Below, piece after piece: positions 1 through 30,006 of a DNA stretch of 30,006 nt (position 1 is its first letter; the number at the start of each line of letters is the position of its first letter). Source of the DNA: a virus; the IMG/VR virus record IMGVR_UViG_3300017991_000314, positions 1-30,006 of that record. One strand, written 5' to 3'. The position numbers and the translations under genes were made by a program. The notes below the pieces were generated by a model. That model saw only the letters and a program-made list of their open reading frames with translations. It was not told where the DNA came from and ran no database searches.

Positions 1-175
1 CGGTCTCAAGTTGCTGGAGAATTCTGACAAAACGTTGCACCCTAACATATATATACTTACTTACTTAATCTTATAGAGTAAAAAAAGGGGGGTATCGAGT
101 ACCACGTTTTGCGCTGAAAAACTCCAGCGTTTTGACTATGTAAAGTCTGGAGTACCTGAAGCCGGCGGACCTTAT

Positions 176-246
176 CCCCTGGGCTGCTGGTGGGTTAGGC
201 GGGCTCCACTATTTAGGCGGGCTTTACTTGAAGTGGAGCCCAGGGG
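176..246. repeat. Two overlapping, mutually exclusive inverted repeats
   Basis: GGGCTCCACT (201-210) is perfectly complementary to AGTGGAGCCC (232-241). CCCCTGGGCT (176-185) is perfectly complementary to AGCCCAGGGG (237-246). The right arms share 237-241, so a transcript could form one full 10-bp stem or the other but not both. Two direct copies of AGGCGGGCT lie between the arms. There is no clear U-tract, so a plain terminator is not evident. Confidence 0.6.
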
Positions 247-294
247 TGAAAAAGGGGCTTTACTACCCGTTTTCGTGCACGCTCGAAAATAGCG

Positions 295-331
295 AAATCG
301 CGCATTAATGCAAGAACTTAACGCGCGATTT
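295..331. repeat. 9-bp inverted repeat
   Basis: AAATCGCGC at 295-303 and GCGCGATTT at 323-331 form a perfect 9-bp inverted repeat around a 19-base spacer. The spacer contains the TTGCAT element (minus strand) that acts as a -35 box in two other promoters of this window, so the repeat could be an operator around a leftward promoter. Confidence 0.5.
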
Positions 332-401
332 CCGTGGGTTTTGTTAGGGTATTGTACTAAGGTTGTAGTACAATTCTTTGCAACAAAACGCGCTCAGGGC
401 T

Positions 402-983
402 TTACATGAAGTCCCGGAAGTCCTCCACCAGAGTCAGATCGGGGAGCAGAATTTTCTGGTCCAGGCAGTGGCCTCGCCGGTTTATCTTGATCGTGAAGCC
501 CTCGCACGGTGCCAGGACCTCGGCCTCGAAGCGCTCGCCGGCGCGCTGCTCTTCGTTGATCGTCAGGCCGGAGAAGCCGGAGGCGTGAGCCATGCCGACC
601 AGGTCCTGGGAGAACTGATCCGCCAGGATCGCCAGGTAGGCTCTCACGCTGGGCCCCACGAAGGGCAGCTCCGCGGCCGGCCGGTCGTGGTGGGAGTAGA
701 TAATCGAGTCGAAGAACTTCGCCGTCCAGTGGTGCAGGAAGCGGCCGTTCGCGGTCGTCAGGTTTACGTCCTCGAAGTAGCGCCGGCCGGCATTGAACGC
801 CGTAAAGAGCAGGTCCGGCCGGAACGTCGGCTCGCCTCCGGTGAGCATGAGCGAGGTCTCCTCCCGGTGGGCAGCGTAGGCCTCCTCGATCTTCCCTGGG
901 CAGGGCTCGATCGCCGGCAGGTTCTTCGTGATACAGTAGGGGCAGGACCGCGGGCAGTCCGTCGTGATAATGTGCTTTAGCAT
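402..983 (-). CDS. Small radical SAM protein
   Basis: This 193-residue protein begins with the radical SAM cluster motif C-x3-C-x2-C (CPRSCPYC, residues 10-17), followed by a GGEP motif (LMLTGGEPTFRP, about 46-57) that in this family contacts S-adenosylmethionine. It should bind a 4Fe-4S cluster and cleave SAM to a 5'-deoxyadenosyl radical; the substrate is unknown. At under 200 residues it is shorter than most radical SAM enzymes, and no auxiliary cluster or substrate domain is obvious. The ATG follows an AAAAGGAG site and overlaps the upstream stop by one base (TAATG), so it is coupled to the 983-1294 gene. It is the last gene of its transcript; structured noncoding DNA follows. Confidence 0.8.
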   Translation of the reverse strand: MLKHIITTDCPRSCPYCITKNLPAIEPCPGKIEEAYAAHREETSLMLTGGEPTFRPDLLFTAFNAGRRYFEDVNLTTANGRFLHHWTAKFFDSIIYSHHDRPAAELPFVGPSVRAYLAILADQFSQDLVGMAHASGFSGLTINEEQRAGERFEAEVLAPCEGFTIKINRRGHCLDQKILLPDLTLVEDFRDFM

Positions 984-1294
984 TATAGAGCTCCTTTTCT
1001 CAGTAGATCGCCCAGGCCGGCGAGGCCGGCTCTCCAGTTGTACCTGGTGAGCGGATATCTTCCGACCCAGGTCCAGCGCTTCAGCTTGTAGTCGACCAGG
1101 ATCCGCGGGCCCATGCCCTCGACGTCCTGGAGGCGCGCGCCTATGGCGAGCACGTGGCCGGTCGGGCTCAGTGCCTGATAGCGCTCCTTTGTCTTGATCC
1201 GGCCTTTCAGCGGTCGATAGTCTCCGACCTGGCCGGCAGCGGTGAGGTGATATGCCGGGTCGTTCGCCGGCGGAGGTATGAATTCACGTTCCAT
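983..1294 (-). CDS. Hypothetical phage protein (103 aa)
   Basis: Not recognised. A 103-residue soluble protein with basic and aromatic patches near the C-terminus (KLKRWTWVGRYPLTRYNW). There are no cysteines, membrane segments or known motifs. The ATG lies after a strong AAAGGAG site in the leader shared by neighbouring units, with an AAGT-N14-GCCGATA promoter at 1315-1341. It is co-transcribed with, and overlaps by one base, the downstream radical SAM gene, so a linked role is possible but unproven. Confidence 0.7.
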   Translation of the reverse strand: MEREFIPPPANDPAYHLTAAGQVGDYRPLKGRIKTKERYQALSPTGHVLAIGARLQDVEGMGPRILVDYKLKRWTWVGRYPLTRYNWRAGLAGLGDLLRKGAL

Positions 1295-1314
1295 GATGAT
1301 CTCCTTTCGTATCT

Positions 1315-1341
1315 ATTATCGGCAGCCCAGGCCCTCGACTT
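1315..1341 (-). promoter_or_regulatory. Leftward promoter, AAGT-N14-GCCGATA type
   Basis: On the minus strand AAGT (1341-1338) is followed 14 bases later by GCCGATAATA. The distance from AAGT to the end of GATA is 25 bases, as in nine other sites of this window. GATAAT matches the sigma70 -10 consensus at five of six positions. The AAAGGAG of the 983-1294 gene follows directly. Confidence 0.65.
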
Positions 1342-1364
1342 GAGGGCCCAGGCAGGTCGCCGGC

Positions 1365-1913
1365 TCAGGAAAGCTTTGCAGCCGCTTCCTCGATCGACGC
1401 CGTGAAGCTTCGGAGCTCGTCCCGGAGGGCGAGCAGGTACTCGCGCGAGACCTTGAAGCTGGCCAGGCAGCCTTGACGGGCCTGGAGCACTCGGTTCCTG
1501 GCGTCCTGGGCCGTCCAGGATCCCTCGGGCTGCTGAGTGATTTCGACCTTATCGATCTGGTCTTCGCGGCCGGCCGTAACGTTCAGGGACCAGGCAGCGG
1601 TCGCCTGGGCGCTCGCGAGGCCGTCGTGCACTTCTTCCTCGTCGTATGCCGGGCAGTGGATATGCTCGACGTCCCAGATATCGACCTGGCCGAGCTCGGG
1701 CTGCTCGTCGACGATGTAGCGCCGGCCGTCGTCCTCGAAAGCCGCATAGAAGACGGGCCCGCCTTTGTGACTGACGAAGGCCTTGAAACCGGCCGCGGTC
1801 AGCTTGTCGACCATGGCCTGGGCCTGGGTTTTGTTCGTGAACTTCTTCGCTCCGGTGATCGCGTCTCCGACTACTTTCCGGCCGTCGTTCAAGGTGATCA
1901 TTTCGTACTTCAT
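1365..1913 (-). CDS. Hypothetical phage protein (182 aa)
   Basis: Not recognised. The start is taken at 1913, where ATG follows the AAAGGAGAC leader; an in-frame extension to 1988 would run back through the promoter and is rejected. The N-terminal half has alternating strands and helices (GRKVVGDAITGAKKF, then QAQAMVDKLTAAGFKAFVSHKGGPVF, a fold resembling small alpha/beta or RRM-like domains). The C-terminal about 50 residues look helical. No catalytic motif is visible. It has its own promoter at 1949-1979. Confidence 0.7.
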   Translation of the reverse strand: MKYEMITLNDGRKVVGDAITGAKKFTNKTQAQAMVDKLTAAGFKAFVSHKGGPVFYAAFEDDGRRYIVDEQPELGQVDIWDVEHIHCPAYDEEEVHDGLASAQATAAWSLNVTAGREDQIDKVEITQQPEGSWTAQDARNRVLQARQGCLASFKVSREYLLALRDELRSFTASIEEAAAKLS

Positions 1914-1948
1914 GTTTGTCTCCTTTCGTTTGTTTTGTCCCTCACTTC

Positions 1949-1979
1949 TATTAATATCGGCAGCTGGCCAGGGGCACTT
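1949..1979 (-). promoter_or_regulatory. Leftward promoter, AAGT-N14-GCCGATA type
   Basis: Minus strand: AAGT at 1979-1976, then GCCGATATTAATA ending near 1949, with the invariant 25-base AAGT-to-GATA span. The bases just after (AGAAGTGAGGGA) match the start of several other units. It serves the 1365-1913 gene. Confidence 0.7.
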
Positions 1980-1991
1980 GATAGGCAAAAT

Positions 1992-2028
1992 AAAAAAAAA
2001 TCGCCCCAGGGCTGGAGGCCCCAGGGCG
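1992..2028 (-). terminator. Rho-independent terminator
   Basis: On the minus strand a hairpin with arms CGCCCTGGGGC and GCCCTGGGGCG (11 pairs including G-U) around a TCCA-containing loop lies at 2028-2002 and is followed by nine T residues. It lies just after the stop of the 2040-2519 gene. Near-identical hairpins occur at 2633-2660 and 3878-3906. Confidence 0.85.
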
Positions 2029-2039
2029 AGCTCGCCGGC

Positions 2040-2519
2040 TTAGTGATCGCCGGCAGGTCCGGCACGGTATCCGTCAGCGATCAGCGCGCGCTTCTCGGGC
2101 TGATTATAGACCTCGACGATCCGGGCCTCGGTTGCCGTGAAGAAGGCGATCGCCTCCGCGGTGACCGCGACCTCGTCCAGGTCGACGACCGCGACGATCT
2201 TGTCCTTCCAGTGCCGGGTTCCCGGCTCGTCGCCGAAGATCGCTCCGGAGAGAGCGACGGCTTTGCTGAAGGCAGCCTGGAGCTCGTCCGCGCTCCAGAT
2301 CGTCCTCGTCTCCATGAAATTCATCATGCTCAGCACGTGAGCGAAGGGCACCTTCTCGGCCGGCTCCATGGTCGAGGTAACCCAGGCTTTCGCCGTATTG
2401 CGAACCGTCTCAGGCTCGATCTGGTTCTTCGTGAGCAGGTCCGCCATGCAGCGGATATCCTGGTTCTGGTACTCGTCGCCGATCGCGTTCAGGTTGTCGA
2501 TAAGTACGTCGATATTCAT
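2040..2519 (-). CDS. Hypothetical phage protein (159 aa)
   Basis: Not recognised. Acidic, mostly helical 159-residue protein with no membrane segment, no signal and one cysteine. The region MEPAEKVPFAHVLSMMNFMETRTIW (split here only as residues about 51-75) could form a helical core. The ATG at 2519 follows AAAGGAGACGGCC. The gene is a self-contained unit with promoter 2570-2600 and terminator 1992-2028. Confidence 0.7.
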   Translation of the reverse strand: MNIDVLIDNLNAIGDEYQNQDIRCMADLLTKNQIEPETVRNTAKAWVTSTMEPAEKVPFAHVLSMMNFMETRTIWSADELQAAFSKAVALSGAIFGDEPGTRHWKDKIVAVVDLDEVAVTAEAIAFFTATEARIVEVYNQPEKRALIADGYRAGPAGDH

Positions 2520-2569
2520 GGCCGTCTCCTTTCGTCTGCTGGCCGGTTTTTCAATTCCTCCCTCACTTC

Positions 2570-2600
2570 TATTAATATCGGATATCCAGGGAGGGCACTT
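2570..2600 (-). promoter_or_regulatory. Leftward promoter, AAGT-N14-CCGATA type
   Basis: Minus strand: AAGT at 2600-2597 and TCCGATATTAATA ending at 2570, with the same 25-base span. This is the only copy with T in place of the first G of GCCGATA. AGAAGTGAGGGA follows, as at 1949-1979. It serves the 2040-2519 gene. Confidence 0.65.
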
Positions 2601-2619
2601 TAGCCGATCCAGGATTTTT

Positions 2620-2660
2620 GCAAAAAAAAAAACGCCCCAGGGCTGGAGGGCCCCAGGGCG
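2620..2660 (-). terminator. Rho-independent terminator
   Basis: The minus-strand hairpin at 2660-2633 has arms CGCCCTGGGGC and GCCCTGGGGCG, followed by a run of 11 T. It ends the 2673-3779 gene and is almost the same sequence as the terminators at 1992-2028 and 3864-3906. Confidence 0.85.
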
Positions 2661-2672
2661 TCGAGAGAGCGA

Positions 2673-3779
2673 TCAGGCACCTCGGCCCTCGCGTATTTTG
2701 TCCAGGATCCCGGCCAGGACCTGGCGCTCGCCTTCGGAGATCTCCCGGAGGACGATTTTCAGGTTCAGCTCGTACACGCATTCCTCGATCCACTGGTCGC
2801 CCAGGGCGCGGGCCTCGGCAGCGATCCGCTCGTCGCGTTCGCGCTGGAGGGTCTCCCGGTCAGGGTTCTCTTCCAGAGCATGCTCCAGGGCTCCGAGATC
2901 CGCGTTCACGTCGTCCGAGGTATGACTTACCAGCTTACCATCGAGCCAGAGAGCCAGGCGCTCACGGGCCCGGATCAGCTTCGGGTCTCTCAGGTGAGTC
3001 GAGCGTCGAGCGGTCTCGATCACTCGGTTCCGGAGGGCGTCGGCCTGGAAGCGGGCCTCCTGGCGCGCCTTGAAGTCGCGGATCGCCTCGCGGAGGGTCT
3101 CGATCTTGCCGGCCACGTCGTCGCCTTTCTTGCCGGCCAGGAAGGCCTCCAGGGCGTCGCGGGCCTTGAACTGCTCATCGGTCCAGGTCTCATGAACGAC
3201 GCGCTCGTGCTCGTCGAGGACCTCCTTCGAGCTCCGCTCCAGGTCTCGCCGGCCGAGCTCCATAAGGTCCAGCCGGATCACGTGGAAGGGCACGAATTCG
3301 CCGTTAAGATAGCCGGCCAGTCGGGCCCGGATCTCCTTCACTGGGCTCTCGTCCGGCAGCTGTCCGGTCACGTCCAGGATGCATGCGACGTTACTCTTCA
3401 GCTGGTCCTCGCCTCCAGACTGGCAGGCCAGGCACTGGTCGACGTCCTTCCCGATCGCCTCGTCGTTTCCGCATGACGTGCAGCGATCGGCCAGGTTCTC
3501 GATCGCGACGATCTGCATGCTATATTGACGCGGGTCGCTGTAGTCCAGGCGAGCCTTCTCGGCCAGGTCCCGGCGCGCGTGAAAGCTGAAGGAAGTCGTC
3601 CAGCCGGCGTCCGCCTTGAACCGGTGCACGCCCAGGAAGGCATAGCGGACGTGAGTCTTTCGGATCACGATCGCCTCGCCAGTGTCGACTCCGACCAGGT
3701 AGGCCAGGTTCCGGCCGGCCTGCTTCGTGTAGCAGGTCTCGATCTCGGTCTTCTCGGTGAATCTCTTCTCGTTCATCAT
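2673..3779 (-). CDS. Hypothetical zinc-finger/coiled-coil protein (368 aa)
   Basis: Not recognised as a family. The N-terminal about 90 residues look like a small mixed alpha/beta domain. A four-cysteine zinc site follows: CTSC at about residues 100-103 and CLAC at about 117-120. From about residue 170 to the end the protein is charged and helical with heptad-like stretches (RARERLALWLDGKLVS, LQRERDERIAAEARALG), suggesting coiled coils. ATG codons at 3779 and 3776 both follow GGAGACC. Promoter 3816-3846 and terminator 2620-2660 make it monocistronic. The zinc site suggests nucleic-acid or protein binding; no enzyme motif is seen. Confidence 0.7.
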   Translation of the reverse strand: MMNEKRFTEKTEIETCYTKQAGRNLAYLVGVDTGEAIVIRKTHVRYAFLGVHRFKADAGWTTSFSFHARRDLAEKARLDYSDPRQYSMQIVAIENLADRCTSCGNDEAIGKDVDQCLACQSGGEDQLKSNVACILDVTGQLPDESPVKEIRARLAGYLNGEFVPFHVIRLDLMELGRRDLERSSKEVLDEHERVVHETWTDEQFKARDALEAFLAGKKGDDVAGKIETLREAIRDFKARQEARFQADALRNRVIETARRSTHLRDPKLIRARERLALWLDGKLVSHTSDDVNADLGALEHALEENPDRETLQRERDERIAAEARALGDQWIEECVYELNLKIVLREISEGERQVLAGILDKIREGRGA

Positions 3780-3815
3780 GGTCTCCTTTCGTTAATCGGT
3801 TGCCTCCCTCGCTAA

Positions 3816-3846
3816 TATTAATATCGGCAGGATAGAGGTCGGACTT
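3816..3846 (-). promoter_or_regulatory. Leftward promoter, AAGT-N14-GCCGATA type
   Basis: Minus strand: AAGT at 3846-3843, GCCGATATTAATA ending at 3816, then TTAGCGAGGGAGG. Spacing is the invariant 25 bases. It serves the 2673-3779 gene. Confidence 0.7.
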
Positions 3847-3863
3847 TAGAGATCGAGAAACAA

Positions 3864-3906
3864 AAATAAAAAAAAATCGCCCCAGGGCCCACGAGGCCCC
3901 AGGGCG
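3864..3906 (-). terminator. Rho-independent terminator after the clamp gene
   Basis: The minus-strand hairpin at 3906-3878 has arms CGCCCTGGGGCC and GGCCCTGGGGCG, followed by nine T and a further T-rich stretch. It lies 15 bases after the stop of the sliding-clamp gene. Confidence 0.85.
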
Positions 3907-3920
3907 TCGAAAGGAGTCCG

Positions 3921-5087
3921 TTACTTCTCAGTGATCGGCATGAGGATATAGGTCTGATCGAGGTCGTCCGCGTCCTGGAAGGTCATGGCCTTCGTCCCGC
4001 GCTTCTGGCCGGCCTTCTCGGCCTGGAGGCCCAGCTCGACGGTCCCGTGGACCCGGCCCATGGTATGGACCGAGGAGAGAGCTCCGACCTTCTCCAGGCT
4101 CTTCAGCCAGTCCAGGACGAAGTCAGGGTTCAGGCAGATCCGGAAGTCCTTCGGCCCGCCCAGGGCCTCGACCTCGACGTCCATGGATCCGACGCCGTCG
4201 ACCGTGGTCTGGAGCCGGAGCTTCCCGTCTTCGTCGAAGATCAGGTCGAGCTCGTGCACTTCGCGTTCCTTGTTCAGCGCGACGGCCTGCTCGATCGCTG
4301 GCTGGAAAGTCTCGCGGTGAATCAGGACCCGCTTCGAGATCTTCTCCGGCACGGCGTCCCTGTACTTCGGGAAGTCGCCTTCCAGCTGCCGGACGTAGAG
4401 CGTCACGCCCTCCTTCCCTTCGAAGCGAATCACGGGCCGGCCGACGCTGGTATTCGCCCGCGTGACTCCGACCTCGTGGTCTTTCTTGTAGGCGCGCGCT
4501 GCCAGGTCGAGGCCCTTCTTCACCAGGACCGCTTCCCAGGCAGCCGAGGAGATCGGGCACTTCGAGATCGCGAGCCGGCGTCCGTCCGTCGCGATCAGCT
4601 TTCCCTTCGCCTCGAAGAGCAGGCCGTTATAGGCATAGCAGGACATATCCTTCGCGGCCGCGAACAGGGTCCGCTTGACCTGGGTCGCGAACTCTTCGCC
4701 GTCGATCCAGATCGGATCCAGCCATTCGCCGTTCGGCTCCAGGGGATACTCGTCGAGATCCCAGGAAGCATCGAGCTCGATCGCGCCGGCGATCTTCAGG
4801 ACCTTCCCGTTCAGCTCCAGGTCGATCTCCTTCCCTGGCGCGCTCTTCACGGCCTGAGCGAACTGCTTCCCGTCGACCAGGCACTCGATCACGCCGTCGA
4901 AGTCGAGCCGGCCGAGCTTCTGCCGGATATAGATCTCCAGGTCCGTCGCGGTCAGGTAAAGACCGGTCAGGCCGGAGGAGATCTTCACCAGGTTCAGCAC
5001 GGGCTTCGTCGCCCCGGTATTGATCGCCTTGTTCATATTGATCAGGGCGTCCTTCAGGTCTGCTTTCTTCAGTGTCGCTTTCATCAT
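3921..5087 (-). CDS. dnaN: DNA polymerase sliding clamp, DnaN-like (beta subunit)
   Basis: This 388-residue protein has the length and layout of bacterial beta clamps, which form a ring of two three-domain subunits around DNA. Domain 1 contains LTATDLEIYIRQKL (about residues 45-58), matching the conserved LxATDLE segment. Domain 2 has LFEAKGKLIATDGRRLAISK (about 158-177), matching the LxATDGHRLA segment of beta clamps. The C-terminus YILMPITEK resembles the MPMRL end that helps form the partner-binding pocket. It should tether a polymerase to DNA; the likely partner is the family A polymerase at 21359-23269. ATG codons at 5087 and 5084 both follow AAAGGAGATC. No clamp loader is seen in the window, so host loading is likely. 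A UUCG hairpin precedes the RBS. Confidence 0.9.
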   Translation of the reverse strand: MMKATLKKADLKDALINMNKAINTGATKPVLNLVKISSGLTGLYLTATDLEIYIRQKLGRLDFDGVIECLVDGKQFAQAVKSAPGKEIDLELNGKVLKIAGAIELDASWDLDEYPLEPNGEWLDPIWIDGEEFATQVKRTLFAAAKDMSCYAYNGLLFEAKGKLIATDGRRLAISKCPISSAAWEAVLVKKGLDLAARAYKKDHEVGVTRANTSVGRPVIRFEGKEGVTLYVRQLEGDFPKYRDAVPEKISKRVLIHRETFQPAIEQAVALNKEREVHELDLIFDEDGKLRLQTTVDGVGSMDVEVEALGGPKDFRICLNPDFVLDWLKSLEKVGALSSVHTMGRVHGTVELGLQAEKAGQKRGTKAMTFQDADDLDQTYILMPITEK

Positions 5088-5100
5088 GATCTCCTTTCGA

Positions 5101-5116
5101 GGGCCCCGAAGGGCCC
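5101..5116 (-). other. UUCG tetraloop hairpin upstream of the clamp RBS
   Basis: On the minus strand GGGCCC-TTCG-GGGCCC forms a 6-bp all-GC stem closed by C(UUCG)G, an exceptionally stable RNA tetraloop. It lies a few bases before the AAAGGAG of dnaN and has no U-tract, so it is not a normal terminator. It may be a processing or stability element between the DUF2958 gene and dnaN. Confidence 0.6.
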
Positions 5117-5135
5117 CAGGTATATAAAAGGGGTT

Positions 5136-5453
5136 TTAGCTATCATACTTCTCCGGAGCGATCTCGCGGAGGGGCTTCGGCGTGAAGTAACGATCCCGCT
5201 CGATTCCCAGGCCGAAGCGGCCGCGGAAGCTGGCGAGCTCCTCCAGCTGGAAGTAGCCGAGCTCCTTCTCATGGCCGTCGACCAGGCCGAAGAACTCACC
5301 GGTCGCCGCGTCGTACTCGGTCGCGTACCAGGTCCAGGACCCGGTCGGGTCGAAGAACTTCACCACGGCGACCGCGTCGCCTCCCTGGCCGTCCGTGCTT
5401 CCGATCGCGGGCAGGTCCTTGATATTCTTCTTCGTGAGCAGCATCATCTTCAT
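5136..5453 (-). CDS. DUF2958 family protein
   Basis: The 105-residue sequence matches the DUF2958 pattern along its length: LLTKKNIKDLPAIGSTDGQG at the start, then DAVAVVKFFDP, WTWYATEYD, FFGLVDGHEKELGYFQLEEL and IERDRYFTPKPL. The family is common on plasmids and phages and its function is unknown to me. ATG follows AAAGGAGACCTGAA. No terminator or fresh promoter lies between it and dnaN, only the UUCG hairpin, so it probably leads a two-gene transcript with the clamp from the promoter at 5493-5523. Confidence 0.85.
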   Translation of the reverse strand: MKMMLLTKKNIKDLPAIGSTDGQGGDAVAVVKFFDPTGSWTWYATEYDAATGEFFGLVDGHEKELGYFQLEELASFRGRFGLGIERDRYFTPKPLREIAPEKYDS

Positions 5454-5492
5454 TTCAGGTCTCCTTTCGTTTTGTTTTCAATTCCTCACTAA

Positions 5493-5523
5493 TATTAATA
5501 TCGGCTGCTCGCCAGGTCAACTT
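5493..5523 (-). promoter_or_regulatory. Leftward promoter, AAGT-N14-GCCGATA type
   Basis: Minus strand: AAGT at 5523-5520 and GCCGATATTAATA ending at 5493. This copy also contains TTGACC overlapping AAGT, with 17 bases to TAATAT, so it fits a sigma70 reading as well. TTAGTGAGGAA follows. It serves the DUF2958-dnaN pair. Confidence 0.7.
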
Positions 5524-5539
5524 GATAGATAAAATAAAA

Positions 5540-5869
5540 TTAATTCTTCTTCGGTCGGAACTTGTTGACCGTCCTCATCATGAGGCCCTCCAGGAGCCTC
5601 CAGCCCATATCGTCGAGGCCCAGGATCGCCTCGGTCAGGTCCCGGCCCTTGGCCGTCGCCAGGTCGAGCTCGTCCGGGAGGATCGCCTGGAGCTGGGCCG
5701 GCGTGATCAGCTGGAAGCTGAGGGCCTTCGATAGGCTCATGGAGGCCCGTGCTGCTTTCATCTGGAGGGCAGGGTCGATCGGGAACTGGATCCGGCTCAG
5801 CCGCTTTTCGCGAGCGTCCATCTTCTTCGCTTTACGTGCCTGGTCTCTCTTGTGATTCTTCTTACTCAT
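5540..5869 (-). CDS. Hypothetical phage protein (109 aa)
   Basis: Not recognised. The N-terminal 30 residues are strongly basic (MSKKNHKRDQARKAKKMD and on), suggesting nucleic-acid contact; the rest is helical with no cysteines. ATG at 5869 follows AAAGGAGCC and overlaps the upstream stop as ATGA, so it is translationally coupled to the 5866-6060 gene. A longer in-frame reading to 6088 has no RBS and overlaps that gene, so it is rejected. A T-rich stretch but no clear hairpin follows the stop. Confidence 0.7.
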   Translation of the reverse strand: MSKKNHKRDQARKAKKMDAREKRLSRIQFPIDPALQMKAARASMSLSKALSFQLITPAQLQAILPDELDLATAKGRDLTEAILGLDDMGWRLLEGLMMRTVNKFRPKKN

Positions 5870-6060
5870 GATAGGCTCCTTTCTCTCCGGGTCAGCTCCA
5901 TGGCTGCATAGTGGACCTCGTCCGCGTAGTATCCGGCGTTCGGTCCCTCGGGCATGGCGTCGCGGGCCTGGCCGGCGTCCTTGATGATATAGCGGAGCTC
6001 CGCGTCCGTCTTCGTCTTCAGGCTCTTCTGATAGGCTCCGTGGTTCATGGTCTTCTTCAT
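5866..6060 (-). CDS. Small hypothetical phage protein (64 aa)
   Basis: Not recognised. A 64-residue protein with a helical pattern (DAELRYIIKDAGQARDAM, then YYADEVHYAAMELTRR). The start is clear: ATG preceded by AAAGGAGACGACG in the shared leader. It is the first gene of a two-gene unit from promoter 6092-6122, overlapping the next gene by four bases. Confidence 0.7.
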   Translation of the reverse strand: MKKTMNHGAYQKSLKTKTDAELRYIIKDAGQARDAMPEGPNAGYYADEVHYAAMELTRRERSLS

Positions 6061-6091
6061 CGTCGTCTCCTTTCGTTTTGTTCCTCACTTA

Positions 6092-6122
6092 TATTAATAT
6101 CGGCAGCCGAGGCCCCGGACTT
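6092..6122 (-). promoter_or_regulatory. Leftward promoter, AAGT-N14-GCCGATA type
   Basis: Minus strand: AAGT at 6122-6119 and GCCGATATTAATA ending at 6092, then TAAGTGAGGAA. The 25-base span is kept. It serves the 5866-6060 and 5540-5869 genes and begins right after the terminator of the noncoding unit. Confidence 0.7.
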
Positions 6123-6137
6123 TAATCCAGGACCAGG

Positions 6138-6185
6138 AAAAATAAAAAAAATTCTCCTGGCCAGTAGAATTCTACTGCTCAGTGG
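6138..6185 (-). terminator. Palindromic hairpin terminator of the small RNA unit
   Basis: CAGTAGAATTCTACTG at 6162-6177 is a perfect 16-base palindrome. Flanking AATTC and GAATT plus CTG and CAG segments extend the stem with small internal loops down to a minus-strand run of eight T and ATTTTT. It differs from the GCCCTGGGGC terminators nearby. Confidence 0.65.
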
Positions 6186-6320
6186 AATTAGGGATCTGTT
6201 AGGGTCTACTCGGCACGGTCCTGCTATTCTCCGGGGGGCCCTCGCTTCCCCGAGTATGGTGCTTTGTTTCCGCCGGGCACTCCGCTTTCCGCCGCTCTCG
6301 ATTTGTCACTCCCCTCGCTG
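6138..6320 (-). ncRNA. Candidate small RNA transcription unit
   Basis: A promoter of the recurring type (6326-6352) points left, and about 180 bases later there is a hairpin plus T-run (6138-6185), with no convincing ORF between. The transcript can form ACTCGG/CCGAGT and GTGC/GCAC stems. The only reading frame is a 36-codon GTG-started one whose GTG directly abuts GAGGGGA, too close for normal initiation. An sRNA is the simplest reading, but a tiny peptide is not excluded. Confidence 0.5.
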
Positions 6321-6325
6321 GTATA

Positions 6326-6352
6326 CTTATCGGCAGCGCCGGCTCTTGACTT
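6326..6352 (-). promoter_or_regulatory. Leftward promoter of the small RNA unit
   Basis: Minus strand: AAGT at 6352-6349 then GCTGCCGATAAGTATA, with the invariant 25-base AAGT-to-GATA span, followed by CCAGCGAGGGGA, the same initial-transcript motif as protein-coding units. Confidence 0.65.
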
Positions 6353-6360
6353 GATAGAGA

Positions 6361-6407
6361 AAATAAAAAAAAAAAACGGCCCCGAGAAGGTTCCCCTCCC
6401 CAGGACC
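6361..6407 (-). terminator. Rho-independent terminator
   Basis: The minus-strand stem GGTCCTGGGGAG (6407-6396) pairs over 12 positions, including G-U, with CTTCTCGGGGCC (6389-6378) around a six-base loop, followed by 12 T. It ends the 6647-6934 / 6420-6572 unit. Confidence 0.85.
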
Positions 6408-6419
6408 GCCGAAAGGAGA

Positions 6420-6572
6420 TTATGTCAAGCGATCCAGGAGCGGCACTCGATCCCTGGGCAGGGTTCCGTCGCCCAGGAGGGCCCCGTCCACCAGCTCCAG
6501 CAGGAGCTCGTCCAGGACGTCGTCCTCGACCGCCTCGGCTGCTTCCTTCAGGTCTTCCAGGTACTGGCTCAT
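6420..6572 (-). CDS. Small acidic hypothetical protein (50 aa)
   Basis: Not recognised. The start is put at 6572, where ATG follows GGAGGACGAT. An in-frame ATG at 6650 would overlap the upstream stop as ATGA and give 76 residues, but it lacks a matched RBS and would place a 12-bp hairpin inside the gene. The 50-residue product is acidic and leucine-rich (DDVLDELLLELVDGALLG) and probably forms an amphipathic helix. Confidence 0.55.
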   Translation of the reverse strand: MSQYLEDLKEAAEAVEDDVLDELLLELVDGALLGDGTLPRDRVPLLDRLT

Positions 6573-6594
6573 ATCGTCCTCCAGGTTAAGAGCG

Positions 6595-6627
6595 GCCGGC
6601 CCTGGGGAGGTAAAGCCCAGGACCGGC
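6595..6627 (-). other. 12-bp stem-loop between two coupled genes
   Basis: GCCGGCCCTGGG at 6595-6606 pairs with CCCAGGACCGGC at 6616-6627 across 12 positions (one G-U) around a nine-base loop. It sits between the stop of the 6647-6934 gene and the RBS of the 6420-6572 gene and has no T-run. A processing or translational control role is possible. Confidence 0.5.
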
Positions 6628-6646
6628 ACGGAACAGAAAACACCGT

Positions 6647-6934
6647 TCAAGGAGACCGGTAGAAGTCATGCGCGCGGAATGTGGAGGGCAGGCCCTTCGC
6701 CTCGAAGATCCCCTCGGGGATAATGGCAGCGACCCGACCCCGCTGGGTTACCCCAGATTTGAGCTCGCTGGCCTTCTCGATCCGATGGGTTCCGAGGATC
6801 TCGTGCCATTGAAAAGAATGAACCGTGCCGGTACGATAGATCACCTTGTAACGGATGATCGGTTCCGACTTCGGAGGAGCTCCGCCGGCGTAGGGCAGGA
6901 GGAGCGGGTTCTTCAATAGCTTCCACTGGGTCAC
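6647..6934 (-). CDS. Hypothetical phage protein (95 aa)
   Basis: Not recognised. A GTG start at 6934 is chosen because AAGGAG lies six bases upstream; the in-frame ATG at 6961 overlaps the promoter -10 element and cannot be the start of a transcript made from it. The protein is basic with a beta-rich central section (IIRYKVIYRTGTVHSFQWHE). It is the first gene after promoter 6960-6986. Confidence 0.65.
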   Translation of the reverse strand: MTQWKLLKNPLLLPYAGGAPPKSEPIIRYKVIYRTGTVHSFQWHEILGTHRIEKASELKSGVTQRGRVAAIIPEGIFEAKGLPSTFRAHDFYRSP

Positions 6935-6959
6935 GGTATCTCTCCTTAAACTATCTATC

Positions 6960-6986
6960 ATTATCGGCAGCCAGGACCAGGAACTT
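6960..6986 (-). promoter_or_regulatory. Leftward promoter, AAGT-N14-GCCGATA type
   Basis: Minus strand: AAGT at 6986-6983 and GCTGCCGATAATGATA, 25-base span. Directly upstream is the 13-base block TTATGCAAGAAAC (plus strand, 6986-6998), also found at 11158-11170 where it supplies a TTGCAT -35 box. No -10 box is properly spaced for it here. Confidence 0.65.
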
Positions 6987-7027
6987 TATGCAAGAAACTT
7001 TTTTATTTTGTTAGGTGGATTTTAGGC

Positions 7028-7057
7028 TTGACTGGACGCCCAGGTCCGGGATACAAT
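7028..7057 (+). promoter_or_regulatory. Rightward sigma70-like promoter
   Basis: TTGACT at 7028-7033 and TACAAT at 7052-7057 are separated by 18 bases. The expected transcription start is at about the ATG of the protease gene (7064), giving a leaderless or near-leaderless mRNA. Confidence 0.75.
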
Positions 7058-7063
7058 TAAAGT

Positions 7064-7684
7064 ATGAGAAAGCTGATAGCGATCTTTTTACTTCTGGCGA
7101 CTGGCTGCTGCATGTTCGGAATCGGGCGAAGCAATGTTCAAAGGGCCGCGGATTGTCCCTGGCAGCTGGCCGGCAGCGGTACTTCCTGGCCGTATCGGTG
7201 CACGTGGTCAGAAGACCGCCAGGCCTTCGAGGTCCTCATGCTGACCGCCTTCCACGTGGTCGCCGGCTGGGAGGGCCCGATCACCGCCTCGCACCGCGAC
7301 GGCCGTCTCCTGGTTGGGGAGATCCTCGACCGTCACCCCACGGAGGACGCCGCCAGAATTCTCTTCCTCAGCTCCGAGCCCGTCGACGTGATCCTGCTGG
7401 ACTTCCAGCCGCTGAAGTATGGCGAGCGGATCACGGTCCCAGGATACCAGGGCATGGAACGCCCTTACATCTTCGAGGGCTTCGCGTCCGGTCCAGACCA
7501 GATCGGGGTTGATATGTGGGGAGGCGGATCCGGGAGCCCAGTGCTTGACGAGGACGGCCATGCTCGCGCCCTGGTCACGGCGATCTCTTGCGTCATGCCG
7601 GCACCCATGCAGCGGATTTACATCTATCACCATTGTCAGGTCCTGCCCTTGAGCAGGCTCGCGGAGTGGATATGCTCAGAGTAA
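7064..7684 (+). CDS. Trypsin-like serine protease, probable lipoprotein
   Basis: A 206-residue protein with an N-terminal export signal (MRKLIAIFLLLATGCC; a weak lipobox at Cys15/16) followed by a chymotrypsin-fold protease core. The catalytic triad is visible as TAFHVVAG (His64), VDVILLDF (Asp108) and GGGSGSPVLD (Ser156). It should cut proteins outside the cytoplasmic membrane, probably membrane-anchored. ATG is preceded by no Shine-Dalgarno site and lies seven bases after the -10 box. It is one of only three rightward genes, with a sigma70-like promoter unlike its neighbours, so it resembles a moron (an accessory gene expressed on its own). The target is unknown; surface modification or superinfection exclusion are guesses. 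Confidence 0.8.
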   Translation: MRKLIAIFLLLATGCCMFGIGRSNVQRAADCPWQLAGSGTSWPYRCTWSEDRQAFEVLMLTAFHVVAGWEGPITASHRDGRLLVGEILDRHPTEDAARILFLSSEPVDVILLDFQPLKYGERITVPGYQGMERPYIFEGFASGPDQIGVDMWGGGSGSPVLDEDGHARALVTAISCVMPAPMQRIYIYHHCQVLPLSRLAEWICSE

Positions 7685-7944
7685 CGATCGAGCTCGTGCC
7701 CTTCGGGGTCGAGTCCCAGGCGAAGGTCCTCGGCAGGATCGGGATCATAAACGACGGATCCGGGAGCCTTGCCGTCGGGAATTATGACGTCTCTCTTTCC
7801 GATGAAGAATGCTACACCAGCGACGGAAAAGCCACGACCTGGCGGAAGGTAAAATTAAAGGGCTTCAGGCGTCGCGCCTTCGGCCCTTATCATATCCTCC
7901 TGGCTGCTCTGCTGGCTGCTATTCCTCCGAACGAGAGACCTTAA
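7672..7944 (+). CDS. Conserved hypothetical phage protein (90 aa)
   Basis: The start at 7672 (ATG after GGAG) overlaps the end of the protease gene by 13 bases. An in-frame extension to 7588 lies inside the protease gene and is rejected. The first half, VTIELVPFGVESQAKVLGRIGIINDGSGSLAVGNYDVSL in outline, follows a pattern familiar from small phage proteins: IELxPxG, then IxNDGxG, then GNY. The C-terminal part is basic then hydrophobic (FGPYHILLAALLAAIP). The function is unknown. Its 3' end overlaps the convergent 7919-8146 gene by 26 bases. Confidence 0.75.
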   Translation: MLRVTIELVPFGVESQAKVLGRIGIINDGSGSLAVGNYDVSLSDEECYTSDGKATTWRKVKLKGFRRRAFGPYHILLAALLAAIPPNERP

Positions 7945-8146
7945 CCGAATACTCTCCGGCCTGCTCTCCGACTTCGACCTCGATGTCGGTCTTCTCACCG
8001 CGGAAGTTGAACATCTTCACCAGGCTCCCCTTCAGGCATGACTCTACCGCGCCCTGAATCCAGCCCTTGAGGAAAAGCGTCGCGCTCTCGTCCTCTATGT
8101 CGACGCCGTGAATATTCACATTGATCCCGAGATATTTAACGCTCAT
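7919..8146 (-). CDS. Hypothetical phage protein (75 aa)
   Basis: Not recognised. Last gene of the RtcB operon. The ATG overlaps the upstream stop as ATGA, indicating coupling. A 75-residue, mildly acidic, mostly beta protein (VKYLGINVNIHGVDIEDESATLFL, shown only by pattern). It overlaps the convergent rightward gene by 26 bases at the 3' ends. It uses GAC-ATC and GAC-ATA codon pairs, which most neighbouring genes avoid. Confidence 0.65.
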   Translation of the reverse strand: MSVKYLGINVNIHGVDIEDESATLFLKGWIQGAVESCLKGSLVKMFNFRGEKTDIEVEVGEQAGEYSVKVSRSEE

Positions 8147-8382
8147 GATTTAATTGACTCCCAGCCCTCCTTCCAGGATCTCCACCAGGCCCGCGAGAAC
8201 GTCACGGAGCCGCGATAGGTTCGTTTGTCGTCGTAGGGATTATCGGAAGCCGGCTTCCCGTCCAGGCGCGCCTGGCGTCCCTTCATGAAGGCACTGAGAA
8301 AAGGCTTCTTCGGAATCCACTCCGGCCGGCAGCGTCCCTTCATGCAGTGCGGAGTCCTGATATTCGGATTGCAGATACACAT
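8143..8382 (-). CDS. RMF-like (ribosome modulation factor family) small protein
   Basis: The 79-residue product has a Cys-rich start (CIC, then C and C within 18 residues) and a C-terminal segment resembling ribosome modulation factor: a GRQARLDGKP stretch, an NPY motif and a WWRSWKEGW ending, parallel to the GYxAGxxG, CPY and WLGGWREA pattern of bacterial RMF. RMF binds 70S ribosomes and promotes hibernation as 100S dimers; whether this protein does so is inference. The ATG overlaps the exonuclease stop by one base (TAATG). A plain zinc-binding protein with chance resemblance is the alternative. Confidence 0.55.
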   Translation of the reverse strand: MCICNPNIRTPHCMKGRCRPEWIPKKPFLSAFMKGRQARLDGKPASDNPYDDKRTYRGSVTFSRAWWRSWKEGWESIKS

Positions 8383-8975
8383 TATCTTAACCCCAGAAAC
8401 TTGTAGGCTTCGATCACCGCCTCCGCCTGCCGGAAGCAGTCGTTCAGCGCGTCATGCTTGACCGTCGCGCCTGGTTCGTCGTGGTGCTTCCAGCTGAAGC
8501 CTCGATTCTTCGCCTCCCCGACAATCGTCCGGAAGCAGCGGCTCTCCCTGTAGTGGATCGGGAAGCGGATCGCGTTCCGCTCGAAGGCCTGGCGAAGCAC
8601 GCGCTCGTCGAAGAGCGGGCCGTTCGACCAGAGCAGGATCGGATAATTCTTGATCGAGATCCCATGGACCCAGCACTCCCAGGCGTTCAGCGCCGTCTCC
8701 AGGGGAGCCTTCTGAAGGCTGACCAGGGCCTGCCGTGCAGCTCCTGACTGCTTCAGCCACCAGTCCACGGTCCTCGGGTCGATATGCCCTGGGCTCTTCG
8801 AGGCAGCCAGGTCGACGCCCAGGTGGAAGGTCCCAGGCCCAGGCATGAGCCCATTGAGCTCGACCGCGTCGCCGAGGTCTCCGGTCTTCGGATCAAAGAG
8901 GCAGCTCCCGATCGACCTGATCGCGGCATGGTCTTCGCTGCTGAAGGTTTCGAGGTCGAGCATTAGGTGGACCAT
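8382..8975 (-). CDS. 3'-5' exonuclease, DEDD/RNase H fold (Rv2179c-like)
   Basis: The 197-residue protein starts with MLDLETFS (D7-x-E9 of motif Exo I), has SIGSCLFDPKTG following as in the Rv2179c-like exoribonuclease and DexA families, NGPLFDERVL for Exo II (about residues 118-127) and KHDALNDCFRQAE for Exo III (about 173-185). It should remove nucleotides from 3' ends of RNA or DNA using two metal ions. The ATG follows AAAGGAGACGACG. The next gene starts at its TAATG, and the upstream small ORF overlaps its first 83 bases. Substrate (RNA or ssDNA) cannot be told from the sequence. Confidence 0.8.
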   Translation of the reverse strand: MVHLMLDLETFSSEDHAAIRSIGSCLFDPKTGDLGDAVELNGLMPGPGTFHLGVDLAASKSPGHIDPRTVDWWLKQSGAARQALVSLQKAPLETALNAWECWVHGISIKNYPILLWSNGPLFDERVLRQAFERNAIRFPIHYRESRCFRTIVGEAKNRGFSWKHHDEPGATVKHDALNDCFRQAEAVIEAYKFLGLR

Positions 8976-9102
8976 CGTCGTCTCCTTTGGTTAAAGCGAT
9001 TCGTTGAAAGCACGCGCGGCAGACCTTCCCGACGCCCTTCAGGGTATAGGTAGGACTGCTCTCCAGAGGAACCTGATCGCATGCAGGACAGAGCTCTTTC
9101 AT
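8893..9102 (-). CDS. Small zinc-ribbon protein overlapping the exonuclease gene
   Basis: A 69-residue ORF whose ATG overlaps the FmdB stop (ATGA). It has two CxxC pairs, CPAC (5-8) and CRAC (about 32-35), spaced as in zinc ribbons. After about residue 42 the frame runs into the start of the exonuclease gene, overlapping by 83 bases, and the C-terminal 28 residues are composition-driven. Either the overlap is genuine or the gene has lost its original end. Function is unknown. Confidence 0.55.
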   Translation of the reverse strand: MKELCPACDQVPLESSPTYTLKGVGKVCRACFQRIALTKGDDDGPPNARPRNLQQRRPCRDQVDRELPL

Positions 9103-9389
9103 TTTTTCTTTTTCTTCTTCCCACGGCGATCGGTCACCGCGACGCTGATTCGCTCTTTCCTCTTCCGCCGCTTCACCGTCTCCGGATGCTGGGCGTCCTT
9201 GATCGAGCGATAATCCGTTCCGTAGAATCCGGGCCCGTAAAAGATCACCGCGGTCCCGGCTCCGATCTTCCGGCGTGCCCTGGTCTCGCACTCCGGGCAC
9301 TTCTGGAGATCTTCCTCCGCGGAGCACATATCCTTAAACTCCTCGAACCGGTGACCGCATGCAGGGCATTCGTACTCGTATGTAGGCAT
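9099..9389 (-). CDS. FmdB-type zinc-ribbon protein
   Basis: The start MPTYEYECPACGHRFEEF is the signature of the FmdB putative regulatory protein family, followed by a second CPEC pair (about 35-38), together a four-cysteine zinc ribbon. A GFYGTDYR segment follows as in the family. The C-terminus ends in a run of lysines (RRGKKKKKK), which suggests nucleic-acid binding. The family's function is not firmly known. The ATG directly abuts the stop of the preceding tiny ORF (TAA then ATG) and the stop overlaps the next start. Confidence 0.85.
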   Translation of the reverse strand: MPTYEYECPACGHRFEEFKDMCSAEEDLQKCPECETRARRKIGAGTAVIFYGPGFYGTDYRSIKDAQHPETVKRRKRKERISVAVTDRRGKKKKKK

Positions 9390-9524
9390 TTAATCTATTC
9401 CTTTCTGATACCAGGTTCTTTTATCTTTCTGCTTCGTCGGCCGCGGTGGTCGAGGAAATAGGAAAAGCTCCATGGCAGCCCATAGCACGAAGATCATAAA
9501 CATTGTGAGAAGTATCGCGCTCAT
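9390..9524 (-). CDS. Tiny membrane protein (44 aa)
   Basis: A 44-codon ORF fitted exactly between two coupled genes: its ATG overlaps the previous stop and its TAA abuts the FmdB ATG. The product has one hydrophobic segment (ILLTMFMIFVLWAAMELFLF, about 4-23), then a proline-rich basic tail (PRPPRPTKQKDKRTWY). This fits a small inner-membrane protein with a cytoplasmic tail. Function is unknown. Confidence 0.65.
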   Translation of the reverse strand: MSAILLTMFMIFVLWAAMELFLFPRPPRPTKQKDKRTWYQKGID

Positions 9525-9658
9525 ATCTCGCCTCGCTTTTTCAGGCTCTCAGGGTCGAGCCTCCACATTTTGAGAATCAGCTTCGTCTCCTTCGGGAGAC
9601 GTTTAAAGTCTCGCCAGCAGCGCCAGCGTCGATATATCTTTTTGATCCAGGCGAGCAT
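9521..9658 (-). CDS. Tiny basic protein (45 aa)
   Basis: A 45-codon ORF starting four bases after the RtcB stop with AGGG-type RBS sequence inside the RtcB end. The product is very basic and tryptophan-rich (MLAWIKKIYRRWRCWRDFKR), then LPKETKLILKMWRLDPESLKKR. It resembles small phage proteins of the form RLPPETKLILRMFRL-like, but I cannot assign a function. Its stop overlaps the next ATG. Confidence 0.6.
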   Translation of the reverse strand: MLAWIKKIYRRWRCWRDFKRLPKETKLILKMWRLDPESLKKRGEI

Positions 9659-9661
9659 TCC

Positions 9662-10876
9662 CTATCCCTTCACCACGGCCAAGGGCTTCAGCACGTTCTT
9701 CACCTCGACGAGCTCCGCCTGGTGAGCGATCACCTCGGAGATATCTTTATAGGCGCTCGCCGCCTCGTCGAGATCCTTCTGGTGCCTGATCCCGTGGATC
9801 ACGCCCTGCTCGTCCAGCTTGGCGATCTCGGCTTCGAGGTCGAGCTCGTTCCTCGCCTTCGTCCGACTCATTCGCCGGCCGGCTCCATGGGAGCAGGAGG
9901 TAAAACTCTCGGCGTTACCTTTCCCGCGGACCAGGTAGCTCGCGGAGCCCTGGCTGCCCGGAATGATTCCGTCCTCGCCTTCCCTCGCGGAGGTCGCGCC
10001 CTTTCGGTGGACGATCACGTTCTTCCCGAAGTGGTTCTCCAGGCGCGCGTAGTTGTGCGCGACGTTGTACGACTCGCCCCAGGCGAAGGCGAACGGATGA
10101 GCAGCCTCGAAGGCTTCACGGACCCGCTGAGCCATGAGGGCTCGATTCTTCGCCGCGAACTTGACGCAGTATTCCATCTCGGCCAGATAGGCTCGCGCCT
10201 CCTTCGAGCTCTCGGGCAGGAAGGCCAGGTCCCAGCTCTTCGGGATCTCCGACCTCCAGCGCTCGTTCATCTCCTTCGCCAGCTTGTTATAGCGATCGGC
10301 GACCTGCTTCCCGAGGTTCCGGCTGCCGGAGTGAATCATGAACCAGACCCAGCCGTCCTCGTCGTACTGGAATTCGATGAAGTGATTCCCACCGCCCAGG
10401 GTCCCGACCTGCTTCAGCGATTTCTCGCGCTGTTCCAGGACCACGGCGTCGCGTTCCTCCAGCTTGATCTCCAGGATCTCCTCGGTCAGCTGGGGCAGCC
10501 ATTCTTCCTCCTGCTTCTTCGAGTGCCGGCTGAAGCCCACGGGGATCGAGCTCCGGATCCCTCCCTGGTGCTCCTTCGATCCGCCCAGGATCTTTTTGAT
10601 CAGCTCGGGCGTGAGGTCGCGCTTCAGGAGGTTCGTCTTCTGGGCATACATACCGCAACCGATATCGACGCCCACGGCGTTCGGGATCACGACCTGGTTC
10701 GTCGCGAGCACTCCTCCGATCGGCATGCCGTAGCCGGCATGGACGTCGGGCATGATCGCGATATGCTTGAAGGCGAAGGGCAGGTTCGCCAGGTTCCGGG
10801 CCTGCACCAGGGCAGACTCCTCGATCGAGTCGGTCCAGATCTTAATCGGAATTCTTTCGTCGCTGATCACCTTCAT
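9662..10876 (-). CDS. rtcB: RtcB-type RNA-splicing ligase
   Basis: The 404-residue product carries the full RtcB signature: DVHAGYGMPIGG (44-55), VGVDIGCGM with metal ligands Asp71 and Cys74, GGGNHFIE with His165, HSGSRNLG with His182, HNYARLENH with His274, PGSQGSASY (306-314) and SCSHGAGRRMSR with the guanylated His330. RtcB is GTP- and Mn-dependent and joins RNA 2',3'-cyclic phosphate or 3'-phosphate ends to 5'-OH ends. No catalytic residue is missing. The ATG starts two bases after the preceding stop. It is the second gene of a nine-gene operon from the TTGCAT/TATAGT promoter. Archease, a common partner, is not seen. Confidence 0.95.
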   Translation of the reverse strand: MKVISDERIPIKIWTDSIEESALVQARNLANLPFAFKHIAIMPDVHAGYGMPIGGVLATNQVVIPNAVGVDIGCGMYAQKTNLLKRDLTPELIKKILGGSKEHQGGIRSSIPVGFSRHSKKQEEEWLPQLTEEILEIKLEERDAVVLEQREKSLKQVGTLGGGNHFIEFQYDEDGWVWFMIHSGSRNLGKQVADRYNKLAKEMNERWRSEIPKSWDLAFLPESSKEARAYLAEMEYCVKFAAKNRALMAQRVREAFEAAHPFAFAWGESYNVAHNYARLENHFGKNVIVHRKGATSAREGEDGIIPGSQGSASYLVRGKGNAESFTSCSHGAGRRMSRTKARNELDLEAEIAKLDEQGVIHGIRHQKDLDEAASAYKDISEVIAHQAELVEVKNVLKPLAVVKG

Positions 10877-10877
10877 A

Positions 10878-11117
10878 TCATTGCTCCATATAAATCCGTT
10901 CAGCTGTTTTATTCAGGATCTTCAGCTCTTCCGCGATCACGTCCAGATTGCCCAGCTTGAAGCTGATCTCGTCGAGAGTCTGTTTCGACCTGGCCACTGC
11001 TTCAGCGATATGATCGAGAGCCGGCTCGGCTTTCCTGCACCGCGGACAGATCCGATAGATCCCGTGCCGCTCGTATGGATGGAAGCCGAACAAACAAAAA
11101 ATTAAAGTAAAAGGCAT
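10878..11117 (-). CDS. Small hypothetical protein with a CxxC pair (79 aa)
   Basis: Not recognised. The start is ATG at 11117, after GGAGAGACCT; an upstream in-frame ATT is not used. The N-terminus is short and hydrophobic (PFTLIFCLFGFH), then a CPRC pair, then a long helix (LDHIAEAVARSKQTLDEISFKLG and on) likely to form a coiled coil. It leads the RtcB operon. A zinc-binding oligomer is plausible. Confidence 0.65.
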   Translation of the reverse strand: MPFTLIFCLFGFHPYERHGIYRICPRCRKAEPALDHIAEAVARSKQTLDEISFKLGNLDVIAEELKILNKTAERIYMEQ

Positions 11118-11137
11118 AGGTCTCTCCAATTTATAAG

Positions 11138-11165
11138 ACTATATCACCTATCGACGATTATGCAA
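11138..11165 (-). promoter_or_regulatory. Leftward promoter, TTGCAT-N16-TATAGT
   Basis: Minus strand: TTGCAT at 11165-11160 and TATAGT at 11143-11138 with a 16-base spacer. It drives the operon from 11117 to 7919. The block TTATGCAAGAAAC around the -35 recurs at 6986-6998 and, partly, at 29796 and 305. Confidence 0.8.
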
Positions 11166-11176
11166 GAAACCTTTAA

Positions 11177-11206
11177 ATAAAAAAATCCCCGGCCGTAACC
11201 GGGGAT
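11177..11206 (-). terminator. Rho-independent terminator
   Basis: ATCCCCGG and CCGGGGAT form a perfect 8-bp stem (11206-11185) with a six-base loop, followed by seven T on the minus strand. It closes the operon ending with the virion protein gene at 11224. Confidence 0.9.
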
Positions 11207-11223
11207 TGATAATTGAGATCTGA

Positions 11224-12009
11224 TCAGCTCGCTTGCTTGACCAGTACCAGATCGAACGAGGCAGCGACCACGCTCGACGCGCCGCCGGAGATTCCGTCCA
11301 CCCAGATATCGGTCTTCGGGGCGAACTCGATCGGGGCTTTCAGGTTCCGATTCGCTGCCGTTGCCAGCGCCAGGAAACGAGTCACCAGGCGAGCGGCTCC
11401 GGAGAACGGAGTCACGACGTCGTCCGCGTTCGGACGTTGCCAGAAGCGGAGGTCCGCGCTCTGGTTCGTATCGACCGTCGCCTCGATCGAGGTCAGATAC
11501 CCTTTGTATCCGGCCGGAATCGTATAGAGAGCCATTTCGGTCTGACCCAGGGCCGCGCCGATATTCGCGATCACGTTCGTCGAGGTCGTGTTCTCGATAT
11601 TGATCGCGCCGGTATTCGCGGCACCGTAGGCTCCGACTCGGCTCACGAAAGCACGGAAAACCCGGATGAAGGTCGCGGTCGTAGCAGCCGAAGCACTCGC
11701 GCCGGCAGTCTCCACGGCTTCCTCTACGAGCTCCCAGTTTTCATCGAGGCCCTGGATCGTGATCTCCTGAGCTCCAGCGCCGGCAGCCGTATCGGCCGCA
11801 TTCCCGCCGGCCTTGACCCGCACGGTCTCGGCAGCTTCCGGCCAGGGATACGTCGAGCCAGGCGTCCAGATCACCTCGGCCGTGCCTCCGACGTCCGCGT
11901 TCGCGCCGAACTTGTGGACGCAAAAGCGATTCGGGTCCAGGCCCTCGGCGATCATAAGCATTTGATCAAACGAGAACCGCTGAACTGTTGGTATACCTAA
12001 AGACGTCAT
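11224..12009 (-). CDS. Phage virion structural protein (261 aa)
   Basis: The product is rich in Ala, Thr, Gly and Ser with beta-strand periodicity. It follows the pattern of a phage structural protein family: VHKFGANADVGGTAEVIWTPG near residues 32-52, then TVRVKAGGNAADTAAGAGAQEITIQGLD, ETAGASASAATTATFIRVFRAF and TIPAGYKGYLTSIEATVD. Such proteins occur as minor virion, tail or head-decoration components; the exact position in the particle cannot be told. ATG follows AAAGGAGTAAAGC. It is the last gene of its operon, after a holin-like gene, and is followed by a strong terminator. Confidence 0.7.
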   Translation of the reverse strand: MTSLGIPTVQRFSFDQMLMIAEGLDPNRFCVHKFGANADVGGTAEVIWTPGSTYPWPEAAETVRVKAGGNAADTAAGAGAQEITIQGLDENWELVEEAVETAGASASAATTATFIRVFRAFVSRVGAYGAANTGAINIENTTSTNVIANIGAALGQTEMALYTIPAGYKGYLTSIEATVDTNQSADLRFWQRPNADDVVTPFSGAARLVTRFLALATAANRNLKAPIEFAPKTDIWVDGISGGASSVVAASFDLVLVKQAS

Positions 12010-12023
12010 GCTTTACTCCTTTC

Positions 12024-12308
12024 TCAGTTGCCGAAGGTTTCTTCCTCCGAGGGTCCGCCCATGTTATTTACCACGGGAGGAACCGGAGGCTGAAGGGCGT
12101 TCATAGGAATGACCAGGCCCTGGCCTTCGCCAGTTTTCGAGATCGCCCTGCTCACGCCGTAACCCATGGCGATCAGGGCCGCGCCGATAATGCCGGCGAC
12201 CTGGACCCACTGGGGAGCGTTCTCGCCGAATGCCTGGGGCATGGCGACGAGGACCATGGCGATCAATGCGAGCCAGAACTCGGTTGTCTTGATTCCGGGT
12301 TTATTCAT
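12024..12308 (-). CDS. Holin-like small membrane protein (94 aa)
   Basis: Two hydrophobic segments are visible, FWLALIAMVLVAMPQAF (about 11-27) and VAGIIGAALIAMGYGVSRAI (about 37-56), followed by a polar, proline-rich tail. Length, two-segment topology and phage context fit a holin, which would perforate the inner membrane for lysis. No endolysin lies beside it. The ATG overlaps the upstream stop (ATGA). Any small phage membrane protein is an alternative. Confidence 0.6.
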   Translation of the reverse strand: MNKPGIKTTEFWLALIAMVLVAMPQAFGENAPQWVQVAGIIGAALIAMGYGVSRAISKTGEGQGLVIPMNALQPPVPPVVNNMGGPSEEETFGN

Positions 12309-12514
12309 GATGTTCTTCCTTTACGCTTTTCGATTTCATGTTCGAGCACGCCGGCGCACCGGTAACAATACCAGGACTTTCCGATCCGGACGCGCTTCAC
12401 TTTCTTCCATTCCAGATGATTCCTGACGGGGATCGGAAACTCCAGCTCCATCATATTCGAGTCGACGTTCACGTGCAGGTCGCAGCGAGGGTTCTCGCAA
12501 AATCTGTTATTCAT
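12305..12514 (-). CDS. Small zinc-finger-like protein (69 aa)
   Basis: Not recognised. Cysteines at CENPRC (6-11) and CYRC (about 50-53) form a likely zinc-binding quartet around a beta-rich middle. A basic tail (EIEKRKGRTS) follows. ATG follows GGGAGCTCTATC. It overlaps the holin-like gene by four bases. Confidence 0.6.
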   Translation of the reverse strand: MNNRFCENPRCDLHVNVDSNMMELEFPIPVRNHLEWKKVKRVRIGKSWYCYRCAGVLEHEIEKRKGRTS

Positions 12515-12574
12515 GATAGAGCTCCCATAAAAGCCAGAAATCAGGTTATAGATACGCTTTTCAGCGTTTAACGG

Positions 12575-12892
12575 TCAGGATATCATCCAGTATTCGACGG
12601 AGATCTCGGCCGGCTTTCCGACCAGCTCGCCCATGAGGATCACGCGCTTCGAGGATCCGCTTCGCATGACGTCCAGGAGCCGGAGGCCCTTGTCGCCGTA
12701 TGCCTTGAAACCGATCGCCGTCTCGTCGTTTACCTGGATCCAGCCCCAGCAGCCGATCGAGTCTTCGAGCTGGAGGCAGTGAGTGATCTCACCGCGGAGG
12801 AGGACGCTATTCATGGCACCCTTCTCGATCCGTGCCTTCATACGGTCACGGGCCTCGACTGCTTCTTCGATGCTCTTTCCCAGGTCCGCCAT
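12575..12892 (-). CDS. Hypothetical phage protein (105 aa)
   Basis: Not recognised. An N-terminal helix (SIEEAVEARDRMKARIEKGA) precedes a beta-rich part with conserved-looking GCWGWIQVNDETAIGFKAYGDKG pattern. No membrane segment. Its ATG overlaps the upstream stop by one base (TAATG), so it is coupled to the 12892-13206 gene. A 60-base gap without a gene follows it. Confidence 0.65.
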   Translation of the reverse strand: MADLGKSIEEAVEARDRMKARIEKGAMNSVLLRGEITHCLQLEDSIGCWGWIQVNDETAIGFKAYGDKGLRLLDVMRSGSSKRVILMGELVGKPAEISVEYWMIS

Positions 12893-13206
12893 TATGCCGT
12901 CGCTCCGCCGGTCAGGAAGCCGGCACCCATGCGGAGAGCACCTTCGACCAGGCCCAGGGCCTTCGCGTCGGCACCGTCCGCGGCCTTGGCCAGCTCGATC
13001 CCGGACTTCGCCAGGACGGAGTCACGCTCCGCTTCGACGGCCATTTCATATCCGGCCTGGCCGGCGAGGGTCGCCAGCTTGGCCATGCTCTCGGCCGCGT
13101 GCACCTTTACCGTCGCGCCGGCGTCCGTGAGGTTGATCCCGAGGGCCCTCAGCGGTTCGAGGAGAGTATCGAAAAACTGCTGACCCATATCAATATTTTC
13201 GCTCAT
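12892..13206 (-). CDS. Alanine-rich helical protein (104 aa)
   Basis: Not recognised. Alanine-rich and helical, with a possible N-terminal amphipathic segment (MGQQFFDTLLEPLRALGI) and a glycine-rich end (GAGFLTGGATA). Its position just ahead of holin and virion genes is compatible with a minor virion protein, but nothing in the sequence proves this. The ATG overlaps the upstream stop by four bases. Confidence 0.6.
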   Translation of the reverse strand: MSENIDMGQQFFDTLLEPLRALGINLTDAGATVKVHAAESMAKLATLAGQAGYEMAVEAERDSVLAKSGIELAKAADGADAKALGLVEGALRMGAGFLTGGATA

Positions 13207-13451
13207 TGTATTAGCCTTTCTTTTTTAGAGATAAGTAAAGCTATTTGCTTCACTCGTTTAGAGTATTTCTCCACCGTCTCGTCGAAGGTCGCCTGCCTTG
13301 TGTAGCTATGGATCCAGATCGGGAAGTCCCTCCAGAATACCTCGACCCGGCACTGGTTAAGATAGCGTTCGTCGTCGAACCAGATTAAACGAAGGTCAGG
13401 CTCACCGATGAACGTGACCGATCTGCATTTTGATACTTGGCAGGTTTTCAT
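13203..13451 (-). CDS. Hypothetical phage protein (82 aa)
   Basis: Not recognised. An 82-residue, basic, aromatic-rich protein with two cysteines in the first nine residues and WRDFPIWIHSYTRQATFDETVEKYSKRVKQIA, suggesting a strand-rich front and helical end. ATG follows GGAGAGATCT. It is the first gene of the 13451-11224 operon from the promoter at 13482-13508. Confidence 0.65.
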   Translation of the reverse strand: MKTCQVSKCRSVTFIGEPDLRLIWFDDERYLNQCRVEVFWRDFPIWIHSYTRQATFDETVEKYSKRVKQIALLISKKERLIQ

Positions 13452-13481
13452 AGATCTCTCCAGTCTGTTCTCTCCTCCCCC

Positions 13482-13508
13482 ATTATCGGCTCAAAAGGAC
13501 CAGTATTT
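13482..13508 (-). promoter_or_regulatory. Leftward promoter, half of a divergent pair
   Basis: Minus strand: AAAT at 13508-13505 (one base from AAGT), then GCCGATAAT with GATAAT at 13487-13482, same 25-base span. GGGGGAGGAGAG follows. It drives the 13203-13451 operon. Confidence 0.65.
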
Positions 13509-13524
13509 TAATTCTTTTTTATTT

Positions 13525-13551
13525 AAATGTTTGTGTATCCCTGCCGATAAT
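13525..13551 (+). promoter_or_regulatory. Rightward promoter, half of a divergent pair
   Basis: Plus strand: AAAT at 13525-13528 and CTGCCGATAAT with GATAAT at 13546-13551, same 25-base span. It is the only rightward copy of this promoter type. The two AAAT boxes lie only 16 bases apart, back to back. Confidence 0.65.
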
Positions 13552-13572
13552 AGGAATGGAAAGGACAGAAAA

Positions 13573-13692
13573 ATGAGAGTATTAAAGAACATTTTCCGGA
13601 TAGCTCTGATCGCCGTGATCTTCTTCGTGATCGCGAAGGCCTTTATCCTGGCCGAGTCGACGGGTCACGCTATCCGTGGGCTGCTGCCCTAA
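13573..13692 (+). CDS. Tiny membrane protein (39 aa)
   Basis: ATG at 13573 follows AAAGGACAGAAA. The product has one hydrophobic helix (IFRIALIAVIFFVIAKAFIL, about 7-26) preceded by basic residues and ends in a short polar tail. It is the only gene of its rightward transcript, and its stop overlaps the convergent lipoprotein gene by four bases. An accessory lysis or exclusion role is possible but unproven. Confidence 0.65.
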   Translation: MRVLKNIFRIALIAVIFFVIAKAFILAESTGHAIRGLLP

Positions 13693-14108
13693 GCAAACCG
13701 AACGCCCAGCTCCGCGAGGAGCTCGCGCAGGTTCACGAGTCGCTGGAGGAGCGACGTCGCGACGCCGGGGGAGATAGTCCCGTCGTCGATCATTCTCTGC
13801 ACTCCTCGGGCTGCCCAGCCCTCCAGAGCATTCCAGTCGAAAGCGAGGATCGCCGTCCGGTCCTGACCGCGTAGGGCCTCCCGTAGTGCGTCCGCCTGGG
13901 CGAGTAGTAGATCGGCTCCTTCCTGGGAGAGATCACCGTCCTCGACGGCGTCAGCCAGGCCCAGCTCGATCTCAGGGTAAACGTGCTCGAAGATCTCCGA
14001 CGCCAAGGGCATAAGGATATTATCCCGGACCTGGACGCCAGTGCAGCCGGCAGCCACGAGCAGGATGCACGCCAGCGCGAATACGATCCATAAGGTTGTC
14101 CGTTTCAT
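13689..14108 (-). CDS. Putative lipoprotein (139 aa)
   Basis: The N-terminus has basic residues, a hydrophobic stretch (LWIVFALACILLVAAG) and Cys22 in an AAGC context, fitting a lipoprotein signal for signal peptidase II. The mature part is acidic and helical, with EDGDLSQEGADLLLAQADALREAL and a similar DDGTISPGVATSLLQRLVNLRELL segment, two related helical repeats of about 25 residues. ATG follows AGGAGTGAAAC and overlaps the kinase stop. Function is unknown; a spanin or a surface exclusion lipoprotein are possibilities. Confidence 0.65.
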   Translation of the reverse strand: MKRTTLWIVFALACILLVAAGCTGVQVRDNILMPLASEIFEHVYPEIELGLADAVEDGDLSQEGADLLLAQADALREALRGQDRTAILAFDWNALEGWAARGVQRMIDDGTISPGVATSLLQRLVNLRELLAELGVRFA

Positions 14109-14689
14109 GTTTCACTCCTGAAAAGAAAAGGTACTGCTTTTTTGATGTTCTTCAGCAGCCCAGGCAGATCACCGTCCGGGCTGTTCACGTCGTAGGTTTT
14201 CACGCCCAGGTCCGTCAGGTCGATCAGGCTCCGAGAGTCGCCCTCGAAGTTATAGCCGGGACGATGCAGCCGGATCACCGTCACGGCGTCCGCTCCGTAC
14301 TTCTCGACCATGACCTCCGACTCCGAGCGGAAGCCCGAGTCCGTCATGACGAAGCCCTTGATCTCGGGATACATATCCACGAGATAGTCGAGCTGCTGAG
14401 CCATGAGCAGGCCGAAGACCTTCTCGCCGTGGACCGGCTTCATCCAGGTCTCGGAGAAATGGATATAGGCTTCGCGAGGAGAAAGGCCCAGAAAGCAGTC
14501 GAGCTTCTGTTCCTTCACCTCTTCGAAAGCATCATAGGCAGCCTGCATTCCGTAGGCAGCATGGCAGCGCTCCTTCAGGCCGGCGGAGAACTTCATGATC
14601 TCCCAGCGGCCGGGGAGCTCCTTCTGCATCATAGCGCCGGCGGAGTCCTTCCCGCTTCTCGGCGCACCATTTATCAAAACGATTTTCAA
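14105..14689 (-). CDS. Deoxynucleoside monophosphate kinase-like P-loop protein
   Basis: The protein starts with a Walker A motif, INGAPRSGKDSAG (GAPRSGKDS at residues 8-16), typical of the phage dNMP kinase family, and shares the family's FSAGLKERCHAAYG segment and a later strand-D (GFVMTDSGFRSESE). It should phosphorylate dNMPs to dNDPs with ATP for DNA synthesis. The start is TTG at 14689, chosen because AAAGGAG lies 8 bases upstream and the P-loop follows directly. It precedes a lipoprotein gene with a four-base overlap. Confidence 0.75.
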   Translation of the reverse strand: MKIVLINGAPRSGKDSAGAMMQKELPGRWEIMKFSAGLKERCHAAYGMQAAYDAFEEVKEQKLDCFLGLSPREAYIHFSETWMKPVHGEKVFGLLMAQQLDYLVDMYPEIKGFVMTDSGFRSESEVMVEKYGADAVTVIRLHRPGYNFEGDSRSLIDLTDLGVKTYDVNSPDGDLPGLLKNIKKAVPFLFRSET

Positions 14690-14701
14690 AGGTTCACTCC
14701 T

Positions 14702-15037
14702 TTATTTCAGAAAGAGCACGACGACCTTGTGCTCGCCTGGGTAGGTTGTTTCCTCGCCGCCGTCGGGCTTTATTAAAAGTCCGTCGGTCAGTGTTCCCCG
14801 AACGAGCTCGTGAATCTCTTCACCGTTGACAACGAAGCCAGGCTCGTCCTCGGCCATGACCTCGTCGACCAGGTCGCGGATCTTCGCGTTCAGTTGTTCG
14901 AAAAAGATCATGAGCGTTCGCTGCTCACCGGTAGGATGCAGCCCGTCGCCCTGTTGGGCCTGGAGGTCCCTCATTTTGAAGAGGAGATACTCTCTTTCGT
15001 TTTGCAGTGCAAGCAGTCGGGTCGCAGCGTCAGCCAT
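14702..15037 (-). CDS. Hypothetical coiled-coil protein (111 aa)
   Basis: Not recognised. The first 65 residues form likely helices (LLALQNEREYLLFKMRDLQ, then LMIFFEQLNAKIRDLVDEV), the rest is mixed and ends with a strand (HKVVVLFLK). ATG follows GGAGAAAATC. It lies between a small basic protein and the dNMP kinase in the same leftward run. Confidence 0.65.
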   Translation of the reverse strand: MADAATRLLALQNEREYLLFKMRDLQAQQGDGLHPTGEQRTLMIFFEQLNAKIRDLVDEVMAEDEPGFVVNGEEIHELVRGTLTDGLLIKPDGGEETTYPGEHKVVVLFLK

Positions 15038-15050
15038 GATTTTCTCCGTG

Positions 15051-15302
15051 TTAAAGTTTCGCCTGTAGCCGGCGACTCAGCCAGTGCTCCGGAATCCATC
15101 CGGCGCGCACGGCGAGGAGTTGCTGCTTCCAGGTCATATCGTAGAACGCCCGACGAGTGTCTTCCTCGACGCCGGGCCCTTTCTTCGTGAACCATGAATG
15201 CGGGATCATTGCCTTCACCGTTTCACGTTTCGCTTCGCCGATCTTTCCAGCGATCACGTTCTGCCGGAAGAGCCAGCGACGAATAGCTCTAATCTTTTTC
15301 AT
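15051..15302 (-). CDS. Small basic hypothetical protein (83 aa)
   Basis: Not recognised. Very basic N-terminus (MKKIRAIRRWLFRQNVIAGK) and tryptophans in WKQQLLAVRAGWIPEHWLSRRL. No membrane segment or cysteines. The ATG lies inside the 3' end of the preceding gene (14-base overlap), with GGAG ten bases upstream. Confidence 0.6.
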   Translation of the reverse strand: MKKIRAIRRWLFRQNVIAGKIGEAKRETVKAMIPHSWFTKKGPGVEEDTRRAFYDMTWKQQLLAVRAGWIPEHWLSRRLQAKL

Positions 15303-15573
15303 TGTCGATATGCTCCAGGTAGAAGGTCTCGACGCCGTCCTCGACCGGGATCTCGGTCGCGACCGGAACCGGGTCGAAGCGAATGCTGACCAGGGTTACC
15401 ACGATCGAGCCCCTTCGGGGATCATGGTAAACGCTGTCGACCTTGATATCCTCGGGGAGGTCGCTCTTGAAAAAGCAACCGCCCTTGAATACGTCCGCCA
15501 GGATTTCCGTCCGCACAGCTACCGCGCGGAGCCTTCTCTCGTCCCTTGCCTGCTGAATGTTGTCCTCGTTCAT
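15289..15573 (-). CDS. Hypothetical phage protein (94 aa)
   Basis: Not recognised. A 94-residue acidic protein, helical at first (QARDERRLRAVAVRTEILAD), then beta-rich with a strand pair (SIVVTLVSIRFDPVPVATEI). ATG follows GAGGAGTCTGAAGA and overlaps the stop of the SPFH gene as ATGA, so the two are coupled. Confidence 0.6.
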   Translation of the reverse strand: MNEDNIQQARDERRLRAVAVRTEILADVFKGGCFFKSDLPEDIKVDSVYHDPRRGSIVVTLVSIRFDPVPVATEIPVEDGVETFYLEHIDNEKD

Positions 15574-16166
15574 TCTTCAGACTCCTCAGTTATGGCCACC
15601 ACGGAGCTCTCGCCCGTGAGCAGCTCGCCAGAGTGATATAGATCCTTCGCGTCAGTTTCCGCGAAGTCTTTAAAGCCCAGGTCTCGAACCCAGACCCCGA
15701 AGTCTGAGCCGAATCTATCCTGAGCCAGTCTCGTCAGATCATCCTCCTCGCGCTTCTTCGGATCGTAGTCCTGCACCTCCTGGAACTCGTGAGCCCTGAC
15801 CCAGTCGCGGATCACGCGCTCGGCCTCGACCGTCACGCCCTGCTCCGGGTTCTCGTTCTCCACGATCCAGCTCTCCACGTTCTTTATATGATAGACCAGG
15901 ACGCCGCCCACGCGGACGCGCTTCCCGTCCTTCGTGGTGAGCACTTGCTTCGTGAGCTCGACCACTTTCCTTTTAATGTTATCGACGTAAACCTCGGTCC
16001 ACCTTTGAAAAAACCAGTATGTTCCATGCTTCAAGACCGTCACCTTCCCGCTGGTGATCTTCACTCCGCCCTCGTGGACGTAGAGCCGGCCACGTGAAGG
16101 GAGCCAGGAGATCAGCCACTCGATCAGCCATGGGACCCAGCAAAAAAGATTCTCAAGTCCGAGCAT
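15570..16166 (-). CDS. SPFH/band 7 domain membrane protein
   Basis: The N-terminus has a hydrophobic, tryptophan-rich segment (LFCWVPWLIEWLISWL, about 7-22). An SPFH-type domain follows: VHEGGVKITSGKVTVLKHGTYW (about 30-51), LTKQVLTTKDGKRVRVGGVLVYHIKNVESW (about 71-100) and a helical part with VEAERVIRDWVRAHEF. This order matches stomatin/prohibitin proteins, which oligomerise on membranes and organise protein complexes. At 198 residues it lacks the long C-terminal coiled coil of most relatives. The RBS is weak. Such a protein is unusual in a phage; a membrane-scaffold or anti-protease role would be inference. Confidence 0.75.
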   Translation of the reverse strand: MLGLENLFCWVPWLIEWLISWLPSRGRLYVHEGGVKITSGKVTVLKHGTYWFFQRWTEVYVDNIKRKVVELTKQVLTTKDGKRVRVGGVLVYHIKNVESWIVENENPEQGVTVEAERVIRDWVRAHEFQEVQDYDPKKREEDDLTRLAQDRFGSDFGVWVRDLGFKDFAETDAKDLYHSGELLTGESSVVAITEESEE

Positions 16167-16214
16167 TAATATATAGCCTTTATTGGTTATATGACATTAG
16201 AAGTTAGTACAATG

Positions 16215-17522
16215 TTATAACGCCGGCAAATCCGGGAGCCAGAGCTTCGAGGGATCCGGATCCTTCAGGCCGGCCTTCCGCTCGTAGATATAGCCCTCGA
16301 CCGTCGCGCGGTCGCGATCCGTGATCACCGGATACTGGTGAACGTCGCCGTCCGGGTAGAGATACGCCAGGCCGAAGCCCTTCTGCCAGCCAGTATTCAC
16401 GCCCTTGATATAGGCGCGCGCTGCCCGTTCGGTGCAGCCGGCCGGCGTGCTCATCCAGCTCATGCCCTGGAGGGCCTCATTCGTCCCGTAAGCCAGGATC
16501 GACCGGTGAGCGTGCCCGGAGGTCCCGCTCCTGCCGGCAGCCTTCAGCTCTGATATAGCGGGGTTCTGGCCGAGGAGCGTGCCGTGGTGGACTCGATAGA
16601 ATCCATAGAGGAGCAGGCCCATCCGATCGTCTTCAGTCCCTTCCGGGCTCGCGATCGTTCCGCCCTGGGCGAGGGTCACGTTCAGCTCGTCGAGCTCCGC
16701 CAGCTTGTCGAAGCGGAGGGATCGGAGCGAAGCCACGCCCGGAGCGACCTGAGTGAGATACATGGCGATCCGATCGATCCCATGGTTCCCGCCTCCCCAG
16801 ACCAGGGGCCCGTCATGTCCGACGGCTCTGACCTGGCGAAACATTTCACGAGTAAAGTCGAGCTCCAGCTGAAGGGGGCACGTCCAGCCGGGGATCTTCG
16901 GGAAGCGGGAGATCTCCTGGCATTCGAGAATATCACCGTTGAAGTAGACGCCCTCGGGCTTCAGGTCGCGGATCGTCGCGAGGAAGACCTGCCAGGTAAA
17001 CGGATCCAGAAAGGTCGAGTGAGTGTCCGAAATAATGAGCCAGAGCTCGCCGTCCTTCTTCACGCGCTCCAGGGCCGGGTCCTTCAGGACGTGGGGCCTG
17101 ATCACGCGCTCGATATACCTGGCAGCGTGCTCGCGTCGGGAGGCCTGGGCTCTCGCGGCTTTCTTCATTCGCGTCCCAGGTTGATCGGCCAGGCCGGCGA
17201 CCTGCTTCGCGTGCTCGAACTGCCCGTATCTTTCCTCGATCCATTTGATCGGCCAATGACCATAAAGCCAGTAGCGCTTCCGGGAGAGTGTTCGAAATTT
17301 CCAGTAAGGATTCGTCGCCTTGTCTTCGGCGACTCGTACCATATCGCCCAGCAGGTCCTCGTCGCTGGGTACGGTCTTCGCCTGCTTCGCCGCGAGTCGC
17401 GCTTCCTTCGCCGCGAGCTGGGCTTTCCGCTGGATCGCCTTGGTTCGCTCCGCTTTGTTTTTGTGGATCGTCTCGGGAGCCGAGAGAAACTGATCCAGCT
17501 CTTCGGTTTTACGTTTTGGCAT
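16215..17522 (-). CDS. Calcineurin-like metallophosphoesterase (435 aa)
   Basis: The metallophosphatase motifs are present in order: ISDTHS (Asp166, His168), NGDILE (Asp197), GGNHGID (Asn246, His247), VHHG (about 311-314) and SGHAHR (His337, His339). In the usual GNHE motif the last residue is Gly here. The first about 150 residues are basic and helical (many K, R and A) and are extra to the core, perhaps for nucleic-acid binding. It should hydrolyse a phosphodiester with two metals; the substrate is unknown. ATG follows GGAAAGCCTTTAA and overlaps the previous gene by 14 bases. Similar large phosphoesterases are seen next to phage packaging or replication genes. Confidence 0.8.
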   Translation of the reverse strand: MPKRKTEELDQFLSAPETIHKNKAERTKAIQRKAQLAAKEARLAAKQAKTVPSDEDLLGDMVRVAEDKATNPYWKFRTLSRKRYWLYGHWPIKWIEERYGQFEHAKQVAGLADQPGTRMKKAARAQASRREHAARYIERVIRPHVLKDPALERVKKDGELWLIISDTHSTFLDPFTWQVFLATIRDLKPEGVYFNGDILECQEISRFPKIPGWTCPLQLELDFTREMFRQVRAVGHDGPLVWGGGNHGIDRIAMYLTQVAPGVASLRSLRFDKLAELDELNVTLAQGGTIASPEGTEDDRMGLLLYGFYRVHHGTLLGQNPAISELKAAGRSGTSGHAHRSILAYGTNEALQGMSWMSTPAGCTERAARAYIKGVNTGWQKGFGLAYLYPDGDVHQYPVITDRDRATVEGYIYERKAGLKDPDPSKLWLPDLPAL

Positions 17523-17796
17523 TTAAAGGCTTTCCTGTTCTGATATCCCGTTTCATGCAGATCCGAACGTGACGATATAGGTGCCGCTGATTCTTCGGCA
17601 CGCCGAACGTCGGGACCAGGCAGTTATCATAAAGATAGTTCAGCGAGATATGAGTCTCGCCGGCTGCCTTCTTTTCCATGAAGGCCTCCAGAGTCTCGCG
17701 AAGAGTCGGGTCCTTACAGTAAGGGCAGGAGGTCGTCTCCTTCTCCGCGGTCTCCAGGAACTGGTCCAGGTTGAACTTCGATTTTTTCTTCATCAT
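17509..17796 (-). CDS. Hypothetical Cys-containing protein (95 aa)
   Basis: Not recognised. Start at ATG 17796 (ATG 17793 also possible). A CPYC pair (about 24-27) and C in CLVP and CMKR may bind zinc. The segment YLYDNCLVPTFGVPKNQRHLYRHVRI could be a helix-turn-helix-like DNA-binding region. A promoter ends 11 bases before the ATG, so the mRNA leader would be about four bases and there is no Shine-Dalgarno site. It heads the run to 13689. Confidence 0.6.
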   Translation of the reverse strand: MMKKKSKFNLDQFLETAEKETTSCPYCKDPTLRETLEAFMEKKAAGETHISLNYLYDNCLVPTFGVPKNQRHLYRHVRICMKRDIRTGKPLNAKT

Positions 17797-17806
17797 GATA
17801 TTATCC

Positions 17807-17835
17807 AGTATATCACGCCGGCCAGCGCAAGGCAA
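17807..17835 (-). promoter_or_regulatory. Leftward sigma70-like promoter
   Basis: Minus strand: TTGCCT at 17835-17830 and TATACT at 17812-17807, spacer 17 bases. The expected start lies about four bases before the ATG at 17796, so the first gene would be nearly leaderless. Confidence 0.7.
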
Positions 17836-17865
17836 TAGACCGGCCAGAAAATTCGACAAAAAACT

Positions 17866-20280
17866 TCAAGAACCATTTCTTTCACCTTCATCGTAAAGTC
17901 CGTCCTTGTCTTTGTTTGTATCCTTCTCGGTCTCCTCGACCTCCTTCACTTCCGGCCAGTCATAGGGCCCGCCGAAGAGGTTATTCCATATCTTTCTACA
18001 ATGATCCAGGGGAGGGATCAGATTCACGTAGGGACGCTTCATATCGACCCCGATCCCATCGATCCCGATCACGTGATGCGTGCCTTTCAGCTGAGCTCGG
18101 TGGATCCAATCTTCGGGGAGGACCCGAACCAGGAAGCGGCCCAGCTTGGAGGAATTCGATCGCGAACTGGCTCCCCAGGATTTACAATACGATATAAAAT
18201 CATATTGTAGCTGAGAGCTGAAGACCTTGTCCGGCCAGGAGGTATCCTTCTCGAAGATCCGGCCAGCCATTAATTTTGAAAACCACCACTCCTCCTCGAC
18301 GCCGAGGGTCCTCATCTTCTGCTCACGGAGAGCCTGGGTCTGGGGAATGTTTTCGACGTTGTACTCGCTGAGGTCGTAGGTCATGAGCAGGTGAAGCAGC
18401 GCTTCATAGCCTCCGTTCCGGAGCTGCTCCTGCATGGCGTGAAAAAATTCTCCGTCTCTTCGATTCTCTTCTCCCATATCGAGGACCAGGAAGCGACGGT
18501 CGTCACCTCGCGCCGGCACGACCCAGTCTTCGTTCGAGGCCATGATTAAATGAATGTAGTTTTGAGCCGGCTCAGTGTCGACGCCCTTGGCCTCGCACAT
18601 AACGGTCGCCTCAGTGATCAGCGACTTCAGGAGTCCCTCGTGTTTCGTGTTACCTGCCCAGAAGGCCTCGTCCGCGAAAAGGATAATACAGTCGCGGAGA
18701 TGCGCGTTAAATTGTCCGAAGAGATGATTCGAGTCGCGGATCGGGAGGAAGTGCCTGCCGAATAGCGCGCCGAAGTTATGGGCGAAGCGTCCCTTCCCGG
18801 TGCCCTGCCGGCCTCGAAGAACGACGGCCGTATGCCCAGGGCGATAGGGATGCTGGACCGCGTTCGCCATCCAGCCGAGCAGGTAGTCATAGACCTCTTC
18901 ATTATCGGAGCAGACGTTCTTCTTCACGTGCTCCAGGAAGAGCGAGCAGTCGCCGCTCGGGCTCGCGTTATAGGCGAAGCCCTTCCAGAGATTGTATGCT
19001 CCTTTGATCTCGTAGCCAGGGGCGAAGACTACGGTCTCGTATTCTCGCCGCGCCGGGTGATTGATCCACCACTTTCCGACTGGGATTAAGATCGGGAGGT
19101 TCGTCTTCTCGTCCGTGCCGACCTGGATCGCTTTGTTACACCAGAAGTTTTTGAAGTCCTGGAAGGATAGGAAGCTGACCCGCGTCCGCTTGATATCGTC
19201 GATCACGTCCGCGCGCTCGGTTAAGATCCGGCACTTCCCTCCCCAGTTTCCGATCACGGCATAGCGATCGTTCAGCTGCTGGAGCATGGGGTCGACCGCG
19301 TTCTCGCGGGCCCGTTCGATCTGGCGGAGAGCGTACTTCGTCGCTCCGCTCTTCTTCTCCAGGACGGACTCGGAGATTCCGAAGCCTGGGTCCGTGACCA
19401 CGGAGAAGACCAGGTCGTCGTCGCAGCCGGCGCGCACGAGCTCGCAGCAGACCCAGAACAGGGCCTCGGATCTCGACGGCCACTTTCCAGGGTTGTCGGG
19501 ATCATGACCTTGAACGATCACCACTTTACAGAGATCCGGGACCTCCTTCGGGAGGTCGTTCACGTCGTCCAGGCGCTTCACGTTCTCGGAGACCTCGACG
19601 GTCGTCGAGCTGAACTGCTGGCTCTCGTCCTGGACCACGGGGGCCGCGGTGAATTCTTTCAGGTCGTAGGACTTCCCAGAGCCCTTGATCATTTTCGCGA
19701 GCTCCTCGACCCGTCCCTTCTCACGCTTCCGCTTGTTCGGCCGGTTGATCGTGCCGGGGAGTCTCATGATCCGGTCGACGTTATGGCATTGATCTCCTCC
19801 CAGGAGGAGCTCCAGCTGCATATTGAAGCGCTTGGCGTCTTCAGCCTTGTCGAGGTTCCCGTCAATATGGATCGGAGCGGTCAGCCTCCAGAAGCCTTGA
19901 TATCCTCCGCCGGAGAAGACGATCACCGTCGGCTTCGGAGCGAACTCTTCCAAGGTCTTCAGGATTCGCTTCCGTTCCTCTTCCAGGTCTTCGCCGGCGC
20001 GCGGATCGAGATCGACGTGCAGCCAGTGCACGGCCTTGATATCCGTCCGCTCTGCTTTCTTGTCGAGCGGGCCCATGGGCTCGGCCACGGAGAAATAGAT
20101 ATTATCTCCCTTGTGATTCTTGAGCCAGTCGAGCAGCTGCTTCTCGCGCGCTTCGCCGAAGGTCGCGGTCTCGATCCTCTTGTGATCCGGGGGGATCGCA
20201 GTCAGGACCCAGAGCCGGCCAGGATGGAAGCGCTTCAGGAAGTTGACGGACGCTCTGAAATTCGTCCTCGGTCCAGCCAT
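17866..20280 (-). CDS. PrimPol-helicase: AEP primase fused to SF3/D5-like helicase
   Basis: The 804-residue protein has an N-terminal archaeo-eukaryotic primase domain: FHPGRLWVLTAI (about 18-29), catalytic HVDLDP (Asp90, Asp92), FSGGGYQGFW (122-131) and DRIMRLPGT (169-177). A C-terminal helicase domain follows: Walker A RGRQGTGKGRF (489-499), Walker B ILFADEAF (533-540), sensor MASNED (580-585) and RGDDRRF (591-597), as in phage D5-like/DUF5906 helicases. It should make primers and unwind DNA at the fork. The start is ATG 20280 with AGAAAGGA upstream; an in-frame ATG at 20319 would add 13 residues but lacks an RBS. It overlaps the PD-(D/E)XK gene by 46 bases. Confidence 0.9.
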   Translation of the reverse strand: MAGPRTNFRASVNFLKRFHPGRLWVLTAIPPDHKRIETATFGEAREKQLLDWLKNHKGDNIYFSVAEPMGPLDKKAERTDIKAVHWLHVDLDPRAGEDLEEERKRILKTLEEFAPKPTVIVFSGGGYQGFWRLTAPIHIDGNLDKAEDAKRFNMQLELLLGGDQCHNVDRIMRLPGTINRPNKRKREKGRVEELAKMIKGSGKSYDLKEFTAAPVVQDESQQFSSTTVEVSENVKRLDDVNDLPKEVPDLCKVVIVQGHDPDNPGKWPSRSEALFWVCCELVRAGCDDDLVFSVVTDPGFGISESVLEKKSGATKYALRQIERARENAVDPMLQQLNDRYAVIGNWGGKCRILTERADVIDDIKRTRVSFLSFQDFKNFWCNKAIQVGTDEKTNLPILIPVGKWWINHPARREYETVVFAPGYEIKGAYNLWKGFAYNASPSGDCSLFLEHVKKNVCSDNEEVYDYLLGWMANAVQHPYRPGHTAVVLRGRQGTGKGRFAHNFGALFGRHFLPIRDSNHLFGQFNAHLRDCIILFADEAFWAGNTKHEGLLKSLITEATVMCEAKGVDTEPAQNYIHLIMASNEDWVVPARGDDRRFLVLDMGEENRRDGEFFHAMQEQLRNGGYEALLHLLMTYDLSEYNVENIPQTQALREQKMRTLGVEEEWWFSKLMAGRIFEKDTSWPDKVFSSQLQYDFISYCKSWGASSRSNSSKLGRFLVRVLPEDWIHRAQLKGTHHVIGIDGIGVDMKRPYVNLIPPLDHCRKIWNNLFGGPYDWPEVKEVEETEKDTNKDKDGLYDEGERNGS

Positions 20281-20666
20281 TCGGTTAAATCCTTTCTGAG
20301 CTCGGCGAGTCCTTCCCATACCTTCAGCGCTTTATCGCGGAGCTCCTGCTGATTCAATGTACGTCCGATCTGTTGTACGTCGGATCCGTCGTACAATAAA
20401 AACGTTTTATTTACCTGGAGCAGGAGGAAAGCGTTCCCTCCCTTCCTCCAGCGTCTCTCCAGGAAGATTCGCTGCTCCCTGGTGAAGTGATCCAGCTTCA
20501 AGGGCGTCGCCTCCCTGGCCGGCCAGCGGTCGACCTTCTTCAGCTCGACGACGCCCTCGATATAATTGACGTCGGGGAATCCTGGCCAGGCCGGGTTCTC
20601 GACCGGCTTCCCGTCCAGGGGAGCCAGGATCTGCACGACGTTCTTCCTCATGGTTCGTTCGCTCAT
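20235..20666 (-). CDS. PD-(D/E)XK nuclease-like protein (143 aa)
   Basis: The motif PDVNYIEGVVELKK (residues about 31-44), preceded by a loop with PAWPGF, places Asp then Glu and Lys as in the PD-x(n)-E-x-K active site, followed by LDHFTREQRIFLERRWRKGGNAFLLLQV, a pattern of VRR-NUC/Holliday-junction-resolvase-like phage proteins. It should cut DNA in a metal-dependent way, perhaps branched intermediates. It starts at ATG 20666 in an ATGA overlap with the RNA ligase stop; a longer reading from 20735 is inside that gene. The position between ligase and primase fits a replication or recombination role. Confidence 0.7.
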   Translation of the reverse strand: MSERTMRKNVVQILAPLDGKPVENPAWPGFPDVNYIEGVVELKKVDRWPAREATPLKLDHFTREQRIFLERRWRKGGNAFLLLQVNKTFLLYDGSDVQQIGRTLNQQELRDKALKVWEGLAELRKDLTEWLDRGRISERPSTS

Positions 20667-21331
20667 ACGTTCTTGAAGTCCTTCGTCTTTACCTTCGTGA
20701 TCACGCGCTCGCCCGACCTGGTGAAGAGCTCGCACTTCGGCCGGAGAATCAGGCCCTCAGCCCAGAGTTGCTTGTCCTCGGAGACCGCGGAAAGGAAGCC
20801 GTCCTTCACGAAGTCGATCGCCTCGTGGAGGGTCCCGGTGCCGTTGATATTCGGAGCCGACTGGAGTCCCAGGGACTCGGCCACGCCGAAGACGTCCTCG
20901 CGCTTCAGCCACCAGCGCCCGACCCGGACGTCGAAGAGAATGAAGTCCGGGGTCTCCTTCCGGTATCGGCTGCCGACGTTCTGGATCTTCGGGCCGATCC
21001 CTTCACCGAAGAGGATCACGGTCTGCTCCTCGACCTGGGGCTCGTCGAAATGGTTCAGCAGCTTCTCGATCGGGAAGAGCTCTTCCAGTCGCTGGAGCAG
21101 GCTCGCGGGGATCTGAGCTCGATCCGTCCGCCCGCCGATCAACCTCACGGGCCCGCCCTCGGCCGGTGCCAGGGTGATCCGGATATTCGTGCCGTCGACC
21201 TTCTCGCTCCAGTCCCAGGGCACGTTCTGAAGCAGCTCGAACTCGGGCCGGGAGAACTCCTCCGTGAAGGCTCCGGTGCTCGGGTCGCGCTTGAAGATAC
21301 TCTGGATCTTGTGGTATTTAGTGCCTATCAT
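20663..21331 (-). CDS. ATP-dependent RNA ligase (nucleotidyltransferase fold)
   Basis: All nucleotidyltransferase motifs can be read: motif I EKVDGTN with the adenylated Lys44, motif III LFGEGIG (107-113), motif IIIa DFILFDV (129-135), motif IV AEGLILRP (191-198) and motif V ITKVKTKDF (211-219). At 222 residues it is a compact Rnl2-like/RNA_ligase-domain enzyme lacking a C-terminal extension. It should seal 5'-phosphate to 3'-OH RNA ends, unlike RtcB at 9662. It has a strong promoter at 21350-21378 within the 3' end region of the polymerase gene, an AAAGGAG RBS, and leads the transcript for the nuclease and PrimPol. Confidence 0.85.
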   Translation of the reverse strand: MIGTKYHKIQSIFKRDPSTGAFTEEFSRPEFELLQNVPWDWSEKVDGTNIRITLAPAEGGPVRLIGGRTDRAQIPASLLQRLEELFPIEKLLNHFDEPQVEEQTVILFGEGIGPKIQNVGSRYRKETPDFILFDVRVGRWWLKREDVFGVAESLGLQSAPNINGTGTLHEAIDFVKDGFLSAVSEDKQLWAEGLILRPKCELFTRSGERVITKVKTKDFKNV

Positions 21332-21349
21332 GGTATAACTCCTTTACAT

Positions 21350-21378
21350 ATAATACAATCAGATTTTCGACTTGTCAA
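21350..21378 (-). promoter_or_regulatory. Strong leftward sigma70-like promoter
   Basis: Minus strand: TTGACA at 21378-21373 and TATTAT at 21355-21350 with 17 bases between. It is the best sigma70 match in the window and overlaps the last codons of the polymerase gene. It drives the RNA ligase-nuclease-PrimPol genes. Confidence 0.85.
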
Positions 21379-23269
21379 GTTTTTTGATCTCGCCCCAGTT
21401 GGGGCCGATCTCGATATCCACTTTATGGGGCACGGTACACTCGACCGCGTTCAGCATAACCTTCTCCAGCTCAAGAGCTTCGGACGTATTCCAGATCGTC
21501 AGGTCGACCTCGTCATGGACCTGGAGCTGGAGCCTGAAGCCGGCAGCGTCCGCGTCGACCATGGCCTGCTTCATCTGGACCGCGGAGCTCCCCTGGATCA
21601 GCCGGTTCAGGGCCTTGTGAGTCCAGTCCCAGCCGCCCGTAGGACGCTCAGGAAAGCGGCAGCGCCGTCCATCGATCAGAAAGATATATCCGGTCCTCCC
21701 GGCCTTGTTCTGAGCTCTCCAGGCCAGCTCGCGGACGTAGGGGGCCTTCGCGTCGAATGTATCCAGGAGAGCCTGACCTTCGTCGCCGGCGACCTCGATC
21801 ATTTTCGCGAGCCGCCTGCTGGGTACGGTCTTCGTCGGCAGGCCCAGGGAGCGGCAGAACTTCGCGCCTCCCATGCCGTAGCACTTCCCGAGGAAGATAT
21901 TCTTCGCCTCCTTCCTGGGCAGCCCGGTCAGGTCCGCCATAAACTGGTGATTATCCATATCCGGATTATTCCGGTACTCTTCGCGAGCAGCCTCGGCACC
22001 GGTGCAGCCACTGATCGCCGCGTAGTGAGTTAGCCAGCGGGGCTCCTGCTGGGAGAAGTCCTGGCAGCACCAGGTCCCGCCCTCGTCCGGGATATAGATC
22101 CCACGCCAGCGAGGCCCGATCTCCGGATCCCTGGCCGGCTGCTGCTGGAGGTTCGGGTCCGTGCAGCTCATGCGGCCGTAGCGCCCGCCCTGGTCGTCGG
22201 AGCCGTCGTCCCTGGGCCGGCGAAGCTGATTAAAGGTGCAGTGAATCCGGTCGCCTATCGCGTGCCGGACGATTGACGCGACGAAGGTATTCCGGAGCTT
22301 GTTAAACTTCTTCGCCGTCATGATCAGCTCGCCGGCTTCGTGGTTGAGGTTCTTCAGGAACTCGGTCTTTATCGAGGGGAGGTTATTCTTCGGGGTTTTC
22401 GGGACCGTGATCCCGACCTTCTCCAGGCAGGGAGCCAGAGCCGTCGCCTTCGTGGTATCGGAGACGTCGAGCTGGACTCCGGTCAAAGCGGTCAGCTGCT
22501 TCAGTGCCTCGCGCTCCTTCTCCAGGGACCAGGCCTTGATCTGCTCGATCTTGTCGAAGTCGATCCGAACTCCTCGCCGTCTCATCTTCAGAAGAACGGG
22601 GAGCAGCCGGCATTCCATCTCGAAAGCCTTCCAGAGATCTTGCTCGTCGATGATCCGTTCCTGCCGGCGGAGAATCTGGAGCGGCAGCCGGACGTCCTGC
22701 TCGCCGTATGCTCCGACGTGCTTCGCCGGTAGCTGCCAGATATTTTCCTTCATCTTCTTCAGTGTGAAGCCGAAGAGCTCCGAGGCCTTCTTCAGGTGAT
22801 CCTCGGCCTTGCCTGGGATCCCATGCCGGCCGGCGATCGCGTCCAGACTATATTTGAACTGGAGCTCGTCGATCAGGGGCTCGGCGACCTGGACGTCCTT
22901 GAAAAAACGGGGCTCGTACTTCACGCCGTACTGGGCGAGCCAGTCGAGATCGTATTGAAGATTAGCGCCCGCCAGGTCGCCCTTGAAGACCTTCGCCTGG
23001 TCCCGGAGGTACTGGAAGACCTTCTCCTCGACGAGGTTCCCGCCTCCCCGGTGCCTGGTCGGCAGGTAGAAGCTGGGCCCGTCCTCGATCGCGAACGCCA
23101 CGCCGGCGATAAATGAGCCCTCACGCCGGCAGCCTGGGCCGAGCTTCGTCAGCTCGGGGTCGCAGGTCTCGACGTCCACCGCTACGCGCTTCGCGTAACG
23201 CCAGGAGGGTAATCTGGAAAGCGCTGGCGCGCGCCAGGTTGTGCTTGGTTCGAATAAAGGGAATTGCAT
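21359..23269 (-). CDS. polA: Family A DNA polymerase with 3'-5' exonuclease domain
   Basis: The 636-residue protein has a 3'-5' proofreading domain: DVET (Asp32, Glu34), NLQYDLDW (Asp107) and YGEQDVRLPL (Asp192). The polymerase domain follows: motif A CCQDFSQQEPRW (Asp404), motif B RKEAKNIFLGKCYG (Arg452, Lys456, Tyr464) and motif C LQVHDEVDL (Asp586). There is no 5'-3' exonuclease domain, as is usual in phages. The residue matching Phe762 of E. coli Pol I is Leu460. It should replicate the phage DNA with the primase-helicase and perhaps the clamp. The ATG directly abuts the stop of the HD gene (TAA then ATG). The name denotes family only; it is not full-length host PolA. Confidence 0.95.
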   Translation of the reverse strand: MQFPLFEPSTTWRAPALSRLPSWRYAKRVAVDVETCDPELTKLGPGCRREGSFIAGVAFAIEDGPSFYLPTRHRGGGNLVEEKVFQYLRDQAKVFKGDLAGANLQYDLDWLAQYGVKYEPRFFKDVQVAEPLIDELQFKYSLDAIAGRHGIPGKAEDHLKKASELFGFTLKKMKENIWQLPAKHVGAYGEQDVRLPLQILRRQERIIDEQDLWKAFEMECRLLPVLLKMRRRGVRIDFDKIEQIKAWSLEKEREALKQLTALTGVQLDVSDTTKATALAPCLEKVGITVPKTPKNNLPSIKTEFLKNLNHEAGELIMTAKKFNKLRNTFVASIVRHAIGDRIHCTFNQLRRPRDDGSDDQGGRYGRMSCTDPNLQQQPARDPEIGPRWRGIYIPDEGGTWCCQDFSQQEPRWLTHYAAISGCTGAEAAREEYRNNPDMDNHQFMADLTGLPRKEAKNIFLGKCYGMGGAKFCRSLGLPTKTVPSRRLAKMIEVAGDEGQALLDTFDAKAPYVRELAWRAQNKAGRTGYIFLIDGRRCRFPERPTGGWDWTHKALNRLIQGSSAVQMKQAMVDADAAGFRLQLQVHDEVDLTIWNTSEALELEKVMLNAVECTVPHKVDIEIGPNWGEIKKLDKSKI

Positions 23270-23806
23270 TTACTCGCTCCGTGGTGCCGTGGGGGGCTTA
23301 TCAGTCAGCCGGCCCCAGCGGAACTCGCGGACGAAGTCCTGGCACTCCTTCGGCAGGGGAATCGCGCCGGTCATGAAAAGGTCGTAGAGGGTCCGCTGGA
23401 TCTCGTCCGCGTTCTGGTTGCCCAGGGCGAGCTGATCATGGGACCAGAGCCAGAGCTCGATCTTGTCAATCGCGCGGAGCCATTTCTGCTCCTGCTCGGT
23501 CAGCTCGAAGTCGATACCCATCTCGGCGAAGCATGCGTTCTCGACCTCCTCGACCAGCTTGGCCAGCTCGGGGATCGAATACTTCATGGGCCCAGGGATA
23601 TCACCGGTCCAGCGCTCGGCCGCGTCATGCCAGAGCATGGCCTTCACGAGGTTCATGCTGGGCTGCCCAGGGTAGAGAACGAAGAGCAGGCTCAGCGCGT
23701 GATAGGTATGCTCCGCGTTCGTATAGGATCCGTTACTCTGGACCGTATGGACTCGCTGGATCACGCCGGCCTCGCGGACGGCTTTCGCTAATGTTTGTTT
23801 GTTCAT
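23270..23806 (-). CDS. HD-domain 5'-deoxynucleotidase, YfbR-like
   Basis: The HD metal-binding residues are His33 (AEHTYH), His60-Asp61 (WHDAAERWTGD) and Asp114 (AIDKIE), and RVHTVQ plus TGDIPGPMKY match YfbR-like nucleotidases. The enzyme should dephosphorylate 2'-deoxynucleoside 5'-monophosphates and so shape the dNTP pool. The start is ATG 23806 (178 residues), after GAGGACGTC in an ATGA overlap; a longer in-frame start at 23872 lies in the upstream gene. It sits between a thymidylate-synthase-like gene and the polymerase. Confidence 0.8.
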   Translation of the reverse strand: MNKQTLAKAVREAGVIQRVHTVQSNGSYTNAEHTYHALSLLFVLYPGQPSMNLVKAMLWHDAAERWTGDIPGPMKYSIPELAKLVEEVENACFAEMGIDFELTEQEQKWLRAIDKIELWLWSHDQLALGNQNADEIQRTLYDLFMTGAIPLPKECQDFVREFRWGRLTDKPPTAPRSE

Positions 23807-24612
23807 GACGTCCTCAGAGATTCGGAAAGGACCCAGGCCGTGCAGGCTTTCCGCCAGTCCTCGGCGAAGCACGAGTCGAGCTGAGTCTGGGCGAGGCCGA
23901 AGCCTTCATGCTGGAGGGAGGTCCCTGCCTGGTAGATCGGGACCACGACGTTCGAGAAGAAAAGATCCGTATAGGTTCCCCGGTGCTGCTGTTTGGAATA
24001 GGTATCGAGCTCGCGCTCCCATCGATTCAGGGGGATATCGATGATCTTATGAGGACGAATCTCGCCCGTGGAGTAGGGACTTTCCTGCTCGATCGCTTCG
24101 GCGACCTTTTCACAGGAAGCCTTTGCCTTCTCGATATCGATATGAAGGTTCGTCGTCTGCCAGGTCAGCTTCCCGACCGGACAGTCCGCCGCGTGAGCGA
24201 GGATCTCCTGGATCATAGAGACGATGATCGTATCCTGGATCGGATCCGAACTCCTGCCCGTCACGAAGGCGTCGAGATCTTTGACGCTGTTTCGCTGAAA
24301 GGAGGCATAGGTATCGTTTATCATGGTATTGTAGGGAAGGCCGATCTTGTCCTCGCGGAGGAACTTCCCGAACTGCTTCAGCCCTGGGAGATTCGCGAAG
24401 AGCATCTGCATCCCAGCCATGAAGAAGGCGAAAGGATTCATTTTCAGCTCACGGTGAAAGGAGACTCGCTCCATGGGCTTCGTGAGCGTTATGGCCACGG
24501 GCCCGTCGAGTCGAAGAACCTTACCGTCCGCGATCGTCTGACCGCGTTTCAAAAGTAGCTTGCACATAATCGGCAGGCTCTCGTGAAGATTTCTTTCTTG
24601 AATGCAAAGCAT
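23803..24612 (-). CDS. Divergent thymidylate-synthase-like protein lacking the catalytic segment
   Basis: A start at ATG 24612 follows GGAGATACCT. N-terminal features fit phage ThyA relatives: LDGPVAITLTKPMERVSF then KMNPFAFFMAGMQML, which parallels the NPFFHLMEALWML block. GRSSDP (about 119-124 from this start) parallels the RSxD phosphate-binding motif, and VGKLTWQTTNLHID parallels the G-x-L-x(n)-DAHIY region. About 45 residues that hold the catalytic PC in thymidylate synthase are missing, and the catalytic Glu of the NPF block is Ala. It probably keeps the fold but not methylation activity. Neighbouring HD nucleotidase suggests nucleotide metabolism. Family identity by eye only. Confidence 0.5.
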   Translation of the reverse strand: MLCIQERNLHESLPIMCKLLLKRGQTIADGKVLRLDGPVAITLTKPMERVSFHRELKMNPFAFFMAGMQMLFANLPGLKQFGKFLREDKIGLPYNTMINDTYASFQRNSVKDLDAFVTGRSSDPIQDTIIVSMIQEILAHAADCPVGKLTWQTTNLHIDIEKAKASCEKVAEAIEQESPYSTGEIRPHKIIDIPLNRWERELDTYSKQQHRGTYTDLFFSNVVVPIYQAGTSLQHEGFGLAQTQLDSCFAEDWRKACTAWVLSESLRTS

Positions 24613-24635
24613 AGGTATCTCCATAATTTAAAAAG

Positions 24636-24713
24636 TGGTCTGGAGGGCTGGATTCGAACCAGCGACCTCCTGCTTCCAAGGCAGGCGGGCCGACCAAGCT
24701 GCCCCACCTCCAG
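24636..24713 (-). tRNA. tRNA-Pro (anticodon UGG)
   Basis: The minus strand folds as a complete cloverleaf: a 7-bp acceptor stem CTGGAGG/CCTCCAG, a D arm with GGGC/GCCC, an anticodon stem CCTGC/GCAGG with loop CTTGGAA (UGG), a T arm GCTGG/CCAGC with TTCGAAT, then A and an encoded CCA. C1-G72 and A73 are as expected for prolyl-tRNA synthetase recognition. It lies 3 bases after the stop of the 24717-26354 gene and 24 before the ThyA-like gene, inside an operon. Confidence 0.95.
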
Positions 24714-24716
24714 ACT

Positions 24717-26354
24717 CTAATTTTTAGGTTTGCAGCCCTTCGAGCAGGGCATGCCGAATCCGTTCTGATAACCTGAACCGAAGCACTCGTCGCACGTTTC
24801 CTCCTCGACCTCGGGCTCGGCCGTGGGAGTAACACCATAGCTTTCTTCCTTGGCATATGCAAGAGAAACTTCCTCTTTTTCTTCCTCCAGGATCTGAGCA
24901 TAGAGCGAATAATCGGCTCGCTCTTTCACGATCGCTCTGATCACCATACCGTCCGGGTCGAACGTGATCCCGACGGTATCATTTTTCGCGATCATCTTCT
25001 GGCGAATCTGATCGTTCGCGACCTTCAGGACCTGACGCTTCCGGTCCTCGATGCAGGGATCGCAGATCTGATCCTTCCAGGGGATCGGCCGCGCGCATAG
25101 CTTGCAGTAACCGCCCATGTTCTGGGGAGTCAGTTTCGCGGCCACTTTCACCAGGTCCTCCGTCGGGAGCGGATCTTTTCTAATGAAGTCAGGATCCACG
25201 CCGTCGCGAATATCTTCCGCGATATGATCCGTCAGCTCGTGCACGGCCTTCAGGTCGCGGCAGGCCATGATCTCGTTCATCCAGTATTCGACCGCGGTTT
25301 CGAGCTCCTCGTCGATCACCTTATCGAGTAAATGGTGATATCTCAGCTTCGCCGTCATGAACATAGCAGCATAGTCCTCGGAATTGAAAAAGCGATCCTG
25401 CTGGTATTGCGTTTCGAACGTGTTATCGATCGGAGCCGACTGCACGCCCTCGCAGTCCTTCAGGGATTCGAGCGTCGGAGTACAACGGCAGCGAGGATGC
25501 TCCTCGACCACTGGCTCCAGGTTGATCTCATCTCCCACGATAGACTCGACGCGATAGGTCCCGCCTCCACCAGACGGATCAAAGCCGAAGAGCTCCGTGA
25601 TATCAATCCAGTCTCCGACCTTGTAAGGATGCATACTCTTCAGCTGCTCGATCAGGGCGTCGTCCTTGAAGGTGATCTCCATGGGGATCTCGACCCCGAA
25701 GGGCTTGTCCAGGATCCGGCGGATCTGGTCTTTATTCCTTCGCATGACGTCCGCGACTATGCCAGGATTCTCGTTCAGCTTTTTCTTCACTTCCTCCGGG
25801 CTCGCGACGGTGACCGTGATCTCGCCGGCCGGGTCTTCTCCGTGGAGCCTGGACTGAGTCGCGACGGGCCCGCCGCTCTCGAAAAACTTTTTCGCTTTGT
25901 CCGCCCTCTTGGCACAAGATTCGCACGGCTGCCGGGAGGTCGCCAGGTCGACGTAGCCTTTCCCGCCGCACTCCGGGCAGTGCTTCGGCTTCGGGTCGTC
26001 GATGATCAGGAGATCACTCGGGTCGCTCTTCGGAGTATTTGATTTATTCGGAATCACTCCTCCAGTCCGGTGAGCCTGGGCTCGCCGGCTCTTCCGCTGC
26101 TGGAGCTCGTCCCAGTCTCCGAGCTCGATCTGGCCGGGTCCATAGCTCACGTCGTCCTCGATCGAGCAGCCGTTCGAATCTCTATGATAATATCTCAGCA
26201 TGGCCTGAAACCCGCGAGGACTGATCTGGATCTCGATCTTCTTCAAATAGAGGCCCGCGGACTCGATCGTCTTTCCTGTATCGAGATCGAGAATCTCTAT
26301 TTTGTAAGGGTCAGCACTATCCGCAGTTATTCGTATTCGATCAGGGTATTTCAT
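24717..26354 (-). CDS. Large multi-zinc-ribbon protein of unknown function (545 aa)
   Basis: Not recognised as a family. It has several separated Cys clusters: a DnaJ-like CPECGGKGY...CESC (about 125-147), CRCTP (about 289), CKLC...CDPC (about 418-436) and CDECFGSGY...CSKGC near the C-terminus, all likely zinc-binding. An acidic beta-rich domain occupies the N-terminal 90 residues and a helical region about 320-400. No catalytic motif is seen. ATG follows GGAGAGATACC, 12 bases after the previous stop. It may be a scaffold or a multi-contact replication or transcription factor, but that is speculation. The tRNA follows directly. Confidence 0.7.
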   Translation of the reverse strand: MKYPDRIRITADSADPYKIEILDLDTGKTIESAGLYLKKIEIQISPRGFQAMLRYYHRDSNGCSIEDDVSYGPGQIELGDWDELQQRKSRRAQAHRTGGVIPNKSNTPKSDPSDLLIIDDPKPKHCPECGGKGYVDLATSRQPCESCAKRADKAKKFFESGGPVATQSRLHGEDPAGEITVTVASPEEVKKKLNENPGIVADVMRRNKDQIRRILDKPFGVEIPMEITFKDDALIEQLKSMHPYKVGDWIDITELFGFDPSGGGGTYRVESIVGDEINLEPVVEEHPRCRCTPTLESLKDCEGVQSAPIDNTFETQYQQDRFFNSEDYAAMFMTAKLRYHHLLDKVIDEELETAVEYWMNEIMACRDLKAVHELTDHIAEDIRDGVDPDFIRKDPLPTEDLVKVAAKLTPQNMGGYCKLCARPIPWKDQICDPCIEDRKRQVLKVANDQIRQKMIAKNDTVGITFDPDGMVIRAIVKERADYSLYAQILEEEKEEVSLAYAKEESYGVTPTAEPEVEEETCDECFGSGYQNGFGMPCSKGCKPKN

Positions 26355-26366
26355 GGTATCTCTCCA

Positions 26367-26822
26367 TTATCTGATTAATTCCAGCCGGCCGTCCTCGTGC
26401 TCGGTCAGCCCATAGCCCAGGTCCCGGCAGAGCTGCCTCAGCGCCTCCCTGGCCTGTTTCCTGGTATGCTGAAGCGCTGCTCGCACTTCCTCGAAGGTCG
26501 TGCCGTTTTTGAGCAGCCTCATCATGATCTCGCGTTGCGTACTTCTCCGGACCTTCTTCGACCGGCCCTTCCTCTTGGCCGGCTGCTTCTCCACGATCAG
26601 GGGCTGCCTGGGGGCTCCTCGTCGCGTCGTCGGCTTCTTCGAGGGTCTCCGCCTCTCTATCTCGACGAGCCGCTCCAGGATGATCCTCACGGCCTCAGCG
26701 GTCGATTTAAACTCCTTCACCCTCCACCGGGGATTCGTGGAGTTATAGAGCTTCACCAGCTCCTCCATGGTCAGCTGCTCCAGCTTCCCGCTGGAGATCA
26801 CTCTTTCCGCTCTGTCTACCAT
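26367..26822 (-). CDS. Putative DNA-binding protein (151 aa)
   Basis: The start is ATG 26822, which overlaps the helicase stop; an in-frame extension to 26978 lies inside the helicase gene. Residues 19-49 (MEELVKLYNSTNPRWRVKEFKSTAEAVRIILERL) resemble a short helical domain found in phage and DUF3489-type proteins. A basic linker (KKPTTRRG...KRKGRSKKVRRS) leads to a winged-helix-like C-terminus (QREIMMRLLKNGTTFEEVRAALQHTRKQAREALRQL). This suggests DNA binding, perhaps with the helicase; no enzyme motif is seen. Confidence 0.65.
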   Translation of the reverse strand: MVDRAERVISSGKLEQLTMEELVKLYNSTNPRWRVKEFKSTAEAVRIILERLVEIERRRPSKKPTTRRGAPRQPLIVEKQPAKRKGRSKKVRRSTQREIMMRLLKNGTTFEEVRAALQHTRKQAREALRQLCRDLGYGLTEHEDGRLELIR

Positions 26823-28117
26823 GGGGGGTTCGCCTCCTGTTCGATCACCACGGAGGAATAGGCGTTCTTGTCGATGATCGTCACCTCGTCCGCCGCCCTG
26901 GTGATCGCGGTATATAGCCAGCGATATTCTGCCTCGCGGAAGGACTTGCTCTCGTCGATCACAAGGACCCGCGTCCACTGGGAGCCCTGGGCTTTATGGA
27001 CGGTCAGAGCGTAACCATAATCGAAGGCCTCGGCCTCGCGGATCTCCCAGTGAGGGAGCTCCTTTTCTCGGTTCTCAAAATAATGACGGTGAGCCTCGAC
27101 GGTCAGCTTCAGATCGCCGTCCGGCTCTTTCACGGTCAGCATGATCCGATCCTCGTCGACTTCCTCGCTCCAAACCACGTCCCAGAGTGCACCATTAAGC
27201 AGGCCGAGGTCGTGGTTATTCCGGAGGCAGACCAGGCGATCGCCTTCCTGGGGCAGGTGAGACGACCGGCCCAGGACCTCGCGGATCTGCCGGTTCAGGT
27301 CGTGCCGGGTCGCGTTCAGTCCGACCAGGATCTGGTCGTATCCCAGGAGGTCCTCGATCTTGAGGATCCCCTTCGAAAGCCAGCGACTGGATCCGTACTC
27401 GCCCAGGGGAGGGCGTTCACGGTGCCGGACCTTCGTCGCGAGGTCGATCACCGGGGAGTCCGCGGCCTGCCGGTGGATCTCGGTCAGGGTATAGTCCGGG
27501 TCTCTCTTCGTAAAAAATCCACCCGATTTCACTGGGGGCAGCTGAGCAGGATCGCCCAGGACCAGGACGGGCACGTCGAAGGAGAGCAGGTCCATTCCCA
27601 TGTCCTCGCCTACCATGGAGACCTCATCGATCACCACGAGCGAGGCCCGCTTCACTTCGGATTCGTTGTTCAGGGAGAACGCCGGCCGCTTCAGGTTCTG
27701 CTCCTCGCGCTTGACGTAGTAGGTCAGATCCCGGACCTTGATCAGGGCCTCGTTCAGCGTGACGTTCTGGATCTGGACGCCGGCCTGGAGATCGTCGCGG
27801 GTCTTCTCCCAGTAGGCGAGATCCTTTTTCATCTTCTCAAGTTTCAGCCGGCTTTTATCTCGGGGGAGGTAAATCATTTTGTGGATCGTGGTCGCGTTGC
27901 GGCAGCCCATGTTCCGCATGACCAGGGCAGCCTTCCCGGTGAAAGCACCGAAGAGGACCTTCCCGTTCACGTCCGCGGCCAGGTGCCGCGCGAGGGTCGA
28001 CTTCCCAGTGCCGGCGTAGCCGGCCAGGTAGAAGACCTGCTGCTGGCCAGGGTTCTCGATCCAGCGCCTGGCCAGGTCGAGGGCTTCCAGCTGCTGAGGG
28101 CTCCAGCTAATTTCCAT
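26816..28117 (-). CDS. SF1B helicase, RecD/Dda-like
   Basis: The 433-residue protein has helicase motif I AGYAGTGKST (32-41), Ia-like GAFTGKAAL, motif II VVIDEVSMV (161-169), motif III LGDPAQLPPV (187-196), motif V ALTVHKAQGSQW (about 376-387) and motif VI YTAITRA (about 406-412). It lacks the long N-terminal domains of RecD2, so it is of T4 Dda size. It should move 5' to 3' on single-stranded DNA, acting in origin melting or fork restart. ATG follows GAAAGGATGAACC. Upstream lies a long inverted repeat. Confidence 0.9.
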   Translation of the reverse strand: MEISWSPQQLEALDLARRWIENPGQQQVFYLAGYAGTGKSTLARHLAADVNGKVLFGAFTGKAALVMRNMGCRNATTIHKMIYLPRDKSRLKLEKMKKDLAYWEKTRDDLQAGVQIQNVTLNEALIKVRDLTYYVKREEQNLKRPAFSLNNESEVKRASLVVIDEVSMVGEDMGMDLLSFDVPVLVLGDPAQLPPVKSGGFFTKRDPDYTLTEIHRQAADSPVIDLATKVRHRERPPLGEYGSSRWLSKGILKIEDLLGYDQILVGLNATRHDLNRQIREVLGRSSHLPQEGDRLVCLRNNHDLGLLNGALWDVVWSEEVDEDRIMLTVKEPDGDLKLTVEAHRHYFENREKELPHWEIREAEAFDYGYALTVHKAQGSQWTRVLVIDESKSFREAEYRWLYTAITRAADEVTIIDKNAYSSVVIEQEANPPW

Positions 28118-28143
28118 GGTTCATCCTTTCGTATATCAAAGAA

Positions 28144-28212
28144 GAGGTCCGGGGCCGGCGAGGGGGAGAGATACCTAAATAAGCCTATATGAGACGCGCA
28201 ACCCCAGACCTC
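28144..28212. repeat. 11-bp inverted repeat before the helicase gene
   Basis: GAGGTCCGGGG (28144-28154) pairs with CCCCAGACCTC (28202-28212), one G-U, around a 47-base loop. On the minus strand TCTTCTTT follows, on the plus strand ATTTTAT follows. It lies between the stop of the 28257 gene and the helicase RBS and may be an attenuator or a terminator; no promoter is certain. Confidence 0.55.
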
Positions 28213-28256
28213 ATTTTATCGTCGTTCCCCTGCTCTCTCCCGAACAGGGTAGGAGG

Positions 28257-29060
28257 TTAGAAGTGCTCGTCGCCGGTGCCGGCAGGAGCCTCGCTGGCGG
28301 AGTCGAAATTCGCCTTCGCCGCTCCGGTCTTCACCGAATCGCTCAGCGCGCGAGCCGCTTCGAGGATCGCATTCCCCGGAGGGAGCATGCTCTTCAGAAC
28401 GTCGTTCTCGACCGCGGGGGTGAGCTTCACGTTCTTGTAGGGCTGCTTCGCCGCGTTGACCTCATCGGTCGCGGTCATGCGGAGCTGGTGAGCGAAGAGG
28501 GGGGCGTTCTTCGCGTCCTTGCAGGTACGGATGCGAGTCATGATCTCGCGGTAGCGCTTGGCCTTCGTCTTCGCGAAGGAGATCACGACCATATCGTCCG
28601 GCTGCTCGGCGAAGGGCTCGTCGATGATCACGGCGAAGATGGAGAAGGTATCGATCAGATCGTTCCCGCTCTGAGTCTTCAGCTTCGTGATATCGCCCGC
28701 GGCCGCGGCTTTCGCCTCGGCGACGATCGGGGAGTCGATCGCGTGCTCGGCCACGAATCCGCCGCCCTGGTCCCTGGGCTTCCATTCGACGTAAGAGTGC
28801 TTCGTCATGCAGGGCACGAGAATCACTTCGCCGTAGAGCTTCTTCGAGACCGAATTGACGAACATGCCAGTTTCAGCGCCGACCAGCTTCTCGTCCTTGC
28901 TTCCCGAGATTTCGGGGCTCAGGGCCTGGAGCTGGTTCAGGAACGGAATCTGGTAGTCGTCCTGGGTCTGGTTCTCGAAGCCCGCGCCACTGTCCGCGCC
29001 GTAGTCATACTTCACGGGCAGCATGGACTCCTCTTTCTTCGTCGTCTTTTTCTTAGCCAT
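28257..29060 (-). CDS. Conserved phage replication-module protein (267 aa), ssDNA-binding candidate
   Basis: The basic N-terminus (MAKKKTTKKEE) is followed by YDYGADSGAGFENQTQDDYQIP, then FLNQLQALSPEI, VGAETGMFVNSVSKKLYG, and HSYVEWKPRDQGGGFV, a pattern seen in conserved phage proteins beside replication genes. The C-terminus is acidic (DSASEAPAGTGDEHF), like many single-stranded-DNA-binding proteins. I infer an ssDNA-binding or annealing role, not proven. ATG follows GAAAGG with a T-rich spacer. It lies between the coiled-coil phage protein and the helicase. Confidence 0.55.
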   Translation of the reverse strand: MAKKKTTKKEESMLPVKYDYGADSGAGFENQTQDDYQIPFLNQLQALSPEISGSKDEKLVGAETGMFVNSVSKKLYGEVILVPCMTKHSYVEWKPRDQGGGFVAEHAIDSPIVAEAKAAAAGDITKLKTQSGNDLIDTFSIFAVIIDEPFAEQPDDMVVISFAKTKAKRYREIMTRIRTCKDAKNAPLFAHQLRMTATDEVNAAKQPYKNVKLTPAVENDVLKSMLPPGNAILEAARALSDSVKTGAAKANFDSASEAPAGTGDEHF

Positions 29061-29140
29061 GTTAAAAACCTTTCATGTAAATTGCAGTGAGCTCTTTAAG
29101 CGTTCCCCACCACTGAACGACCCGACCGCCTGGCCAGGAT

Positions 29141-29719
29141 TTACTCTTCGCCGAAGTGCAGCTTCGGCTTTCCTTTTTTGATCACGGCCTTCTGGGCACT
29201 GTAGACCTCGATATACTCGGAGACCGGCTGCCCGGCTTCGCGCCGTTCGCGGACGATCTTCTTCAGGGTCGAAGGAGGATAGGTCCGCTCCTCTTTCGTG
29301 GGCATGCCATGCTCTTCCACGAGGACCTTGATCAATCCGTCCGCTTCGTCCTGCTGATCTTTCTTGAACTTCACGGAGAGCGTCCGCGAGATGATCGCGC
29401 CGTGCCCTTCGTTCTCCAGCCAGTTGAGCACTCGCTGCTTGTTATCCTTCTTCACCGTCACGCCGAGGACCTCGTCGAGGCCGATCACGGTCCCGCCTTT
29501 CAGCTTCAGCTCCTCGACTCCGACGGCACTCATGGCCTCGGGGATCTGCCGCTCCTCGATATCCTTCCGGAGCTCCTGGGCCTGCTTCAGAGCGTGCTCC
29601 GCCTTGAGCACCGCGAGCTCCGCCTCGACCAGTCGCTGGCCGAGCGTCGAGAGCGTAGAGACTCCCTCGTCGCTGGGGGCGTCGTCCAAATACTGGGAAT
29701 AGTCGTTCTTTTCGGTCAT
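29141..29719 (-). CDS. Conserved phage coiled-coil protein (192 aa)
   Basis: The ATG at 29719 follows GGAGAGATACT; an in-frame extension to 29860 runs through the promoter and is rejected. Residues about 24-70 form a likely coiled coil (LVEAELAVLKAEHALKQAQEL) followed by IPEAMSAVGVEELKLKGGTVI, and later TYPPSTLKKIVRERREAGQPVSEYIEVYSAQKAVIKK. This matches a family common in phage replication regions, whose role I do not know. It leads the replication operon from promoter 29776-29803. Confidence 0.7.
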   Translation of the reverse strand: MTEKNDYSQYLDDAPSDEGVSTLSTLGQRLVEAELAVLKAEHALKQAQELRKDIEERQIPEAMSAVGVEELKLKGGTVIGLDEVLGVTVKKDNKQRVLNWLENEGHGAIISRTLSVKFKKDQQDEADGLIKVLVEEHGMPTKEERTYPPSTLKKIVRERREAGQPVSEYIEVYSAQKAVIKKGKPKLHFGEE

Positions 29720-29775
29720 AGTATCTCTCCGAATGTAAGGATAGAAAGTAAAGCCTATTATATTTAGTCGGCTGA

Positions 29776-29803
29776 AGTATACACCGGATTTAAGATAATG
29801 CAA
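29776..29803 (-). promoter_or_regulatory. Leftward promoter, TTGCAT-N16-TATACT
   Basis: Minus strand: TTGCAT at 29803-29798 and TATACT at 29781-29776 with 16 bases between, the same arrangement as at 11138-11165, preceded by a T-rich run. It lies just after the stop of the SNF2 helicase gene and drives the block from 29719 leftward. Confidence 0.8.
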
Positions 29804-29810
29804 GAAAAAA

Positions 29811-30006
29811 TTATATCCAGGGGGGCAGCTCGTCGCCGATGACGTAGGCGGATACGTCACGTTTCTCCCTGAGAATCTTGAGGATATGCTCGTCGACCGT
29901 GCCGGCAGCGACCAGGTCGATATAGTTCACTTTTCTCTCCTGGGTGATTCGGTGAGCTCGATCTTCAGCTTGAAGCCGGTCGTCGAGGACGAAGTTATTA
30001 TTATAA
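29811..30006 (-). CDS. SNF2-family helicase, C-terminal part (partial)
   Basis: The gene enters from the right edge; only its last about 65 codons are in the window. It reads YNNNFVLDDRLQAEDRAHRITQ then VNYIDLVAAGTVDEHILKILREK, which holds helicase motif VI (QAEDRAHRIxQ) and the following helix of SNF2/SWI2 ATPases, ending at TAA 29811. Phage SNF2 proteins remodel or translocate on DNA during replication or recombination. The N-terminal ATPase motifs lie outside, so completeness is unknown. Confidence 0.85.
   Translation of the reverse strand, partial: YNNNFVLDDRLQAEDRAHRITQERKVNYIDLVAAGTVDEHILKILREKRDVSAYVIGDELPPWI

Follow-up and report, generated by a model that had tools for sequence, protein, structure and literature searches.

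Which product, if any, is made from a stretch of phage DNA that carries a promoter and a terminator with no convincing gene between them? The question is raised by a locus on the minus strand of a linear IMG/VR virus record of 30006 bases (G+C 59%), which was analysed over its whole length and is called the window here. The initial annotation had read the locus as a phage-encoded small RNA with its own promoter and terminator. To our knowledge, the small RNAs known from virulent phages are few, and for even fewer has a role been established.

The record is probably a fragment of a phage genome. Its genes lie mostly on the minus strand and include those for a DNA polymerase, a primase, a Dda-like helicase, an RNA ligase, RtcB, an exonuclease, a metallophosphoesterase and a sliding-clamp protein. 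At 53-54% identity, the DNA polymerase resembles those of Pseudomonas and Bordetella phages, including PaMx11 and MW2, both of which belong to Mesyanzhinovviridae; judged by the sequence of this protein, the phage is distantly allied to that family. The nearest relative found (L030/L033) has a DNA polymerase of 84% identity. A tRNA-Pro elsewhere in the window was the sole hit of a tRNA and tmRNA search, and no sigma-70 region 2 or 4 was found in the window, itself a fragment. Two further proteins were noted: one with a trypsin-like peptidase domain (Trypsin_2, 3.7e-10) at 7064-7684 on the plus strand, surrounded by minus-strand genes, and a short radical-SAM-like protein at 405-983 on the minus strand, with a score under the Pfam cut-off.

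Architecture of the locus

Read along the minus strand, the locus consists of the terminator of the upstream unit (6410-6365), a promoter (6354-6327), about 130 nt without a convincing gene and a hairpin (6189-6150). The end of the T-run is separated by 14 bases from the next promoter (6124), which serves a 64-aa gene at 6060. With a strong terminator directly before it and another promoter directly after it, the unit does not serve as the leader or the trailer of a neighbour. Transcription is predicted to begin at about 6319, a start base placed by the usual distance to the -10 element. At the level of sequence, the locus thus has a promoter and a terminator, is insulated by the flanking terminator and promoter, and lacks a convincing ORF. 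Its features and the sites of the promoter set, all on the minus strand, are as follows.

6365..6410, minus: strong G+C-rich terminator of the upstream unit, which insulates the small-RNA promoter
6327..6354, minus: sigma-28-like promoter of the small-RNA unit, TCAAGT-N14-GCCGATAA (from pattern and leave-one-out score)
6313..6319, minus: predicted transcript start and shared first bases AGCGAGG (from the alignment of eight promoters)
6144..6319, minus: predicted stand-alone RNA of ~175 nt without a convincing ORF (from promoter, terminator and ORF analysis)
6199..6309, minus: 36-codon GTG frame, probably no gene; the only sizeable minus-strand ORF
6138..6189, minus: intrinsic terminator, with interrupted stem 6189-6150, palindrome 6177-6162 and T-run
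6097..6124, minus: sigma-28-like promoter of the downstream two-gene unit (6060-5866, 5869-5540)
6961..6988, minus: sigma-28-like promoter of the upstream two-gene unit
1342, 1980, 2601, 3847, 5524, 6123, 6353 and 6987, minus: sigma-28-like promoters with invariant spacing

Every element named in the initial annotation is present, at coordinates that were correct within a few bases. The stand-alone transcription unit that it proposed is supported. The locus has its own terminator, and its promoter is one of the set of eight. That the promoter is of the neighbours' type was likewise confirmed; the type, which had been left unnamed, is described here as sigma-28-like.

A set of sigma-28-like promoters

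The promoter is composed of TCAAGT (6354-6349), a 14-base spacer and GCCGATAA (6334-6327). The pattern MAAGT-N14-(G/T)CCGATA is found at eight sites of the window, each of them on the minus strand, against 0.03 expected per shuffled window, and the same elements were absent from the window at the other spacers from 8 to 21. With a leave-one-out score of 23.8 bits, a level that no site outside the set of eight reaches on either strand, the small-RNA promoter is clearly beyond chance. The remaining seven promoters belong to protein units, and the eight are predicted to control small gene cassettes of the phage.

The likeness extends into the transcribed sequence. Aligned on the eight promoters, the small-RNA unit has AGCGAGG at the predicted start, and AGYGAGG stands at the expected start point after five of the seven others. 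Beyond these first bases the protein units go on to the ribosome-site motif CGAAAGGAG and a start codon, whereas the small-RNA unit does not; on the minus strand of the window the motif occurs seven times, mostly a short distance ahead of a gene start. A shared initial transcribed sequence, TAATANNAGYGAGG, was noted behind promoters, at 1960, 2581, 3827, 5504 and 6103 on the minus strand. CGAAAGGAG is also found on the plus strand. One copy, at 6410-6424, precedes an ATG and runs antisense to the last part of the upstream unit; another is at 3908. These copies may be due to chance or may be antisense pairing sites.

Weaker sites of the same promoter type form a divergent pair at 13509 (minus) and 13524 (plus). 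The same pair is found in L033 (15887-15901), where the TAAA and CCGATAA elements are kept and the sequence between them has changed, which provides footprint evidence for the promoters. A further relative, L041, has AGCGACGAGA at the position of the shared first transcribed bases. No such promoters were found in 50 kb each of Bordetella phage MW2 and Pseudomonas phage PaMx11.

The elements resemble those recognized by flagellar-type sigma factors. The E. coli sigma-28 (FliA) promoter is TAAAGTTT-N11-GCCGATAA (PMC2859248), and the SigD promoter is TAAA-N15-GCCGATAT (PMC5200910). The FliA/SigD -10 element GCCGATAW is matched by seven of the eight phage sites, the remaining one being TCCGATAT. 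For the -35 element TAAA, four sites have TAAAGT and the other four, the small-RNA promoter among them, have TCAAGT. The gap between TMAA and GCCGATAW is 16 nt in all eight sites, in contrast to 15 in the FliA/SigD consensus. Since the gap exceeds that of the published consensus by one base and four sites carry TCAAGT, we use only the label 'sigma-28-like'. Our literature search brought up no phage described as having a set of sigma-28 promoters, although such reports may exist. The promoter set is probably a more interesting feature than the small RNA itself and the first to follow.

Terminator of the small-RNA unit

The stem of the terminator spans 6189-6150 with interruptions and is topped by a perfect 16-bp palindrome, CAGTAGAATTCTACTG (6177-6162); a T8-A-T5 tail follows. 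With a folding energy of -16.4 kcal/mol and a z of -4.1 relative to shuffles, this terminator is real. It was absent from the list of an automated terminator scan, presumably on account of its A+T-rich, interrupted stem. The terminators that precede other promoters of the set (11185, 6376, 3876, 2632 and 2000) are G+C-rich and stronger, with energies between -20.5 and about -31 kcal/mol; a value of -37.9 kcal/mol for the best segment at 2000 includes the contribution of a second hairpin upstream. The earlier remark that the terminator differs from the others was therefore right: an A+T-rich, interrupted stem stands against G+C-rich neighbours. The minus-strand terminators at 2000, 2632 and 3876 are alike, with a repeated CCCTGGGGC, and in each case a promoter of the set comes no more than about 20-30 bases later.

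Folding, pairing and relatives of the RNA

The predicted RNA as a whole folds like shuffled sequences (z about -0.1 to -0.3), and its body shows no gain in stability over shuffles and may even fold less well (z +1.5). The 5' part is purine-rich and weakly structured. A search for antisense matches, which had been proposed as a check, gave no enrichment over shuffles when run on 35 phage gene starts (mean -35.1 versus -35.6 +/- 1.3 kcal/mol). The best of the 35, the exonuclease start (p 0.02), was rejected as a target, as one such value is expected by chance. Rfam 15 covariance models, applied with gathering and permissive thresholds, had no match at the locus up to E = 5.

Searches for DNA similarity among phages and plasmids returned nothing significant at the locus, and exact patterns built from the 5' part of the RNA and from the palindrome found nothing in IMG/VR. 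Searches with the neighbouring clamp and exonuclease proteins yielded no relative spanning the locus, and none covering it was found among L033, L049 and L037/L041; the L033 contig stops inside RtcB and misses the locus by about 3.5 kb, and that of L037/L041 ends among its own promoter cassettes. The 64-aa neighbour led to 20 loci, three of which (L004, L006 and L008) were inspected at the matching place and showed no such small-RNA unit upstream; L004 and L006 carry TAAAG...CGATA sites there. Promoter-pattern scans identified one true relative, L037/L041 (99.4% identical to each other), and within IMG/VR the promoter -10 with the TAATANNAGYGA leader was confined to L037 and L041. In the genome collection, the strict promoter pattern had no match and a looser one had nine, in unrelated phyla.

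Alternative readings of the interval

The cassette could contain a very short protein gene, with the 36-codon GTG frame (or an 18-codon frame) translated behind a leader of only about 10 nt. The GTG frame, the longest on the minus strand, runs from 6309 to a stop at 6199 and exceeds most shuffles of the same sequence in length (p 0.015); an SD-like GAGGGGA abuts the GTG and pairs with the anti-SD at -8.0 kcal/mol. However, this run touches the start codon, whereas most neighbouring genes have AGGAG several bases upstream of theirs, and the frame has neither the CGAAAGGAG ribosome site nor any other that is correctly spaced. Its composition also argues against translation: the codon score of 0.07 bits/codon is below the 5th percentile (0.15) of gene segments, which average 0.56 +/- 0.24, and is reached by 21% of shuffles, while GC by codon position is 0.61/0.64/0.67, not the gene-like 0.61/0.40/0.80 of the window. 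No homologue was found in phage records or PHROGs. Judged by these sequence properties, the 36-codon frame is probably no gene and a peptide from it is unlikely; we regard a short protein as the product of the cassette as distinctly improbable. The initial annotation had seen no convincing ORF, which is borne out by the composition, the ribosome-site spacing and the homology search. It had also pointed to a conserved 36-codon GTG ORF with a ribosome-binding site as the observation that would speak against an RNA gene, and we found no such ORF.

A decayed gene cassette, in which promoter and terminator outlived the protein unit they once served and the transcript is without function, would account for a layout, promoter and first transcribed bases that are as in the protein units, for an RNA body without structure or target signal, and for the lack of known relatives. 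Against this, promoter and terminator are both intact, a state that would not be expected to last in the absence of selection, and the terminator is of another type than those of neighbouring protein units; decay is an unlikely explanation. The eight GGA triplets in 175 nt, together with the weak structure, would suit an RNA that acts as a protein-binding sponge, for instance of the CsrA/RsmA type. GGA is not enriched, however (shuffle mean 6.2, p 0.21), and 13% of same-strand 175-nt windows have as many. A CsrB/RsmZ-type sponge was rejected on these counts, and a sponge of any kind is very improbable. Equally slight is the chance that the locus works as DNA, with the palindrome (6162-6177) serving as operator to the downstream promoter while the interval is no more than a spacer. 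The palindrome is perfect, lies about 40 bp upstream of the -35 of the next promoter and is present as a single copy in the window; but it tops a longer hairpin that is followed by T8, as expected of a terminator, and a search that tolerated three mismatches found no second copy at the other promoters of the set.

Proposed function and comparison with known systems

We favor, with moderate confidence, the reading of the locus as a gene for a stand-alone, base-pairing phage small RNA. The sigma-28-like promoter would start the RNA at ~6319, and transcription would end at the unit's own intrinsic terminator, at ~6144, to give an RNA about 175 nt long that carries a 3' hairpin and U-tail of the kind held by Hfq-type chaperones. 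The RNA would then act on phage or host mRNAs in trans, through short stretches of base pairing, during the expression of the co-regulated accessory genes. That it is transcribed, stable, untranslated and base-pairing we infer from the anatomy of the unit alone, since structure, targets, GGA counts and Rfam gave no signal; the purine-rich, open 5' part, the 3' hairpin and the U-tail fit a base-pairing, chaperone-held small RNA. The phage sRNA of the initial annotation is thus the likeliest reading from anatomy, and its role a putative one.

If it is transcribed, the locus would be a clean and self-contained case of a phage small RNA whose promoter belongs to a defined class; through the promoter set, the expression of phage genes would be linked to a sigma factor of the flagellar type. 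We put forward only tentatively, and consider doubtful, a wider scheme in which the sigma-28-like promoters control accessory genes and one small RNA, their expression follows the flagellar state of the host or a phage-encoded sigma factor, and the small RNA is the regulatory arm.

The virulent Pseudomonas phage PAK_P3 produces two independent small RNAs, sRNA1 and sRNA2, of about 100 nt, which were detected by RNA-seq late in infection (PMC4933390). As described there, they are like the RNA proposed here in being small, intergenic, without an ORF and without an assigned function. They differ in that they were seen by RNA-seq, whereas ours is predicted from sequence, and in that the passages on them mention no sigma-28-like promoter, such as is present at our unit. 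PreS (LPR1) of lambda and VpdS of VP882 are phage small RNAs that are bound by Hfq and act on host or phage mRNAs (PMC12197685). They serve as our working model; Hfq dependence and effects on mRNAs have been shown for PreS and VpdS, and are a model only for the RNA described here. In Campylobacter, CjNC1 and CjNC4 are reported to be sigma-28-dependent non-coding RNAs, studied for flagellar assembly (PMC4626219); likened to our RNA by promoter type alone, they share a sigma-28-type promoter with it and are bacterial, not phage, RNAs. Set beside these systems, the locus is plausibly a candidate for a new phage small RNA of a general kind that is already known.
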